Positions 1-64,000 of a stretch of DNA of 64,000 nucleotides are shown in pieces. Under the pieces are notes generated by a model. That model was not told the origin of the DNA. It saw only the letters and a program-made list of their open reading frames with translations, and searched no databases. Source of the DNA: Defluviimonas salinarum. Lineage in GTDB: Bacteria > Pseudomonadota > Alphaproteobacteria > Rhodobacterales > Rhodobacteraceae. The stretch is from positions 124,001-188,000 of the forward strand of contig NZ_JAPDOG010000004.1 of the NCBI RefSeq assembly GCF_026013545.1, given 5' to 3'. Both the position numbers and the translations under genes were made by a program. How positions within the stretch are numbered: the first letter of the stretch is position 1; each line of letters opens with the position of its first letter.

Positions 1-456
1 GATGGAGATATCCGTGAGGGACGCGTCGGCCGGGGCCGGCAATTGCGAGGCAAGGACAGAGATGTTGAGGGCCGCAAACGCCTCCCGAAGCTCGGGCATG
101 CGCGGCAGAAGGCGGAAGGTCGCGAAGGCGAAATCCACCGAGATCAGGACCTCGGCCGTCGGCGGTCGGGTCCGGAAGGCCGACAGCCCCGCGGTGGCCA
201 GCGCGACACCCGGCGCCACGGCCTGATAGAGATCCTGCCCTCTTCGCGTGAGCTGTATGCCACGCCTGCCGCGTTCGAAGAGCTGAACGCCAAGACCTTC
301 CTCAAGGCTCTTCATCCGCTGGCTCAGCCGCGGCTGTGTAAGGCCCGCCGCCTCGGCGGCCGCAGAGAATTTCCCAAGCTCGGCGGCCAGGACGAACAGG
401 CACAGGTCCGAGCTGTAGCGGCCGAACATGGCATAAGCGTTGTGAAAGTCTGTCAT
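1..456 (-). CDS. LysR-family regulator, probably of choline sulfate use (partial, cut by left edge)
   Basis: Reading leftward from an ATG at 456, the frame stays open to the window edge, giving 152 residues. The N-terminus is a LysR winged helix-turn-helix: a stretch like LCLFVLAAELGKFSAAAEA, then GLTQPRLSQRMKSLE as recognition helix, then LGVQLFERGRRGIQLTRRG. The beginning of the effector domain (SVDFAFATFRLLPRMPEL) follows, and the rest lies outside the window. It is divergent from betC with a 194-bp shared upstream region, the usual arrangement for a LysR activator and its target. Regulation of choline sulfate use is inferred from this position; the family assignment is secure. Confidence 0.85.
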   Translation of the reverse strand, partial: MTDFHNAYAMFGRYSSDLCLFVLAAELGKFSAAAEAAGLTQPRLSQRMKSLEEGLGVQLFERGRRGIQLTRRGQDLYQAVAPGVALATAGLSAFRTRPPTAEVLISVDFAFATFRLLPRMPELREAFAALNISVLASQLPAPADASLTDISI

Positions 457-488
457 TAGCAGGTGTCGCTGTTTTACGCCGCAGGAAC

Positions 489-523
489 GCATATTCTCGT
501 ATGATGTGCTATTTAAAATATGC
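489..523. promoter_or_regulatory. Inverted repeats in the regulator/betC intergenic region, candidate LysR operator
   Basis: GCATATT at 489-495 is repeated inverted as AATATGC at 517-523. Nested inside is a second dyad, CATA-N6-TATG at 490-503. The AT-rich island stands out in GC-rich DNA and lies midway between the divergent regulator and betC, where a LysR protein normally binds. Binding is inferred, not shown. Confidence 0.45.
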
Positions 524-650
524 GAACTACCGCGAAGGCAAACCCGGCGCTTCACAGTGGCCGATCCCGATCCGTCGGTGCCAGGCCGTGCGACCGGTCC
601 CGCGTTCATAGTAAGTTGGCGCCGGCACGCCAGAATCCAAGGAGCAAGAC

Positions 651-2174
651 GTGAGCAGCACCTCGCAAGACAAACCGAACATCCTGATCCTCATGGTGGA
701 CCAGCTCAACGGCACGCTCTTCCCCGACGGCCCGGCCGAGTGGCTGCATGCGCCGAACCTCAGGCGCCTCGCCGCGCGTTCGGTGCGGTTCCGCAACGCC
801 TACACCGCCTCGCCCCTCTGCGCGCCAGGCCGCGCCTCGTTCATGTCGGGCCAGCTGCCGTCGCGCACGCAAGTCTACGACAACGCGGCCGAGTTCGCCT
901 CCGACATCCCGACCTTTGCCCATCACCTGCGCCGCGCGGGCTACCAGACCTGCCTTTCGGGCAAGATGCATTTCGTCGGGCCCGACCAGCTCCACGGCTT
1001 CGAGGAGCGGCTGACGACCGACATTTACCCCGCCGATTTCGGCTGGACGCCGGACTACCGCAAGCCCGGTGAGCGGATCGACTGGTGGTATCACAACATG
1101 GGCTCCGTCACGGGCGCCGGCGTGGCCGAGATCTCCAACCAGATGGAATACGATGACGAGGTCGCCTACAACGCGACGCGCAAGGTCTATGACCTCGCGC
1201 GGGGGCTCGATGACCGGCCTTGGTGCCTGACCGTCAGCTTCACCCATCCGCATGACCCTTACGTCGCGCGGAAGAAGTACTGGGATCTCTACGAGGACTG
1301 CGAGCATCTCCTGCCCGAGATTCCGGCGATGGAGTATGCCGATCACGACCCTCACGCGAAGCGCATCTTCGACGCCAACGACTGGCGCAACTTCAACATC
1401 ACCGAGGAGGACATCCGCCGTTCCCGCCGCGCCTATTTCGCCAACATCTCGTACATCGACGACAAGATCGGCGGCATCCTCGAGGCGCTGGAGACGACGC
1501 GGCAGGAGGCGGCGATCCTCTTCGTCTCCGACCACGGCGACATGCTCGGCGAGCGGGGGCTCTGGTTCAAGATGAACTTCTACGATGGCTCTTCGCGGGT
1601 GCCGCTGATGATCGCCGCCCCCGGCCTCGATCCGCAGCGCATCGATACGGCCGTCTCGACCCTCGACGTCACGCCGACGCTGTGCGACCTCGCCGGGGTC
1701 TCGCTGGACGAAGTCATGCCCTGGACCGACGGGATGAGCCTCGTGCCGACCGCGAAGGGCACCGAGCGCACCGCGCCGGTGATGATGGAATACGCCGCCG
1801 AGGCCTCCTATGCGCCGCTCGTGTCGCTGCGTGAAGGGCGCTGGAAGTACAACCGCTGCGCGCTCGACCCCGACCAGCTCTTCGACCTCGAGGCCGATCC
1901 TCACGAGCTGACGAACCTCGCCGGCGACCCGGCCCATGCCGACACGCTCGCGGCGCTGAAGGCAAAGTCCGAGGCGCGCTGGGATCTCGCCCGGTTCGAC
2001 GCCGAGGTGCGGCAGAGCCAGGCGCGGCGCTGGGTGGTCTACGAGGCGCTCCGGAACGGCGACTACTTCCCCTGGGACTACCAGCCGCTGCAGAAAGCCT
2101 CGGAGCGCTACATGCGCAACCACATGGACCTCAACGTGCTGGAAGAATCGAAACGCTTCCCGCGCGGCGAGTGA
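651..2174 (+). CDS. betC: Choline-sulfatase
   Basis: This 507-residue cytoplasmic sulfatase hydrolyses choline-O-sulfate to choline and sulfate, feeding glycine betaine synthesis or supplying sulfur. The N-terminal NILILMVDQLNG strand carries metal-binding Asp. The sulfatase signature CAPGR begins at Cys57, the residue converted to formylglycine, and SDHGDMLGE supplies further metal ligands. Length and the C-terminal region rich in Trp and Tyr fit choline sulfatases rather than arylsulfatases. The start is GTG with GGAG 6 nt upstream. No signal peptide is seen. The betA, betB and choline transporter genes often found beside it are not in the window, so it stands alone with its divergent LysR regulator. 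Confidence 0.9.
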   Translation: MSSTSQDKPNILILMVDQLNGTLFPDGPAEWLHAPNLRRLAARSVRFRNAYTASPLCAPGRASFMSGQLPSRTQVYDNAAEFASDIPTFAHHLRRAGYQTCLSGKMHFVGPDQLHGFEERLTTDIYPADFGWTPDYRKPGERIDWWYHNMGSVTGAGVAEISNQMEYDDEVAYNATRKVYDLARGLDDRPWCLTVSFTHPHDPYVARKKYWDLYEDCEHLLPEIPAMEYADHDPHAKRIFDANDWRNFNITEEDIRRSRRAYFANISYIDDKIGGILEALETTRQEAAILFVSDHGDMLGERGLWFKMNFYDGSSRVPLMIAAPGLDPQRIDTAVSTLDVTPTLCDLAGVSLDEVMPWTDGMSLVPTAKGTERTAPVMMEYAAEASYAPLVSLREGRWKYNRCALDPDQLFDLEADPHELTNLAGDPAHADTLAALKAKSEARWDLARFDAEVRQSQARRWVVYEALRNGDYFPWDYQPLQKASERYMRNHMDLNVLEESKRFPRGE

Positions 2175-2223
2175 CGCCGCCGCGCCATCGGGTTGCGGCG
2201 CGGGTGAAAGCCGTGGATGATCA

Positions 2224-2245
2224 CCCCCGGAACCGCATCCGGGGG
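2224..2245. other. GC-rich hairpin just upstream of xth
   Basis: CCCCCGGA at 2224-2231 pairs perfectly with TCCGGGGG at 2238-2245. It sits between betC and the xth start and ends 5 nt before the xth ATG. It lacks a U-tract, so it is either a Rho-dependent end for betC or a structure that covers the xth ribosome binding site. Confidence 0.4.
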
Positions 2246-2250
2246 CAGGA

Positions 2251-3030
2251 ATGAAGATCGCGACCTTCAACATCAACGGCATCAAGGCGCGGGCGGAGGC
2301 CCTGCCCGCCTGGCTCGATGAGGCGTCGCCCGACATCGTGCTCCTGCAGGAGATCAAGTCGGTCGACGAGGCGTTCCCGCGCGAGCTTTTCGAGGATCGA
2401 GGATATTTCGTCGAGACCCACGGCCAGAAGAGCTTCAACGGTGTGGCGATCCTGTCGAAGATTCCTCTGGAGGACTTGACGCGCGGCCTGCCCGGCGACG
2501 ATGCGGACGAGCAGGCGCGCTGGATCGAGGCGACGGTGGTCGGCAAGACGGCGGTGCGGCTCTGCGGGCTCTACCTGCCGAACGGCAACCCCGCGCCGGG
2601 GCCGAAATACGATTACAAGCTCGCCTGGATGGCGCGGATGAAGGAACGTGCTGCCGAGCTTCTGGCCGAGGAGATGCCGGTGGTCATGGCGGGCGACTAC
2701 AACATCATTCCCCAATCCGAGGATGCCGCGAAGCCCGCGGCCTGGGTCGAGGACGCGCTCTTCCTGCCCGATAGCCGCGCCGCGTTCCGGCGGATCCTCA
2801 ATCTCGGCTATACCGAGGCGTTCCGCACCCGCGAGCCGCGGCCCGGGCATTACTCGTTCTGGGACTACCAGGCCGGCGCCTGGGCGAAGAACAACGGCAT
2901 CCGCATCGATCACCTCTTGCTCAGCCCGCAGGCCGCCGACCTTCTCAACGACGCCGGGATCGACAAGGCGGTGCGCGGCGGCGACAAACCCTCCGACCAC
3001 GTTCCGGTCTGGATCGAACTCGACGCCTGA
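2251..3030 (+). CDS. xthA: Exodeoxyribonuclease III / AP endonuclease
   Basis: A 259-residue Mg-dependent exonuclease/AP endonuclease for base-excision repair. The full ExoIII motif set is visible: FNINGI (Asn7), LQEIK (metal ligand Glu34), Tyr109 in GLYLPNG, AGDYNI (Asp149, Asn151), IDH at 220 and the C-terminal SDH pair Asp249-His250. Length is normal for the family. It is preceded by a hairpin and followed by a convergent bacteriohemerythrin gene, so it is probably transcribed on its own or by read-through from betC. Confidence 0.95.
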   Translation: MKIATFNINGIKARAEALPAWLDEASPDIVLLQEIKSVDEAFPRELFEDRGYFVETHGQKSFNGVAILSKIPLEDLTRGLPGDDADEQARWIEATVVGKTAVRLCGLYLPNGNPAPGPKYDYKLAWMARMKERAAELLAEEMPVVMAGDYNIIPQSEDAAKPAAWVEDALFLPDSRAAFRRILNLGYTEAFRTREPRPGHYSFWDYQAGAWAKNNGIRIDHLLLSPQAADLLNDAGIDKAVRGGDKPSDHVPVWIELDA

Positions 3031-3057
3031 GCCGCCACACGGCGCACGGAGCGACCG

Positions 3058-3462
3058 TCAGTGATCGTGTGGTCCGAGCTTTCGGTGCAGCCGTGCGTCG
3101 TGGGTCCGGAAATGCTCGACGAACCAGGCTTCGAGCGCCGCGGTCAGCCGCTCCGCCGCCGCCTCGGCATCGTCATGCGCGTCATCCATGATGTCGCGCA
3201 GCGCGTCGAGCAGGCGCTCATGATCGGCCTTGTGCGGCGGGTACTGGTCGTATTCGGCGCGCCGCATCTGCTTTTCCTCATGCGCGAAATGCGCCGATAT
3301 CGCCCGGAAGAGATCGCCGAAACTGCGGTCGATATCGGCGCCGGGCCGGCCGTCGAGGATCGCCGCGGCGGCGCTGTTGACCAGCTCCACCAGTTCCTGG
3401 TGCTCGTGGTCGACCGCCGGGTCGCCGACGCTGTATTCCGGTTTCCATGCGATCGGGGCCAT
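3058..3462 (-). CDS. Bacteriohemerythrin (last gene of the haem-copper operon)
   Basis: A 134-residue four-helix di-iron protein that reversibly binds O2 and possibly NO. All ligands of the family can be placed: His21, His58 and Glu62 (HFAHEEKQM), His77 and His81 (HKADH), and His117 with Asp122 (EHFRTHD). No signal peptide or membrane segment is present, so it is cytoplasmic and stand-alone. It is the last gene on the minus strand behind the CuA/haem-copper operon, 12 bp after the preceding stop. This suggests it buffers or delivers the diatomic gas handled by that enzyme, which is inference from position. Confidence 0.88.
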   Translation of the reverse strand: MAPIAWKPEYSVGDPAVDHEHQELVELVNSAAAAILDGRPGADIDRSFGDLFRAISAHFAHEEKQMRRAEYDQYPPHKADHERLLDALRDIMDDAHDDAEAAAERLTAALEAWFVEHFRTHDARLHRKLGPHDH

Positions 3463-3474
3463 CGCGCCCTCCCC

Positions 3475-3996
3475 TCAGTGCAGGTAGAACCGGCCGGTTG
3501 TCGCGTCGAAGTCGATCGCGACGCTTTCGGCCGGCGCCACCACGATATCGAAGGCCGCCTCCTGGGTGAAGCCCGCGACCGCCGGGTCGTCGCGCATCCG
3601 GACCGCGACGCGGTAGCTGCCGGCGGGTACGAGCAGGCGGTGATAGACCCGCGACGGTCCCGAACCCGAGATCCCACTCGGCGGCAGGTCGGCGGCGAAG
3701 GCCGGTTCTCCGTCGAGATCGAGCTCGACCCGCACCGGCGCCCGGCGACGCTCGCAGACCTGCGGCGTGCGCATGTTGGCCGGAAGCTTCGCCAGTTCCT
3801 CGGCGGTGCGGTCGCGGCAATCGCGCACGCCGCTGTGGGCGAAACTCAGCCGCATGAGGGCCATATCCCCGGGCACGCTCTGCCACATGGGCCGCGCCGA
3901 CAGCATGGCGACACCAAGAAAGAGCGCTAGGGTCAGCGCCCCGCCCAGTGCGAGATGCGGCCAGCGCCGGCCCCAGTCGATGCCCGGCCCGCTCAT
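3475..3996 (-). CDS. One-TM protein of unknown function in the haem-copper operon
   Basis: This is a 173-residue protein I do not recognise. A basic N-terminus is followed by one membrane segment (around residues 15-33, LALGGALTLALFLGVAML), and the remaining ~140 residues would be periplasmic. That part has two Cys (in RDCRD and QVCERR) and a beta-rich C-terminal half. The topology resembles FixH-like or cytochrome-oxidase assembly proteins, but no signature is conserved. It overlaps the start of the preceding cytochrome b/FeS gene by 4 bp (ATGA), so the two are translationally coupled. A role in assembly or stability of that membrane complex is inferred. Confidence 0.6.
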   Translation of the reverse strand: MSGPGIDWGRRWPHLALGGALTLALFLGVAMLSARPMWQSVPGDMALMRLSFAHSGVRDCRDRTAEELAKLPANMRTPQVCERRRAPVRVELDLDGEPAFAADLPPSGISGSGPSRVYHRLLVPAGSYRVAVRMRDDPAVAGFTQEAAFDIVVAPAESVAIDFDATTGRFYLH

Positions 3997-5570
3997 GTCG
4001 CGCTCCCTGCCCGTTTTGCGGCGCCGTTCGCCCCGGCGGACTCGGTTTCCTGGAGCGGCCGGACATTCTCGTAAGGCGGCATCGCCGCGAGCCGCTCCGA
4101 AAAGCCTTTCAGCTCGGCGGCGAGCCGCGTCGTCTCGCTCGGCCCGGCCCAGACCGTGAGGATCCGCTCGCGCGGCACGCGCCGGCGGAGTTGCGGATCG
4201 CGGGTGCGGGCGAAGCGGTCACGGGTCCAGGCCCCGCCGACCCGGTTGTAGCAGTCGCGCTCGGCACAGCCGGCGACAGCGACGCCGTCGGCAAGGCCGC
4301 GGCTGATGATGAAATCCAGAAGCGAGGGCGGCGCCATCGCGACGCAAGGCAGGACGACGCGGCCCGGCGCCGCCTCTCGCCCCGCGGCATGGGCGCAGGA
4401 GAGCGTCATCACCCGCCCCGGCCCGGTCAGTCCGCGCGCCGCCGCGATCACCTCGGCGCGAAGCTCGGCCAGCGGCCGTCCGGGCAGATCGATCCCGGTG
4501 ATCAGATCGCCCGAACGGCGGAACGGCGAGGAAGACGGACAGGCGCCCATGCAGATGCCGCAGGCGACGCAGCGGTCGGCATTGACCTCGACCTCGTGGC
4601 TGAAGGGCAGCCCGTCCGTGCGCGGCACCAGCGTGATCGCGGCATAGGGGCAGTCCTCGACGCAGCGCGTGCAGCCGTTGCAGAACTCGAGGAACACCTT
4701 AGCGGCGGCAGCCTCGCGGCGCGGCGGCAGCCAGGGCAGGCCAATGAGAAGCAGGGTGAAGACCACGGTTCCGGCCCAGATCACGCCGGGCGGCACGCTC
4801 TCGATCACCGGGTAGAGCGACAGGAGGAACCAGTCGAGCCCAACCTGCTGCGGTACCTTCGCCAGGTCGGCGGGCCCGTCGAGATAGGCCGGCAGCGCGA
4901 GCGAGGTCGCGACAAGCGCGACCACCGTAATGAGACCAAGACCGCGCGGCGGGTTCGTCCGCGCTTCGGTGATGCGCTGGATGTGGATCCACATCAGGAG
5001 AAGCAGGAGGAGCGGGATCGCGATGTGGAGGAACACCATCAGCGTGAAGAACCGGCCCGAAAGCGTATCCGGCGCGAGGAAGTTGCGCGCGATCGGCTCG
5101 GCGAAGATGCCGAGGCTGTCGAGAAGCTCGGTCGTGGTCAGCGCGACGTATTGCGCCAGCTCGTCCCAGACCAGCCAGTAGCCGGTGATGCCGGAGAGAT
5201 AGACGAACCAGATGATCGGCACGCCGGTGATCCAGGAGAACCAGCGCCGCCCCCGGTAGCGGTCCATCGCCCATTCGCGCACGAGATGGACGAACATCAC
5301 CAGCACCATCAGATCCGAGGCGTAGCGGTGCACGCTCCGGGCGAGCCCGGCATGCCACCAGTGGTCGCGGCTCAGCCATTCGACCGAGCCATAGGCAGCG
5401 GTGACGCCGGTGTCGAAGAAGATGAAGAGGTAGATTCCGGTCCCCGCCACCAGCCAGAACAGGAGCCAGCCGAGCGGGCCGAGCTGGGCGAGCGGGTTCC
5501 AGTCCGGCCCGAACAGCCGGTCGAGCCCGAGTTCGACCCGGTCGAATCCGCGCCTCAGGATGTCGCGCAT
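3993..5570 (-). CDS. Cytochrome b / 2x[4Fe-4S] ferredoxin / MvhD-like fusion protein
   Basis: A 525-residue three-part redox protein. Residues ~30-285 are a membrane cytochrome b with two haem-b ligand pairs, His81/His95 and His182/His196, each spaced H-X13-H as in bc1/b6f cytochromes. Residues 297-307 (CNGCTRCVEDC) and 334-344 (CVACGICMGAC) are two complete [4Fe-4S] motifs. Residues ~385-480 resemble MvhD/FrhD, the delta subunit of F420-non-reducing hydrogenase, with Cys392, Cys409, Cys435 and Cys440 placed as iron-sulfur ligands. No quinol-site or hydrogenase catalytic subunit is beside it. It overlaps SCO1 upstream by 1 bp and the next gene by 4 bp. It probably passes electrons between quinone or a soluble donor and the haem-copper enzyme; direction and donor are unknown. 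Confidence 0.85.
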   Translation of the reverse strand: MRDILRRGFDRVELGLDRLFGPDWNPLAQLGPLGWLLFWLVAGTGIYLFIFFDTGVTAAYGSVEWLSRDHWWHAGLARSVHRYASDLMVLVMFVHLVREWAMDRYRGRRWFSWITGVPIIWFVYLSGITGYWLVWDELAQYVALTTTELLDSLGIFAEPIARNFLAPDTLSGRFFTLMVFLHIAIPLLLLLLMWIHIQRITEARTNPPRGLGLITVVALVATSLALPAYLDGPADLAKVPQQVGLDWFLLSLYPVIESVPPGVIWAGTVVFTLLLIGLPWLPPRREAAAAKVFLEFCNGCTRCVEDCPYAAITLVPRTDGLPFSHEVEVNADRCVACGICMGACPSSSPFRRSGDLITGIDLPGRPLAELRAEVIAAARGLTGPGRVMTLSCAHAAGREAAPGRVVLPCVAMAPPSLLDFIISRGLADGVAVAGCAERDCYNRVGGAWTRDRFARTRDPQLRRRVPRERILTVWAGPSETTRLAAELKGFSERLAAMPPYENVRPLQETESAGANGAAKRAGSAT

Positions 5571-6385
5571 CAGATCGCCCCGCGCTCGGCCCGTTTCAGC
5601 GCCCGACGGCGTTCGAGCCAGAGCCGGAAGATCACGATCCCGGTCAGCACCAGCGAGAGCGCCCCGAAGAAGATGCCGAAGAAGATGCCGTAGTCGAAAC
5701 GGTAGGCGCCCGTCAGCGGGTTGTAGACCGTGCAGAGGAACGAGATCCGGTCCCAGAGCCCCTCGGCCGTGATCGCCGTCGTCCTGATGCCGAGCACCAG
5801 TTCCTTCAGGGGTTCAAGGAGCACCGGCAGCGGGAAGGCCTCGCCGTACATCTGCCGGTAGACCCGGCCCTCGGCATCTAGGAGGCTCGTCTGGGTCACA
5901 TGCTCGAACCCGCCCGCCCCGGCGCGGAAGGAAAAGCCGAGTTCCGTGAGCAGGGCCTCGGTCGTTGCCGGGTCGGCGCTGGCGATCTGCCAGTTCGTCA
6001 CCTCGACCAGCCGGTGGGTGCCGGCAAAGCCCGCGAGCTGCGCCGGCCGGTCTCCGCTGGCATCGAAGCCGAAGGTGAGGATGTTGAAGGCGTCGTTGCC
6101 GAGCGCCTGCTGCGCCTTGAGGACGGACTCGCGCAGGTGGTCGGCGGTGATCGGGCAGACCGTGGCGCAGCTGGTGAAAATCAGCGAAACGAGGAGCGGC
6201 TTGCCGCGCAACTCCGCGAGCGTGAGCGTCCGGCCGCGATGGTCGGTCAGGACGTGGTCACTCGTCGCGTTGCCGATCGCCGCCTGGCTCGTCTCGTAGG
6301 CGATTTCCGCGTCGAGCTTCTCCGCCACGGCGGGCGACGCCGCGAGTCCGGCGAGGATGACCGCCAATGCCTTCAGGAGACCCAT
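5570..6385 (-). CDS. SCO1/SenC copper chaperone for the CuA site
   Basis: A 271-residue periplasmic thioredoxin-fold protein that delivers copper to CuA of subunit II. It has a signal peptide (cleavage after PAVA, ~residue 21), the copper motif CATVCP (Cys73, Cys77) and the third ligand His162 in GFEHVTQTS. Unlike typical SCO1, it continues after the fold into a C-terminal membrane anchor (~residues 230-255), so the chaperone is tethered at its C-terminus. It overlaps the upstream CtaB-like gene by 13 bp and shares one base with the downstream cytochrome b fusion. The presence of senC next to CuA/haem-copper subunits matches the norSY-senC arrangement described for ammonia oxidisers. Confidence 0.9.
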   Translation of the reverse strand: MGLLKALAVILAGLAASPAVAEKLDAEIAYETSQAAIGNATSDHVLTDHRGRTLTLAELRGKPLLVSLIFTSCATVCPITADHLRESVLKAQQALGNDAFNILTFGFDASGDRPAQLAGFAGTHRLVEVTNWQIASADPATTEALLTELGFSFRAGAGGFEHVTQTSLLDAEGRVYRQMYGEAFPLPVLLEPLKELVLGIRTTAITAEGLWDRISFLCTVYNPLTGAYRFDYGIFFGIFFGALSLVLTGIVIFRLWLERRRALKRAERGAI

Positions 6386-7269
6386 CTTGCGGCCCCGTCG
6401 AGCAGCACGCCGGCCGAGACCAGCGCGAAATGGAAGAGCGAGGCGCGGAAGGTCGCCATCGCGTTGCGGCGCTCTGGCTCGCGCAGGAGCCGCCAGCTTG
6501 CACGGAGGAACATCGCTCCGCCGAGGGCGGCGCAGAGACCGTAGAGCGGCCCGAGCCCATATAGCAGAGGCCCGAACGAGATCAGGACGAGGACGAGGAC
6601 ATGGCTGAAAATCACCGGCCCCCAGACCTCCGGCCCGGTGACGACGGGCAGCATCGGGATGCCCGCGCGTTCGTAATCGGCACCTTTTGCGGCGGCGAGC
6701 GCCCAGAAATGCGGCGGCGTCCAGAGAAAGAGCATCGCCGACAGGAGGACCGGCACCGGCGCCAGCGTCGGGCCAAATTCGGGTGCCGCCGCCGCGGCCC
6801 CTGCGAGGAGCGCGAAGCTGCCCGCCGCACCGCCGATCACGACGTTCCAGACAGTGCGGCGCTTCAGCCAGAGCGTGTAGACGACGCCGTAGGTGAAGGC
6901 GCCGCAGAAGACGAGGACGGCGGCGAGCGTGCCGCCCACCGACCAGCCCATCACCAGCGAGGCGGCGAGGAGCGCGGTGAAGGTCAAGGGCCAGATCGCG
7001 CCCGGCTTCAGCTTCCCGCTGGCGAAGGGCCGCATCGCCGTGCGCGCCATCAGCCGGTCGCTCTCGCGCTCGAAATAGTGGTTGAAGGCCCCCGCCGCGC
7101 CGGAGGCCCCAAGTACTGCGAGGGTGAAGACCAGGGCCTCGGCCCAGCCCATTTCGCCGCCGCCCGTAACGATGCCGACCAGGGCGGCGAGGGCCACGAA
7201 GGAGCCGATCCGGAGCTTCAGGATCGAGGCGGTCATCGTCAGGGCGGCGGTCATGGGCAGGCTCCGCAT
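6373..7269 (-). CDS. ctaB: CtaB-like protohaem IX farnesyltransferase (haem O synthase)
   Basis: A 298-residue UbiA-family prenyltransferase with about eight to nine membrane helices. It farnesylates haem B to haem O, a precursor of the haem in haem-copper enzymes. The prenyl-diphosphate motif is NHYFERESD from Asn63; the usual N-x3-D-x3-D is present as N-E-D, with Glu67 in the first acidic position. The following RTAMRP and the C-terminal second motif region fit the family. Start codon is ATG at 7269, with an alternative ATG 15 nt later (MTAAL). Being inside this operon, it is probably dedicated to the linked enzyme rather than the cell's housekeeping copy. Confidence 0.82.
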   Translation of the reverse strand: MRSLPMTAALTMTASILKLRIGSFVALAALVGIVTGGGEMGWAEALVFTLAVLGASGAAGAFNHYFERESDRLMARTAMRPFASGKLKPGAIWPLTFTALLAASLVMGWSVGGTLAAVLVFCGAFTYGVVYTLWLKRRTVWNVVIGGAAGSFALLAGAAAAAPEFGPTLAPVPVLLSAMLFLWTPPHFWALAAAKGADYERAGIPMLPVVTGPEVWGPVIFSHVLVLVLISFGPLLYGLGPLYGLCAALGGAMFLRASWRLLREPERRNAMATFRASLFHFALVSAGVLLDGAARWVS

Positions 7270-7282
7270 CGGATGGAAGGGG

Positions 7283-9013
7283 TCAACGGAACAGCCAGAG
7301 TTCCGACAGGTACTTCCAGTTCACGAAGTAGTAGAGCACGAAGCAGGCGAAGAAGATGCCCACGAGGATGATCGTGCCCGGCAGTTTCAGCGTGCCGTGG
7401 CTGCCGTATTCCGCCACCGCCTCGCGGCTCTGGTCATGGAGCGGGAAGCGCATCTTCGCGCCCGGACCCTCGAGCTTCGGCCCGATCAGGATCGAGGCGA
7501 CAACGACGAGGATGAACACCACCCCGCCGATCGCCGCGAGGATGGCGAAGATCCCGTTGAGCCCCATCATCAGATAGGCCGCGGCCGGATACTCGAACGC
7601 ATGCGCCGCGTCGGTGAGCGAGATGTCCCAATGCCGCCGCGCCACGCCGAGCGTGCCCGCCCCCATCATGAAGAGCGAGATCCCGCCCGCGCCAATGCCG
7701 AAGAGGAACGGCTGCCATTTGGCCAGCGTCGGCCAGACGATGTCGCGCTGGAAGATCAGCGGCACCACGAGGTAGGTCATCGCCATGAAGGCGAGCGTCG
7801 TGCCGGCGACGACCGTGCCGTGGAAATGGCCCGGAACGTAGATCGTGTTGTGCATCAGCACGTTCAGCTGCTCGGTCCCGAGCACGACGCCCGAGATGCC
7901 ACCGATGAAGCCGAACATCACGAGCGAAAGGAACATGCCGGAGAAGGCCGGGTTGCCCCAGGGCGCCTTGGTCAGCCATTCGAACGCGCCGCGGGTGAAG
8001 CCGTTGCGGCGCTGCGCCGCCTCGATCGCGCCGGGCACCGTCAGCCCGTGGATCATCGAGCCCATGACCGCGAGATACATCATGTAGGAGGTGTTCACGA
8101 TCTTCCAGGTCGAGCTCATGCCCGGCTCGGCGAGGAGGTGATGCGCCGAGGCGAGCTGCAGGAACAGGATGTACATCAGGAACGCCGTGCGGCTGACCTT
8201 TTCCGACAGCGGCTTGGCGCCGAGCACCATCGCGCCGATCGCGTACCAGATCGCGACATGGGCCGAGACGTTGATCTGCTGGCTCGAATGGCCCATGCCC
8301 CACCAGACGACCTTGTACATCAGCGAGTCGATGTTGGAGATCAGCCCGAGCGACCAGAGCCAGGTCGGGATCAGGATCACCGCGCCCGAGGCGAGCGTGA
8401 AGACCGCGATGATCCCCGCCGTGATCGCCCCGAAGGTGACGAGTGGCACCGAACCGTCATAGGTGTTCTCGGCCTTCGCCACGACGAGCGTGCCGAAGAA
8501 GACCATCACCGAGACGAGTGCCCCCACAGCAAAGATGATCAGCGAGAGGTAGAACCAGTGCGAGGCCTGCATCGGCGGATACGAGGTGAACATCACCGAG
8601 GAATCGCCCCTCAGCACCGCGTAGTTCGCCATCACCGCGCCCGCGACCATCAAGAGGAAGCCGAGCCAGGCCAACCACGGCGTCGCAAGGCGGCTGCCGA
8701 GGATTACCGAGGAGGCGAAATAGAGCACCGCGATCTCGAAGAAGATGATCCAGAACAGGAGCACGTTCGCCCCGTGCCCGGTGAGCACGAGGTAGAACAG
8801 CTCCGCATCGAGAAGCTGAACTGCGGGCCAGCGCGTCAGCGCCACGAGAAGCCCCATCAGCCCGCCGAGCGCGAGGAACAGCACCGCCGCGACGGCGTTG
8901 ACCTTGATCAGCGCCTCGGCGCTGGAATCGACCTTCAGTCCGGTGAAGCGGCAGACGCGATAGCGCGCCCCGGCGCCGGAGACGGGAGCCGCACCATGAT
9001 CAATGCTTGTCAT
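7283..9013 (-). CDS. Haem-copper oxidoreductase subunit I lacking the active-site Tyr (NorY/sNOR-like)
   Basis: This 576-residue membrane protein has about 12-14 helices. The metal ligands are present: His80 (low-spin haem, helix II), His242, His291 and His292 (CuB), and His396 and His398 in GHFHG (high- and low-spin haems). In oxygen reductases the helix VI motif HPEVY (or HPIVY in B-type) ends in a Tyr covalently linked to the CuB His. Here the motif is HSSQQ, with Gln246 at the Tyr position, and no Glu as in cNOR. Loss of that Tyr is a mark of NO reductases in the superfamily, and linkage to a CuA subunit plus SenC fits NorSY/sNOR. An unusual O2 reductase is the alternative. No subunit III is nearby. 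Confidence 0.85.
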   Translation of the reverse strand: MTSIDHGAAPVSGAGARYRVCRFTGLKVDSSAEALIKVNAVAAVLFLALGGLMGLLVALTRWPAVQLLDAELFYLVLTGHGANVLLFWIIFFEIAVLYFASSVILGSRLATPWLAWLGFLLMVAGAVMANYAVLRGDSSVMFTSYPPMQASHWFYLSLIIFAVGALVSVMVFFGTLVVAKAENTYDGSVPLVTFGAITAGIIAVFTLASGAVILIPTWLWSLGLISNIDSLMYKVVWWGMGHSSQQINVSAHVAIWYAIGAMVLGAKPLSEKVSRTAFLMYILFLQLASAHHLLAEPGMSSTWKIVNTSYMMYLAVMGSMIHGLTVPGAIEAAQRRNGFTRGAFEWLTKAPWGNPAFSGMFLSLVMFGFIGGISGVVLGTEQLNVLMHNTIYVPGHFHGTVVAGTTLAFMAMTYLVVPLIFQRDIVWPTLAKWQPFLFGIGAGGISLFMMGAGTLGVARRHWDISLTDAAHAFEYPAAAYLMMGLNGIFAILAAIGGVVFILVVVASILIGPKLEGPGAKMRFPLHDQSREAVAEYGSHGTLKLPGTIILVGIFFACFVLYYFVNWKYLSELWLFR

Positions 9014-9026
9014 CGTCCTTCCTCCC

Positions 9027-9581
9027 TCACTCGACGACGCGGATGCGCCCGGTCATCGTGTGATGCCCGACGCCGCAGAATTCGTTGCAGACGATGCCGA
9101 AGTCGCCCGTTCCGGTCGGCGTCAGCGTCACGACATGCTCGTAGCCCGGATGGACCGAGATGTTGATGTTCGTGGGCTGCAGCGAGAAGCCGTGCTGCCA
9201 ATCGGCCGAGGACAGGTGAATCCGGTAGCTCTCGCCCTTCTTCAGTTCGAGGATCGGCCAGAACTCCCAGAGCCGGGCGAGGATATAGGCGTCGCCGCCC
9301 ACGGGCGGCCGCACCACCGGCACGCCGTTCTCCTCGAGCGGCTGGCCGTCGGCATCCTGCGCCTGGAACTCGGCGGCGAAGGCCTCGACCCTTTCCTGGT
9401 AGCGCTCGGGCTTGACCTTGTAGGTCTCGGTCGAGAGGTTCTGTTCGCCGATGAAATGCCAGGCGATCATGAAGAAGAACATGAACAGGCCCCAGAGGAA
9501 AGCGATGACGATCCAGCCGAGCTCGATTCCGTGGATCGGTTCCTTCCACCAGAGGCGGTTTGACGGGGGTGTGATGGCCAT
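9027..9581 (-). CDS. CuA-containing subunit II (NorS-like)
   Basis: A 184-residue protein with a single N-terminal membrane helix (~residues 20-42) and a periplasmic cupredoxin domain. The CuA site is complete: His130 (DWQHGF), Cys165, Glu167, Cys169, His173 and Met176 in CNEFCGVGHHTM. It is much shorter than A-type subunit II (about 250-300 residues) and has one helix instead of two, as in B-type (ba3-like) and NorS proteins. It should accept electrons from a periplasmic cytochrome c or cupredoxin and pass them to subunit I, encoded 13 bp downstream. Confidence 0.88.
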   Translation of the reverse strand: MAITPPSNRLWWKEPIHGIELGWIVIAFLWGLFMFFFMIAWHFIGEQNLSTETYKVKPERYQERVEAFAAEFQAQDADGQPLEENGVPVVRPPVGGDAYILARLWEFWPILELKKGESYRIHLSSADWQHGFSLQPTNINISVHPGYEHVVTLTPTGTGDFGIVCNEFCGVGHHTMTGRIRVVE

Positions 9582-9608
9582 GGTTGCGCCCTTCCTACAG
9601 CGACAGGG

Positions 9609-9791
9609 TCACTCGAAGACCGGAATCGAGGCGATCTCCATGACGCCCCAGATCGTGTAGAGCACCGCCGGCACGGTGATCCCGAGGAAGAGCAGCAGGA
9701 ACGGATTGTCGAGAACCTGCTGCATGAAGGGAACGCGCTCGGGCGGCCCTTCGCCACCTACCTTGCCCTTGTCGGCCTTTCGCTCGGTCAT
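9609..9791 (-). CDS. 60-residue single-TM protein, first gene of the haem-copper operon
   Basis: It has a hydrophilic, Lys/Glu-rich N-terminus of ~25 residues and one helix (FLLLFLGITVPAVLYTIWGVM), ending after IASIPVFE. It lies 27 bp upstream of subunit II on the same strand and starts at an ATG preceded by a GGGAGGAG ribosome binding site. The arrangement recalls subunit IIa of ba3 oxidases, a single helix that completes the two-helix hairpin missing from short subunit II. I see no sequence signature that proves this. Confidence 0.7.
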   Translation of the reverse strand: MTERKADKGKVGGEGPPERVPFMQQVLDNPFLLLFLGITVPAVLYTIWGVMEIASIPVFE

Positions 9792-9984
9792 TCTGGCTCC
9801 TCCCGCTCTGTGCGAAAGGGGTATGTCTGCGATCGCGTGCCTCGGAGAGTTCCGAGGCTATGCCCCGATCTCATGCCCTTTCGCCACTTCGGCGCCCGTC
9901 ATGCGGAATCTGCCCCGGCAACCGGGCCGTCGCGCCAGCTTTCCGCGCGGGGTCCGAGTGAGCGGCAGGCTTCGCCGGAAAGGC

Positions 9985-10003
9985 GCATCCTGAGATAGGA
10001 TGC
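9985..10003. promoter_or_regulatory. Perfect inverted repeat downstream of the FNR box
   Basis: GCATCCT at 9985-9991 and AGGATGC at 9997-10003 form a perfect 7-bp dyad with a 5-nt loop. It lies ~25 bp from the FNR-type box on the side of the minus-strand operon, near where transcription would start if the box acts at -41.5. It could be a second operator or a hairpin in the 5' leader. Confidence 0.45.
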
Positions 10004-10027
10004 TCACACAAATGTGCCTTCCGCGGC

Positions 10028-10041
10028 TTGACTTATATCAA
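10028..10041. promoter_or_regulatory. FNR-type box (TTGAC-N4-ATCAA)
   Basis: TTGACTTATATCAA matches the FNR/FnrL consensus TTGAT-N4-ATCAA at 9 of 10 defined positions. It is about 237 bp upstream of the first gene of the haem-copper operon (start 9791, minus) and points to no plus-strand gene. Control by an FNR/CRP-family regulator under low O2 or NO is inferred. No good -10 hexamer was identified. Confidence 0.6.
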
Positions 10042-10264
10042 GGACCAAAAGGTTCGGACTCGGGACTATCTTCCGCCACTGGGGCTAGGGGATACGCGCC
10101 TGCGGCCAATATGGTCTGGAAACGCTCGGCCGTTCAGGGCTTGGACCGTGCCAGACGTTCGGGCTCAATGTACTGAAATTGCACGGCTTTCGACGCTCCG
10201 GCAGGACTTTCGAACAGACCGGCCACGCGCCGCCTGCATCCGTTGCCCGCGCCAACGCCTGCGG

Positions 10265-10289
10265 GCGGCGGCCTCATGACGGCCGCCGC
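10265..10289. terminator. Hairpin after guaB
   Basis: GCGGCGGCC at 10265-10273 and GGCCGCCGC at 10281-10289 form a perfect 9-bp stem with a 7-nt loop, 22 bp beyond the guaB stop (minus strand). There is no U-tract, so it would be a weak or Rho-assisted terminator. Confidence 0.45.
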
Positions 10290-10310
10290 TACCCTCGCGG
10301 TGCCAAGCGA

Positions 10311-11801
<1,491 letters not shown>

Positions 11802-11857
11802 TCATGCGGGGGGCCGGATGGCAAGCCCTAAATCCGCCGAGCCGGCATCGCGCGTGC

Positions 11858-12823
11858 TCAGGCCGTCGCCGCGTTGGTCTTGATGGCGAGCTGCCCGCGC
11901 GCCCAGAGCCGGAGCATCTGGAACGCGATCGCCGGCACGATGAGCGTTGCTGCGACGAGTAGCACGCCTCCCGGCACCCGCCAGAACCAGCCGACGGCCA
12001 GCCACAGGTTGGCGGTCGCCGCGAGCGGGAAGGTGAAGGCACCCCAGAGCGGGGAGAAACCCGCCTCGGTCAGCCAGAAGACCCGGGCAACGAACCATGC
12101 GAGCATGAGCGCCGCGATCCCGGCGCAGCCCAGCGATACGGCGTGAAGCTCCAGCGCCTCGGCCACCAGGCCCAGAAGCGCGACCGGCGCGAGATGGATC
12201 GACAGCAGCGGCCGGAGCGGCGAAGGCACCCCGTCCTTGACGATCTGCTCGAAGCTGACCGACCAGATCAGCGCCGCGATGAGCGCTGTGGCGAAGAAGA
12301 GCACGAGCGCCAGAACATAAAGCTCGAGCACCGTCGCGGCGAGCGCGCCGACGATGAACCCGACGAAGGTGAGATGCCAGACCGGGGTCACCCGGCGCTG
12401 CTCGGGCGGGCTCGTGAAAAATTGATGCACCAGCAGGGCGACTAGGATCCAGTGCAACCCGAACCCCGCCATCAGGACGCCGTAGGCCGCGCCGGCATGG
12501 TAGGGCGCGAACGTGATCGACAGGAGATACCAGCACAGGACCGCCGCGGCGACGCCGGCGCGGCCGGGCAGAATGCGCAGCTCCTCGACGATCACGCGCG
12601 GGCGCCGCGCGAGTTTGGCGCCGTAGCCGAAGAACGAGAACACGAAGAGTAGCGTCGTCGCGCCGAGGATCGCTTCCCCGACCCCGCCGGAAATCGCGAA
12701 GCTGTCCGCGGCCCGCCGCCAGCCGAGGCCGAGGCCAAAAAGCCCCATGATCGCCGGAAAGACTGCCGGAGGCATGCGCCGGAACAAGCCCGGCGGCGTC
12801 GGGGCCGGAGGTTTGAATGCCAT
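11858..12823 (-). CDS. TehA/SLAC1-family transporter
   Basis: A 321-residue inner-membrane protein with about ten helices. The start RMPPAVFPAIMGLFGLGLGW and the segment GFSPLWGAFTFPLA are typical of the TehA / C4-dicarboxylate / SLAC1 family, which are anion channels or exporters linked to tellurite resistance, malate or sulfite efflux. No TehB methyltransferase is nearby, so tellurite resistance should not be assumed. The gene is monocistronic as far as can be seen, with a 165-bp upstream region divergent from the ureohydrolase. Confidence 0.85.
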   Translation of the reverse strand: MAFKPPAPTPPGLFRRMPPAVFPAIMGLFGLGLGWRRAADSFAISGGVGEAILGATTLLFVFSFFGYGAKLARRPRVIVEELRILPGRAGVAAAVLCWYLLSITFAPYHAGAAYGVLMAGFGLHWILVALLVHQFFTSPPEQRRVTPVWHLTFVGFIVGALAATVLELYVLALVLFFATALIAALIWSVSFEQIVKDGVPSPLRPLLSIHLAPVALLGLVAEALELHAVSLGCAGIAALMLAWFVARVFWLTEAGFSPLWGAFTFPLAATANLWLAVGWFWRVPGGVLLVAATLIVPAIAFQMLRLWARGQLAIKTNAATA

Positions 12824-12988
12824 GATCTGCCTCTGTCTTTTCTCTAAACCTGCCGTGCTGGACCGTAATTTGCGAGCGGAAAGCGCATAGAGCGCGTAAT
12901 TTTCCTTTCAGGCGCGGCCTCGATGCCGCTTGTCGTCTATGCGATGCCGCTTGGCGCCTCTACTCTGGTCCCGCAAAGGGAGGTGACC

Positions 12989-13948
12989 ATGAGCACGCAT
13001 GGCTATGAGACCGGGCGGCTGAACCTGCCGTTCGTCGGAATCGCGACTTTCGGCAAGCGACCCCATGTCGCGGACTGGGAGGCGATCGACGCCGATGTCG
13101 CGATCCTCGGCGCGCCCTTCGATTTCGGCACCCAGTTCCGCGCGGGAGCACGCTTCGGCCCGCGCGCGGTGCGCGAGGCCTCGACGCTCTTTTCCTTCGG
13201 CCACGCCGGCGCCTACGATCACGAGGACGACGTGACCTATCTCGGCGCCGATGTCCGCATCGTCGACATCGGCGATGCCGACATCGTCCATACCGACACC
13301 GAGAGGAGCCACGCCAACATCGAGGCCGGGGTCCGCGCGATCCTCAAGGCCGGCGCGCTGCCAGTCGTGATCGGTGGCGACCACTCGGTCAACATTCCCT
13401 GCATCCGTGCATTCGACGGCCAGGGACCGATCCACATCCTGCAGATCGACGCCCATCTCGATTTCGTCGACGAACGCCACGGCGTGCGTCACGGCCACGG
13501 CAATCCGATGCGGCGGGCGGCCGAAAAGGACTATGTGACGGGGCTGACCCAGTTCGGCATTCGCAACGTTTCATCGACGGCGAAGGAAGGCTATGACGCG
13601 GCCCGCGCGATGGGAGCCGACATCCTCTCGGTGCGCCAGGTCCGCAAGCTCGGGCGCGACGGCGTTCTGGCGCGGATTCCCAAGGGCGCCCGGCTCTATG
13701 TCACAATCGACATCGACGGCTTCTGCCCCTCGATCGCACCGGGCACCGGCACGCCGTCGCATGGCGGTTTTCTCTATTACGAGGTGCTGGAGATCCTGCA
13801 GGGCGCGGCGCTGGCGCATGAGATCGTCGGTATCGACCTTGTCGAGGTCGCGCCCGACTACGATCCGACCGGCTCGACCGCGATCCTTGCCGCGCAACTG
13901 CTTCTGAACTTCCTCGGCTTTGTCTTCCATGCCCGCGGGCAGGCATGA
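12989..13948 (+). CDS. speB: Agmatinase-family ureohydrolase
   Basis: A 319-residue Mn-dependent ureohydrolase. The two-metal site is complete: GGDHS (His132), DAHLD (Asp154, His156, Asp158) and DID (Asp241, Asp243). Such enzymes release urea from agmatine, arginine, guanidinobutyrate or related guanidines. The sequence fits the agmatinase/guanidinobutyrase branch, but substrate cannot be fixed by reading. The ATG at 12989 was chosen because AAAGGGAGGTG lies just upstream; a longer frame begins at 12923 without a good site. Its last bases overlap the DMT transporter start (ATGA), suggesting co-expression with export or uptake of a product. Confidence 0.85.
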   Translation: MSTHGYETGRLNLPFVGIATFGKRPHVADWEAIDADVAILGAPFDFGTQFRAGARFGPRAVREASTLFSFGHAGAYDHEDDVTYLGADVRIVDIGDADIVHTDTERSHANIEAGVRAILKAGALPVVIGGDHSVNIPCIRAFDGQGPIHILQIDAHLDFVDERHGVRHGHGNPMRRAAEKDYVTGLTQFGIRNVSSTAKEGYDAARAMGADILSVRQVRKLGRDGVLARIPKGARLYVTIDIDGFCPSIAPGTGTPSHGGFLYYEVLEILQGAALAHEIVGIDLVEVAPDYDPTGSTAILAAQLLLNFLGFVFHARGQA

Positions 13949-14841
13949 CGGGACTACCCGCGCCGGTCGCGGCCGCCCTCTGGATGATCGGCTCGATCAC
14001 GGGATTCTGCATCCTCGCGGTCTCGGGGCGCGAGATCGCCCCCGCGCTCGACACGTTCGAGATGATGCTCTACCGCTCGCTGATCGGCGTCGCCGTGGTC
14101 GTGAGCGTGGCCGTCGCGACCGGCCGGGCCACAGAGATCACCACCCGCCGCCTCCATGTCCATGGGCTGCGCAATGTGCTCCACTTCGCCGGGCAGAACC
14201 TCTGGCTCTATGCGCTCGCGCTGATCCCGATGGCGCAGCTCTTCGCCTTAGAATTCTCCTACCCGATCCTCGTCGCGCTTGCCGCGCCGCTCCTTCTCGG
14301 CGAGCGACTGACGCCGGTGAAGCTCGCCGCCGCTCTGATCGGATTCGCCGGAATCCTGATCGTCGCCCGCCCCTTCGGCGGCGGCCTGTCAATCGGCCTG
14401 GTGGCGGCGCTGCTCTGCGCGGTCGGCTTCGCAGGCTCGGCCATCGTCACCAAACGGCTCACGCATGTAGCGTCGGTCACCTGCATCCTCTTCTGGCTTG
14501 CGGTGATGCAATCTGCGTTCGCGTTGATCTGCGCCGGCGCAGACGGTGCCATCGCCCTGCCCTCCCACGCGGTCCTGCCATGGTTACTGGCCATGGGCCT
14601 CGCCGGGCTCGGCGCGCATTTCAGCCTGACCAAGGCGCTCTCGCTCGCGCCCGCCTCCGTTGTGACCCCGATCGACTTCCTGCGCCTGCCGGTGATCGCC
14701 GTCATCGGCATGATCTTCTACGCCGAGCCGTTCGATTTCTGGGTTCTCGCCGGTGGCGCGATCATCCTCGCGGCGAACTGGCTGAACATACGTGCAAGGG
14801 GTGCAGCAGTGCCGTTACGTCACAAACTCAAGGTAGTTTGA
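13945..14841 (+). CDS. DMT-superfamily (EamA) transporter
   Basis: A 298-residue membrane protein with ten predicted helices in two EamA repeats of five. The second repeat begins near residue 150 (GGGLSIGLVAALLCAVGFAGSAI). These proteins export or import small metabolites, and substrates vary widely. It starts inside the ureohydrolase stop codon (ATGA overlap), so the two are translationally coupled and the cargo may be an amine or amino acid connected with that reaction. That link is inference. Confidence 0.85.
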   Translation: MTGLPAPVAAALWMIGSITGFCILAVSGREIAPALDTFEMMLYRSLIGVAVVVSVAVATGRATEITTRRLHVHGLRNVLHFAGQNLWLYALALIPMAQLFALEFSYPILVALAAPLLLGERLTPVKLAAALIGFAGILIVARPFGGGLSIGLVAALLCAVGFAGSAIVTKRLTHVASVTCILFWLAVMQSAFALICAGADGAIALPSHAVLPWLLAMGLAGLGAHFSLTKALSLAPASVVTPIDFLRLPVIAVIGMIFYAEPFDFWVLAGGAIILAANWLNIRARGAAVPLRHKLKVV

Positions 14842-14928
14842 CAGGACGTGACGTCATTCATTGACGCCGCAAAGGCGCCGCCCGTACCGTCGCCGAACAA
14901 TAAACATACACGTTAGGGATGAGGATCG

Positions 14929-15999
14929 ATGGGACGTGTGATAATGGCGGCGGGCGCCTTTGCCATGGGTGCAACGTCAGCTGTGGCGGGGGGACTCGAA
15001 CGCTCCCCGCAATCAGTGGCAATTCTCTTTGAGCAGGGCAATTACGCCGAGTTCTCGATCGGCGGCATCAATCCCGATGTCAGCGGCACCGTCGCCGGCG
15101 GCGCGCTGTCGAGCGGCGACATGACCACGGGCTACGGCACCTTCTCGTTCGGCTACAAGCACGCGCTGAACGACAAGGTCGATCTCGCGCTCATCATCGA
15201 CCAGCCGGTCGGTGTGAACGTGAGTTATCCGATCAGCGCCGCGCCCTATCCGTTCGCGGGATCGACGGCCGATGTCGACTCGCTCGCGTTCACGGGCCTC
15301 ATTCGCTACAAGCTGCCGCAGAACTTCTCGGTCCTTGGCGGCGTGCGGACCGAGACCGTCGACGGCGTGGTGGGGATCCCGCTCTTCTCCTACACGATGA
15401 CGGCCGACGGCGACCGCCAGTGGGGCTATGTCCTCGGCGTGGCCTGGGAGAAGCCCGAGATCGCGGCCCGCGTCGCGCTGACCTACAATTCGGCGATGAC
15501 CCATACGCTCTCGGCGAACGAAAACTTTTCGCCGGTGCCGACCGAGTTCGCGACCGAGATTCCGCAATCGGTGAACCTCGAGTTCCAGACCGGCATCGCG
15601 AAAGACACGCTTCTCTTCGGCTCGGTCCGGTGGGTCGAATGGTCGGTGTTCGATATCACGCCGCCCGCGTTCAACGCAGTCGTCGGCGGCTCGATCGCCA
15701 ATATCGACGACGACACGGTCTCCTACACGCTCGGCCTCGGCCGGCGGTTCAACGAGACCTGGTCGGGCGCCGTCACGCTCGGCTACGAGCCTTCCACCGG
15801 CTCGCCGACCGGCAACCTCGGGCCGACCGACGGCTACCGCAGCATCGGGGTCGCGGCGACCTATACCCGTGGCAACATCAAGGTCACGGGCGGCCTTCGC
15901 TACGTCGACATCGGCGACGCCACCACCCGCGGCGTCAACGGGAACTTCACCGGCAACGAAGGCATCGGCGCCGGTCTGCGCATCGGCTACAGCTTCTGA
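14929..15999 (+). CDS. FadL/OMPP1/TodX-family outer-membrane protein
   Basis: A 356-residue exported protein with a short signal sequence (MGRVIMAAGAFAMGATSAVAG). The body is made of alternating beta strands and ends in the aromatic C-terminal residue (IGYSF) used for outer-membrane barrel assembly. N-terminal LERSPQSVAILFEQGNYAEFS and the repeated strand pattern fit FadL transporters, which take up long-chain fatty acids or other hydrophobic compounds. An alternative start at 14944 would shorten the signal peptide. A terminator follows at 16022, so the gene is a single unit. Confidence 0.82.
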   Translation: MGRVIMAAGAFAMGATSAVAGGLERSPQSVAILFEQGNYAEFSIGGINPDVSGTVAGGALSSGDMTTGYGTFSFGYKHALNDKVDLALIIDQPVGVNVSYPISAAPYPFAGSTADVDSLAFTGLIRYKLPQNFSVLGGVRTETVDGVVGIPLFSYTMTADGDRQWGYVLGVAWEKPEIAARVALTYNSAMTHTLSANENFSPVPTEFATEIPQSVNLEFQTGIAKDTLLFGSVRWVEWSVFDITPPAFNAVVGGSIANIDDDTVSYTLGLGRRFNETWSGAVTLGYEPSTGSPTGNLGPTDGYRSIGVAATYTRGNIKVTGGLRYVDIGDATTRGVNGNFTGNEGIGAGLRIGYSF

Positions 16000-16021
16000 A
16001 ACCGGCGCTTGCGCCTGATTG

Positions 16022-16053
16022 ACGGCCCCGCCTCCACCCGGCGGGGCCGTTTT
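16022..16053 (+). terminator. Rho-independent terminator of the FadL gene
   Basis: ACGGCCCCGCC at 16022-16032 pairs with GGCGGGGCCGT at 16040-16050, followed by TTTT. The position, 23 bp after the FadL stop, and the U-tract make this one of the clearer intrinsic terminators in the window. Confidence 0.85.
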
Positions 16054-16160
16054 CATTCACGCCTGCAATGTAGCGCCCACTCCGCCGGGGATGCAGATTT
16101 TTCGTGAAAATCCCGCCGCATGCAGTTAGGAGCGGGGACGACACGAGCAGGAAGGCGGCG

Positions 16161-17024
16161 ATGATCTACGAGACGGCACAGGACTGGCGCGCAGCGGACC
16201 GCAAGCGCGTGTTGCTTTTCGGCATGTCGGGGCTGGGCAAGACCCATGTCTCGAACCTGCTCAGAGATAGCGGCGACTGGTTCCACTACTCCGTCGACTA
16301 CCGGATCGGCACCCGCTACATGGGCGAGCACATCGCCGACAACTTCAAGCGCGAGGCGATGCGCGTGCCGCTCCTGCGCGAGCTCTTGATGACGGACAGC
16401 GTCCACATCACCTCGAACATCACCTTCAACAACCTGTCGCCACTCTCGACCTATCTCGGCAAGCCGGGCGACGCGGCCAAAGGCGGCCTGCCCTTCGCCG
16501 AATACATGCGCCGCCAGGACCAGCATCGCCGGGCCGAGATTTCGGCGCTGCTCGACACCCCCCATTTCATCGACCGCGCGCGGGAGCTTTACGGTTATTG
16601 CCACTTCGTCTGCGATTCCGGCGGCTCGATCTGCGAGGTGGTGGACCCCGACGACCGCTCCGATCCGGTGCTCACCGCGCTCTCCGGGGCCGCACTCATG
16701 GTCTGGATCAAGGGCTCGGAGGCGCATACCGAAGAGCTGATCCGCCGCTTCGACCGCGCCCCGAAGCCGATGTACTACCAGCCCGATTTCCTTCGCGCCG
16801 CCTGGTCCGATTACCTGGCCGAGACCGGCGTCGCCGAGGACAAGGTCGACCCCGATGCCTTCGTGCGCTGGACCTATGCCCGCGCGCTCGCCCATCGCCA
16901 GCCGATCTACGCGGCGATGGCGAAGAACTGGGGCGTGAGCGTCACCGCCGAGGAGGTGGCCACGGTCCGCACCCCCGCCGATTTCGAGTCCCTCGTCGCC
17001 CGCGCCCTTGAGGCGCGCGGCTGA
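16161..17024 (+). CDS. P-loop ATPase/kinase-like protein of unknown function
   Basis: A 287-residue soluble protein. KRVLLFGMSGLGKTHVS near the N-terminus is a Walker A motif (residues 21-28), followed by WFHYSVDYRIGTRYMG. The C-terminal half contains LMVWIKGSEAH and long helices. The overall pattern (P-loop, then a region sensing a phosphorylated or nucleotide substrate) resembles small kinases, but I cannot assign a family with a known substrate. The ATG at 16161 is chosen for GGAAGG upstream. It lies 36 bp before metA on the same strand and could be cotranscribed with it. Confidence 0.7.
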   Translation: MIYETAQDWRAADRKRVLLFGMSGLGKTHVSNLLRDSGDWFHYSVDYRIGTRYMGEHIADNFKREAMRVPLLRELLMTDSVHITSNITFNNLSPLSTYLGKPGDAAKGGLPFAEYMRRQDQHRRAEISALLDTPHFIDRARELYGYCHFVCDSGGSICEVVDPDDRSDPVLTALSGAALMVWIKGSEAHTEELIRRFDRAPKPMYYQPDFLRAAWSDYLAETGVAEDKVDPDAFVRWTYARALAHRQPIYAAMAKNWGVSVTAEEVATVRTPADFESLVARALEARG

Positions 17025-17060
17025 ACCGACTATCTCGGCCGTTCCACAGGAGATTTACGG

Positions 17061-17978
17061 ATGCCCATCACCCTGCCCGCGACGCTCCCCGCCTTTGAGG
17101 TTCTCTCGAAGGAAGGCGTCATGGTGATGACGCCCGACCGCGCCGCGCATCAGGACATAAGGCCGATCAGGATCGGGCTCCTGAACCTCATGCCGAAGAA
17201 GATCCAGACCGAGAACCAGTTCGCCCGGCTGATCGGCGCGACGCCCTTGCAGATCGACTTCCAGCTCATTCGCATGAGCGAGCACCAGACGAAGAACACC
17301 GCCGCCGAGCACATGGAGGCCTTCTACCGCCCCTTCGAAGCGGTCAGGAACGAGAAGTTCGACGGGTTGATCATCACCGGCGCGCCGATCGAGCATCTGC
17401 CGTTCGAGGAGGTCACCTACTGGGACGAGCTCCGCGAGGTCTTCGACTGGACCCAGACCCACGTCCATTCCACCTTCGGCGTCTGCTGGGGCGGGATGGC
17501 GATGGCATACCATTTCCACGGCGTGAAGAAGCACATCCTCGACCACAAGGCCTTCGGCTGCTTCCGCCACCAGAACCGCGCCCCGGCCTCGCCCTATCTT
17601 CGCGGCTTCTCCGACGATTTCGTGATCCCGGTCAGCCGCTGGACCGAGATGCGCCAGGACGAGGTCGACCGGGCCGAAGGTCTGAAGACGCTTCTTGGCA
17701 GCGACGAGGTCGGGCCCTGCCTGATCGAGGACGTTTGCCACCGCGCGCTCTACATCTTCAACCACTTCGAATACGACTCCGGCACGCTGAAGGAGGAGTA
17801 CGACCGCGACGTGGCCAACGGCACGCCGATCAACGTGCCGATGAACTACTACCCGGACGATAACCCGGCCCGGCAGCCCCTGAACCGCTGGCGCAGTCAC
17901 GCGCATCTCCTCTACGGCAACTGGATCAACGAGATCTACCAGTCGACGCCGTTCGACCTCGCTGCAATCGGCGCCTGA
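17061..17978 (+). CDS. metA: Homoserine O-acyltransferase, probably acetyl-CoA-type
   Basis: A 305-residue MetA-family enzyme that activates homoserine for methionine synthesis. The catalytic Cys142 sits in FGVCWGGMA, and the active-site His and Glu fall in the expected C-terminal part. In this family residue 111 sets acyl-donor choice: Gly in E. coli gives succinyl-CoA, Glu in the Bacillus cereus enzyme gives acetyl-CoA. Here it is Glu111 ([11 protein letters not shown]), so O-acetylhomoserine is the likely product although many annotation tools will call it succinyltransferase. The upstream gap is only 36 bp and leaves no room for a SAM riboswitch. Confidence 0.93.
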
Positions 17979-18006
17979 TCTGGCCGCCGTTGCGAAGGCT
18001 GCGGCA

Positions 18007-18939
18007 ATGGCGATACTGGAAGCCGGAGAAGAGGAGGCCAGGTTGGGCAAGAAGACGCACGAAACGGCACAGGCGATCCCCTTCGTCGGCGACATCACCC
18101 GGTACCTCGAGACCGAGGCGCCGGTCGAGGTCCGCGAGGCGATCCGCACCGGTGACAAGGACGACATCCTGTCGGGCACCTATCCCTACGACCGCGAGAT
18201 GAAGGGCAAGGATTATGCCCGGCAGATGGAGGCGCTGCAGGTGGAGCTCGTGAAGATGCTCCACGACTTGCGCAACACCGGCAAGCGGCTCTGCGTCCTC
18301 TTCGAGGGGCGCGACGCAGCCGGCAAGGGCGGCACGATCGAGCGGATGCGCGAGAACCTCAACCCGCGCTCGGCCTATATCGTCGCGCTGCCGAAGCCGA
18401 CCGAGCGCGAGGCGAGCCAGTGGTATTTCCAGCGCTATGTAGACCGGTTGCCGGCGGCAGGCGAGATCGCGCTCTTCGACCGATCCTGGTACAACCGTGG
18501 CGTCGTGGAGCATGTCTTCGGCTTCTGCACGCCGGAGAGCCGCAAACTCTTCTTCCGGCAACTGCCGGAGTACGAGCAGATGCTGGTGGACGAGGGGATC
18601 GTGCTCGTGAAGCTCTGGCTCAATGTCGGCAGGGCCGAGCAGCTCCGGCGCTTCCTCAAGCGCGAAAAGGACCCGCTGAAGCAGTGGAAGCTTTCGTGGA
18701 TCGACGTCGAGGGCCTGAAGAAGTGGGACGCCTATACCGCGGCGATCCGCGAGACGCTCGACCGCTCCCATACCAAACACGCGCCCTGGACCGTCATTCG
18801 CGCCGACGACAAGGCGCGGGCGCGGATCGCGGCGATTCAGACCGTGCTGAACCAGCTCGACTATGCCGGGCGCGACCGCAAGGCGATCGGCAAGGTCGAT
18901 ACGAAGATCTGTGGCGGGCCCGGCATCCTCGATGGCTAA
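18007..18939 (+). CDS. ppk2: Polyphosphate kinase 2
   Basis: A 310-residue class I PPK2, which phosphorylates nucleoside diphosphates (or monophosphates in other classes) using polyphosphate. Walker A is [11 protein letters not shown] (~residues 99-109) and Walker B/lid begins at FDRSWYNRG (~157). [10 protein letters not shown]-like and [10 protein letters not shown] segments are typical. The start at 18007 has a weak ribosome binding site; an in-frame TTG at 18043 follows a GAGGAGG and is an alternative. Its last 8 bases overlap the TetR gene. The pairing of ppk2 with a TetR regulator and an MFS pump looks operonic. Confidence 0.92.
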
Positions 18940-19549
18940 GCAGGGCTACCACCACGGCGACCTCCGGCGGGCGTTGGTCGAGGCGGCATTGACGCTGATC
19001 GAGAAGCAGGGGCCGCAGGGCTTCACGCTCTCGGACGCGGCGAAGTCGGCGGGCGTGACCCCGGCCGCGGTCTACCGCCACTTCGCGGGCCGCGACGACC
19101 TCATCGCCGAATGCGCCCGCCAGGGGTTCGAGATCTTCGCCGACCTGATGGATCACGCCTACAACCAGGGCCGGCCAACCGCGCTCTCCGCCTTCGAGGC
19201 GACGGGGCGCGCCTATCTCGCCTTCGCGCGCAAATTCCCCGGTCATTACATGGCGATGTTCGAAAGCGGCATCTCGCTCAACGCCAATCCCGACCTCGCG
19301 CGGGCGGCCGAGCGCGCGCGGCTGGTGTTTTCCCGTGCCGCCGAGGCCTTGTCGCAGCATATCCCGGCCGACAAGCGCCCGCCCGCCTCGATGTTCTCGG
19401 CCCATATCTGGGCGATGAGCCACGGCGTCGTCGAGCTCTACACCCGCGGCGCGCCGGGCGCCCGCGCGCCCTTCCCGCCCGAGGAGCTGCTCGAGACCGG
19501 GATCGGCATCTACCTGCGCGGCCTCGGACTGGTGCCGCCCGACGAATGA
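18932..19549 (+). CDS. TetR-family transcriptional regulator
   Basis: A 205-residue repressor-type protein. The N-terminal helix-turn-helix reads [18 protein letters not shown]...[27 protein letters not shown], a canonical TetR_N domain. The C-terminal ligand domain resembles the WHG-type subgroup ([11 protein letters not shown]). It overlaps the end of ppk2 by 8 bp and is followed 55 bp later by an MFS transporter, a common repressor-pump pairing. The ligand is unknown. Confidence 0.9.
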
Positions 19550-19604
19550 GGCCTGCGATGTTTTGGCGCTTGCGCGCGCCCCGCGCGCCCGACTAGGCAA
19601 GCGC

Positions 19605-20825
19605 ATGGACGTCACCGCCCCCCTTCCCGACTATTCGCACCGCGCACGCCGCAACGTCGTGGTGCTGATCCTCGCGCAGGCAATCCTCGGCGCGCAGATG
19701 CCGATGATCTTCACCGTGGGCGGCCTGGCCGGACAGATGCTCGCGCCCAATCCCTGCTGGGCGACGCTGCCGATCTCGATGATCGTGCTCGGCTCGATGC
19801 TGACCGCGACGCCGATGTCGGCACTGATGGCCCGGTTCGGGCGCCGGGTGGGGTTCTGGCTCGGCACGGCGGGCGGCGCTTCGGGGGCGGCGGTGGGGGC
19901 GCTCGGGCTTTTCTGGGGCTCGTTCCCGGTCTTCGTCCTCGGCGCGCTCCTGACCGGGATCTACATGTCGGCCCAGGGCTTCTACCGCTTCGCCGCCGCC
20001 GATACCGGGCCGGACTCGTTCCGGCCCAAGGCGATCTCCTGGGTGATGGCGGGCGGGCTCGCCTCGGCGCTGATCGGCCCGCAACTCGTCAAGGTCACGG
20101 CGGACGCGATGCCGGTGGCGTTCCTCGGCACCTATCTCGCGGCGATCGCCGTGAATCTCGCGGGCGCCGGGCTGTTTCTCTTCCTCGACATCCCACCGGT
20201 TCCGCAGCGCCGGGACGGCACGATCTCCGGGCGCAGCCGAGCAGCGTTGCTGCGCGATCCGACGATCCGGGTGGCGATCATCTGCGCCACGGTGAGCTAC
20301 GCGCTGATGAATCTGGTGATGACCTCGACACCGCTCGCGGTGGTCGGCTGCGGATATGACAAGGGTACGGCCGCCGACATCGTCACGGCCCATGTGCTGG
20401 CGATGTTCGTGCCCTCGTTCTTCACCGGCCACCTGATCGCACGGTTCGGCACGTCGCGCATCATCGGGCTCGGCCTCGCGATCCTCGCCGGAGCCGGGGC
20501 GGTGGCGATGTCGGGCGTGGCGCTCGAGCAGTTCTTCGCGGCGCTCATCCTGCTGGGTTTCGGCTGGAACTTCGGTTTCATCGGGGCGACGACGCTCCTC
20601 ACCTCGGCCATCGCGCCCGAGGAACGCGGCCGGATCCAGGGGATCAATGACCTCTTCGTCTTCGGTGGCGTGACCCTCGCTTCGCTCTCCTCGGGCACGC
20701 TGTTGAATTGCAGCGGTTCCGGCACTGTCGCCGGCTGGCAGGCGGTCAATCTCGCGATGCTGCCGTTCCTTGTCCTGGCCGGGGCGTCGCTGATCTGGCT
20801 GGTGATGCGGCCGACGGGGAGTTGA
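19605..20825 (+). CDS. MFS transporter
   Basis: A 406-residue inner-membrane transporter with about twelve helices. The loop 2-3 MFS motif is present as MARFGRRVGFWLG (~residue 75). The central loop after helix 6 (IPPVPQRRDGTISGRSR) divides the halves. It belongs to drug/metabolite exporters without a fixed substrate. ATG at 19605 was chosen because the membrane segment follows directly after a short charged N-terminus. Cargo is probably sensed by the TetR protein encoded just upstream. Confidence 0.87.
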   Translation: MDVTAPLPDYSHRARRNVVVLILAQAILGAQMPMIFTVGGLAGQMLAPNPCWATLPISMIVLGSMLTATPMSALMARFGRRVGFWLGTAGGASGAAVGALGLFWGSFPVFVLGALLTGIYMSAQGFYRFAAADTGPDSFRPKAISWVMAGGLASALIGPQLVKVTADAMPVAFLGTYLAAIAVNLAGAGLFLFLDIPPVPQRRDGTISGRSRAALLRDPTIRVAIICATVSYALMNLVMTSTPLAVVGCGYDKGTAADIVTAHVLAMFVPSFFTGHLIARFGTSRIIGLGLAILAGAGAVAMSGVALEQFFAALILLGFGWNFGFIGATTLLTSAIAPEERGRIQGINDLFVFGGVTLASLSSGTLLNCSGSGTVAGWQAVNLAMLPFLVLAGASLIWLVMRPTGS

Positions 20826-20828
20826 GCG

Positions 20829-20877
20829 CCGGGGGCGCTGCCCCCGGACCCCCGGGATACTTTGGAAAAGAAGAAGG
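20829..20877 (+). repeat. Dispersed GC-hairpin repeat (copy A)
   Basis: CCGGGGGC at 20829-20836 pairs with GCCCCCGG at 20840-20847, followed by ACCCCCGGGATACTTTGGA and an AAAAG-AAGAAG tail. It closely matches copy B at 42408-42456 and the tails of copies C and D. It lies between the convergent MFS and NDUFAF6-like genes and may serve as a bidirectional terminator. Confidence 0.7.
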
Positions 20878-20885
20878 GGAAACGG

Positions 20886-21656
20886 TCAGTACCTGCCGGT
20901 AAGGGCACAGGCGAGGAGTGCCCAGTTGCGGGAAAATACCGACAGCGCGAGGGTACCGGCGGCGATGCGCTGCGGTTCGCGTTCCGCAAGCGCGAGGAGC
21001 CGCGCGGCGTATGCGCCCGGCCAGAGCGCGGGACGCGCGGCGCGGGGGATGCCGGTCTTGCGGGCGCGCGCGATGCGCACGCGCCCCTCTGAGGCGAGTG
21101 TGGCAAGGGTCGTGGGCCGACCGTCGACGAACGGGATGCGGCCCCTTGCCTCGAGTTCGGGTGCGGCTCGGAAGTAGGCCGCAAGCCCCGCCCCCCAGGC
21201 GAAGTCGCGGATCGCCGTTTCGGAGGCCGGTGTCGCGCCGAGAACGCGGGCGGCGGCCCACATCAGGTTGCCGGCGGTCGCGTCGAGATAGGTATCGAAG
21301 GCGGCGCGATCCTCGAAGGGCTCGCGCCAGAAGTCCCAGCGCCGCGCCTCGGCGAGGCTTTGCAGGAGGATTCCGATCCCGGGATCGGTGGCGAGGAGCG
21401 GCGCCAGCGCCTCGGTCACCGGGTGGCCGCGCCGGTCCGCGCCCTCAGCCAGTTCGCCGATCGTGTCGATCCACCACTGCAGCCGCATCTCGGCAACCAT
21501 CGGCTCGGAGGCGGCCCAGGGTGCCCGGGCGATCTCAAGGTTCACGGCGTAGAGCGGCCAGAGCCGGTCCCGCACCGCCACCGGCGCGGCCATGGTCGCG
21601 GCGAAGCGGTCGGGGTCGCCCGCCTCTACCAACTGGGCACAGGCCATGAGGCTCAC
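20886..21656 (-). CDS. Squalene/phytoene synthase-fold protein, NDUFAF6-like
   Basis: A 256-residue all-helical protein of the squalene/phytoene synthase fold. Segments LYAVNLEIARAPW and FDTYLDATAGNLMWAAARVLG align with the fold, but the Asp-rich DxxxD motifs needed for prenyl-diphosphate catalysis are not intact (LEIARAP in the first position). This is the pattern of NDUFAF6-type proteins, which assist complex I assembly, rather than of a carotenoid enzyme. Its ATG overlaps the cimA stop by 4 bp, so it is the third gene of a cysS-cimA unit. Confidence 0.7.
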   Translation of the reverse strand: MSLMACAQLVEAGDPDRFAATMAAPVAVRDRLWPLYAVNLEIARAPWAASEPMVAEMRLQWWIDTIGELAEGADRRGHPVTEALAPLLATDPGIGILLQSLAEARRWDFWREPFEDRAAFDTYLDATAGNLMWAAARVLGATPASETAIRDFAWGAGLAAYFRAAPELEARGRIPFVDGRPTTLATLASEGRVRIARARKTGIPRAARPALWPGAYAARLLALAEREPQRIAAGTLALSVFSRNWALLACALTGRY

Positions 21657-23275
21657 GCCGCGACCGCCCCGTCGCGCACGAGCTTCCAGGTGATGGCGTC
21701 GAGAAGCGCCTCGAAGCTCGCATCGACGATGTTGGGGCTGACGCCCACCGTCGACCAGCGGTGCCCGGCGCCATCCTCGCTGTCAATGATGACGCGGGTG
21801 ACCGCCTCGGTCCCGCCTTGAGTGATCCGGACCTTGAAGTCGACGAGCTTCATGTCGTCGATATGCGCCTGATAGGGCCCGAGATCCTTGGCGAGCGCCT
21901 TCGAAAGCGCGTTCACCGGCCCGCGATCGGCACCGGTCTCGTCCATCGATTCCGAGACCGAGAGCATCTTCTCGCCGCCGATCTTCACGACAACGACCGC
22001 CTCCGAGAGCGTCACCATCCGGTCGCGCTTGTTCTTCCGCCGCTCCACGGTCACGCGGTAGCGCTTGACCTCGAAATAGTCCGGCAGGAGCCCGAGTTCG
22101 CGCCGGGCGAGGAGCTCGAAGGAGGCCTGCGCGCCGTCATAGGCATAGCCCTGGTCCTCGCGCGCCTTGATCACCTCGAGGATGCGCGCAAGGGCGGGAT
22201 CCTTCGGCGCGACCTCGATCCCGGCGGCGGCGAGGCGCGCGCGCAGGTTCGACTGGCCGGCCTGGTTCGACATCGGGATCACGCGTTCGTTGCCGACGAG
22301 CGCGGGATCGATGTGCTCGTAGGTCGCGGGGTCCTTGAGAATCGCCGAGGCGTGGAGCCCCGCCTTGTGGGCGAAGGCCGAGGCGCCGACATAGGCGGCG
22401 CTGCGCAAGGGCACCCGGTTCAGGATATCGTCGAGCATCCGGCTCGCGCGGGTGAGGTTCTTCAGCGCATCGCGCGTGACGCCGGTCTCGTAGCGGCTGG
22501 CGTAGGGCTCCTTCAGGAGCAGTGTCGGGATCAGCGCGGTGAGATTGGCATTGCCGCAGCGCTCGCCGAGACCGTTCAGCGTGCCCTGGATCTGCCGCGC
22601 CCCGGCATCGACCGCGGCAAGGCTGGCCGCGACCGCGTTCTCGGTGTCGTTATGGGTGTGGATGCCGAGCCGCTCGCCGGGGATGCCGGCGGCGATGCCC
22701 TCGGCGGTGATGCGGCCGACCTCGGCCGGCAGCGTGCCGCCATTGGTGTCGCAGAGCACGATCCAGCGGGCGCCGGCCTCGTGGGCCGCCCTCAGGCAAT
22801 CGAGCGCGTAACCGGGATTGGCCTTGAAGCCGTCGAAGAAATGCTCGGCGTCGAAGAGCGTTTCGCGGCCTTGCGCGACGCAATGCGCGATCGAGGCGCC
22901 GATGCTGTCGAGGTTTTCCTCCAGCGTCACCCCGAGCGCGGTCGTGACGTGGAAATCATGGGTCTTGCCGACGAGGCAGACGGCGGGCGTGCCGGCGTTC
23001 AGAACCGCGGCGAGGACATCGTCATTCGCGGCCGACCGCCCTGCCCGCTTGGTCATGCCGAAGGCGGTGAAGGTGGCGCGGGTCGCGGGCCGGTTCTCGA
23101 AGAACTCGCTGTCGGTCGGGTTCGCGCCGGGCCAGCCGCCCTCGATATGGTCGATGCCCATCGCGTCGAGCGCCGCCGCGATCTGCACCTTCTCGGGCAC
23201 CGAGAACTGCACGCCCTGGGTCTGCTGGCCATCGCGGAGCGTGGTGTCGTAGAGGTAGAGGCGTTCGCGGGTCAT
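21653..23275 (-). CDS. cimA: (R)-citramalate synthase
   Basis: A 540-residue member of the isopropylmalate/homocitrate synthase family, condensing pyruvate and acetyl-CoA to citramalate for threonine-independent isoleucine synthesis. The TIM barrel begins with [15 protein letters not shown], the metal-binding HTHND follows at ~residue 210, and [12 protein letters not shown] marks the catalytic region. A C-terminal regulatory domain is present (~residues 400-540). The ATG at 23275 overlaps the cysS stop (ATGA), and a longer frame upstream reads through cysS and is not real. Together with ilvBN elsewhere in the window, it points to active branched-chain amino acid synthesis. Confidence 0.92.
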
Positions 23276-24675
23276 CTGAGCGCCTCTAGCTTTGCAGGGT
23301 CGAAGTCCGGCGCGAGCTCCCATTCGGCCCCCTGCGGCGTGTCCTTGACGATCACACCCGCCGCCGCAAACCCGTCGCGAAGCGCGTCGGCGCGCGCGAA
23401 ATCCTTCGCCTTCCGGGCATTGGCACGCGCCGCGAGCAGTTCGTCGATCAGCGCAGCCGCATCGGCATTGGCCCCCCGAACCTCGGCCCAGCCCCCCATC
23501 GTCTCATCGAGGAGACCAAGCAGCGCCGCAGACGCCTTCAACCCCGCCGTGTCGCCAGCCCCGGCGAGCGCATGAAGCTCGGCAATCGCGCCCGCCGTGT
23601 TGAGGTCATCGGCGAGCGCGGCGATGACGGAGGGCGCGGGGCTCGGCGCGGGCTCGATGCCCGCGACGAGACCACGCCACTTCCTGAGCGTCGCCTCGGC
23701 CTGGCGCGCCTTCTCCTCGGTCCAGTCCATCGGCTTGGCGTAATGCGTGCCGAGATAGACGAAGCGGATCACCTCGCCGGGATGGCCCTGATCGAGAAGA
23801 TCCCGCACCGTGAAGAAGTTGCCGAGCGATTTCGACATCTTCTTGCCCTCGACCTGCAGCATCTCGTTGTGCATCCAGACCTTCGCGAAACCGCCCTTCG
23901 GATGGGCGCACATCGACTGGGCGATCTCGTTCTCGTGGTGCGGGAACTGGAGGTCGATTCCGCCGCCGTGGATGTCGAAGGACTCGCCCAGAAGCTCCCG
24001 GCTCATCGCCGAGCACTCAATGTGCCAGCCGGGGCGGCCCCGGCCCCAGGTGCTGTCCCAGCCCGGCAGTTCGTCGCTCGACGGCTTCCAGAGCACGAAG
24101 TCCATCGGGTCTTCCTTGAACGGCGCAACCTCGACGCGGGCGCCCGCGATCATGTCGTCGACCGACCGGCCCGAGAGCTGGCCGTAGCCTTCATAGGACC
24201 GCACCCGGAAGAGCACATGGCCCTCCTTGGCATAGGCATGGCCCTTGCCGATCAGGTCCTCGATCATCGCGATCATCGCGCCGATCCACTCGGTCGCACG
24301 CGGCTCGCGGTCCGGCCTCAGCGCGCCGAGCGCGTCCATGTCGGCGTGGTACCAGCCGATGGTCTCGTCGGTGAGCGCGCGGATGATCGCCTCGAGCGGG
24401 CGCGTGTCGCCCGCCGCCTTCATCTCGGCCGCGCGCGCGTTGATCTTGTCGTCGACGTCGGTGAAGTTGCGGACATAGGTGACATGGTCGGCCCCGTAGA
24501 CGTGGCGCAAAAGCCGGTAGAGCACGTCGAAGACGATCACTGGCCGGGCGTTGCCGATATGGGCGCGGTCATAGACCGTGGGCCCGCAGACATACATCCG
24601 CACTTTGGTCGGGTCGATGGGCTCGAAGACCTCTTTCCTGCGGGCCTTCGTATTGGTGAGACGGATCGTCGTCAT
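23272..24675 (-). CDS. cysS: Cysteinyl-tRNA synthetase
   Basis: A 467-residue class I synthetase. The HIGH-type signature is HIGN in [11 protein letters not shown], and the second signature is KMSKS. The zinc site is formed by Cys of YVCGPTVYD, Cys of [10 protein letters not shown] and the HHENE region. The first ATG that precedes the typical [15 protein letters not shown] start is at 24675. The gene leads a three-gene unit (cysS, cimA, NDUFAF6-like) with 4-bp overlaps. Confidence 0.96.
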
Positions 24676-24857
24676 GCCTTGTCCTCGCGCACGCATCCCG
24701 GCGGCGGGCTTAGCAGTCTATCGGTTCGATGAAAACAGAAGAACAGCCCGCCTGACGATGTCAGCCGGTAATGCAGATAATGCAGATGTTGCTGTTCGGT
24801 TTCATGGTCTTGTCATAACCGATCTTCTGTCGCAGGCCAAGCCTTCGTAGAGAGCAG

Positions 24858-24883
24858 TCCGGGGCCGGATGACCGGCCCCGGA
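24858..24883. terminator. Hairpin after the lipoprotein gene
   Basis: TCCGGGGCCGG at 24858-24868 pairs perfectly with CCGGCCCCGGA at 24873-24883 over 11 bp with a 4-nt loop. It lies 15 bp beyond the stop of the minus-strand lipoprotein gene. A U-tract is absent on either side. Confidence 0.55.
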
Positions 24884-24897
24884 GTGAATGCATGGGG

Positions 24898-25518
24898 TCA
24901 GCCGCCGAGGCGGTTGAAACTGCCGCGCGGGTCGGGGCCGATGCCGAGCCAGCCGGCGAAGACGCGCCGCAGATGCGCCGAGATCTGGCTCTTCTGGGTT
25001 TCGCCGCGGGCCCGCGCCGCGGCCATTTCTTGGCCGGACAGCGCCGGCAGCGCCGCTTCCACGGCCTCGGGTCCGGCAAGGACCTCGCCGCTTGCCGCGT
25101 CGACGGCCTGGATCGTGAAGTCGATGTTGTGAACACCCGCGGTCGAAAGCTGGGTCTCGGCCTCGAAAGTCAGGGCGTGGAACCGGGAAACCGTGATCTC
25201 GAGCCGCACCGGACGCGAGCCCTTGAGACCGGCGCCGCCGGCGCGCGCCGCGTCTCCGACGATCTTCGCGACCTGCGCATGCCGGTCACCGGCCGGATCC
25301 TCGCGCCAGACGATGTCGGCATTGGGAAACAGCGTCTTGGCCTCGGAGACCTTGAGGCTGTCGGGAACCGACACTGCGACATCGGCGAGCCGCCATGTCG
25401 CGGCGGTCGCCGCCGGGACGGGCTCGGAATAATTGGTCCGGAAGGTCGAGCCGCAGCCTGCAAGCGCGAACGCGCAAAGGGCGACGGCAACCGCCGGAAG
25501 ATGCCGCATGAAACTCAT
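24898..25518 (-). CDS. Hypothetical lipoprotein (DUF6778-like)
   Basis: A 206-residue protein with a lipoprotein signal peptide; the lipobox LAGC places the lipidated Cys at residue 22. The mature part is a mixed alpha/beta domain with no residue pattern I can tie to a reaction. Similar lipoproteins recur in Rhodobacterales as uncharacterised proteins. A hairpin follows the stop. Confidence 0.75.
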   Translation of the reverse strand: MSFMRHLPAVAVALCAFALAGCGSTFRTNYSEPVPAATAATWRLADVAVSVPDSLKVSEAKTLFPNADIVWREDPAGDRHAQVAKIVGDAARAGGAGLKGSRPVRLEITVSRFHALTFEAETQLSTAGVHNIDFTIQAVDAASGEVLAGPEAVEAALPALSGQEMAAARARGETQKSQISAHLRRVFAGWLGIGPDPRGSFNRLGG

Positions 25519-25794
25519 GATGTACTCCTCAAATGGTCCGGGCGAACGAATCGCCCATCGGTTTGCGTCTTACTTGCCGCGATTTGTGGCAACATTGGGT
25601 GAATTGTCGGCCGAACGGTAGCAATCGCCAGAAATTGGCGCTGTCGATCCGGAAGCGATGAAACGAGGCAACACTTGCCGTTACGTCACGCTTCGAGCGC
25701 GGGACGATTGAGCGCTGTCCCGTCTTCGAGGCTTGATCGGCAGCCGGGGACTGCAATGATGCACCCGACGACGTTTCGCGTCGGGGAGATGCAG

Positions 25795-26670
25795 ATGCCG
25801 CCATTCCGCGCCGCCCTGACGGGGCTCCTCTGGCTTTGCCTCGGGCTGCCGTCCGCTGCGGAGCCTTACCCGGCTTTCGACGACCCGTTCGTCACCGATC
25901 ACGCCGGCATCATCGACGCCTCGACGATTGCGGACTGGCAACGCGATCTAGGCACGCTTCGGACCGAAACCGGGGTAGAGATGACCGTGCTGACGATCCG
26001 CTCTCGCGCGGATTACGATCCCGCACCCTCGCTCGAGGCATTCGCGACCGGGCTCTTCAACGCCTGGGGAGTCGGCGCTGCCGAACGCAACGACGGGATC
26101 CTCTTCCTCGTCGTGACGGCCGACCGCGAGATGCGGATCGAACTGGGTGCGGGATACCATCAGGGTTACGACGTCACGGCGCAGGACATCGTCAGCCGCT
26201 GGATGGTTCCTGCCTTCCGTGACGGGCGCTACGCGGAGGGTGTCGCCGCCGGCGTGCGCGAGACAATGAACCGGATCGCCCGCCGTCATGCCGAACGCAT
26301 GCTCCCCGAGGCGTTGCCGGACACCGGGCGTGGCATGTTTGGCCGGAACGCAGGCTGGCTCGCCGTGGCCTTCGTCGCCGCCGTCGCGGCCGTCATTGGA
26401 TTTCGCCACAGGATTGCCGGGGCGTATGCGGGACTGCGCCGCTGCCCGCGCTGCGGCGCGAGGGGATTGCGGCGCCACCGGTCGGTCCTTGCAGAACCGA
26501 CGACCGATCGGCCCGGCGCCGGGCGGCTGATCACGCGATGCCGCAGTTGCGATTTCAGAGAAGAGCGTGCCTACCGTATCGCGCCAAGACGCAAGCGTCG
26601 CGCCAAAGGCGGTGGCGACGGATTCGGTGGAGGTCGCTCATCCGGCGGAGGGGCGAGCGGCCGCTGGTAG
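25795..26670 (+). CDS. TPM-domain (TLP18.3/Psb32/MOLO-1) membrane protein with zinc ribbon
   Basis: A 291-residue protein. A signal peptide (residues 1-22) leads into a TPM domain (~30-170: VTDHAGIIDASTIADWQRDLG, NDGILFLVVTADREMRIELG). A membrane helix (~185-205) and a cytoplasmic four-Cys zinc ribbon (CPRCG and CRSC) follow, then a Gly/Ser-rich tail (GGGDGFGGGRSSGGG). This is the usual layout of bacterial TPM proteins, whose role in envelope upkeep is poorly known. The ATG at 25795 is preceded by GGGGAG; an in-frame ATG two codons earlier is possible. Confidence 0.85.
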   Translation: MPPFRAALTGLLWLCLGLPSAAEPYPAFDDPFVTDHAGIIDASTIADWQRDLGTLRTETGVEMTVLTIRSRADYDPAPSLEAFATGLFNAWGVGAAERNDGILFLVVTADREMRIELGAGYHQGYDVTAQDIVSRWMVPAFRDGRYAEGVAAGVRETMNRIARRHAERMLPEALPDTGRGMFGRNAGWLAVAFVAAVAAVIGFRHRIAGAYAGLRRCPRCGARGLRRHRSVLAEPTTDRPGAGRLITRCRSCDFREERAYRIAPRRKRRAKGGGDGFGGGRSSGGGASGRW

Positions 26671-26676
26671 GAAGTG

Positions 26677-26699
26677 GCGGGGGGCTATCCGCCCCCCGC
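26677..26699. terminator. Bidirectional hairpin between TPM and porin genes
   Basis: GCGGGGGGC at 26677-26685 and GCCCCCCGC at 26691-26699 form a perfect 9-bp stem with a 5-nt loop, sandwiched in the 36 bp between two convergent stop codons. It likely ends transcription from both sides. Confidence 0.7.
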
Positions 26700-26706
26700 A
26701 GCCGTA

Positions 26707-27306
26707 TCAGAAGCGGAAGCCGGCGGTGACCGACGCGGTGGTCGCGTCGACATCCGTACCGGTGCCGCCGAAGTTGTCGTACTGATGCGTCAGGATCTCG
26801 GCACCGACGGTCCAACGATCGGTGATCAGGTAGTCCGCGCCGATACCAAGGAACCAGCCGTCGTCCGAGTAGCTGGTGCCGCCGACGGTCGCGTCGGCCT
26901 CGGTGTAGCCGCCGATACCGTAGATCAGGGTGCGGCCGAGGTCGGCGCCCGCGCGCGCGCCAAGGCGCCAGACCGAGTCGACGCTGCCGGCATTGTTGGC
27001 GAGGTTGATGTCGCTCCAGTCGTAGTCGAGGCGACCACCGAGGACCCAGTTGCCGAAGTCGTAGTCATAGCCGCCACGAAGGCCGTACATGAGGCCGTCG
27101 CCGTCTTCGCCGGTCGTCGACACGTCGCCATAGCCAAGATCGCCGCCGACGTAGAAGCCGGTCCAGTCCGTGCCGACAACGACCGGGGCAACCGGCGCGA
27201 TCGGCGCTTCCACGACCGGCTCCGCCAGACCACCGGCGAGGGCCGGCATCGCAAGCCCACCGGCGATAACCGCGCCGACGAATGCGGCCTTGATTACATT
27301 GCTCAT
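26707..27306 (-). CDS. Outer-membrane beta-barrel (Omp25/porin-like) protein
   Basis: A 199-residue exported protein with a clear signal peptide (MSNVIKAAFVGAVIAGGLAMPALA), a Pro/Val-rich linker and an eight-strand barrel starting at DWTGFYVGGDLGYG. It ends in TAGFRF with the terminal Phe required for barrel insertion. This is the alphaproteobacterial small-porin pattern of the Omp25/Omp31 type. It is a single gene bounded by a hairpin on one side and a ~285-bp region before the SDR gene on the other. Confidence 0.85.
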   Translation of the reverse strand: MSNVIKAAFVGAVIAGGLAMPALAGGLAEPVVEAPIAPVAPVVVGTDWTGFYVGGDLGYGDVSTTGEDGDGLMYGLRGGYDYDFGNWVLGGRLDYDWSDINLANNAGSVDSVWRLGARAGADLGRTLIYGIGGYTEADATVGGTSYSDDGWFLGIGADYLITDRWTVGAEILTHQYDNFGGTGTDVDATTASVTAGFRF

Positions 27307-27559
27307 TTCTGTCTCCAATTTCCCTCTAATCACGTCCGTGACGCCGGACACCCGAAGGCCGACCATATCATGTCGCCCTGCGGAGCCTGTCGCCGGTCTC
27401 CTAAAGATAGACCGCGAGCGCTTCACGCCAAGAGCCGGACCCTGCCGGTAGTATCCGCGTTGCAGAATTCTCACAGAAATCGGCGGAAATTGGCCGAACA
27501 CCCAAGTTTTCAAACATTTTCAGACCCGCTGGACAGCCGCGCGCGCGCCATCTATTTTA

Positions 27560-27573
27560 TGAACATACGTTCA
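27560..27573. promoter_or_regulatory. TGAAC-N4-GTTCA palindrome before the SDR gene
   Basis: TGAACATACGTTCA is a perfect 5-4-5 palindrome in an AT-rich patch, 8 bp upstream of the GGAGG that serves the SDR gene. It has the size and form of TetR-family operators, several of which control acyl-CoA metabolism. The regulator is not adjacent. Confidence 0.5.
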
Positions 27574-27591
27574 GTTAATTGGAGGATCCGT

Positions 27592-28335
27592 ATGCAACTC
27601 GACCAATGCTGCGCGCTGGTGACCGGCGGGGCCTCGGGGCTCGGCGCCGCCACCGCCGAGGCGTTCCGCGCGCGGGGCGCGCGCGTGACTGTTCTTGATC
27701 GCGAAACCTCGGGAGCCGAGTTTGCCACCCGGATCGGCGCGCATTTCGTTCAGACAGACGTCACGGACGAGGCATCGGCTACCGCCGGCATCGAGGCGGC
27801 AATGGCGGCGATGGGCAGGATCGACGTGCTCGTGAACTGCGCGGGCATCGTCATTGGCGAAAAGACGCTCGGCCGTGCGGGGGCGCACGCCCTTTCAAGC
27901 TTCCGCCGCACGATCGACATCAACCTCGTCGGCACGTTCAACATGATCCGGCTGGCGGCGGCAAAGATGGCCGCGAACGAAGGCCCGGAGCGCGGGGTGA
28001 TCGTCAACACCGCGTCGATCGCGGCATTCGACGGTCAGAAGGGTCAGGCCGCCTACGCGGCTTCGAAGGCGGGTATTGCCGGCATGACCCTCCCGATCGC
28101 ACGGGATCTCGCTGCCTCCGGAATTCGCGTCTGCGCCATTGCGCCGGGCATCTTCGCCACCCCGATGATGCGGGGCCTGCCTGAAGATGTACAGGCGGGC
28201 CTCGCGGCAGAGGTGACCTTCCCCAAGCGCCTTGGCGAGCCGGCGGAATTTGCCGCCCTGGCAAGCTTCATCGTCGAATGCGGTTACATGAACGGCGAGG
28301 TGATACGGCTCGATGGCGCACTCAGAATGCGCTGA
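27592..28335 (+). CDS. SDR dehydrogenase, 3-hydroxyacyl-CoA dehydrogenase type-2-like
   Basis: A 247-residue classical short-chain dehydrogenase. It has the cofactor motif TGGASGLG (11-18), NCAG (~82-85) and the catalytic Ser142, Tyr155 and Lys159 (YAASK). The segment VIVNTASIAAFDGQKGQAAY and the end GEVIRLDGALRMR resemble the HSD17B10/3-hydroxyacyl-CoA dehydrogenase type 2 group, so the substrate is probably a 3-hydroxyacyl-CoA. The ATG follows GGAGGATCCGT. An operator-like palindrome just upstream suggests acyl-CoA-responsive control. Confidence 0.85.
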   Translation: MQLDQCCALVTGGASGLGAATAEAFRARGARVTVLDRETSGAEFATRIGAHFVQTDVTDEASATAGIEAAMAAMGRIDVLVNCAGIVIGEKTLGRAGAHALSSFRRTIDINLVGTFNMIRLAAAKMAANEGPERGVIVNTASIAAFDGQKGQAAYAASKAGIAGMTLPIARDLAASGIRVCAIAPGIFATPMMRGLPEDVQAGLAAEVTFPKRLGEPAEFAALASFIVECGYMNGEVIRLDGALRMR

Positions 28336-28476
28336 TGCCGGGCTGCACCCGGGCGCCGCAGACTTGTCTGGAAATCAAGGGTCCACGCATGTGGTGGGCA
28401 TTGATGATGGGTTGGATAGTCCCTCCAGACGGCGCCTGTGCCAGTTTGATCCAGACGGGATCAGGAGGAATTGGCT

Positions 28477-28602
28477 ATGACGGAGGTCTCGATCATCGGC
28501 GTTGACCTGGCAGAGCAGGTCGTCCAATTGCACGGAGCGACTGCGGAAGGCGAGGTCGCGTCCTTCGTCAGAGTTTTCCGGAGAATCCTGTCGATCGCGT
28601 AG
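28477..28602 (+). pseudogene. IS110-family transposase, N-terminal fragment
   Basis: A 41-codon frame starts MTEVSIIGVDLAEQVVQLHG, the N-terminal strand of IS110-type DEDD transposases with the first catalytic Asp. After ~30 residues the similarity is lost and a stop follows. It is preceded by AGGAGGA and a stretch that looks like the left end of such an element. The remainder of the transposase (normally ~340 residues) is absent. Confidence 0.65.
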
Positions 28603-28632
28603 CGGAGGCTCTGGCTCGTTAGTGGTTTCAGT

Positions 28633-29464
28633 TTAGGCGGAGGCCGTCTGATGCTGCAAGCGCCGCTGGCGGATGGTCTCTCGCTTGATCTCCTCTCTCA
28701 GTTTCAGGATCTGGGCGCCGCGTCCGAGATAGACGACGGCGGGTGTCAGGTTGGCCAGGCTCTCGTGGTGGCGATGGTTGTTGTAGTGATCGACGAAGGC
28801 ACCGATCTGTCGCTCGAGGTCGCCGGCAGGTAGTAGTTTTCCAGCAGAGCACGGTTCTTCATCGTCTGAAGCCAGCGTTCGATCCTGCCCTGGTTCGCGG
28901 GTGATGCGGTGCGCCACGGACATGATCCATGCCCTTACCCTCAAGACAATCGGCCGGATCGGTCGCGACAAAGGATGAGCCAATATCGCTGAGCAGCCTC
29001 GGCTTCTGAACGACGGTCGCGGCATTGCAGCCCGAAACGTCCAACGCCAGCTCCAGCGTGTCGGTGACATCCTGGGCCTTCATCGTCGTACAGAGCCGCC
29101 AGGCGACGACGAGGCGGCTGCAATCATCGAGGATGGTGCTGAGATAGAACCAGCCCCAGCCGATCACCTTCAGGTACGTGAAGTCTGTCTGCCAGAGTTC
29201 ACTCGGTCGGCTGGTTTTGTCGCGCAACTCAACGGCGGCCCTGATCACCACATGGGCCGGGGCCGTGATCAGATCCTCGGCGCCGAGAGTGCGGTTGTGG
29301 GACTGCTCATGTGGTCCAGCTACCGCGCTGGTACCACGAGATGAATCCCTCAGGGAATATGTGCGACAGAGCCATCGGGGCCGTGTAGCGCGATCGGCTT
29401 GGTCTCCAAGTGATTTCGTCGGCTGTTCGGCGGCGTTCGATTCTGGCGCGCTCCCATCTAGCAC
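28633..29464 (-). pseudogene. IS3-family transposase (integrase core), frameshifted remnant
   Basis: Two minus-strand frames together encode parts of an IS3-type OrfB. The first has the rve core LWQTDFTYLKVIGWGWFYL and DDCSRLVVAWRLCTTMKAQD. The second, in another frame, continues the conserved C-terminus HYNNHRHHESLANLTPAVVY and ILKLREEIKRETI. At least one frameshift separates them near 28.86 kb, and the upstream portion before residue ~70 of the first frame is also degraded. OrfA was not found. The element is dead. Confidence 0.8.
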
Positions 29465-29709
29465 AATCGGTCAGCGGAGTACGGCCGGTTCCCGCTGTAT
29501 GCGGTTATGCCGGAACCACCGGCCCTGGACCACCGAAGGACCAGAGGAATCGGCGCCACCCCGCACCACGTTGAGCCGCCATCCAGTCCCCGGACGGTTT
29601 CCGGCGTGACGTCAGCTGCTCGCCGCTCCTGCTGATCGGGTCGGGCTCCTTCTCCCTCCTTCCGGCAGCCCACGGCCGGAAGCGTGCCGCCACGGGCGGA
29701 ACGCAAGGT
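29465..29709. other. Gene-free DNA next to the IS remnant
   Basis: No supported gene is seen between the IS3 remnant and the EF-hand protein gene. Short frames here have no ribosome binding site and unusual composition, consistent with further decayed mobile DNA. Confidence 0.5.
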
Positions 29710-31497
29710 TCAGCGCAGGCACGCGTCGTCGGACGGAGGGCCGGAGTCGAAAAGACCTGGTGCGCGGCACCCGGGCGCAGTCGAGTCCAGAAGCGTCTTG
29801 TCCGTCGCCTTCGCCACGATCAGCCGGATTCCCCGCGTCCCGTCCAGGCCAGGAGGAATACGCGGCTGCACGGGGGCATAGTAGGACAGCGGCTCGCGCC
29901 CGATCCAGCCGCCGTCCCCGGTCTGGTGATAAAGGAGCCCGCCGATCAGGGGAGAGCCCGTGGCACGATCCTGCGCCGTTCTTGCGGGCGGTTTCGCTCC
30001 GGGCGGAACACGCCGGACAAGCCCGCTGCGCGGCGTGGCGATCGGCTCGACAAGACCAAGGTCGATGAGCTGCAGGAGCCCGGCCTCGAGCGGAAGCAGC
30101 GGCCGGTCAGCGGCCCGCACCCGGCCGGGAACCGCAACGGCTCCGGGGTCAAGATCGTGAAACCCGCCCGGGCTGAAGAGGAACAGCGCCTCACGCGTGA
30201 AGCGGGCGTCGCCCGTCGCCTCCGGCGTGTCATCGCCGGCCAGGCGGATCGTCGGATCGTTGCGCCCCGTGGCCAGATCGAACCGCCCGATCGTGTCTAT
30301 CTCGAACACCGCCACATCGTCACGGCGAAGCGCGCGGACAAAACTCGCCGTAAGCGCCTCGGACCCGGTCTGCCCCGGCTCCACCGTCCGGATGCCAAGA
30401 AACCCGACATGGCATCGGGTTTCCACGGCCAGCGCCTGCTTCGGATGGCCGGTCATCCCGGTGGTGGCCGCGATCGAGATCAGCCCGGCGACCCGGTCGG
30501 TGGCACCGTCGAGCCTGAGAAGCATCCGCTGGCCGAACGACGCGATGATCCAGAGCGGCCGATCGCCGGCCGGGACGACCACTTCCCCCATGAAAACCGG
30601 CTGGTCGAACGGGCCGCCATAGGTGAGGTCGACAAAGCCGCTCCCGGTCTTGCCGTGGATCACGACGACGTCGTCTGCCGGCGGGATCTGCGGCAGGACG
30701 CAGCGGTTCGCGTCCGATCCTGTTCTCCGGTTGATGAGCGCTTCGGATCTCCGGGCGACGGTTTCGCGTTCGCGGAGTTCCTCGCCCGAGATCACGCCGT
30801 TGCCGTCGGCATCGAGCCAGGCGATCCAGCGATCGAATTCCGTCTGCATTTCGCGTTCGGTGATCCTGCCGTCAGCATTCGCGTCGAACGCATCGGGCGG
30901 CGGCGAGAAGTTCGAGCGCTCGGGTCGCGGTTCGGCGGCGATCTGGATATCCGCATCCGCGATCGTGAGCCGTCCGTCATGGTCGAAATCATTTTCGATG
31001 AGCCGCTTGAGGGCGTAGGCCTCGGCGAGCATCTCCACCTGGGCAGCGGACTGGACAGGCGCGGCGGGCCGTCCGGCGCCGATGCCATCGCGCATCCCCG
31101 CGAGCCGCCCGGCGATCCGAAGCTCGTCCAGTGTGACCGCGCCGTCGCCATCTATGTCGTCGCCGAGCATGGCCGCGCCGAGACGGGCGCGGCGCTCGGC
31201 CCTTTCGCGCGCTGCGAAGATCGCTGTGTCATCCGCCGTGATGCCCGGCTCGCCATCGACATCGGCGATGTAGAAGGCCTCGAACACGCGCGCGCGCAGG
31301 ATGGCGGCGGTGTCGGACTCGCGGATCATTGACAGGAGGTAACGGACAAGTTCCACCTGCCGCCGGTCAAGCTCTGGCGCTTCCGGTGCCACGATCAACG
31401 GTGCGGTGTCGTCACCGCTCTTGATCTGCGAAAGCGCGGGCGACCCGGCACTGGCGGTAATCAGGATCAGAGCCATGCGCAGGCGTCGGGAAATCAC
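29710..31497 (-). CDS. Secreted multi-EF-hand protein with unknown C-terminal domain
   Basis: About 595 residues. A short basic N-terminus and hydrophobic stretch (MALILITASAGSPALS) form a signal peptide. The N-terminal half carries four EF-hand-like Ca loops: DIDGDGAVTLDE, DFDHDGRLTIAD, DANADGRITERE and DADGNGVISGEE. The C-terminal ~320 residues (from about CVLPQIPPADDVVVIHG) match nothing I recognise and look beta-rich. The start is uncertain: GTG at 31497 follows a GGGGG stretch, TTG at 31509 and ATG at 31476 are alternatives. It is next to IS debris and has no operon partner. Confidence 0.7.
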   Translation of the reverse strand: MISRRLRMALILITASAGSPALSQIKSGDDTAPLIVAPEAPELDRRQVELVRYLLSMIRESDTAAILRARVFEAFYIADVDGEPGITADDTAIFAARERAERRARLGAAMLGDDIDGDGAVTLDELRIAGRLAGMRDGIGAGRPAAPVQSAAQVEMLAEAYALKRLIENDFDHDGRLTIADADIQIAAEPRPERSNFSPPPDAFDANADGRITEREMQTEFDRWIAWLDADGNGVISGEELRERETVARRSEALINRRTGSDANRCVLPQIPPADDVVVIHGKTGSGFVDLTYGGPFDQPVFMGEVVVPAGDRPLWIIASFGQRMLLRLDGATDRVAGLISIAATTGMTGHPKQALAVETRCHVGFLGIRTVEPGQTGSEALTASFVRALRRDDVAVFEIDTIGRFDLATGRNDPTIRLAGDDTPEATGDARFTREALFLFSPGGFHDLDPGAVAVPGRVRAADRPLLPLEAGLLQLIDLGLVEPIATPRSGLVRRVPPGAKPPARTAQDRATGSPLIGGLLYHQTGDGGWIGREPLSYYAPVQPRIPPGLDGTRGIRLIVAKATDKTLLDSTAPGCRAPGLFDSGPPSDDACLR

Positions 31498-31608
31498 ATC
31501 AGCCCCCAATACACTTTTAAAGATACTGAATGATCATTCACCTCAACGTTGGCGTGTCAAGCAAATAGCCGCCCCGTCAGCAGGCGGGGCGGCTCTGCGT
31601 CCAGCGCC

Positions 31609-33966
31609 TCAGTTGTTGGGCAGGAGGTCCGGCACGATCGTGACGATCCCCGGGAACGCCCAGAGGATGGCGAGTCCGACGACCTGGATCAGCACGAAGG
31701 GCACGATGCCGCGATAGATCATGCCGGTCGTGACACTCGCCGGCGCCACCCCGCGCAGGTAGAACAGCGCGAAGCCGAAGGGCGGGGTCAGGAACGAGGT
31801 CTGCAGGTTCACCGTGATCATGATCGTGACCCAACTCGGATCGTAGGTGCCGCCGTAGATCACCGGACCGACGATCGGCACGACGATGTAGATGATCTCG
31901 AGAAAGTCGAGCACGAAGCCAAGGACGAAGAGCACGAGCATCACGATCAGGAACGCGGTCCATTCCTGTTCGAACGAGCGCAGGAACGACTGGATGTAGT
32001 GCTCGCCGCCGAAGGAGATCAGCACGAGGTTTAGGATCTGCGAGCCGATCAGGATCGTGAAGACCATCGAGGTCACCTTCGCCGTCTCGCGCACCACCGG
32101 GCCCAAGACCGAGGTGCGCAGCAGCACCCAGCAAGCGTAGAGGATGCCGAAGAGCGCAAAGAAGTAGGTCGAGCGCGCGGCGTAGAAGGCGATGAGATCG
32201 GCCGTCGGCACCACCGCGCGGTTGATCCGCAGGTCGAAGTTGATGCCGATCAGGATCATGATGATGACCGAGAAGGCAGCACCAAGGATGATCGCGCCGC
32301 TCTTTTGCTGGTCATGGAGCTTGCGGTAGGCCGCGAGGAGAAGCGCCCCGCCCGCGCCAAGCGCCGCCGCGGGCGTCGGATTGGTGATGCCGCCGAGGAT
32401 CGAGCCCAGAACCGCGACGATCAGAACGAGCGGCGGGAAGACCACGCGGATGAGATCGTTGTGCGCCATGCTCCGCGCCGCCGCCGCGCAGCCATAGAGC
32501 GTGATTGCGAACGGAATCGCGAGGATCAGGAAGGTCGGCCCCGGTCCCATCGTCACCGGAATGAGCATGATGTCGGCAAGAAGGCCGAGCACGATCCCTC
32601 CCGCCCCGACGAGGAGCGGCCTCGGATCGGCCGTGGGCGAGACGCCGCGGGCAATGGCCAGGATCAGACCGAGCAGCACGAAGAGCGCCGCCACCCCGGT
32701 GCCGATCGGCGCGGCACCGTCGATCTTGGCGGCGAGGGCGGTCTGCAGTTCCTCGGCAGAGCGGCGGTGGCTCTGCGACACGCCGCCGGCGGCGTCGATC
32801 TCGGTCTGCTGAGCCACGGCGGCGTCCCACTTCTCCTGGCCGTGAAGCTCGATCATGCCCGCCTTGCACTGTTCGGAGACATTGGTGCGCAGCGACGCCG
32901 CCTGGCCGACGTCGGTGAAGCTGTCCACCGTGAGGCTCTGGTTTCCCACAAGCCCGACCTGCCCGGCAAGGAGCACGCCGCCGATCAGCGCCGCGGGCGC
33001 CAGAACGAACCAGCGCAGCGCATCGGAGCGGGTGACGATCTCGCCCCCCACAGGCTCCAGCGACACCGGCGGCGCCTTTTCGGGATTGAGAAGCGCATAG
33101 CCGAAGGCATAGAGCCCGTAGAGCACGGCGAGCAGTATCCCGGGCAGAAGTGCCGCCTGAAAGAGCGTGCCGACCGACAGCACCGCCGCCTCGCCGAGAT
33201 AGGTCAGAGCGTCCGAACAGCCCTCAGCGCGGGCGCGAAGTTCCTGCCCCGCGGCGTAGAGATCGCCGGCGAGCGTGCCGAGAAGCACAATCACGATCGA
33301 GGGCGGGATGATCTGGCCGAGCGTCCCCGAGGCGGCGATTACGCCGGTCGCCAGTTCCGGCGAATACTTGTTGCGCAGCATCGTCGGCAGCGACAGGAGG
33401 CCCATCGTGACCACGGTCGCGCCGACGATCCCGGTCGAGGCGGCGAGGAAGGCGCCGACGACGACCACCGAGACCGCCAGACCGCCCGGCAGGGGCCCGA
33501 AGACCCGAGCCATCGTGGTCAGGAGCTCGTTGGCGATCTTCGAGCGTTCGAGCGTGATCCCCATCATCACGAACATGAGGACGGCGAGCAGCGTCTCGAT
33601 CGACTGGCCTGCGAAGACACGCTCGTTCATGCGGTTGACGATGAAGGCGACGTTGCGATCCATCGCCAGTTCCCAGCCGCCGACGAACAGGGGCTCTGTC
33701 GCCCGTGGCAGGCCGGGATGGGAAAACTTGGATATCTCGATCTCGGGCACGCCCTGCGCCAGAAGCGCGCGGTAGCCGTCCGATCCGCGGTCGACGAATT
33801 CGTGAACGAGAAGCCCCGAACTGTCGAGCGCCGCGAGGATGCCGAAGGCGATGATCCCCGCCCCGCCGAGCGCGAAGGCCACCGGGAAGCCCGAGAGGAT
33901 CCCGGCGAAGAGGCACAGGAACACGATGATCAGGCCGATCTCGACCCCGTCAAATCCGAGAAACAT
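31609..33966 (-). CDS. dctM: TRAP transporter large permease, long form
   Basis: A 785-residue DctM-family permease. Typical motifs are seen in the first third (FVMMGITLERSKIANELL, ASTGIVGATVVTMGLLSLP) and near the end (SFLTPPFGFALFYLRG). The usual DctM is ~430 residues. Here a ~280-residue middle segment, including a soluble stretch (~380-470, with Gln/Ala-rich helices and one Cys) and extra membrane helices, splits the two conserved halves. Long forms of this kind accompany TakP-like binding proteins. It is the last gene of the binding protein-small-large permease operon. Confidence 0.88.
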   Translation of the reverse strand: MFLGFDGVEIGLIIVFLCLFAGILSGFPVAFALGGAGIIAFGILAALDSSGLLVHEFVDRGSDGYRALLAQGVPEIEISKFSHPGLPRATEPLFVGGWELAMDRNVAFIVNRMNERVFAGQSIETLLAVLMFVMMGITLERSKIANELLTTMARVFGPLPGGLAVSVVVVGAFLAASTGIVGATVVTMGLLSLPTMLRNKYSPELATGVIAASGTLGQIIPPSIVIVLLGTLAGDLYAAGQELRARAEGCSDALTYLGEAAVLSVGTLFQAALLPGILLAVLYGLYAFGYALLNPEKAPPVSLEPVGGEIVTRSDALRWFVLAPAALIGGVLLAGQVGLVGNQSLTVDSFTDVGQAASLRTNVSEQCKAGMIELHGQEKWDAAVAQQTEIDAAGGVSQSHRRSAEELQTALAAKIDGAAPIGTGVAALFVLLGLILAIARGVSPTADPRPLLVGAGGIVLGLLADIMLIPVTMGPGPTFLILAIPFAITLYGCAAAARSMAHNDLIRVVFPPLVLIVAVLGSILGGITNPTPAAALGAGGALLLAAYRKLHDQQKSGAIILGAAFSVIIMILIGINFDLRINRAVVPTADLIAFYAARSTYFFALFGILYACWVLLRTSVLGPVVRETAKVTSMVFTILIGSQILNLVLISFGGEHYIQSFLRSFEQEWTAFLIVMLVLFVLGFVLDFLEIIYIVVPIVGPVIYGGTYDPSWVTIMITVNLQTSFLTPPFGFALFYLRGVAPASVTTGMIYRGIVPFVLIQVVGLAILWAFPGIVTIVPDLLPNN

Positions 33967-33983
33967 GGCTGGTCCCCTGCCCC

Positions 33984-34910
33984 TTAATGCGTGCCTTCAT
34001 AGGCTTCTTCGCCCTGCCCGAGCGTATCCTTGTCGAGATGCTTGCCCTCCGCCGCAGGTCCCTCGATGAACTCCAGCAGATTGCGCCAGAAGAAGGCCAG
34101 CGCGTGCAGGAAAGTCAGCGCCACGAAGGTCAGGATCAGGAGCTTGAAGAGGAAATAGGCGTCGAAACCGTTGGGGCTGAACCCGATCGTCTCGATGTTC
34201 CAGCGCACTGCGCGCGCCTTCAGGAGGAGCTTGTCGAGGCTGTCCGAAGCCGAGGTGTTCGGCACGACCATGACCCGCCAGAAGAAGAACCAGGCGAAGA
34301 GCCAGGTGAGCGTCGCGACCGGGATCATGAAGAACAAGGAGCCGAACATGTCGATCGCCTTCTTGGTGCGGTACGAGACGCCGGCATAGATCAGGTCGAC
34401 CCGGACATGGCCGCCCTGAACGAATGTGTAGGTGACGCAGAGCGCCACGATCATCGCGTTGTAGAGCTTCAGCTCCTCCGACCACCAGGACAGGTCCTTC
34501 TCGAAACCGATGCCGAAGGCGCCGAGCTCGATCGTGGCGACGCGGAAGATGCGCTGCAGAAAGACGATGACGATCTGCTGGATCACCATGATCAGCCCGG
34601 CCCAGGCCACGAGCCGGCCGAGGCCGTTGGCGAACCATTCGAGCCCGCGGACATAGGCCCACATCACCGGCCGCCGCCAGAGCCCGACCGCGGTCAGGAT
34701 CAGGAAAAGCGTGAGAAGGACGAAGAACAGCTCCTTGGACGCGCCGTAATAGATGAAGCGCATCAGCGATTCCTTCACCTCCGGCGTCGGCATCGTCTGG
34801 TTGATGTAGGGCAGCCAGGCCAGCCATTCCTGCGGATGGCTGACCGCGTAGGCGACATCCCGGAATGCGCCCAGGATACTGGCGAAGACCCATATGATGG
34901 CGTCGACCAT
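33984..34910 (-). CDS. dctQ: TRAP transporter small permease
   Basis: A 308-residue membrane protein, longer than the common ~160-200-residue DctQ. Four or more helices are seen, with the DctQ-like core VQGGHVRVDLIYAGVSYRTKKAIDM. The ATG at 34910 is chosen because GGGGAGAGG lies directly upstream; a longer frame to 34964 has no such site. It sits 17 bp before the large permease gene. Confidence 0.85.
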   Translation of the reverse strand: MVDAIIWVFASILGAFRDVAYAVSHPQEWLAWLPYINQTMPTPEVKESLMRFIYYGASKELFFVLLTLFLILTAVGLWRRPVMWAYVRGLEWFANGLGRLVAWAGLIMVIQQIVIVFLQRIFRVATIELGAFGIGFEKDLSWWSEELKLYNAMIVALCVTYTFVQGGHVRVDLIYAGVSYRTKKAIDMFGSLFFMIPVATLTWLFAWFFFWRVMVVPNTSASDSLDKLLLKARAVRWNIETIGFSPNGFDAYFLFKLLILTFVALTFLHALAFFWRNLLEFIEGPAAEGKHLDKDTLGQGEEAYEGTH

Positions 34911-35017
34911 CCTCTCCCCCCTCGATGGCGCCCCAGGGCGCGTTCCCGCGCCTTCTCGGAGCAAATCCCCCGGCCAAACGGCCGGGAGACGTTTTCAGGT
35001 GGTGAACCGGGCCGGCG

Positions 35018-36109
35018 TCAGCCGAGCACCCGGTCGCGCTGCGCGGTATAGGCGCCGTCCGACAGCTTGTCCCAGGCCGAGGAGGCCCGCATCGAGGCCA
35101 TGTAGCTGTCGTAGATCTTCTTGTAGAGCTCGTCGCTCATCCGGGTCGGATCGGTCAGAACCTCGTTCGCGGCCTTGCCGAAGGCGTCCCAGACCGAGTC
35201 CGGGAACGTGAGCGTCTTAACACCGGCCGCCTGAAGACGCGCGAGCGCGGCCGAGTTGTTGGCGAGGAACTGCGCAAGGTTCCACTGGTGGGCCTCGCCG
35301 CAGGCGATCTCGTAGATCTTCTGTTGGCCCGGCGTGAGGCTGTCGAAGACCTCGCGGTTCATCGCCAGCGAAAGCCCCGCCGTCGGCTCGTGGAAGCCCG
35401 CGGTGTAGTAGAACTTGGTGATCTCCTGGAAGCCCGCCTTCTCGTCGGCCCAGGGCCCGATCCACTCGGTGCCGTCGAGTGCGCCCGAGGCGAGCGCCTG
35501 GTAGATCTCGCCGCCCGGCAGGTTCTGGACGCTCGCGCCGAGCTTGCCGAGCGCCTCGCCGCCGAGGCCCGGCATGCGGAACTTGAGCCCGTTGAAGTCC
35601 TCCGGCCCCTTGATCTCCTGGCGGAACCAGCCGCCGCACTGGGCTCCGGTGTTGCCGGCGAGGAACGACTTCAGGCCGAAGATCTGGCCGAGTTCGTCGT
35701 GCAGTTCCTGGCCGCCGCCGTGGTAGTACCAGTTCGCGAGTTCCTGCGAGACCATCCCCATCGGCACGCCGGTGAAATAGGCGTAACCCGGATGCTGGCC
35801 GACGAAGTAGTAGTCGGCGCCGTGATACATGTCGGCCTGGCCCGAGGTCACCGCGTCGAAGACCTCGAAGGCCCCCACGAGCTCGCCCGCGGCCTTGAGG
35901 TCGACGGTGAGCTGGCCATCGGTCATCCCGGTGATGATGTCGGCGCAGCGCTGGGCCGCGTCGTGCACACCCGCGAAGCCGCGCGGCCAGGTCGTGACCA
36001 GCGTCAGCGTGCGGTTGCCCTGCGCGTAAAGCGGCGCGGCAAGGGTGGTTGCGGCAGCGGCGGCAGTGCCTCCGACAGCGGCCTTGGTCAGGAACGAACG
36101 ACGATCCAT
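35018..36109 (-). CDS. dctP: TRAP substrate-binding protein, TakP-like (2-oxoacid type)
   Basis: A 363-residue periplasmic protein. MDRRSFLTKAAVGG is a twin-arginine signal, so it is exported folded. The mature part starts TLTLVTTWPRGFAG. Segments GADYYFVGQHPGYAYFTGVPMGM, GNTGAQCGGWF and GTEWIGPWADEKAG match the TakP/DctP7-type binding proteins, which bind 2-oxoacids or related monocarboxylates with a metal ion. It is the first gene of the TRAP operon, divergent from a sensor kinase. Confidence 0.87.
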   Translation of the reverse strand: MDRRSFLTKAAVGGTAAAAATTLAAPLYAQGNRTLTLVTTWPRGFAGVHDAAQRCADIITGMTDGQLTVDLKAAGELVGAFEVFDAVTSGQADMYHGADYYFVGQHPGYAYFTGVPMGMVSQELANWYYHGGGQELHDELGQIFGLKSFLAGNTGAQCGGWFRQEIKGPEDFNGLKFRMPGLGGEALGKLGASVQNLPGGEIYQALASGALDGTEWIGPWADEKAGFQEITKFYYTAGFHEPTAGLSLAMNREVFDSLTPGQQKIYEIACGEAHQWNLAQFLANNSAALARLQAAGVKTLTFPDSVWDAFGKAANEVLTDPTRMSDELYKKIYDSYMASMRASSAWDKLSDGAYTAQRDRVLG

Positions 36110-36349
36110 GCGGGGTCAATCCTCTCTGTCTGGCGTCCGCTCTGGAACCGGGCGGATCATTGCAACTGAGGGGAGACTAGAGCGCTCTTTTCGTCATGGG
36201 AATACCGATTACTGCGTAGAAACAGACACTTTGTGACAGAAAATTTCAACGGTCCGGCGGCGGCCTTTGGCACGGTGAATTGACGCCCCGGCCCCGCGCG
36301 GCCCATCCTGCCGCCAGATTCGGACGCGACACCGAAGGGGCGAGGACAG

Positions 36350-37780
36350 ATGCGCGGCGGATGGACCGCGATACGGCGGGCGTTGAGCCTCAACTACGGC
36401 CAGAAGGTCTACCTTCTGGCCACCCTGCCCCTTGTCGTCGCGGCCACCGCCATCGCGATCCTCGTCGCCAACCAGTCCCGCGCGCTCGCCGAACGCGAGA
36501 TCGAGGTGCTGGAGGACCAGCTCATCGCCGCCAAGAAGGAAGAGCTCAGAAACTACATCAGCCTCGCCCGCACCGCCTTCGGCTTCATCTACGGCAACGC
36601 CCTGCCCGATGACGAGGCCGCCAAGACCGAGGTCGCGCAGATCCTCGCGGCGATGCTTTACGGCCAGGACGGCTATTTCTTCGTCTACGACTACGAGGGC
36701 ACCAACCTCGTCGCGCCGCGCCAGACCTGGCTGATCAACCGCAACTGGGCGGGGCTCGGTGATCCCGAGGGACAGCCGGTCGTCGACGAGCTGATCCGCA
36801 TCGCCCGCCAGGGCGGAGGCTATCACGCCTATGTCTGGCCCAAGCCCTCGACCGGCGAGGAAACGCAGATGGTCTCCTATGTCGTTGGCCTGCAGGACTG
36901 GCGCTGGGCGATCGGCACCGGGGTTTTTCTCGACGACGTCCTGGAATCGGTCGCCACCGCCCGGGCCGAGACCGAGGCGCGGATCGCCCGCACCTTCGGC
37001 TGGATCGCCGCGATCGCCCTCGGCGCGGTGCTCTTCGTTTTTGCCTCCGGCACCGCGATCACGGTGCGCGAACGGCGGCTGGCCGACGCCAAGCTCAAGC
37101 AGCTCACCCAGCGCATCGTCGACACCCAGGAGGAGGAACGCGGCCGGGTCGCGCGCGAGCTGCACGATTCGATCTCCCAGCTCCTCGTGGGCGTGCGCTA
37201 CGCGCTGGAGCTCGCGCGGCGACGCCTCAGCCTCGGCGACGCCCGCGCGGCCGAAAGCCTCTCGACCGGGATCGAACACCTCAGCGGCGCGATCGCCGAG
37301 GTTCGCCGGATCAGCCGCGACCTGCGCCCCGGCGTCCTCGACGATCTCGGCCTCGGCCCGGCGCTGCAGGTGCTCATGGAGGAGTTCGGCAAGCGCACCG
37401 GGATCGCGACCGAGTTCGAGACCGTGGTGTTCCGCAACCGCCTCGACCAGGACGCGAAGATCGCGCTCTACCGGATCGCCCAGGAGGCGCTGACCAATGT
37501 CGAGAAACATGCCGGCGCGACGAAGGTGAAGCTCGTCGTGCGCGGCCACAAGCGGGGCGCGATGATGCGGATCGAGGACGACGGGCGCGGCATGGCCCCG
37601 ATGCGCGCGGACGATGGCGGCGGGCTCGGCCTGCGCAACATGGCCGAGCGGATGGAGCAGCTCGACGGCACGCTGCGCATCTTGTCCTCGCGCGACGGCA
37701 CCGTGATCGAGGCCCAGGTGCCGCTCTCCCACATGCTGCCGCCCGCCGGACAGGCGGCCAAACGGAAGGACAGTGCATGA
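36350..37780 (+). CDS. Cache-domain sensor histidine kinase (NarX/HisKA_3 type)
   Basis: A 476-residue membrane sensor. TM1 (~residues 22-44) and TM2 (~218-238) enclose a single Cache-type periplasmic domain with GQDGYFFVYDYEGTNL and the family's WRWAIGTGVFLDDV end. The cytoplasmic part has HisKA_3 dimerisation with the phospho-acceptor His in RVARELHDSISQLL and a HATPase with ALTNVEKHAGA and GLGLRNMAERM. Cache sensors of this class detect small organic acids. Being divergent from the TRAP operon, it probably senses the transported substrate. Confidence 0.9.
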   Translation: MRGGWTAIRRALSLNYGQKVYLLATLPLVVAATAIAILVANQSRALAEREIEVLEDQLIAAKKEELRNYISLARTAFGFIYGNALPDDEAAKTEVAQILAAMLYGQDGYFFVYDYEGTNLVAPRQTWLINRNWAGLGDPEGQPVVDELIRIARQGGGYHAYVWPKPSTGEETQMVSYVVGLQDWRWAIGTGVFLDDVLESVATARAETEARIARTFGWIAAIALGAVLFVFASGTAITVRERRLADAKLKQLTQRIVDTQEEERGRVARELHDSISQLLVGVRYALELARRRLSLGDARAAESLSTGIEHLSGAIAEVRRISRDLRPGVLDDLGLGPALQVLMEEFGKRTGIATEFETVVFRNRLDQDAKIALYRIAQEALTNVEKHAGATKVKLVVRGHKRGAMMRIEDDGRGMAPMRADDGGGLGLRNMAERMEQLDGTLRILSSRDGTVIEAQVPLSHMLPPAGQAAKRKDSA

Positions 37781-38421
37781 CCGAACCGACCCGCGTTCTC
37801 ATCGTCGACGATCACCCGATGGTGGCCGAGGGCATCCGCGCGATCCTCGAGACCTACGAGGATATCGCGGTCGTCGGCACCCTCGGCAACGGCCAGGAGG
37901 CGATCGACCGCGCCGCGGAGCTCGCGCCGGACGTGATCCTTCTCGACCTCAACATGCCGCAGGTGAACGGGCTCTCGGCGACCGAGATCCTTCTGGAGCG
38001 CGATCCGGACACGCGGATCCTGATCCTCTCGATGCACGACAGCCCCGAGTACATCTCCACCGCGCTCCGGCACGGCGCGATGGGCTATCTCCTGAAGGAC
38101 GTGCCGGTCGAGGAGATCAAGACCTCGATCGACCGGCTGATGGGGGGGACACGTTACCTCTGCACCGGCGCCACGGCGAGCCTCACGCCCGGCACCGCCG
38201 ACGGGCGCGAACCGCTCACCCACCGCGAGCAGACGATCCTTCTGGAACTCGCGCAGGGCAAGTCGAACCGCGATGTCGCGGCCGAGCTCGAGATCTCGGT
38301 CCGCACGGTCGAGACCCATCGCAAGAACATCAAGCGCAAGCTCGGCATATCGACGACGGCGGGCCTCACCCGCTACGCGATGGAGCACGGCGTGCTGCAG
38401 GGCACCGGCAAGGGGTTCTGA
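37777..38421 (+). CDS. NarL/LuxR-type response regulator
   Basis: A 214-residue regulator. The receiver domain has DD at 11-12, the phospho-acceptor Asp57 (LLDLNMP), Ser/Thr84-like and Lys near 106 (YLLKDVP). The LuxR helix-turn-helix begins at LTHREQTILLELAQGKSNRDVA. Its ATG overlaps the kinase stop (ATGA), so the two form a cognate pair. A likely target is the 240-bp region upstream of the TRAP operon. Confidence 0.93.
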   Translation: MTEPTRVLIVDDHPMVAEGIRAILETYEDIAVVGTLGNGQEAIDRAAELAPDVILLDLNMPQVNGLSATEILLERDPDTRILILSMHDSPEYISTALRHGAMGYLLKDVPVEEIKTSIDRLMGGTRYLCTGATASLTPGTADGREPLTHREQTILLELAQGKSNRDVAAELEISVRTVETHRKNIKRKLGISTTAGLTRYAMEHGVLQGTGKGF

Positions 38422-38434
38422 CCGGCCCCGCCTC

Positions 38435-38453
38435 GGGGGGCATCGAGCCCCCC
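38435..38453. repeat. GGGGGGC-N5-GCCCCCC hairpin repeat (second family, copy 1)
   Basis: GGGGGGC at 38435-38441 pairs with GCCCCCC at 38447-38453. The same ~30-bp core, including CATCGA in the loop and the flanking CCTCGG, occurs reverse-complemented at 46707-46724. Both copies lie a few bp beyond a gene end, suggesting a terminator role. Confidence 0.65.
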
Positions 38454-38525
38454 TCGGGCGGGGGCCGCGTTCCGCGGCCGGGGCGCTGGCGGAGATGGTC
38501 CGACCCTGTGGAAACCCGCTGCCTC

Positions 38526-38550
38526 ACCTTTTTCCAAGTATCCTCGGGGG
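38526..38550 (-). repeat. Dispersed repeat tail (copy C)
   Basis: Read on the minus strand: CCCCCGAGGATACTTGGA followed by AAAAGGTGAGG, matching the ATACTT/TATTTGGA..AAG tail of copies A, B and D. It lies between the response regulator and the convergent DMT gene. Confidence 0.6.
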
Positions 38551-38607
38551 TGAATTGGCCGCAAGGCCAAGAGGGGGCGGAAAGCCCCCTCTCCCGCCTG
38601 TCCGCCG

Positions 38608-39057
38608 TCAACCACGCTGGGTCAGGAAGACACCCGCCGCCATGAGGCAAAGGCCCGCCGCCCGCATCGGCGTCACTTCGCGCACGATCGCCCCCATCAG
38701 TCCGAACTGGTCGATGACCGCGGCCGCGGCAAGCTGGCCGAGAAGCACGCATGTGATAGCGTTGCCGAGTCCGAAGCGCGGCGCCACCCAGGTGATCGAC
38801 AGGACGTAAAAGGCCACGAGCAGTCCCGCGAGGAAGAGATGTTTCGGCTGGGCCGGAGCCGCGGCCAGCGCCGCCGCACCGGAGGTCGCCGCGAGCACGG
38901 CGACGGTGCTCGCAAAGGCCACGGCGAAAAGCACGGTGGCCGCCGCCGCGGGCGAACCGATGCGGGCGCCGAGCTGGGCGTTGAGCGCCGCCAGAACCGG
39001 AATGCCGATCCCGGCCACGAGCATGATCGCCGCGTAACGCACAGTCTCAACCGTCAT
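38608..39057 (-). CDS. YdcZ/DUF606-type DMT transporter
   Basis: A 149-residue protein with five membrane helices, half the size of a full DMT transporter, typical of the YdcZ (DUF606) family that works as a dimer. Segments GIGIPVLAALNAQLGARIGSP and the C-terminal RAAGLCLMAAGVFL are characteristic. The ATG at 39057 precedes the first helix directly; a longer upstream frame has no support. Confidence 0.82.
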   Translation of the reverse strand: MTVETVRYAAIMLVAGIGIPVLAALNAQLGARIGSPAAAATVLFAVAFASTVAVLAATSGAAALAAAPAQPKHLFLAGLLVAFYVLSITWVAPRFGLGNAITCVLLGQLAAAAVIDQFGLMGAIVREVTPMRAAGLCLMAAGVFLTQRG

Positions 39058-39376
39058 TGCCGCCGTCCTTTCCGATCCCGATCGTCGCCGATACTGGGCA
39101 GAGCCGCCGCCGTTGTCCACCGCCGGAGAGCCTTGCTCGCGCCGTGGTGCCGGCTTCGGTGCGCGCCCCCTCGCCTCCGCCCGGCCGGTGTGAAAGCTGA
39201 GGGTGGCCGCCAATTGGCCAGGATCTCGCCCTCGGCACCACTATCGGTCCTCTGACCGAGAAAGGACGATGCGGATGGAGCGGCGCTCGATGGCGAAGGG
39301 TCATTATCGACTCCTCCTCCCCTTGCAAATCCGCCCTCCGATCCGATCTAGAGCGGGACCGGAGCGGGAGACGATC
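39058..39376. other. 319-bp intergenic region between divergent transporter genes
   Basis: The region separates the YdcZ-type gene from the calcium/sodium antiporter. It contains the promoters of both by position, but no strong hexamer pair, dyad or small gene was recognised. An in-frame N-terminal extension of the antiporter to ATG 39275 is open but lacks the look of a membrane protein. Confidence 0.4.
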
Positions 39377-40297
39377 TTGACCCATGTGATGTTCGTGGCG
39401 GGCCTCGTCGGCCTGTTTCTTGGCGGCGAGTTCCTGATACGGGGCGCCGTCGGCGTGGCGCAGCGGCTGCACATACCGCCCCTGGTCATCGGCCTAACGA
39501 TCGTCGGCTTCGGCACCTCGACACCCGAGCTTCTGGTCTCGCTCCAGGCGGCGCTTTCGGGCGCGCCCGCGCTGGCGCTCGGCAATGTCATCGGCTCGAA
39601 CATCGCCAATGTCCTTCTCATTCTCGGGCTCTCGGCGCTGATCACCACCGTGCCGATGCGGCTCACGGAGATGCGGCGCGACTTCGCGGTGATGATCGGG
39701 GCGACGCTGGTCCTGTGGCTGATGCTGGCGGGCGGCACGGTCGCGCGCTGGGAGGGGCTCATGCTAGTGACGGCGCTGGCCGGCTATCTGTGGCTCTGCC
39801 TGAAAGGCGCCGCGGGAAGTTCCGCGCCTGCGGACGGGATCGTGGTGCGGCCCCTCTGGAAGAGCCTCACCTTCGCGCTCGGCGGGCTTGTCGTGCTGAT
39901 GGTCGGGGCGCGGCTCCTCGTCGACAGCTCGACCGAGATCGCCCGGACCTTCGGCGTCAGCGAGGCGGTGATCGGCCTCACCATCGTCGCGATCGGCACC
40001 TCGCTGCCCGAACTCGCGACCGCGATCATCGCCGCGATCCGGCGTCACCCCGAGATCGCGGTCGGCAACATCCTCGGCTCGAACGTCTTCAACATCCTCG
40101 GCATTCTCGGTGTCACCGCCGCCGTCACGCCGATCCCGGTCGAGGCGCGCTTCGCCGGGCTCGACATGGGCTTGGCGCTCGCCGCGGCGCTGGCGATGCT
40201 GGGCTTCGCAGCACTTGCCGGCCGGGTCGGGCGGCTCGGCGGCGGGGCGCTCCTAGCCGGATATGCGGGATATGTCGGGTTCCTCGGCCTGGGCTAG
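39377..40297 (+). CDS. Calcium/sodium antiporter (YrbG/CaCA family)
   Basis: A 306-residue membrane protein with ten helices in two inverted halves. The alpha-repeats that bind cations are plain: GFGTSTPELLVS...NVIGSNIANVLLILG and AIGTSLPELATA...NILGSNVFNILGILG. It exchanges Ca2+ for Na+ or H+. The start is a TTG at 39377 with GGGAG 6 nt upstream; ATG at 39389 is an alternative. Choosing it makes the protein begin at the first helix as in relatives. Confidence 0.87.
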   Translation: MTHVMFVAGLVGLFLGGEFLIRGAVGVAQRLHIPPLVIGLTIVGFGTSTPELLVSLQAALSGAPALALGNVIGSNIANVLLILGLSALITTVPMRLTEMRRDFAVMIGATLVLWLMLAGGTVARWEGLMLVTALAGYLWLCLKGAAGSSAPADGIVVRPLWKSLTFALGGLVVLMVGARLLVDSSTEIARTFGVSEAVIGLTIVAIGTSLPELATAIIAAIRRHPEIAVGNILGSNVFNILGILGVTAAVTPIPVEARFAGLDMGLALAAALAMLGFAALAGRVGRLGGGALLAGYAGYVGFLGLG

Positions 40298-40353
40298 CCG
40301 GACAGATTCGCGTTTCTTTCGCCCCGAAGGGCCTTCAGCGAAATAAAATTATC

Positions 40354-40381
40354 AAGAAATGTCGCCCAGCGACACTTTCTT
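40354..40381. terminator. Inverted repeat after the antiporter gene
   Basis: AAGAAA-TGTCGC and GCGACA-C-TTTCTT form a 12-bp near-perfect stem (one bulged C) around CCA, 57 bp after the antiporter stop and just before the ilvB promoter. The pyrimidine-rich right arm makes a weak terminator plausible. Confidence 0.5.
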
Positions 40382-40395
40382 GCCAATTTTGCCGG

Positions 40396-40424
40396 TTGAC
40401 GGCCCGATGAAGCCTGCCTAATGT
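40396..40424 (+). promoter_or_regulatory. Sigma-70-type promoter of the ilvB leader
   Basis: TTGACG at 40396-40401 and TAATGT at 40419-40424 are separated by 17 bp. Transcription would start near 40431, about 27 nt before the leader-peptide ATG, which fits the attenuator that follows. Confidence 0.7.
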
Positions 40425-40457
40425 CCGCCGCGCAGCAGCATTGGGGCCCCGGGGGAC

Positions 40458-40505
40458 ATGATGTCGATCCTCGTACTTCTTAGGACAGGGTGCATGGGCC
40501 GGTAA
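40458..40505 (+). CDS. ilv leader peptide (attenuation)
   Basis: A 15-residue frame, MMSILVLLRTGCMGR, ends at TAA 40503-40505. Five of the first eight residues are Ile, Leu, Val, Leu, Leu, the amino acids made through acetolactate synthase. Stalling of ribosomes at codons 40467-40481 would report shortage of these amino acids. The stop codon lies just past the 5' arm of the antiterminator. It starts after a GGGGG stretch. The peptide itself probably has no other function. Confidence 0.85.
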   Translation: MMSILVLLRTGCMGR

Positions 40506-40557
40506 CGGTTGACCATAACGGTTCCCATGCGCCCCCGAAGACACTCGGGGGCTTTTT
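40488..40557 (+). promoter_or_regulatory. Transcription attenuator upstream of ilvB
   Basis: Two exclusive folds are visible. The terminator pairs GCCCCCGA (40531-40538) with TCGGGGGC (40545-40552) and is followed by TTTTT. The antiterminator pairs 40488-40498 with 40524-40534 over 11 bp with one G-U and takes up the 5' half of the terminator. A ribosome stalled in the leader peptide leaves 40488-40498 free and permits the antiterminator; a ribosome reaching the stop covers it and allows termination. ilvB begins 89 nt after the U-tract. Confidence 0.85.
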
Positions 40558-40645
40558 GTTGCCGACGCGTCCCCAGCGGAAGTGGGAACCGGTTCCGCGC
40601 CCGGGGGACGCGCGGACGAAGATGAAGATGATGGAGATGCGGACA

Positions 40646-42400
40646 ATGTCGCGGCAGATGACCGGTGCGAAGATGGTGGTTCAGGCGCTCAAGGACCAGG
40701 GCGTCGATGTGGTCTTCGGCTACCCCGGCGGCGCCGTACTTCCGATCTATGACGAGATCTTCCAGCAGAACGACATCCGCCACATCCTTGTCCGCCACGA
40801 ACAGGGTGCCGTGCACATGGCCGAGGGCTATGCCCGCTCAACCGGCAAGCCGGGCGTGGTTCTCGTGACCTCCGGCCCCGGCGCCACCAACGCGGTCACC
40901 GGGATGACCGACGCGCTTCTCGACTCGATCCCGCTCGTCGTGCTCACCGGCCAGGTGCCCACCTTCATGATCGGCACCGACGGTTTCCAGGAGGCCGACA
41001 CGGTCGGCATCACCCGTCCCTGCACCAAGCACAACTGGCTGGTGAAGGACACCGAGAAGCTTTCCGAGACGATCCACCAGGCCTTCCATGTCGCCACCAG
41101 GGGCCGGCCGGGCCCGGTTCTGGTCGACATCCCGAAAGACGTCCAGTTCGCGACCGGCACCTATCGCGGGCCGCGCGAGGCCGTGGCCAGCCATTACCAG
41201 CCCAAGGTGAAAGGGGATCTGGCGAAGATCACCGAACTCGTCGAGCTGATCGAGACCGCCGAGCGGCCGATCTTCTACACCGGCGGCGGCGTCGTGAATT
41301 CCGGCCCCGGCGCGAGCCAGCTCCTGCGCGAGCTGGCCGATGCCACCGGCTTCCCGGTCACCTCGACGCTGATGGGGCTTGGCGCCTACCCGGCCTCCGG
41401 CAAGGGCTGGATCGGGATGCTCGGGATGCACGGGCTCTACGAGGCCAACCTCGCGATGCATGACTGCGACCTGATGATCAACCTCGGCGCCCGGTTCGAC
41501 GACCGGATCACCGGGCGGATCGCGGATTTCTCGCCGAAGTCGAAGAAGGCGCATGTCGATATAGACCCCTCCTCGATCAACAAGGTGATCCATGTAGATC
41601 TCGCCATCACCGGCGATGTCGGCCATGTGCTGGAGGACCTGCTGAAGGTCTGGAAATCGCGCGGGCGCAAGGTCAACAAGGAGGGCCTTGCGAAGTGGTG
41701 GGGGCAGATCGAGCAGTGGAAGCTGAAGAAATGCCTGACCTACAAGAACTCCGACAAAGTCATCAAACCGCAATATGCATTGGAACGGCTCGAGGCGCTG
41801 ACCAAGGGGCGTGACCGCTACATCACGACCGAGGTCGGCCAGCACCAGATGTGGGCGGCGCAGTTTCTCGGCTTCGAGGCTCCGAACCGCTGGATGACCT
41901 CCGGCGGGCTCGGCACCATGGGCTACGGCTTCCCGGCCTCGATCGGGGTTCAGATCGCCCATCCCGACGCGCTGGTGATCAACGTCGCAGGCGAGGCCTC
42001 GTGGCTGATGAACATGCAGGAGATGGGCACCGCGACCCAGTTCCGCACCCCGGTGAAGCAGTTCATCCTCAACAACGAGCGGCTCGGCATGGTGCGGCAG
42101 TGGCAGCAGCTCCTGCACGGCGAGCGCTATTCGCATTCCTGGTCGGAGTCCTTGCCGGATTTCGTCAAGCTCGCCGAGGCCTTCGGCTGGAAGGGCATCC
42201 AGTGCAAGGACCCCAAGGACCTCGACGACGCTATCATGGCGATGATCGAGTATGACGGGCCGGTCCTCTTTGACTGCCTCGTCGAGAAGCACGAGAACTG
42301 CTTCCCGATGATCCCGTCGGGCAAACCGCACAACGAGATGCTCCTGGGCGACGCCTCGACCGAGGGCGCGATCCAGGCCGGCGGCGCGGTTCTGGTGTGA
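40646..42400 (+). CDS. ilvB: Acetolactate synthase, large catalytic subunit
   Basis: A 584-residue ThDP enzyme joining two pyruvates (or pyruvate and 2-oxobutyrate) at the head of valine, leucine and isoleucine synthesis. The catalytic Glu lies in VRHEQGAVHMAEGYAR, and the ThDP/Mg motif begins near VAGEASWLMNMQEM (canonical GDGSFMMN; here GEA replaces GDG at the first positions). ILNNERLGMVRQWQ completes the motif. The ATG at 40646 follows GGAG by 9 nt; several in-frame ATGs 9-24 nt upstream are possible. The small subunit is encoded 66 bp downstream. Expression is attenuated by the leader. Confidence 0.94.
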   Translation: MSRQMTGAKMVVQALKDQGVDVVFGYPGGAVLPIYDEIFQQNDIRHILVRHEQGAVHMAEGYARSTGKPGVVLVTSGPGATNAVTGMTDALLDSIPLVVLTGQVPTFMIGTDGFQEADTVGITRPCTKHNWLVKDTEKLSETIHQAFHVATRGRPGPVLVDIPKDVQFATGTYRGPREAVASHYQPKVKGDLAKITELVELIETAERPIFYTGGGVVNSGPGASQLLRELADATGFPVTSTLMGLGAYPASGKGWIGMLGMHGLYEANLAMHDCDLMINLGARFDDRITGRIADFSPKSKKAHVDIDPSSINKVIHVDLAITGDVGHVLEDLLKVWKSRGRKVNKEGLAKWWGQIEQWKLKKCLTYKNSDKVIKPQYALERLEALTKGRDRYITTEVGQHQMWAAQFLGFEAPNRWMTSGGLGTMGYGFPASIGVQIAHPDALVINVAGEASWLMNMQEMGTATQFRTPVKQFILNNERLGMVRQWQQLLHGERYSHSWSESLPDFVKLAEAFGWKGIQCKDPKDLDDAIMAMIEYDGPVLFDCLVEKHENCFPMIPSGKPHNEMLLGDASTEGAIQAGGAVLV

Positions 42401-42407
42401 CGGGCGG

Positions 42408-42456
42408 CCGGGGGCCTTGCCCCCGGACCCCCAGGGTATTTGGACAATGAAGAAGC
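42408..42456 (+). repeat. Dispersed GC-hairpin repeat (copy B) between ilvB and ilvN
   Basis: CCGGGGGC at 42408-42415 pairs with GCCCCCGG at 42419-42426, followed by ACCCCCAGGGTATTTGGACAATGAAGAAG. It is nearly the same as copy A at 20829. Here it lies within an operon, between ilvB and ilvN, where it could lower ilvN expression or stabilise the upstream mRNA. Confidence 0.7.
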
Positions 42457-42466
42457 AGGGGGCAGC

Positions 42467-43027
42467 ATGTCCGCACTGAAGATCAAGAAGGGCTCGACTA
42501 GCCATTCCGCCTATGACCTGCGCGATCCCTTCGCCGAGGTGATGGAGACGCATACGCTCGCGGTGCTCGTCGACAACGAGGCGGGTGTGCTCGCGCGGGT
42601 GATCGGGCTCTTTTCGGGCCGCGGCTACAACATCGAGAGCCTGACCGTGGCCGAGGTCGACCACGAGGGTCATCGCAGCCGGATCACCGTCGTGACCACC
42701 GGCACCGCGCCGGTGATCGAGCAGATCAAGGCGCAGCTCGGCCGGCTGGTGCCGGTCCACGATGTCCACGACCTGACCGTGGAAGGGCCGAGCGTGGAGC
42801 GCGAGCTCGCGCTCTTCAAGGTCTCGGGCGCGGGCGAGAAGCGGGTCGAGGCGCTGCGGCTCGCCGACATCTTCCGTGCCAACGTCGTCGATTCGACGCT
42901 TGAGAGCTTCGTCTTCGAGATCACCGGCACGCCCGAGAAGATCGATGCCTTCGCCGAACTGATGCGCCCGCTCGGGCTGGTCGACGTGGCGCGGACCGGA
43001 GTGGCGGCACTGGCGCGCGGGGCCTGA
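42467..43027 (+). CDS. ilvN: Acetolactate synthase, small regulatory subunit
   Basis: A 186-residue regulatory partner of IlvB. The N-terminal ACT domain reads HTLAVLVDNEAGVLARVIGLFSGRGYNIESLTVA, which binds the feedback inhibitor valine at a dimer interface. A C-terminal domain (~110-180) carries VDSTLESFVFEITGTPEKIDAF. The ATG at 42467 follows a GGGGG stretch. It is downstream of ilvB across repeat copy B. Confidence 0.95.
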   Translation: MSALKIKKGSTSHSAYDLRDPFAEVMETHTLAVLVDNEAGVLARVIGLFSGRGYNIESLTVAEVDHEGHRSRITVVTTGTAPVIEQIKAQLGRLVPVHDVHDLTVEGPSVERELALFKVSGAGEKRVEALRLADIFRANVVDSTLESFVFEITGTPEKIDAFAELMRPLGLVDVARTGVAALARGA

Positions 43028-43046
43028 GACGGAATCGGAGGCGAAC

Positions 43047-43092
43047 GGGGCCCCGGCGCGAACGGCTGGGGAAAGGGATCGGCCGGGGCCCC
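43047..43092. terminator. Long-stem hairpin between ilvN and an EF-hand gene
   Basis: GGGGCCCCGGC at 43047-43057 is complementary to GCCGGGGCCCC at 43082-43092 (11 bp, 24-nt loop). It separates convergent genes and probably ends transcription in one or both directions; no U-tract. Confidence 0.55.
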
Positions 43093-43104
43093 GCGCCGGA
43101 CGGC

Positions 43105-43347
43105 TCAGCCTCCCGTCGCGAGCGTGCCCGCCTCGGTGGCGGCGGTCAGTTCTGCCTCATCGACGGAGCCGTCGGCATTCGCGTCGATCCCGGCGAACCC
43201 CTCTTCGGTCAGGTCCGGATAGGCCGACTGGAGCTCTTCGAGCGACAGCATCCCGCTGCCGTCGGCGTCCATGTCGGTCAGGCCCTGCGCCAGCGCCATT
43301 CCTGTGGAAGCCAGTCCCAGCGCGAGGGTGAAAGCCAGTTTCTTCAT
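43105..43347 (-). CDS. Small exported EF-hand protein (paralogue 1)
   Basis: An 80-residue protein: signal peptide (MKKLAFTLALGLASTGMALA) and two EF-hand loops, DMDADGSGMLSLEE and DANADGSVDEAE, joined by LQSAYPDLTEEGFAGI. This is a calmodulin-like pair of loops, predicted to bind Ca in the periplasm. It is a paralogue of the gene at 44957-45190, with the same signal, loop order, linker (AYPDLT) and EAGTLA end. The ATG at 43347 follows AAGGAG. Confidence 0.82.
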   Translation of the reverse strand: MKKLAFTLALGLASTGMALAQGLTDMDADGSGMLSLEELQSAYPDLTEEGFAGIDANADGSVDEAELTAATEAGTLATGG

Positions 43348-43606
43348 CGGATCATCTCCTTGATCGTCCGTTGTGCGAGGGGGCATAGCGCCGCCCTCAC
43401 ATGACAGGACGCCGGGGCGGCGCGTTTATTCCCGGCCGGAACGCCGGCACCGGGAGACGCGCGGAGGACCGCCCATCCGCACCCGCCGCGCACGCGGGAA
43501 GCCGCCGGAATATCCGCGGTACCGGCGGCGGAGCCCGGATCGGCGGAATCCCCCGGCTTGCGGTGGTCGCGGGGGGGCCCAATCTCGATGGGGAAAGGAG
43601 ATCGTC

Positions 43607-44137
43607 ATGTCACACTCCCGACACCCGGAGCGCGGGCCTGCCCCGGCGCTCGAGGCGCTCATCCCCGAACTTCGCCGCCTTACCCGACGCCTGGTGCGAG
43701 ATCCGGCCGCGGCCGAGGATCTCGCCCAGGAAGCCCTGCTCCGGGTCTGGAGCCGGATGGCCACCGGCGACGGGATCGAAGAGTTGAAGCCCTACCTGAT
43801 GACCGCCGCCCGCAACCTCGCGCGGCGCATGCGGCCGCCGTCCGTGGCGCTGGCCGAGGCACCCGAGCCCTCCGCGCCGCCCGAGGCGCCGCGCCGGATC
43901 GCCCTGCGCGAGGTCGCCGCGGCCCTGGCGCGGTTGCCCGATGCGGAGCTCAGGCTGATCCTGCGCCATGCGACGGCGGGGGAGAGCTATGCGGACATCG
44001 CCGTGGCCGAGGCGCTGCCGATCGGCACGGTGATGTCGCGGCTCGCGCGTGGCCGGGCCCGGCTCAGGGCCGACTGCGGCCTGCCAGAGCGCGGGCCGGC
44101 AGCGGCGGCGCTGCTGCCCGGCGAGGATGCGGCCTGA
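43607..44137 (+). CDS. ECF-type RNA polymerase sigma factor
   Basis: A 176-residue sigma factor with region 2 (LRRLTRRLVRDPAAAEDLAQEALLRVWSR) and region 4 (LPDAELRLILRHATAGESYADIAVAEALPIGTVMSRLARGRARL). The start at 43607 follows AAAGGAG by 6 nt; the long frame upstream is not supported. No anti-sigma factor gene follows. A LysE exporter begins 69 bp later. The gene is divergent from one small EF-hand gene and close to its paralogue, so envelope Ca-binding proteins may be among its targets; that is inference. Confidence 0.88.
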   Translation: MSHSRHPERGPAPALEALIPELRRLTRRLVRDPAAAEDLAQEALLRVWSRMATGDGIEELKPYLMTAARNLARRMRPPSVALAEAPEPSAPPEAPRRIALREVAAALARLPDAELRLILRHATAGESYADIAVAEALPIGTVMSRLARGRARLRADCGLPERGPAAAALLPGEDAA

Positions 44138-44206
44138 CCGGGGCGTGGCGGCGGACGACGACGGATCCCTCTGGATGCCGGCCGGGATCGGGGGCAGAAT
44201 GGCCCG

Positions 44207-44845
44207 GTGCCCCCCGAGGAACCTTCGCCCTTGGATCTCACCGTTCTTCTGGCCTTCGCCGCCGCGTTCTTCGTCTTCGCAGCCAGCCCGGGCCCTGACA
44301 ACCTGACGATCACGGCCCGCACGATCTCGCACGGGGCGGCTTCGGGCATCGCCTACGGCGCCGGGACGGTTGTCGGCATCCTGACCTTTCTGGTGCTGGC
44401 GGCGTTCGGCCTCTCCGCTGCCGCCGCCGGCATGGGCGGCGTGATGGCCGTGCTGCGCTACCTGGGGGCGGCCTGGTTGGTCTGGATGGGCGTCAGGCTC
44501 TGGACAGCCGCGCCGGTCCCGCCGGAGGCGCGTCCCTCGACGCGGCACAGGGGGCTCGGCGGCCTGTTCATGACCGGCGTTGCCATGAACCTCGGAAACC
44601 CGAAGATGCCGCTCTTCTACGTGGCGCTCCTGCCGAACGTTGTCGGCCCCTCGCTGGCCTGGACGCAAGTCGCGGAACTCGCGGCTCTCATCGTCGCGGT
44701 CGAAGTGGTCGTGATCGGCAGCCATGTCGTGCTGGCCGCACGCATCCGCCGGACGCTCGGCACGCCGAAAAGCGTGCGGCGGCAGAACCGCATTGCGGGC
44801 GGAGCGATGGTCGGAGCGGGAGTCGCGGTCGCCGTGGCACGCTGA
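44207..44845 (+). CDS. LysE-family exporter
   Basis: A 212-residue protein with six helices. ASPGPDNLTITARTISHG is the family signature near the N-terminus, and FMTGVAMNLGNPKMPLFYVALLP follows in the middle. It exports amino acids or homoserine-type compounds. The start is GTG at 44207 with no strong ribosome binding site, so the exact N-terminus is uncertain. Confidence 0.85.
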   Translation: MPPEEPSPLDLTVLLAFAAAFFVFAASPGPDNLTITARTISHGAASGIAYGAGTVVGILTFLVLAAFGLSAAAAGMGGVMAVLRYLGAAWLVWMGVRLWTAAPVPPEARPSTRHRGLGGLFMTGVAMNLGNPKMPLFYVALLPNVVGPSLAWTQVAELAALIVAVEVVVIGSHVVLAARIRRTLGTPKSVRRQNRIAGGAMVGAGVAVAVAR

Positions 44846-44905
44846 CGGGGGCCTTGCGCCGCGGTGCGGGCTGCTGCGGGTCGCGCTTCCACCAGTCTAA
44901 CGCAG

Positions 44906-44928
44906 AAAACCCCGGGAAAACCCCGGGG
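44906..44928 (-). terminator. Rho-independent terminator of the small EF-hand gene
   Basis: On the minus strand CCCCGGG (44928-44922) pairs with CCCGGGG (44916-44910) around a GTTTT loop and is followed by TTTTCTG. It lies 29 bp after the stop of the EF-hand gene. Confidence 0.8.
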
Positions 44929-44956
44929 CTGTTCCAGATGCCGAAATCTCGGCGGC

Positions 44957-45190
44957 TTACGGAGCGAGCGTGCCGGCTTCCCGGGCGGCGGCCAGTTCGT
45001 CCGCGTCGACCACGCCGTCGGCGTTGACGTCGATCGTGGCGAAGACTTCGGCGGTCAGGTCCGGATAGGCGGCGGTCAGCTCCTCGATCGAGTAGGCACC
45101 GCTGCCGTCGGTGTCCGTCACGGTGGTCTGGGCGTTCGCGGCGGCGGCGAAAGCGGCGATCGCGCCAAGGGCCAGAACGAACTTCTTCAT
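44957..45190 (-). CDS. Small exported EF-hand protein (paralogue 2)
   Basis: A 77-residue protein with a signal peptide (MKKFVLALGAIAAFAAAANA), a first loop DTDGSGAYSIEEL and a second DVNADGVVDADEL, joined by TAAYPDLTAEVFATI. It closely parallels the protein encoded at 43105-43347. Neither copy has partner genes of known function. An intrinsic terminator follows. Confidence 0.85.
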   Translation of the reverse strand: MKKFVLALGAIAAFAAAANAQTTVTDTDGSGAYSIEELTAAYPDLTAEVFATIDVNADGVVDADELAAAREAGTLAP

Positions 45191-45462
45191 CTGCTTGCTC
45201 TCCAGGTTAGGGCGGACGCCCTAGAATCGGTGGTTCAAGACCCACCTGCGGTTATTTGACCTCTCCCGCCCGTTCCCGCAAGTGCCACGCATCACCACTC
45301 ACAGCCGCGTGATCACACCGGCGAGACGGCGCCGCTGACCCTTTCCCGATCGTGTCGGCCTTTCGGAATCACCAGCCGTGGCACGGCGCGCTCCCGGTTG
45401 CGGGCCGGCGGGCTTTCGCCCATCATCGCCGAAACCGTGCCCTGAGCGAAAGACCCGGACCG

Positions 45463-45900
45463 ATGAAGCCCATCCTTGTCCTCAATGGACCCAACCTGAA
45501 TCTGCTCGGCACCCGTGAGCCGGAGGTCTACGGCCGCGAGACGCTGGCCGATGTCGAGGCGCTCTGCGTCGCGACCGCGAAGCCGCACGGGCTCGACGTC
45601 GTCTGCCACCAGTCGAACCGCGAATACGAGATCATCGACTGGATTCACGAGGCGCGGGAGACCGCTCTGGCCATCGTCATCAACCCCGGCGCCTTCACCC
45701 ATACCTCGATCGCCATTCTCGACGCGCTCAATGCCTTTCCCGGTCCGGTGGTCGAGGTCCATATCTCCAACATCCATCGCCGCGAGACGTTCCGCCACCA
45801 TTCCTACGTCTCGGGCCGCGCCGACGCGGTGATCGCGGGCGCCGGCGTCCAGGGCTACGCATTCGCCGTCGAGCGCGTGGCGCGGCTGACGAAGGGTTGA
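45463..45900 (+). CDS. aroQ: 3-Dehydroquinate dehydratase, type II
   Basis: A 145-residue enzyme of the shikimate pathway. The type II motifs are complete: [17 protein letters not shown] (with the catalytic Tyr), [28 protein letters not shown] and EVHISN with [12 protein letters not shown]. The ATG at 45463 ([11 protein letters not shown]) is the natural start, although the frame is open upstream. It is followed 4 bp later by an HpcH/HpaI aldolase gene. Confidence 0.96.
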
Positions 45901-45904
45901 GCCG

Positions 45905-46669
45905 GTGGACCTGCCGCAGAACCGCTTCAAGCGCCGCCTGCTGGGCCGCGAGCCGCTCTTCGGCATCTGGTCGACAATTCCCGACCCGATGGCCGTGGAG
46001 GCCCTCGCCGGGGCGGGCTTCGACTGGATGGTGCTCGACACCGAGCACAGCTCGGTCGAGGTCGCCGAGGTGCTGCCGCTCCTTCAGGCGGCGGCCCCCT
46101 ACCCGACCGACTGCCTCGTCCGCCCGGTGGTCAACGACACCGCGCTGATCAAGCGGCATCTCGACCAGGGCGCGCAGACGCTGCTCCTGCCCTACATCCA
46201 GAACCGCGAGGAGGCCGAGGCCGCCGTTGCCGCGGTGCGCTACCCGCCGCGCGGGCTGCGCGGGGTCGCGACCACGACCCGCGCCGCCCGCTACGGCCGG
46301 GTGCCCGATTACGTGGCGCGGGCCGATGCCGAGATCTGCCTGATCCTGCAGGTGGAGACCGCCGCGGCGCTCGACCGGCTCGAAGCCATCGCTGGCACCG
46401 AGGGGGTGGATGCGGTCTTCATCGGCCCCGCCGATCTCGCCGCCTCGATGGGCCATCCCGGCCAGTCGGGCCACCCCGAGGTGCGGGACGCGATCCTCGA
46501 CGCCATCGACCGGCTCGGCGCGATCGGCGTGCCCGCCGGGCTCCTCTCGCAGGACGCCGCCTTCACGCGCAGCTGCCTCGACCGCGGTGCCCGCTTCGTC
46601 GCCACCGGGATCGACATGCGCCTGCTGGTCCGGGCCGCGGACGCGCTCGCCAGCGCCTTCCGCGCCTGA
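45905..46669 (+). CDS. HpcH/HpaI-family aldolase
   Basis: A 254-residue class II pyruvate aldolase (2-dehydro-3-deoxyglucarate / 4-hydroxy-2-oxoheptanedioate type). Motifs: FGIWSTIPDPMAVEALAGAGFDWMVLDTEHS, QTLLLPYIQNREEAE, LQVETAAALD (metal-binding Glu) and FIGPADLAASMG. Start codon is GTG at 45905, 4 bp after aroQ, so the two are probably cotranscribed. The substrate is not fixed by sequence. Confidence 0.88.
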   Translation: MDLPQNRFKRRLLGREPLFGIWSTIPDPMAVEALAGAGFDWMVLDTEHSSVEVAEVLPLLQAAAPYPTDCLVRPVVNDTALIKRHLDQGAQTLLLPYIQNREEAEAAVAAVRYPPRGLRGVATTTRAARYGRVPDYVARADAEICLILQVETAAALDRLEAIAGTEGVDAVFIGPADLAASMGHPGQSGHPEVRDAILDAIDRLGAIGVPAGLLSQDAAFTRSCLDRGARFVATGIDMRLLVRAADALASAFRA

Positions 46670-46706
46670 CGCACCGCCTCCCGGTCCGGGTGCCCGGCCG
46701 CCGAGC

Positions 46707-46724
46707 GGGGGCTCGATGCCCCCC
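46707..46724. repeat. GGGGGC-TCGAT-GCCCCC hairpin repeat (second family, copy 2)
   Basis: This is the reverse complement of the core at 38435-38453, with shared flanks CCGCCTCGG on the minus strand. It lies between the aldolase gene and the convergent DUF475 gene. Confidence 0.65.
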
Positions 46725-46745
46725 GAGGCGGCGCCCCGACCGGGC

Positions 46746-47789
46746 TCAGGCCTCCTTGTTGCGGCGGTTGTAGAGGATCGAGGACACCAGTGCGACGCCG
46801 ATGAAACCGGAGCCGAGCACACCGGTCACGAGCTCGGGGATGTGCCACAAAGTCTGCGCGAACATGATCACGCTGAGCACGAGGATCGAGTAGAACGCGC
46901 CATGCTCGAGGAAGCGGAACTGCGCCAGCGTCCGCCGCTCCACCAGCATGATCGTCATCGAGCGCACATACATCGCACCGATGCCGAGGCCGATCGCGAT
47001 CAGGAACAGATTCTGGGTCAGCGCGAAGGCACCGATCACGCCGTCGAAGCTGAACGAGGCGTCGAGCACCTCGAGATAGAGGAACGCCCCGAGTCCGCCA
47101 TGTGCCGCCGCACTCAGCGCCCGCTGCCGCGAATCGAGCACATGGCCCAGAACCTCGACCCCGAGGAAGGCCAAAAGCCCGCCGATCGCCGCGAAGAGGA
47201 ACCGCGCCCGCTCATCGGACGGCATCACCGCCGAGAAGACCAGCACCACCGCGAGAACAAGTGCGATCTCCAGACCGCGAATCGAGGCGCAGCGCCGCAG
47301 CTGGCATTCGAGCGTTCGGATCCAGTCGACCTCCTTGCCCTCGTCGATGAAGTAGTTGAGCGCGACCATCATCAGGAAGGTGCCGCCGAAGGCCGCGATC
47401 GACAGATGCGCGCCGCTGATGATGCGGGCGTATTCGCCCGGCTGCGTGGCGGCAAGCCGCACCGCCTCCAATGGCCCGATCCCGGCTGCGACGACGACGA
47501 TCAGCAGCGGGAAGACGATCCGCATCCCGAACACAGCGATCAGGATGCCCCAAGTCAGGAAACGGCGCTGCCATTCGGGCGTCATCTCCTTGAGCTTGTT
47601 GGCGTTCACGATCGCATTGTCGAACGACAGCGAGATCTCCAGCACCGCGAGCACGGCGCCGATCAGCAGGAAGCTCACCGCGCCGCTGAGGTTGTGGCTG
47701 TAGCCCCAGCCGAGCCAGAACGCTCCCGCGAGGCCCGCAAACGTAACGAGGAAGGCCCAGCGGAAATAGTGAAGAGCTGTGGTCATCAT
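46746..47789 (-). CDS. DUF475/TerC-like integral membrane protein
   Basis: A 347-residue protein with about nine helices. LEISLSFDNAIVNANKL and VLDASFSFDGVIGAFALT are the two acidic SFDN/SFDG motifs of the TerC/DUF475 group, proposed to move or insert metals such as Mn. Between the halves lies a soluble stretch (EGKEVDWIRTLE). No ter genes are nearby. It starts with tandem ATGs at 47789 and 47786. Confidence 0.86.
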   Translation of the reverse strand: MMTTALHYFRWAFLVTFAGLAGAFWLGWGYSHNLSGAVSFLLIGAVLAVLEISLSFDNAIVNANKLKEMTPEWQRRFLTWGILIAVFGMRIVFPLLIVVVAAGIGPLEAVRLAATQPGEYARIISGAHLSIAAFGGTFLMMVALNYFIDEGKEVDWIRTLECQLRRCASIRGLEIALVLAVVLVFSAVMPSDERARFLFAAIGGLLAFLGVEVLGHVLDSRQRALSAAAHGGLGAFLYLEVLDASFSFDGVIGAFALTQNLFLIAIGLGIGAMYVRSMTIMLVERRTLAQFRFLEHGAFYSILVLSVIMFAQTLWHIPELVTGVLGSGFIGVALVSSILYNRRNKEA

Positions 47790-48030
47790 GCGCTCCGGCC
47801 GCGGCGCGAGCTAAGCCCGGGCGGCAAATGTGTCGACGGGGGCGACATAGGGATGCGAAGGCGAAAGGACAAGTGCGGCGGCGATCCTGCGCCGCGGCCG
47901 CCCGGGCGACTGTCGCGGGGCAGGCACAGCGTCGATCCGGTCCCGACAATGGCGGCGAAATGCCTCGCGTCCGCCCAATTCGCGCCCGGATTGACGGCAA
48001 CAGTCACCTCATGCGGAGGGAGAGAGTGAC

Positions 48031-48180
48031 ATGGGTTTCCTGAGCCAGATTTCGTTCGATGAGATCGTCGCGAGCATCCTCGCGTGCCTAATCCTGCGCG
48101 AGCTGATGATCGTCGGGCTTCCCGACCGCATCGCCGGCCCCGGCGGCTGGCTGATCGACACCGGCGAGGACGAGGCCTGA
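48031..48180 (+). CDS. 49-residue small protein with one hydrophobic segment
   Basis: It starts at ATG 48031 after GGAGGGAGAG (48015-48024) and runs MGFLSQISFDEIVASILACL, then a hydrophobic and Pro/Gly stretch, to an acidic end (DTGEDEA). The strong ribosome binding site and separation from other genes argue that it is translated. I recognise no family. It is divergent from the DUF475 gene. Confidence 0.55.
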   Translation: MGFLSQISFDEIVASILACLILRELMIVGLPDRIAGPGGWLIDTGEDEA

Positions 48181-48291
48181 ACCGGCTCCCAGCCGGGATC
48201 GCCTGAGCCGGGTGGCCTTTCGGCCAGGAATGTGGTTTTCCTGTCGCCGCGAACACCGGCTTCGGCCGGTACCGGAAACGGCAGGACGACC

Positions 48292-48786
48292 ATGGGAGAC
48301 ATCACTTCGGACCCCGCCAGCGGGCGCGATTTTCGTGCCGCGCTTGGCCGTTACGCCACCGGCGTGACGGTGGTGACCGCGCTCGGGCCGCAGGGCCCGG
48401 TCGGGATCACCGCCAACAGCTTCACCTCGGTCTCCATCGACCCGCCGCTGGTGCTTTGGTGCCCGGCCCGCAGTTCGGCCCGCTTCCAGGCCTTCGCCGA
48501 GGCGCCGTTCTACGCGATCCATGTGCTCGCCGCCGACCAGATCGAGCTCTGCCGGCGCTTCGCGCGCGCGGGCGGGGATTTCGACGGCCTCGATACCGGG
48601 ACGACGCCGGACGGCCTGCCGCTCCTGCCCGGCTGCCTCGCGCGCTTCGATTGCGCGGCCCATGCCGCCCATGACGGCGGCGATCATGCGATCCTCGTCG
48701 GCCGGGTCCTGCGCGCCGCGTTGCGCCCGGGCGAGCCCCTGCTGTTCTGGGGCGGCCGCTACGGCGACTTCCTGCACCACGACTGA
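48292..48786 (+). CDS. Flavin reductase-like FMN-binding protein
   Basis: A 164-residue split-barrel flavin reductase (HpaC-like). [38 protein letters not shown] and [11 protein letters not shown] are the typical segments that hold FMN/FAD. Such proteins supply reduced flavin to monooxygenases or work as NAD(P)H:flavin reductases. The partner oxygenase is not adjacent. The ATG at 48292 gives the normal start. Confidence 0.87.
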
Positions 48787-48841
48787 CGCAGCGCCGGGAC
48801 GACGAAAACGAGCACTGGCAAGTGCGTGGCATCCGGCCTAT

Positions 48842-48857
48842 ATTCCATAAAACGAAT
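48842..48857. promoter_or_regulatory. SqrR/BigR-type operator ATTC-N8-GAAT before the ArsR gene
   Basis: ATTC at 48842-48845 and GAAT at 48854-48857 are separated by exactly 8 bp, ending 4 bp before the ArsR start codon. This matches the element reported for SqrR/BigR repressors. The position implies autoregulation. Confidence 0.75.
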
Positions 48858-48861
48858 AGGA

Positions 48862-49233
48862 ATGAACGCCTTGGACGACCACGATCTTCATCCCGCACCG
48901 GATCAGGGCGCGCCGCACGGCGGCATCGCTCCCGATGACATGGTCACCCGTGCCGAGGAGGCCTCGGCCTTTCTCAAGGCGCTGGCCCATGAGGGCCGGC
49001 TGATGATCCTGTGCCATCTTTCCTCCGGCGAGAAATCCGTGACCGAGCTTGAACAGCTCCTGTCCTCGCGGCAGGCCGCGGTCAGCCAGCAGCTCGCCCG
49101 CCTGCGCCTCGAGGGTCTGGTCACGACCCGCCGCGATGGCAAGGCGATCTACTACTCGCTGAGCGACCGCCGTACGGAGCGCGTGATCGGGCTGCTCTAC
49201 GACATGTTCTGCGCCACGGACTGCGCGGACTGA
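48862..49233 (+). CDS. sqrR: ArsR-family sulfide/persulfide-sensing repressor (SqrR/BigR type)
   Basis: A 123-residue winged-helix repressor. The helix-turn-helix region is SVTELEQLLSSRQAAVSQQLARLRLEGLV. The redox pair is Cys51 (MILCHLSS) and Cys117 (DMFCATDC), 66 residues apart, the same spacing as Cys41/Cys107 of Rhodobacter capsulatus SqrR, where persulfide links them. A third Cys lies at 121. It is autoregulated from an operator that abuts its start. ATG at 48862; the longer frame lacks support. It heads the sulfide module. Confidence 0.85.
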   Translation: MNALDDHDLHPAPDQGAPHGGIAPDDMVTRAEEASAFLKALAHEGRLMILCHLSSGEKSVTELEQLLSSRQAAVSQQLARLRLEGLVTTRRDGKAIYYSLSDRRTERVIGLLYDMFCATDCAD

Positions 49234-49589
49234 TCGCCGCCCAGTCTTTGCTGCCAGCCCTAACGCGGACCTGAGGCGTTCAAAGCCAGCCCCCTCTGAA
49301 ACCTTCCGATTGCAGGCGACCTGACACCAGCGCCCGGACCAAGCCCGTCGCTGCCGTGCCTGGTCGGCGCGGCCTCGGTTCCTGCGAGCCCCCCGCCCAG
49401 GCGAGAAAACCGCCCGGAAAGATCGTCGCACCTTGAGGTCCGAGCATTTACATTCATATATCGATATGTGTATGCAGTTTGCATCGCCGCCACTCCCGGC
49501 ATCCGCCGGCGGCATGGCGGTTCAACACCGTCCTGCGGCGGGCTTCAGGAGGCGAGCGCCCGCTGTCCGGACCAGGAGGAGACACGGAC
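49234..49589. other. 356-bp intergenic region between the repressor and sqr
   Basis: The only clear element is the AT-rich palindrome CATAT-ATCG-ATATG at 49455-49468, which overlaps a degenerate ATTC-N8 half-site at 49452. No small gene with a ribosome binding site was seen. The sqr promoter presumably lies near the palindrome, about 125 bp before its ATG. Confidence 0.5.
49452..49468. promoter_or_regulatory. AT-rich palindrome upstream of sqr
   Basis: CATATATCGATATG is a perfect 5-4-5 palindrome at 49455-49468, within the sequence ATTC-N8-ATAT from 49452. The second half does not match GAAT, so it is at best a weak SqrR site; another regulator may use the palindrome. Confidence 0.4.
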
Positions 49590-50888
49590 ATGGCACAGAT
49601 CATCGTTCTCGGCGGCGGTCTCGGCGGCACAATCATGGCCTACGAGCTGCGCGAGAAACTCGGCAAGGAGCACCGCATCGCGGTCGTCACGCTCGGCACG
49701 AAATATCACTTCGTCCCGTCCAACCCCTGGGTCGCGGTCGGCTGGCGCGACCAGGCTTCGGTCGAGGTAGACCTCACCCCGGTCCTCGCCCGCCGCGACA
49801 TCGCGCTCCATCCGCAGGGCGCGCGGCGGCTCCTTCCCGACCAGAAGCGGATCGAGCTGACCGACGGCGCCACGCTCGACTACGACTACCTCGTCATCGC
49901 CACCGGCCCCGACCTCGCCTTCGACGAGATCGAGGGCTTCGGGCCGGGCGCCGAGACCCAATCGGTCTGCCAGGTCGGCCACGCGCTTCAGGCCAAGGAC
50001 GCCTTCGACAAGCTCGTCGCCAATCCCGGCCCGGTGGTGATCGGCGCCGTTCAGGGCGCGTCCTGCTTCGGCCCGGCCTACGAATTCGCCTTCATCCTCG
50101 ACAAGGCGCTCCGCGACGCCAAGGTGCGCGACCGGGTGCCGATGACCTTCGTGACCTCGGAACCCTATATCGGCCATCTCGGACTCGACGGCGTTGGCGA
50201 CACCAAAAGCCTGCTCGAAAGCGAACTGCGCCAGCACCACATCAAGTGGATCTGCAACGCCCGTGTCGACAAGGTCGAGGCCGGCAAGCTCCACGTCTCA
50301 GAGATCGCCGAGGACGGCACTGTCGCCGCGACACACGCGCTGCCGCAGGTCTACACGATGATGCTGCCCGCCTTCCGCGGCGTCGCCGCGGTGCGCGACA
50401 TCGAGGGGCTGACCAATCCGCGCGGCTTCATCCTCGTCGACAAGCACCAGCGCAATCCGGCCTTCCCCGAGATCTTCGCGGTCGGCGTCTGCGTCGCGAT
50501 CCCGCCGGTCGGCAAGACGCCGGTTCCGGTCGGCGTACCGAAGACCGGTTTCATGATCGAGAGCATGGTGACCGCGACGACCCACAACATCGCCCGGCTG
50601 ATCGAGGGCAAGGCGCCCAACGCGCAGGGAACCTGGAACGCCGTCTGCCTCGCCGATTTCGGCGATGGCGGCGTCGCCTTCGTCGCCCAGCCGCAGATCC
50701 CGCCGCGCAACGTCAACTGGTCGTCCTCGGGCAAGTGGGTCCATGCCGCCAAGATCGGCTTCGAGAAGTACTTCCTCCACAAGGTCCGCAGCGGCAAGTC
50801 CGAGCCTTTCTACGAAAAGCTCGCGCTGCACATGCTCGGGATCGAGAAGCTGAAGGAAATCAACGTCTCCGAGGACGACGCGGCCTGA
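49590..50888 (+). CDS. sqr: Sulfide:quinone oxidoreductase
   Basis: A 432-residue FAD flavoprotein that oxidises sulfide to polysulfide or persulfide and reduces quinone at the membrane surface. The Rossmann start is IIVLGGGLGGTIMAYEL, with FAD motifs VIATGPDL and FAVGVCVAIPP. Cys127 and Cys159 (SVCQVGHA, GASCFGPA) match the numbering of the R. capsulatus enzyme; the third Cys is at 301 in AVGVC rather than near 353, so the SQR type is uncertain. The ATG at 49590 follows GGAGGAG. It is downstream of the SqrR-like repressor. Confidence 0.85.
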   Translation: MAQIIVLGGGLGGTIMAYELREKLGKEHRIAVVTLGTKYHFVPSNPWVAVGWRDQASVEVDLTPVLARRDIALHPQGARRLLPDQKRIELTDGATLDYDYLVIATGPDLAFDEIEGFGPGAETQSVCQVGHALQAKDAFDKLVANPGPVVIGAVQGASCFGPAYEFAFILDKALRDAKVRDRVPMTFVTSEPYIGHLGLDGVGDTKSLLESELRQHHIKWICNARVDKVEAGKLHVSEIAEDGTVAATHALPQVYTMMLPAFRGVAAVRDIEGLTNPRGFILVDKHQRNPAFPEIFAVGVCVAIPPVGKTPVPVGVPKTGFMIESMVTATTHNIARLIEGKAPNAQGTWNAVCLADFGDGGVAFVAQPQIPPRNVNWSSSGKWVHAAKIGFEKYFLHKVRSGKSEPFYEKLALHMLGIEKLKEINVSEDDAA

Positions 50889-50938
50889 CCGGATAGCAGG
50901 GGCCATCCGCACGATGGCCCTTGCAATCCCGCCAACAT

Positions 50939-50954
50939 ATTCATATTTGCGAAT
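50939..50954. promoter_or_regulatory. SqrR/BigR-type operator ATTC-N8-GAAT before the DUF2892-pump genes
   Basis: ATTC at 50939-50942 and GAAT at 50951-50954 with an 8-bp spacer, 24 bp before the DUF2892 start and 50 bp after the sqr stop. It is a second perfect copy of the element found before the repressor, and would give the DUF2892-adaptor-RND genes their own sulfide-responsive promoter. Confidence 0.7.
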
Positions 50955-50978
50955 TCGAAAGCATCGACGGAGGTTTCC

Positions 50979-51179
50979 ATGACTCTCGACCGCACCATGC
51001 TTGCCTTTGCCGGCACGATGGTTCTTCTCTCGGTGGCGCTCACCATGTGGGTGTCGTCCTATTTCGTCTGGTTCACGGTCTTCATCGGCCTGAACCTCAT
51101 GCAATCGGCCTTTACCGGCTTCTGCCCGGCCGCGATTGTCTTCCGCAAGCTCGGCGTAAAGCCCGGCACCGCATTCTGA
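50979..51179 (+). CDS. DUF2892 (YgaP-type) membrane protein
   Basis: A 66-residue protein with two helices, MTLDRTMLAFAGTMVLLSVAL and YFVWFTVFIGLNLMQSAFTGFCP, then FRKLGVKPG. This is the membrane part of YgaP-type rhodaneses on its own; DUF2892 proteins recur in sulfide-detoxification loci. It has one Cys in the FCP motif. It begins 90 bp after sqr and 13 bp before the adaptor gene. Confidence 0.87.
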   Translation: MTLDRTMLAFAGTMVLLSVALTMWVSSYFVWFTVFIGLNLMQSAFTGFCPAAIVFRKLGVKPGTAF

Positions 51180-51192
51180 AAGGTAAGGACCC

Positions 51193-52152
51193 ATGCGCGC
51201 GCTCCTGATCGCCGCCTCTCTCCTCGCCACCGGCCCGGCCCATGCCGGGTCGCTGACTCTGGCACCCGAGACGCTGACCGAGTGGAAGGCGGTCTACGGT
51301 CGCATCGAGGCGAAGGAGACGATCCCGGCCCGCGCGCGCATCGGCGGCACGATCCAGTCGCTCTCGGTCACCGAGGGCGATCTCGTGACCGCAGGCCAGG
51401 AGATCGCCGTCGTCCATGACGACAAGATCGCCTTCCAGATCGCCGCCCACGACGCCCAGATCGCCGCGCTCAAGGCGCAGCTTGCCACCGCCGAGACCGA
51501 GCTGAAGCGCGGCGAGACGCTGGTCGAACGCGGCGTCACTACCGTGCAAAGGCTCGACCAGCTCCGCACCTCCGTCGATGTGATCCGGGGCCAGATCTCG
51601 ACCACCGAGGCGCAGCGCGACATCTCGGTCCAGCAAGCCTCCGAGGGCCGCGTGCTCGCGCCCTCCGCAGGCCGCGTCCTGACCGTGCCTGTCACCCCCG
51701 GCGCGGTGATCCTGCCCGGCGAGCCCGTCGCCACGATCGGCGGCGGCGGCTTCTTCCTGCGCCTCTCGATCCCCGAACGTCACGCGGGCGCGCTTGCCGA
51801 GGGCGATGCGATCCGCATCACCGACGGCGAGGAGAAGGATGGCCGCATCGCCAAGCTCTATCCCCAGATCGACAATGGCCGCGTCACCGCCGATGTCGAG
51901 GTCGCGGGGTTGGAAACCGCCTTCGTCAATGCCCGCGTCCTCGTCCGCCTGCCGGTCGGGACGCGCGAGGCGCTGGTGATCCCCGCCGATGCGGTGGCCA
52001 CGCGGTCGGGCATCGACTTCGTCACCGTCTCTGAGGCGGGCGAGGAAGCCGAACGCGCTGTCGTCCTCGGCGAGGCCGTCAGCATCGACGGCGCCGAGAT
52101 GGTCGAGATCCTGACCGGCCTTGAAGCCGGCGACACCGTGGTCACCCCATGA
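51193..52152 (+). CDS. RND efflux periplasmic adaptor (HlyD/MFP family)
   Basis: A 319-residue adaptor with a signal peptide (MRALLIAASLLATGPAHA) followed directly by a biotinyl-lipoyl-like half (ARIGGTIQSLSVTEGDLVTAGQEIAVV), a short coiled hairpin (~90-150) and a beta-barrel end. It lacks the lipid-anchoring Cys of AcrA. It connects the RND pump to the outer membrane. Its stop overlaps the pump start (ATGA). No outer-membrane channel gene is present. Confidence 0.88.
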   Translation: MRALLIAASLLATGPAHAGSLTLAPETLTEWKAVYGRIEAKETIPARARIGGTIQSLSVTEGDLVTAGQEIAVVHDDKIAFQIAAHDAQIAALKAQLATAETELKRGETLVERGVTTVQRLDQLRTSVDVIRGQISTTEAQRDISVQQASEGRVLAPSAGRVLTVPVTPGAVILPGEPVATIGGGGFFLRLSIPERHAGALAEGDAIRITDGEEKDGRIAKLYPQIDNGRVTADVEVAGLETAFVNARVLVRLPVGTREALVIPADAVATRSGIDFVTVSEAGEEAERAVVLGEAVSIDGAEMVEILTGLEAGDTVVTP

Positions 52153-55100
52153 CATCCGAGAACACCAAGCTCGGCATCGCCGGCAGACTCACGCGGGCTT
52201 TCATCGGCTCGCCGCTGACGCCCTTGTTCCTCATCGCCGCCTTCGTCTTCGGACTGGTGGCCCTCGTCTCGCTCCCGCGCGAGGAGGAGCCGCAGATCTC
52301 GGTGCCGATGGTCGACATCCTCGTGCGCGCGGACGGTTTGAAGGCCGCGGACGCCGTGAAGCTGATCACCGAACCTCTTGAGACCATCGTCAAGGGCATC
52401 GACGGGGTCGAGCATGTCTATTCGCAAAGCCGCGACGACCAGGTCATGGTCACCGCGCGCTTCCTCGTCGGCACCTCCTCGGACGCCGCCGTGCTTCGTG
52501 TTCACGACAAGGTTCGCGCCAACATGGACCGGATCCCGGTCGGCGTCCCCGAACCGCTGATCGTCGGGCGCGGCATCGACGACGTGGCGATCCTGTCCTT
52601 GACGCTCTCGCCGTCGGAGGCCGCCGCCGAGCGCGTCACCGCGAACGACCTCACCCGCATCGCCCGCGAGCTTAAGACCGAGATCGCCAAGATCCCCGAT
52701 GTCGGCCTCACCTACATCGTCGGCGAGACCGGCGAGCGCATCCGCATCGCCCCCGATCCCGCCCGGCTGGCGCTGAACGGCGTCACACTCCAGCAGCTTG
52801 CCGGCAAGGTCCAGGGTGCCAACCGGGCGATACCGGTCGGCAATCTCCGCTACGCCGGCGAGCAGATCGAGCTTGTCGCCGGCGAAACCCTCGGCTCGCC
52901 GCAGGAGATCGGCAACCTTCTCCTCACCACCCGCGACGGCCGCCCGGTCTATGTCCGCGACGTGGCCGACGTGAGCTTCGCCGCGGGCGCCGAGGAGTTG
53001 CGCGTCGCCACCGTCACCAAGACCGAGGAAGGCCTTCTCCGCCGCCCCTCGGTGACGCTCGCCGTCGCCAAGCGCGCCGGTTCAAACGCGGTCACCGTCG
53101 CCGAGGCGATCCTCCACAAGGCCCATGCGCTCGAAGGCACGCTCATCCCCCACGACGTCGAGGTCGAGGTGACCCGCGACTACGGCGAAAGCGCCAACGA
53201 GAAGGCGAACGAGCTGCTCTACCACCTCGGCCTTGCCACGGTTTCGATCATCGCGCTGGTCTGGGCGACCATCGGCCGGCGCGAGGCGGTCGTCGTCGCG
53301 GTCGTTATCCCGGTGACGATCCTGCTGACGCTCTTCGCCTCCTGGCTCATGGGCTACACGCTCAACCGCGTCTCGCTCTTCGCGCTGATCTTTTCCATCG
53401 GTATCCTCGTCGATGACGCCATCGTGGTGATCGAGAACATCGCGCGGCACTGGGGCATGCATGACGGCCGCGACCGCAAGACGGCCGCTATCGACGCTGT
53501 GGCCGAGGTCGGCAACCCGACCATCGTCGCGACGCTGACCGTGGTCGCCGCACTCCTGCCGATGCTCTTCGTCTCGGGGCTCATGGGCCCCTACATGAGC
53601 CCGATCCCCGCGAATGCCTCCGCGGCGATGATCTTTTCCTTCTTCGTCGCGGTCATGGTCACGCCCTGGCTGATGCTCAAGGTCGCCGGCAAGGCGCCCA
53701 CCCATGGCCACGCAGAGGGTCAGGGCGGCCCGCTCGGTCGCGCCTACACGGCCGTCGCCAAGCCGATCCTCGCCTCCAAGGCGCGGAGCTGGGGCTTCAT
53801 CGGCGTGGTCCTCGTCCTCACCTTCGGCTCGCTCGCGCTCTTCTACACCAAGGACGTGACCGTGAAGCTCCTGCCCTTCGACAACAAGTCGGAGCTGCAG
53901 GTGACGATCGACCTGCCCGAGGGCTCCCCGGTCGAAGCGACCGACGCGGTCGCCCAGTCCGTCGCCCGCGCGGTCCTCGACCTGCCCGAGGTCCGCTCGG
54001 TCCAGACCCATGCCGGCACGGCGGCCCCCTTCAACTTCAACGGCCTCGTGCGGCACTCCTACCTGCGCTCCGGCCCCGAGATGGGCGAGGTCGCGATCAA
54101 CCTCCTGCCCAAGGGCGAACGCGACCGCACCAGCCACGAGATCGCGCTGGAGATCCGGACCCGGATCATGGCGCTGCCGGTGCCCGAGGGCACCTCGCTC
54201 AAGACCGTCGAGCCGCCCCCCGGCCCGCCGGTGCTCGCGACGCTCCTGGCCGAGATCTACGGGCCCGACCCCGAGACCCGCCGCCAGGTCGCCGAGAAGG
54301 TCGAGGCCGCCTTCCGCTCGATTCCCTACATCGTCGACGTGGACAATTCCTACGGCGACCCCGCCCGGCGACTCCGCGCCACGATCTCGACCGACAATGC
54401 CGAGTTCTTCCAGGTCCAGGAATCCGACGTCCTCGACACGATCGCGATCCTGAATGGCGGCGCGACCGTGGGCTATTCCCATCGCGGCGAGGGCCGCCAG
54501 CCGATCCCGATCCGTGTGGAACGGCCGAAGGGCGAACGTACGATGGACGAGGCCTTCCTCACCACGCCGATCCCGGCGAACGTGCTGCCCGGCGCACGCG
54601 GCGTGGTCGAGCTTGGCGATGTCGTCGACGTGACCGAGGAACGCGCCTCCTACCCGGTCTTCCGCCACAACGGCCTCGCAGCCGAGATGGTGACGGCCGA
54701 GCTCGCGGGCGATTTCGAGGCGCCGCTCTACGGCATGCTCGCCGTGCAGGAAGCGCTCGACGCGCAGGACTGGACCGGCCTGCCGAAACCGGTGGTGGCA
54801 TTCCACGGCCAACCCGAGGACGAAAGCGCGCCCACGCTCCTCTGGGACGGCGAATGGGAGGTGACCTGGGTCACCTTCCGCGACATGGGCGCGGCCTTCG
54901 GCGTGGCGCTTCTGGGCATCTACATCCTCGTCGTCGCGCAGTTCGGCTCGTTCAAGGTGCCGCTGGTGATCCTGACGCCGATTCCGCTGACCTTCATCGG
55001 CATCCTCTTCGGTCACTGGGCCTTTGGCGCGCCGTTCTCGGCGACCTCGATGATCGGCTTCATCGCGCTTGCCGGCATCATCGTCAGGAACTCGATCCTG

Positions 55101-55346
55101 CTCGTGGACTTCATCCGCCACGCCCCCGGCCGCGACCGCCCCCTGACCGAGATCCTGATCGAGGCCGGCGCGATCCGCTTCAAGCCGATCCTCCTGACCG
55201 CGCTCGCGGCGATGATCGGCGCGGCGGTGATCCTGACCGACCCGATCTTCCAGGGCCTCGCGATATCGCTCCTCTTCGGCCTCGCCTCCTCGACGCTCCT
55301 GACGGTGCTGGTGATCCCGGCCGTCTACCGGGTGCTCCGGACCTGA
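52149..55346 (+). CDS. RND-family efflux pump, inner-membrane subunit
   Basis: A 1065-residue twelve-helix pump of the AcrB/MMPL type. FSIGILVDDAIVVIEN (~residues 415-430) carries the Asp pair of the proton relay. The duplicated second half begins near 520 with SKARSWGFIGVVLVL, and ATSMIGFIALAGIIVRNSILLVDFI is the matching second-half motif. Two large periplasmic loops (~40-330 and ~560-870) form the porter domain. Cargo is unknown; position after a SqrR-type operator and sqr suggests sulfur-stress products such as polysulfides or thiol conjugates. That is inference. Confidence 0.9.
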   Translation: MTSENTKLGIAGRLTRAFIGSPLTPLFLIAAFVFGLVALVSLPREEEPQISVPMVDILVRADGLKAADAVKLITEPLETIVKGIDGVEHVYSQSRDDQVMVTARFLVGTSSDAAVLRVHDKVRANMDRIPVGVPEPLIVGRGIDDVAILSLTLSPSEAAAERVTANDLTRIARELKTEIAKIPDVGLTYIVGETGERIRIAPDPARLALNGVTLQQLAGKVQGANRAIPVGNLRYAGEQIELVAGETLGSPQEIGNLLLTTRDGRPVYVRDVADVSFAAGAEELRVATVTKTEEGLLRRPSVTLAVAKRAGSNAVTVAEAILHKAHALEGTLIPHDVEVEVTRDYGESANEKANELLYHLGLATVSIIALVWATIGRREAVVVAVVIPVTILLTLFASWLMGYTLNRVSLFALIFSIGILVDDAIVVIENIARHWGMHDGRDRKTAAIDAVAEVGNPTIVATLTVVAALLPMLFVSGLMGPYMSPIPANASAAMIFSFFVAVMVTPWLMLKVAGKAPTHGHAEGQGGPLGRAYTAVAKPILASKARSWGFIGVVLVLTFGSLALFYTKDVTVKLLPFDNKSELQVTIDLPEGSPVEATDAVAQSVARAVLDLPEVRSVQTHAGTAAPFNFNGLVRHSYLRSGPEMGEVAINLLPKGERDRTSHEIALEIRTRIMALPVPEGTSLKTVEPPPGPPVLATLLAEIYGPDPETRRQVAEKVEAAFRSIPYIVDVDNSYGDPARRLRATISTDNAEFFQVQESDVLDTIAILNGGATVGYSHRGEGRQPIPIRVERPKGERTMDEAFLTTPIPANVLPGARGVVELGDVVDVTEERASYPVFRHNGLAAEMVTAELAGDFEAPLYGMLAVQEALDAQDWTGLPKPVVAFHGQPEDESAPTLLWDGEWEVTWVTFRDMGAAFGVALLGIYILVVAQFGSFKVPLVILTPIPLTFIGILFGHWAFGAPFSATSMIGFIALAGIIVRNSILLVDFIRHAPGRDRPLTEILIEAGAIRFKPILLTALAAMIGAAVILTDPIFQGLAISLLFGLASSTLLTVLVIPAVYRVLRT

Positions 55347-55615
55347 GCCGGCGGCAGCCAGCCGCGCAAGCCCCGTGCGCGGCTGGATTTCCGCCCGCCT
55401 TTCTGGCAGACTGAGCCTCAGGGGAACGGCACCTGCGGGTGCCGTGGTACTAATCGGGCGCATAGACCCGAGATGGTGGATCGCGACGAATCGACAGAAT
55501 TGAAACGGCGTCGCGAGACTGCCGTCCGGCGTCGTTGCAGACGCTCTGCGCGATTCTTCCATCCGCTTGCCACCTAGGGACGGTGCCGACGCCTTTCGAG
55601 TTCGGAGGGGGATGG

Positions 55616-57571
55616 GTGTCCGCGTACAAAGCAGCACTGGACCTGCACCTGAGCCCTGTCCCCGCACCGGATGACGGGCGCGGGGTCTTCTGGAGCAAGG
55701 CCCACCGGCTCGCATTCGACCGGCTCGGCTTCGCGGCCAAGAGCCGCGCGCCGCTCACCATCTTCACGGGAGAACCGGGCACCGGCCGCTCGACCCTGAT
55801 CCGTGAACTCGCGCGGCACGAAAAGGCCGAGCGCATCACCCGGATCATCCCGGATCCCGCCCGGCTCTCCGGCGACACCTGCGCCGCCGTGCTGGAGGTC
55901 TTCGGAGAACCGCACGAACCCGACCGGCGCGACCTGAACTGCGCCGCGCTCGCGGCCTTCCTCAAGACTGCGGCATCGGATGACTCCGCCCCGCTTCTGG
56001 TCATCGACGACGCCGACGGGCTGTCGGAAGACGCGCTCTCGGCGCTGTGCTTTTTCGCCACCGGCGGCCTCGACGAGGGACCGCGCCTCAAACTCGTTCT
56101 GGTCGGCCCGCCGTCGCTCCACGACCGGATCAATCGCGCGGCGCCCGATCTCGTCGGCCCGAGCTTCGAGCTTGGCCCCATGACCCGTGAGGACACGGCC
56201 GACTATGTCCGCCACATCGTGAAGGCAGCCGGCGGGCGCCCGGACGCCTTCGACGCCGAGGCGATGAAGGATATATTCGACCGGACCAACGGCGTGCCGA
56301 AAAGGATCGACGCTCTCCGCCCGGACTGGTCCAACGCTCCCCCGGATTCGGGGGCCGCACGGACCGCCGGCGCACCGGCCCGCGTGGTGAACCTCCCGAC
56401 GTCGCGGATCACCCTGAGGATGCCGTCGGGCGACGCCAAGCCCCGGACGTTCGCCCCCCAGAAGCCGGACCCGGCCAGATCGCAACGTCAGACCCTGCCG
56501 CGGTTCATGGTTCCAAAGAGCAAGGCTCCAGCCGCCCCGACGCCAGACCAGGCCGGCTCCGCGACGCCTCCGGCGCCCCCCGGGCCGGGTTCGAACCTTC
56601 CGGTCGCGCCGACCGCGCGCCGCGCCCCCGCCACCGTACTCGCCTCGATCCTGCACCGGTCCGGCTCCGCCGGCGAGGCCCGACTGCCTTTGCTGATCCT
56701 CACCGTACGGGCGGACACTGAACATCCACCGCCCGCGGCGCCCCCCGCCCCGGCTTCCGGGGCCAGACCCTCGACCGAGGCGCCTGCCCTCGCCCCACCG
56801 TCGCGACCGGCAGGCTGGCGCCTTGAGGCCATCGCGCTGATCCTCCTCGCGACAGTCGGCGCCGCGGCCCATCTGACCGAACCGGGCACACCGTTCGAAA
56901 CCCGGCTCTCCGCGCTCCGGGATCGCGCCGAGACACTGTTCGGCGCCGCGCCGAGCCGGATCGCACCAGCCCCGACCGCCGCGCCGGAAAGCCTTGCCGC
57001 CGCGTCCCCGCGGACCTCCGCCGACCAGTTCCGCACCGCACCAGCCCCGACCGCCGCGCCTGAAAGCCTCGGCGCCGCGTCCCCGCGGACCTCCGCCGAC
57101 CAGTTCCGCTCCGCGCCGAGCCGGACCGGACCAGCCCCGACCGCCGCGCCGGATAGCCTCGGCGCCGCGTCCCCGCGGACCTCCGCCGACCAGTTCCGCA
57201 CCCCGCCGAGCCGGACCGGGCCGGAGACAGCCCTGGGATCGGACCACCCGGCCGCCCGGGCGCTCGCCCCACCGAAGCCCAGGCCCCGAACCATCTTGAT
57301 CCGCGCCGCAAATGGCGGCGACGAACGAACCGGCCGCCGCCAAGCTGACCGGAACCGCGGCGACAGGGCGGACGGCTTCGGCAGGAACGGCTTCACCGGG
57401 ATCAACCGGAGCGGCTTCGGCAATGTCGTCGTGAGCGGAAACGGCGACGGAAACCGCAAAGTCGTCCGCAAGGGCAAGGGTGGCAGCAACGGTAAGGGAA
57501 AGGGCAAGAGCAAGGGGAAAAGCAAGGACAGGAGTCGCGGCAAAGACAAAGACGGCGGCCGGAAGAAGTAG
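55616..57571 (+). CDS. ExeA-like AAA protein with Arg in Walker A, Pro-rich repeats and basic tail
   Basis: A 651-residue protein. Residues ~22-260 are an ExeA/GspA-like AAA ATPase: GVFWSKAHRLAFDRL, Walker A GEPGTGRST (52-60) with Arg58 in place of the usual Lys, Walker B LLVIDDADGL and VGPPSLHDRI. A Pro/Ala-rich linker follows, then one helix (LEAIALILLATVGAAAHL, ~400-420). Beyond it lie three 25-30-residue repeats (APTAAPESL..AASPRTSADQFR) and a C-terminal Gly/Lys/Ser tail. The GTG at 55616 follows GGAGGGGG. ExeA proteins bind peptidoglycan and help insert secretins; no secretin is nearby. Confidence 0.72.
   Translation: MSAYKAALDLHLSPVPAPDDGRGVFWSKAHRLAFDRLGFAAKSRAPLTIFTGEPGTGRSTLIRELARHEKAERITRIIPDPARLSGDTCAAVLEVFGEPHEPDRRDLNCAALAAFLKTAASDDSAPLLVIDDADGLSEDALSALCFFATGGLDEGPRLKLVLVGPPSLHDRINRAAPDLVGPSFELGPMTREDTADYVRHIVKAAGGRPDAFDAEAMKDIFDRTNGVPKRIDALRPDWSNAPPDSGAARTAGAPARVVNLPTSRITLRMPSGDAKPRTFAPQKPDPARSQRQTLPRFMVPKSKAPAAPTPDQAGSATPPAPPGPGSNLPVAPTARRAPATVLASILHRSGSAGEARLPLLILTVRADTEHPPPAAPPAPASGARPSTEAPALAPPSRPAGWRLEAIALILLATVGAAAHLTEPGTPFETRLSALRDRAETLFGAAPSRIAPAPTAAPESLAAASPRTSADQFRTAPAPTAAPESLGAASPRTSADQFRSAPSRTGPAPTAAPDSLGAASPRTSADQFRTPPSRTGPETALGSDHPAARALAPPKPRPRTILIRAANGGDERTGRRQADRNRGDRADGFGRNGFTGINRSGFGNVVVSGNGDGNRKVVRKGKGGSNGKGKGKSKGKSKDRSRGKDKDGGRKK
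56966..57220 (+). repeat. In-frame tandem repeats in the AAA-like gene
   Basis: Three units beginning CCAGCCCCGACCGCCGCGCC start at 56966, 57041 and 57131 (spacing 75 and 90 bp). Each encodes a ~25-residue Pro/Ala/Ser unit ending DQFR, the longer one with an extra SRTGP. The repeats are nearly identical at DNA level, suggesting recent duplication and likely length variation between strains. Confidence 0.85.
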
Positions 57572-57656
57572 CGGATCCGCGTGCAGATCTCGCCCGTCCA
57601 AGCGGTGCGCAAAGATCATGGCGGCTATGCCAAGCTGTTGCGAATACTTGATTTCA

Positions 57657-57732
57657 TGGTGCCCCCAGAGGGACTTGAACCCCCGACCCCCTGATTACAA
57701 ATCAGATGCTCTACCAGCTGAGCTATAGGGGC
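57657..57732 (-). tRNA. tRNA-Thr (UGU)
   Basis: A complete 76-nt cloverleaf including encoded CCA. The acceptor stem GCCCCTA pairs with TGGGGGC, the D-arm is AGCTCAGCTGGTAGAGC, and the anticodon loop TTTGTAA within CTGAT/ATCAG gives anticodon TGT. The T-arm is GGGGGTTCAAGTCCC. It reads ACA (Thr) codons. No adjacent integrase or duplicated 3' end was found. Confidence 0.95.
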
Positions 57733-57773
57733 ACATCCGTGGAGATAAATCTCCCCGCGCCCGCGCGCAAGCC

Positions 57774-58277
57774 TCATCCGACATGACGAAGCGCCTCGGC
57801 GAGCAACCGGCCGGGCGGCAGCGCGGCGGCGAACGTCACCGCGTCGCGCTCATCGGGACCGGGCGGCTCCAGCGCGGCGAACTGGCTTGGCACCAGTTCA
57901 GGCGCGAAGAAATGGCCCGACCGGGCGGCGACACGGGCGGCGGCGGTCTCCGCGTCGCAGGCGAGATAGAGAAAGCGGCAGACACCGAGTCCGGCCTGCA
58001 GCCGGTCGCGGTGGGCGTGCCGCAGCGCCGAACAGGCGACGACCACGCGTCCCGGCGTCTTCGCCCCGGCCTCGGCGAGCCGGTCGAGCCAGCCCTCGCG
58101 CATGGCGTCGGTCAGCGGCCGCCCGGCGGCCATCGCTGCGATGTTGCCCTCGGGGTGGTAGGCGTCGCCCTCGATGAACCGCGCTCCGAGAGCCCTTGCC
58201 AGTGCGGCGGCCAGCGTCGACTTTCCGGCCCCCGCCACGCCCATCACCACGACGACGCGCGGGGCCAACGCGCTCAC
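57774..58277 (-). CDS. gntK: Gluconokinase
   Basis: A 167-residue P-loop kinase that phosphorylates D-gluconate to 6-phosphogluconate. Walker A is GVAGAGKST near the N-terminus, with EGDAYHPEGNIAAMAAGRPL and CSALRHAHRDRL typical of GntK. Its start overlaps the stop of the ABC permease gene (ATGA), an odd pairing, since nothing about iron transport requires gluconate kinase; they may share a promoter by chance. Confidence 0.93.
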   Translation of the reverse strand: MSALAPRVVVVMGVAGAGKSTLAAALARALGARFIEGDAYHPEGNIAAMAAGRPLTDAMREGWLDRLAEAGAKTPGRVVVACSALRHAHRDRLQAGLGVCRFLYLACDAETAAARVAARSGHFFAPELVPSQFAALEPPGPDERDAVTFAAALPPGRLLAEALRHVG

Positions 58278-59992
58278 CGCGCGCGTGCCTTCAGGTTCGC
58301 CCGCGCGAGCAGCCCCACCGCCACCAGCCCCACCGCGATCACCAGAAGCGCCGGCGGCGCCGCCTCGGCGATGTTTTCCAGACTCGCCTTCTCATGCGCC
58401 CGGGTCGCAAGTGTATCGTAGTTGAACGGGCGCAAGAGCAGCGTCGCCGGCAGCTCCTTCACGCAATCGACGAAGACGAGCAGCAGCGCCGTGCCGACCG
58501 AGCCTTTCATCAGCGGCAGATAGACCTCGCGCAGGGCGCCGCCCGCCGTGCGGCCGAGCGACCGCGCCGCCATCGGCAGGGAGGGCGAGACCCGGCCGAA
58601 TGCCGCATCGGTCGCGCCCTGGGCGATGGCGAAGAAGCGCACCGTGTAGGCGAAGACGATCGCCGCCGCCGAGCCGGTGAGGATCAGGCCCGGATCGCGT
58701 CCGGTCAGCCACAGCACCGCGTCCGCCACCCGGTGGTCGAAGGCCGCGACGGGAATGAGGATGCCGACCGCCAGCACCGCGCCCGGCGCGGCATAGCCGA
58801 TCGTCGTCACCGGCAGCACCAGCTTCGGCAGCCGCCGCCCGGTGAGCCGCACCCCGTAGACCATGAAGAGGGCACCCGTGACGGTCAGCAGCGCCGCCGC
58901 CCCGCCCACCGTCAGCGTGTTCAGAAACGCACGGCCAAGACCGGCGCCGAGCCAGGTCTCGGGCGAGTCGAAGGCATGGCCCACGATCACCCCGAGCGGC
59001 AGAACGAAGCCCATCGCCACCGGCAGCACGCAAAGCAGCGTCGCCACCCGCCCCGCCCAGCCGGTCAGCGCGATCTTCGTCACCGGCCGCGACTGCCGCG
59101 CCGACTGGTAGTAGCGCGAATTGCGCCGGCTGACCTTCTCCAGCGCCACGAGCGCGAGGATCACCGCGAGGATCACGCAGGCGATCTGCGCCGCGCCGCC
59201 GGCATTGCCGGTCTCGAGCCAGACCGTGAAGATCCCGGTCGTCAGCGTCTGCACCGCGAAGAAGTCGACGACGCCGAAATCGTTTACCGTCTCCATCATC
59301 ACGATCGCCGCCCCGGCCGCGATCGCCGGCCGCGCGAGCGGCATCCCGACCCGCCAGAAGAGCCCGACCGGCCCCGCTCCGAGCGCGCGCGCGACCTCGT
59401 AGCTCGCCGCCGAGGTCTCGCGGAAAGCGGCGCGGGCGAGCATGTAGACGTAAGGATACATCGCCGCGGCAAGGACGATCACCGCCCCGGTGCGCGAGCG
59501 GACCGCCGGAAACCAGTAGTCGCGCGCCGAGGTCCAGCCCATCGCGTCGCGCAAGGCAACCTGCACCGGGCCGGAATAGTCGAGGAAATCCACCAGCGCA
59601 TAGGCGCCGATATAGGCCGGGATCGCGAGCGGCAGGAGCAGCAGCCATTCGAGAAGCCGCGCGAACGGGAAGCGGTACATCGTCACGAGCCAGGCCGCCC
59701 CTGCCCCCACCGCCGCCGCGAGCGCGCCGGTCGCCACCGTCAGGATCGCGGTGTTCGCGGCATAGCGCGGCAGCGTCGTCGACAGGAGATGCGGCCAGAT
59801 GTTCTCGGTCGGATGAAAGGCGAGCACCAGCACCGCGACGATCGGCATCACCACCAGCGCCGCGATCGCCAGCGCGCCGGCCGACCACAGGCCGCTTCCG
59901 GCTCTCGGACCATGCGACGCGGCCGCCCGCTCCCGGCCCCTGCCCGCCACGATTCCCCCGCCCGCGATTGCTTGACTGTTTTGCTCGGCCAT
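58274..59992 (-). CDS. Iron(III)-type ABC transporter permease, FbpB-like
   Basis: A 572-residue fused permease with two six-helix domains. Each has an EAA loop: YEVARALGAGPVGLFWRVGMPLARPAI in the first and AARSLGRTAGGALREVYLPLMKGS in the second. This two-domain form is found in FbpB/SfuB ferric and related metal transporters. The binding protein and ATPase are not adjacent, so partners must be encoded elsewhere. The ATG at 59992 is chosen; the N-terminal frame extension to 60082 overlaps the divergent gene. A dyad at 60006-60026 lies directly upstream. Confidence 0.85.
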   Translation of the reverse strand: MAEQNSQAIAGGGIVAGRGRERAAASHGPRAGSGLWSAGALAIAALVVMPIVAVLVLAFHPTENIWPHLLSTTLPRYAANTAILTVATGALAAAVGAGAAWLVTMYRFPFARLLEWLLLLPLAIPAYIGAYALVDFLDYSGPVQVALRDAMGWTSARDYWFPAVRSRTGAVIVLAAAMYPYVYMLARAAFRETSAASYEVARALGAGPVGLFWRVGMPLARPAIAAGAAIVMMETVNDFGVVDFFAVQTLTTGIFTVWLETGNAGGAAQIACVILAVILALVALEKVSRRNSRYYQSARQSRPVTKIALTGWAGRVATLLCVLPVAMGFVLPLGVIVGHAFDSPETWLGAGLGRAFLNTLTVGGAAALLTVTGALFMVYGVRLTGRRLPKLVLPVTTIGYAAPGAVLAVGILIPVAAFDHRVADAVLWLTGRDPGLILTGSAAAIVFAYTVRFFAIAQGATDAAFGRVSPSLPMAARSLGRTAGGALREVYLPLMKGSVGTALLLVFVDCVKELPATLLLRPFNYDTLATRAHEKASLENIAEAAPPALLVIAVGLVAVGLLARANLKARAR

Positions 59993-60005
59993 GACCACAG
60001 CGGTT

Positions 60006-60026
60006 ACAGGAAAGCGGTTTTCCTGT
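60006..60026. promoter_or_regulatory. Perfect 8-5-8 palindrome before the ABC permease
   Basis: ACAGGAAA at 60006-60013 and TTTCCTGT at 60019-60026 flank a 5-bp spacer. It lies 14 bp upstream of the permease ATG (minus strand) and 55 bp before the divergent gene. The placement suits a repressor operator; it does not match Fur, Irr (ICE) or RirA boxes well. Confidence 0.5.
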
Positions 60027-60080
60027 CCAGCAAGCCCGTATAGGGTCTGCGCCGGAAGCGATTGGGAACGGACCGGCGTC

Positions 60081-60956
60081 ATGCAGATCGTGTATCACCT
60101 CGGGGCGCACTGCACCGACGAGGAACGGCTCCTCCGGGCGCTTTTGAAGAATCGCGGCACGCTCGAGGCGCGCGGCATCTCGGTGCCCGCTTCGCGGCAA
60201 TACCGGACGCTGCTGCCCAAGGTGGCCAAGTCGCTCAGGGGCGGCTATGCCGGCGCCGATGCCCAGCAGGTCATCCTCGACGCGGTGATGGAGACCGAGA
60301 CGGCGCAGAGGCTCGTCTTCAGCCACGACGGCCTGATCTGCTTTCCGGTCAACGTCGTCGCCGACGGCGTCTTCTACGCCACCGCACCGATGCGCATCGC
60401 CTCCTATGCCAATCTCTTCCCCGAAGCCGAGACCGAGTTCCACCTCGCGCTGCGCAACCCCGCGACGCTGGTCCCGGCGCTGATCGAGCGCGCGGCGGAC
60501 CGGAGCTATGCCGAGGTCATGGGCCACGCCGACCCAATGGCGCTGCGCTGGGCGCCCGCGATCGAGCGGGTGCTCGACCAGCGCCCCGACCTCCATCTCA
60601 CGCTCTGGTGCAACGAGGACACGCCGCTCCTCTGGCCGGAGATCCTGCGCGGCCTCGCCGGGCTCGGGTCCGACGCGGTGCTCGAAGGTGATTTCGACCT
60701 GCTCGCGACGATCATGACCGAGGACGGGCTCTCCGAGCTCAAGGCCCATCTCGACGCGCATCCGCCCGAGACGGTCGCCGAGCGGCGAGAGATCACCGCC
60801 GACTTCCTCGACCGCTTCGCCCGCCCCGAGGAGATCGAGGTCGAGATCGCGCTGCCCGGCTGGGACGCGGCGCTCGTCGCCGCCATGACCGCGGCCTACG
60901 AGGAGGACTGCGCCGAGATCGCTTCGATGCCGGGCGTGACCTTCCTGCAGCCCTGA
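60081..60956 (+). CDS. Sulfotransferase-like hypothetical protein
   Basis: A 291-residue soluble protein. The beginning QIVYHLGAHCTDEERLLRALLKNRGTLEARGISVP follows the pattern of the sulfotransferase N-terminus (LHIGTHKTGTT), but the P-loop Lys/Thr that binds PAPS is missing (HCTDEE). The rest alternates helices and strands with FHLALRNP in the place of the 3'-phosphate motif. It may be a degenerate or non-PAPS relative. It is divergent from the ABC permease and ends 2 bp before the convergent SDR gene. Confidence 0.6.
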   Translation: MQIVYHLGAHCTDEERLLRALLKNRGTLEARGISVPASRQYRTLLPKVAKSLRGGYAGADAQQVILDAVMETETAQRLVFSHDGLICFPVNVVADGVFYATAPMRIASYANLFPEAETEFHLALRNPATLVPALIERAADRSYAEVMGHADPMALRWAPAIERVLDQRPDLHLTLWCNEDTPLLWPEILRGLAGLGSDAVLEGDFDLLATIMTEDGLSELKAHLDAHPPETVAERREITADFLDRFARPEEIEVEIALPGWDAALVAAMTAAYEEDCAEIASMPGVTFLQP

Positions 60957-60958
60957 CC

Positions 60959-61657
60959 CTACCAGCTCTCGCCGAAGGGCCTGAGGTCGAGCTCGAAGCT
61001 CCAGGCCTGCCGGTCCTGCCGCGTCACCGCGAAGGCGGCCTCGGCGACGCCCTCGGCCGAGAGGAAGAAGGTCTCCGGCTTGTCCGGCATCCGCGCCTTG
61101 GTGGTGGCGAGATCGACGACCCCGTCCAAGACCAGGTAGGCGACATGGATATTCTCCGGCCCGAGCTGGCGGGCAAGCGACTGGGCAACAGAGCGCTGCG
61201 CCGCCTTTCCGGCCGCGAAGGCGATGGTGCCGGGACGTCCGCGCAGCGCAGCCCCCGCGCCGATCACCACGATATTGCCGCGCCCGAGCTCCCGCATGCC
61301 GGGCAGCACGCCCTTCGCGGCCAGGAAGAGCCCGACCGCGTTGACCTCGACATCGCGGCGCAGGGCGTCGGCGTCCAGCGCGTCGATATCGCCCCAATGC
61401 GCCGATCCGGCGTTGAAGACGAGCGTCTCGATGGGCCCGAGATCGGCGCGGATCGCCGCCAGCGCCGCATCGAGCGAAGCCGGATCCGTCACGTCGCAGG
61501 CATAGCCATGCGCGTCACTCACCGAGGCGAGCGCCGCCGCATCCGGCCCGCGCCGTGAACAGAGCCCGAGCGCATATCCGCCTTCCGAGAACCGCCGGGC
61601 GCAGGCCATCCCGTTGCCGGGACCGACTCCGAGAATGGCGCAAACCGGTTTGGTCAT
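60959..61657 (-). CDS. Atypical SDR-family protein without catalytic Tyr
   Basis: A 232-residue Rossmann protein. The cofactor motif GVGPGNG (10-16) and NAG (82-84) are intact, but the catalytic Ser is absent (VIGAGAAL at 131-138) and the YxxxK motif is FAAGK (Phe147, Lys151). It therefore should bind NAD(P) without normal dehydrogenase chemistry. Close relatives in the superfamily with such changes are regulatory or act on unusual substrates. Convergent with the sulfotransferase-like gene. Confidence 0.75.
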   Translation of the reverse strand: MTKPVCAILGVGPGNGMACARRFSEGGYALGLCSRRGPDAAALASVSDAHGYACDVTDPASLDAALAAIRADLGPIETLVFNAGSAHWGDIDALDADALRRDVEVNAVGLFLAAKGVLPGMRELGRGNIVVIGAGAALRGRPGTIAFAAGKAAQRSVAQSLARQLGPENIHVAYLVLDGVVDLATTKARMPDKPETFFLSAEGVAEAAFAVTRQDRQAWSFELDLRPFGESW

Positions 61658-61736
61658 GGCTTCCTCCCTCCCTCATGCTCTGCCCGAGCATAGCACGACG
61701 CAAGGGCGCGCGCGCCGGAAGGAAGGCGAAGCCGGC

Positions 61737-61997
61737 TCACTCCATGCCGAGCGCGGCCTTGTACATCTCCAGCACCGCCTCTTCCTCGGCAATGTCGTCC
61801 TTGTCGCGCTTCCTGAGCGCGACGATCTTGCGCAGCACCTTGGTGTCGTAGCCGCGCCCCTTGGCCTCGGCCATCACTTCCTTCTGCTGCTCGGCGATGT
61901 CCTTCTTCTCGGCCTCCAGATGCTCGTAGCGTTCGATGAACTGGCGCAGCTCGTCGGCGGCGACGTTGTAGGTGGCATCGGACACGGGCTGGTTCAT
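61737..61997 (-). CDS. gapR: GapR-family (DUF2312) nucleoid-associated protein
   Basis: An 86-residue, almost entirely helical protein. [56 protein letters not shown]-like organisation is the DUF2312 pattern, with the basic [15 protein letters not shown] surface that grips overtwisted DNA ahead of replication forks in Caulobacter GapR. The ATG at 61997 starts [10 protein letters not shown]; a GTG one codon earlier is possible. Frames extending further upstream are not supported. Confidence 0.9.
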
Positions 61998-62120
61998 CAC
62001 GCATTCTCCTCTACGGGGGCCGGCGTCCTGACTAGACGCTCGCGCGCGGTGCTTCAAGGCCCGGCCTTGCCCTCCCGGCGGCTTCGCGCTAGGGCGGGCG
62101 GAGGCAAGGGGAGGACCGCC

Positions 62121-62336
62121 ATGGACTGGCTCATCTGGACCGGCGCGCTGGTCACGTTCGCGGGACTCGCCGCACTCGTCTGGTGCATCCTGAGCGTCGC
62201 CCGCGCCCGCCGCGAGAACCTGCCCGACCCCGAACTCCGCGCCCGCCTGCAGCGCGCTGTCACGCTGAATTTCGCGGCCCTCCTGCTGTCGGCGCTCGGG
62301 CTGATGATGGTGGTCGCCGGCATCATGCTCGGCTGA
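62121..62336 (+). CDS. 71-residue protein with two membrane helices
   Basis: It reads [20 protein letters not shown] for the first helix and [20 protein letters not shown] for the second, joined by an Arg-rich loop ([19 protein letters not shown]). The ATG at 62121 follows GGGGAGG. Similar small membrane proteins are common, uncharacterised, in Rhodobacterales. It is divergent from gapR. Confidence 0.75.
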
Positions 62337-62345
62337 ACCGGCCCA

Positions 62346-62428
62346 TTCATCTTGCTCCAAGTATCCCCCGCGGAGCGTCCTGCCCCGGCGGCATTTGCCT
62401 CCGGCGGGGATATTTTCGGCAAGATGAA
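62346..62428. repeat. Inverted pair of dispersed repeat tails (copy D)
   Basis: The left arm 62346-62369, read on the minus strand, is GGGGATACTTGGAGCAAGATGAA; the right arm 62406-62428 reads GGGGATATTTTCGGCAAGATGAA. The 36-bp centre holds CCCCGGCGG and CCGGCGGGG, so the whole can fold into one long hairpin. It lies between convergent genes and probably terminates both. Confidence 0.7.
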
Positions 62429-62430
62429 GC

Positions 62431-64000
62431 TCAGTCGTTCAGATCGGCGAATTTCCGGCCGTTCTTGATCAGCTCCTCCCAGAGCGCGGCCGGGCGCCAG
62501 AACGCCTCCTCCTCGCGGGCGTAGTCGACGAGCCGCTTGCGCAGGGCGAGCAAACCGGCCTGGTCGGCCGCCAGCATCGGCCCGCCGCGCCAGCGCGGGA
62601 AGCCGTAGCCGAGAAGCATAACGAGGTCGATGTCCGACGGCCGCGCCGCGATCCCCTCCTCGAGGATCCGCGCGCCCTCGTTGGCCATCGCCGCGAGCAC
62701 CCGGTCCTGAATCTCCGCCGCCGTGACCTCGCGCGCGACGATGCCGCGCGCCTCGCGCTCGGCCGCGATCAGCGCCAGCACGTCGGGATCCTCCACGCCC
62801 TGCCAAGCGCGCTCGGGGTAAAGGTAGTATCCCTTGCCCGCCTTCCGCCCGAGCCGCCCCGCCTCGCAGAGACGGTCGCCGATCGCGACATAGCGGCGCG
62901 CCGGATCCCGCGTCGCGGCGAGCCGCCTGCGACGCGCCCAGGAGATGTCGAGCCCGGCCATGTCGAGCACCTGGTAGGGTCCGGCCGGGAAGCCCCAGGC
63001 GACCATCGCCCGGTCGATCTCGTAAGGCGAGGCGCCATCCTCGAGAAGGAAATCCGCAGCCGTGCGGTAGGCGGTCAGGATCCGGTTGCCGATGAACCCG
63101 TCGCAGACCCCGGCGCGCACCGCGACCTTGCCGATCCGCCGGGCGAGCGCGAAGGCGGAGGCGATGACATCGGGCGCGGTCTCCGCTCCCACGACGACCT
63201 CGACGAGCCGCATCGCCTGCACCGGCAAGAAGAAATGCAGCCCGATCACGTCGCCGGGCCGCGCCGTCGCCGCCGCGATCCGGTTGACGTCCAGGTAAGA
63301 GGTGTTGGTGGCCAGGATCGCGCCCGGCCGCGCCACCCGGTCGAGCTCGGCGAAGATCCCCGCCTTCACCGCCTCGTCCTCGTAGGCCGCCTCGATCACA
63401 AGGTCAGACCCGGCGAGCGCCGCGAGTCCGGTCGCCCCGGCGAGCCGCGCCCATTCGGCCTCACGCGCCTCGGGGCTGAGCCGGCCCTTCGCGACCGCCC
63501 TCTCGTGATGGGTGGCGACGCGCGCAAGCCCCGCGGCAAGCGCCTCGCCGTCGCGCTCCACCAGCGTCACGCTGCAGCCCGCCCCGAGGAGCGCCGTGGC
63601 AATGCCCGCCCCCATCAGGCCACCGCCGACGACGCCGACGTTGTGGATCTCGCGCGGCTTCACATGAGCGAGGTCGGGCTGCTTCGCCGCGCGGCGCTCG
63701 GCGAGGAAGGCGTGGCGCAGGGCCGCCGCCTCCGACGTCGCGACGAGATCCTCGAAGGCGGCGCGCTCGAAGGCGAAGCCTTCGTCCTCGGGCAGGAGCA
63801 GCGCCGCCTCGACACAATCGATGATCCGCCCCGGCGCGGGCAGTTGCGGATCGCCCAGTCCCGACCGCGCCGCGGCCACCGCCAGAAGCCAGGCGCGGGG
63901 ATCGACCCGGCGGCGCTGCTCCTCCACCTCGGGCAGCTCCGCCTCGCCGGCGAGATAAGCCCGCGCGAGCCGTTCGGCCGCCGCCGCTGAGCCGCCCTCG
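62431..64000 (-). CDS. FadB/FadJ-type 3-hydroxyacyl-CoA dehydrogenase / enoyl-CoA hydratase (partial, cut by right edge)
   Basis: The open frame runs to the right edge (522 residues visible; codons continue in frame before the GTG at 63927 that might be mistaken for a start). The NAD-binding motif [20 protein letters not shown] is followed by the 3HCDH domain with [30 protein letters not shown] and [11 protein letters not shown], and a C-terminal duplicated domain ([30 protein letters not shown]). The N-terminal enoyl-CoA hydratase half lies outside. The protein carries out two steps of fatty-acid beta-oxidation. Confidence 0.9.

Follow-up and report, generated by a model that had tools for sequence, protein, structure and literature searches.

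A probable eNOR operon with a conserved cytochrome b-FeS-FlpD fusion protein

Eight open reading frames, all on the minus strand, occupy positions 3058-9791 of the window (the whole 64-kb stretch of DNA that was analysed), where the original prediction had placed them, and, separated by 12-27 bp or overlapping by 1-13 bp, they make up a compact operon. The exact eight-gene order recurs in 55 of 80 relatives, which puts the locus far beyond chance. Environmental carriers of the operon include Pseudaminobacter arsenicus CB3 (L063) and Defluviimonas sp. SAOS-178_SWC (L013). The first gene (9609-9791) lies directly 5' of subunit II and encodes a 60-aa protein with a single transmembrane (TM) helix; it has no Pfam or NCBIfam match but is present in 78 of the 80 relatives, and in Thermus and Thermomicrobium, too, short one-TM proteins come before subunit II. 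Its place fits subunit IIa as described in the available part of PMC3128077, and the protein is probably the IIa subunit of a B-type haem-copper enzyme. Subunit II (9027-9581) matches the COX2 and CoxB profiles below cut-off (E values of 0.0016 and 4.5e-10, respectively) and has a complete CuA site, whose ligands His130, Cys165, Cys169, His173 and Met176 are found in every one of 84 aligned rows, with Glu167 in 83. These rows, on which the residue counts for subunits I and II are based, comprise the window protein and 83 relatives, after removal of those spanning less than 70% of the window protein.

Downstream of subunit I lie two genes for likely assembly factors. The haem O synthase (CtaB/CyoE; 6373-7269; TIGR01473, 235.6 bits, above cut-off) is present in 72 of the 80 relatives, and the SCO/SenC copper chaperone (5570-6385; PF02630, above cut-off) keeps Cys73, Cys77 and His162 in 78/78 rows. 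CtaB would make the haem and SCO would load the copper. The linked SenC and the complete CuA site were both part of the original prediction, as were three extra genes, for a haem O synthase, a cytochrome b/FeS/MvhD fusion and a hemerythrin; all are real, and the extra genes recur in relatives. Its one-TM protein also exists, although there are two of these rather than one, the 60-aa 5' protein and a 173-aa protein at 3475-3996.

Subunit I (7283-9013), the catalytic subunit, matches COX1 (PF00115) with an E value of 5.9e-61, and its best solved relative is the Thermus ba3 oxidase (chain 1ehk_A, E = 9.5e-42). In the alignment to this chain, His242 pairs with His233, and Gln246 with the Tyr at the fourth position after it, the cross-linked Tyr that O2 reductases use to split O2. 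The six haem/CuB ligand histidines, and the HSSQQ motif at 242-246 in which Gln246 replaces this Tyr, had been read from the window alone, and both hold across the family: His80, His242, Gln245, Gln246, His291, His292 and His396 are each found in 84/84 rows and His398 in 83/84, the exception being a Lys in the Thermus row. With Gln at His+4 in every row, neither the Tyr of the ba3 O2 reductases nor the Asn of sNOR occurs at this position, and in place of the cNOR hallmark, a NorB with an active-site Glu together with a cytochrome c subunit, the operon has a CuA subunit. The polar residues Tyr257, Ser319 and His322 (84/84 each) lie opposite Tyr, Ser or Thr of ba3 in the alignment and, from sequence, are candidates for a proton channel. 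As had been expected of automatic annotation, an orthologue on a Defluviimonas plasmid is named 'cbb3-type cytochrome c oxidase subunit I'.

The original prediction took the enzyme for an NO rather than an O2 reductase, a reading that residue, tree, promoter and neighbours support at the level of sequence, and assigned it to the NorSY/sNOR kind, an assignment that we reject. The locus does resemble the NorSY-SenC set of ammonia oxidisers, as far as the available parts of the published descriptions go, in its CuA subunit II, linked SCO/SenC and B-type subunit I. However, Table A4 of PMC8756737, a source available in part, gives the active-site residue as Asn in sNOR and Gln in eNOR, and Gln246 is present in 84/84 rows here. 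Since SCO is also found inside the ba3-a1 (= eNOR) operon of Magnetospirilli, according to the available part of PMC6431628, linkage to SenC/SCO does not discriminate between the two. It is therefore hardly credible that the operon encodes an sNOR. Named or Asn-type sNORs were sought through plasmids and a phylum sample of 398 genomes, and none was found among the loci examined.

Two trees, each with 31 Gln-type rows picked from more than 100 and without named sNOR, bNOR, gNOR or nNOR and without the eNORs of R. marinus, Natronomonas and Ardenticatena, bear on the class of the enzyme. In the tree of 47 rows a branch supported at 99/92 sets off the Gln group, and the NorB-like proteins of the window's own genome sit elsewhere. 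In the tree of 42 rows, from which L012, L155, L003, L004 and L005 (long branches and outgroups) were dropped, the Gln group splits from the Tyr-bearing ba3 oxidases at 100/100, and subunit I falls outside the ba3 clade, which itself has 91/69 support. Within the Gln group, the window subunit I clusters with, and is 70% identical to, the protein of L113, from MAG BS150m-G9. The available part of PMC8879329 states that this MAG uses ba3-a1, renamed eNOR; judging by the MAG name, the L113 gene is presumably the enzyme meant.

With the eNOR ('ba3-a1' of Degli Esposti) of the partly available sources the locus shares Gln for Tyr, six His, a CuA subunit II adjoining subunit I, SCO in the operon, placement in the B family and occurrence in Alphaproteobacteria. 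Subunit I is most likely a further member of eNOR, a known but little-studied enzyme, with NO reduction predicted from sequence. More broadly, we believe that the operon very probably encodes an eNOR, a B-type haem-copper NO reductase, together with its assembly factors and an electron-transfer partner of its own. Electrons would be taken up by the CuA site of subunit II, presumably from cytochrome c, and passed through the low-spin haem to the haem/CuB centre of subunit I, where two NO would be converted to N2O with Gln246 in the place of the cross-linked Tyr. Activity of the R. marinus eNOR has reportedly been described by Murali et al. in PNAS in 2024. Because eNOR makes N2O yet is annotated as an oxidase, surveys that count cNOR and qNOR alone miss it.

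Could such an enzyme instead reduce O2, as a high-affinity or modified oxidase that needs no cross-linked Tyr? A ba3 cytochrome c oxidase is the nearest solved structure, alike in fold, in subunits I, II and IIa and in ligand set, and the available part of PMC6967387 makes a case for the related sNOR as a terminal oxidase of high affinity. Yet the Tyr is absent from every Gln-group row and the Gln group forms a clade apart from the Tyr-bearing ba3 oxidases; denitrification genes recur near the loci, and PMC8879329, in its available part, treats ba3-a1 as an eNOR. We consider O2 reduction very unlikely to be the function of this operon, although the low-oxygen type of box upstream of it fits a microaerobic oxidase as well as an NO reductase.

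This FNR/FixK-type box, TTGAC-N4-ATCAA at 10028-10041 (strand not assigned), precedes the first gene by 237 bp; on the minus strand it reads TTGAT-N4-GTCAA, and no other site in the 64-kb window matches TTGAYNNNNRTCAA exactly. It was identified with what we take to be the FNR/FixK consensus. Taken alone, the box in the window is weak evidence, since TTGATNNNNATCAA at up to two mismatches matches 17 sites in the window where 7.3 would be expected, most of them inside genes. Its weight rests on the relatives, in which the same type of box occurs upstream in 49/75, compared with 22/1366 control windows; the other five of the 80 loci were left out of this count because in these the first gene could not be located on the plus strand or was preceded by less than 500 bp. 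An FNR/FixK-type regulator may turn the operon on under low oxygen or NO. A sigma-70 promoter scan of 2900-10400 gave no sites, and two terminator-like sites were found, fewer than in shuffled sequence.

As for the neighbours, NirS is encoded near 20 of the 80 loci, a NosR-like protein near 13 and NnrS near 10, and NosZ and NorB-like genes near none (0/80). At least one of NirS, NosZ, NosR, NnrS and NorB is present at 30/80 loci, while none of the five was found at 50/80 within the stretch covered; a Crp/FNR gene is present at 25/80. The Thermus relatives adjoin nirS, and the Ardenticatena eNOR shares an operon with nirK (PMC4653789). The window's own genome has nirS and a clade I nosZ, neither of which adjoins its eNOR copy, and because it also encodes two NorB-like proteins, NO reduction is not otherwise missing from it.

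The sixth gene encodes a fusion of a diheme cytochrome b, two [4Fe-4S] motifs and an FlpD/MvhD domain, here termed CytbFeS (3993-5570). Its N-terminal half resembles the ExtP/ExtQ b-type cytochromes (E = 1.1e-24 and 3.9e-08, both far below cut-off) and also matches cytochrome b6 chains, but unlike these it is fused to the [4Fe-4S] motifs and FlpD, in an operon without a Rieske gene. Similarly, the FlpD domain (PF02662, E = 1.3e-08) lies beside ferredoxin motifs as in the MvhD/FlpD and HdrA electron-transfer proteins, whereas here it sits on a membrane cytochrome b. The four haem-b His, the eight [4Fe-4S] Cys and Cys392, Cys409 and Cys435 are kept in 73/73 rows and Cys440 in 71/73, and the protein is the sole FlpD match in its own genome. 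With X173, it is expected to hold two b haems, two [4Fe-4S] clusters and one [2Fe-2S] cluster. The next gene (3475-3996) encodes X173, the 173-aa protein, which is modelled as a TM helix with a beta-sandwich (pLDDT 96.0) and keeps Cys60, Cys81 and Arg85 in 72/72 rows. The window protein has no Pfam or NCBIfam match, and a Pfam search with 51 X173 members gave stray matches only (4/51, best E = 0.0053). As no solved fold matched X173 at E ≤0.001 (best 1.2e-3, TM 0.34), we name no function for it.

The fusion is present in the operon at 76/80 loci, the remaining four of which end at contig edges. Among the 398 genomes of the phylum sample, 34 were matched, namely 30 with eNOR plus G351, G516, G547 and G558, with the Tyr motif seen in the last two. 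The fusion, paired with X173, occurs in 29 of the 30 genomes with a full-length eNOR, and only five genomes have the fusion without one: G460, G360, G375 and G507 (the last three 69-82% complete) and G383 (96%). G460, which has an 81-aa eNOR fragment, was scored eNOR-negative; scored positive, it would give 30/31 and four fusion-only genomes. From sequence, the fusion is most likely a conserved electron-carrying partner of eNOR. Together with X173 it may form a second, separate redox complex of cells with eNOR, whose most likely task would be to link the quinone pool to a partner in the cytoplasm by electron transfer.

It is possible, if on balance doubtful, that the pair lies outside eNOR function, as a hitch-hiker or an independent respiratory module for NO or O2 stress. 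In 14 of the 29 double-positive genomes the pair is not linked to eNOR (far apart on the same contig in two, on different contigs of draft assemblies in 12), and it was not detected on the eNOR-bearing Thermus and Thermomicrobium plasmid records, whose loci are limited to subunits I and II and a IIa-like protein, joined in Thermomicrobium by CtaB. The near-constant co-occurrence, the rarity of fusion-only genomes and the place of the fusion in the operon argue against this. Rather a long shot is the proposal that the fusion and X173 together are a quinol complex of a new kind, without a Rieske protein and dedicated to eNOR. It would oxidise quinol and, with the high potential of NO reduction through eNOR as the driving force, pass some of the electrons by way of two b haems, three Fe-S centres and FlpD to an acceptor in the cytoplasm. 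If this were true, NO respiration would also yield low-potential reductant; in the reverse direction, the complex would lead electrons from donors in the cytoplasm straight to NO.

With eNOR as the preferred reading, the locus widens the eNOR signature, a Gln at His+4 with a CuA subunit, the eight-gene order and the FNR/FixK box, to many Alpha- and Gammaproteobacterial genomes, and the co-occurring pair makes two questions testable, which path electrons take to eNOR and whether its NO reduction conserves energy. No description of the gene order, the upstream box or the fusion/eNOR co-occurrence was found in the literature searched, nor, for published eNOR in the parts available, of an eight-gene set with fusion, X173, hemerythrin and box; that literature does not extend to the drawings of the ba3-a1 cluster in PMC6431628 or to Murali et al., Degli Esposti 2014 and Ducluzeau 2014, and the operon is therefore not claimed as new. 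The last gene of the operon encodes a bacteriohemerythrin (3058-3462; TIGR02481 and NF033749, above cut-off), probably a cytoplasmic protein that binds O2 or NO, with its seven di-iron ligands kept in 70/70 rows.

The closest solved structure to subunit I of the operon (3058-9791, minus strand) is the Thermus ba3 oxidase. In the structure alignment His242 of the window protein falls on the CuB ligand His233 of ba3, and Gln246 on the Tyr of ba3 four residues on, which we take to be cross-linked to that His. Our relatives were drawn from named genome contigs (the best 80 of at least 481 among candidate stretches) and, with the window and three plasmid relatives, gave an alignment of 84 rows. Gln245 and Gln246 are kept in all 84, as is each of the six ligand His save His398 (83/84), while the CuA ligands of subunit II are present in every row apart from Glu167 (83/84, with Asp in one). 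The original prediction of a six-His subunit I with Gln246 where O2 reductases have Tyr holds by both structure alignment and the 84 rows, and the complete CuA site that it described is likewise borne out by the conserved ligands. The GHxxQQ motif recurs in relatives from Thermus thermophilus and Thermomicrobium roseum, at ~44-45% identity, and is shared by 29 additional loci taken from the phylum sample. In the eNOR-like subunit I on two Thermus thermophilus plasmids (L014 15046-16731; L187 12046-13731), helix X reads HFK, with Lys for one of the low-spin haem His ligands.

Table A4 of PMC8756737 assigns to this active-site position Tyr in O2 reductases, Glu in cNOR and qNOR, Asn in sNOR and CuANor, Asp in gNOR and Gln in eNOR, and in the same source eNOR is defined by that Gln. 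Since the window has Gln246 where this table has Gln for eNOR and Asn for sNOR, subunit I is, as judged from its sequence, eNOR-like and not sNOR-like. Of the proposed NO reductase of the NorSY/sNOR kind, the NOR-type residue in place of Tyr stands; the sNOR assignment was dropped, as sNOR has Asn in PMC8756737, Table A4, and the window Gln. The placement in a phylogeny that had been suggested was achieved in part: in maximum-likelihood trees whose reference set was without sNOR, bNOR, gNOR, nNOR and R. marinus sequences, the Gln rows lie on one side of a branch, with support of 99/92 (47 rows) and 100/100 (42 rows), separate from nine Tyr-bearing ba3 sequences and from the A-type enzymes of the same genome. 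According to passages of PMC8879329, the ba3-a1 subtype was renamed eNOR once NO reductase activity had been reported, and the MAG BS150m-G9 would use eNOR as its NOR; the locus of this MAG, with the eight-gene order, is 70% identical to the window. Sections of PMC6431628 describe ba3-a1 as without the catalytic Tyr and with SCO within the operon.

The operon consists of eight ORFs, all on the minus strand, spaced by 12-27 bp or overlapping by 1-13 bp. A 60-aa one-TM protein (IIa) comes first, followed by the CuA-type subunit II, subunit I (a COX1 protein), a haem O synthase (CtaB), SCO/SenC, CytbFeS (a cytochrome b that carries an FlpD/MvhD domain and two ferredoxin motifs in the same chain), X173 (173 aa, with no family assigned) and a bacteriohemerythrin (Hr); all the genes added in the original prediction, namely the haem O synthase, cytochrome b/FeS/MvhD fusion, one-TM protein and hemerythrin, are among them, as is SenC. 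This order is exact in 55/80 loci (the best 80 of at least 481), whose titles are nearly all of Alpha- and Gammaproteobacteria, MAGs for the most part. Within these best 80, IIa is present in 78, II and I in 80 each, CtaB in 72, SCO in 78, CytbFeS in 76, and X173 and Hr in 68 each. A contig edge cuts 10 of the remaining 25 loci (six inside CytbFeS, two after the CtaB start, two after the SCO start), and in L091 and L123 a single open frame holds both X173 and CytbFeS. The literature searched, which did not extend to the main eNOR characterisation and two papers that may show this operon, yielded no description of the eight-gene operon. One contig titled Saprospiraceae (L103) carries a 70%-identical operon, the other carriers being Proteobacteria; the title is likely a mis-binning. 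Upstream on the same strand, past an IMP dehydrogenase gene, a SLAC1/TehA-family transporter gene (11858-12823) is probably unrelated to the operon.

In CytbFeS, matches to cytochrome b6 and to the cytochrome b of mitochondria cover the cytochrome b half, and the CytbFeS model (pLDDT 85.0, pTM 0.84) has about six long helices, then a soluble part. Across 73 rows the four haem-b His, eight [4Fe-4S] Cys and Cys392, Cys409 and Cys435 are invariant, and Cys440 is kept in 71. Asp246-Trp247, also in 73/73 rows, lies presumably where cytochrome b carries its PEWY quinol-site motif. The high-confidence model of X173 (pLDDT 96.0) combines a beta-sandwich with a single TM helix, and a comparison with solved folds gave no match at E 0.001 or below; Cys60 and Cys81 of X173 are present in 72/72 rows. 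Among 398 genomes of the phylum sample, 30 carry full-length eNOR, 34 CytbFeS and 29 both (Fisher p 8e-38, kinship ignored), the genes being adjacent in 15 of the 29, far apart on one contig in two and on different contigs in 12. X173 stands alongside in 22/23 of the phylum CytbFeS loci examined, and in the remaining one the contig ends inside CytbFeS. Because of this co-occurrence and adjacency, CytbFeS and X173 look like one unit accompanying eNOR. This unit was not detected on the eNOR-carrying Thermus and Thermomicrobium plasmid records, plasmids only. The Defluviimonas salinarum genome holds no FlpD domain other than that of CytbFeS. Five loci (L149, L150, L200, L201 and L202) have two CytbFeS copies, in tandem or either side of X173.

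In our model, IIa, II and I would form a complex that takes electrons in via CuA and most likely reduces NO to N2O, with CtaB and SCO serving its assembly. Hemerythrin would bind O2 or NO, and CytbFeS-X173 would most likely link quinone to a partner in the cytoplasm by electron transfer, in one direction or the other. We consider it improbable that CytbFeS-X173 oxidises quinol and divides the electrons, some going to NO and some to a cytoplasmic acceptor of low potential.

The 64-kb window holds a single exact match to the FNR/FixK-type palindrome TTGAYNNNNRTCAA; it occupies 10028-10041, with the first gene 237 bp downstream of it. In 49 of the 75 relatives' loci whose upstream sequence reached 500 bp or more, such a box stands no further than 500 bp upstream of the first gene, versus 22 of 1366 control windows from the same loci, strong evidence from sequence that an FNR/FixK-family regulator would control the operon. 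The box points to low oxygen or NO as the signal and alone does not discriminate a NOR from a microaerobic oxidase.

In flanks of up to 9 kb each side of the best 80 of at least 481 loci, we found NirS at 20, NosR-like proteins at 13, NnrS at 10, ApbE at 14, a Crp/FNR regulator at 25 and an Rrf2 regulator at 3; NosZ and NorB were found at none, and 30/80 carry one or more of NirS, NosZ, NosR, NnrS and NorB. The locus on one Thermus plasmid is followed directly by an Rrf2 regulator and a DUF542 protein and has a nitrite reductase ~4.5 kb off, and nirS is present again on a second plasmid. The Defluviimonas salinarum genome has nirS and clade I nosZ, both on contig 22, and no nirK match over cut-off. 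Two of its six COX1 proteins look NorB-like (G000:C37:6115-7341 and G000:C22:21490-22740), besides the eNOR, and the former is close to an A-type oxidase subunit I. Within the order, 6/244 genomes had matches, five at 82-100% identity with this genome counted, and two listed congeners among the 244 had none; this patchy distribution is likely due to gene transfer. Another Defluviimonas copy has all eight genes on a 165-kb plasmid (NZ_CP156080.1), and therefore the set can be mobile between replicons.

A second COX1-like protein occurs beside CytbFeS-X173 (L149 11490-12866, L150 3127-4650, L200 469-1911, L201 1-1419) or near eNOR (L092 3582-5012, L108 6182-7963, L124 4923-6374). It has GxGHxLQ and AHYH, and the CuB His pair is absent in 6/7 (L150 has HHH, in an unplaced stretch). 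All three scanned exceed the Pfam COX1 cut-off, and the two scanned against NCBIfam had no match; the protein seems to be a homologue of the haem-copper enzymes in which a normal CuB site is missing. Another haem-copper homologue, at 28% identity and from the same family of genomes (L012, G054:C1:900333-901745), reads FHNMHY, YHMF and GYFHF at the ligand positions, several of which look to have lost their ligands.
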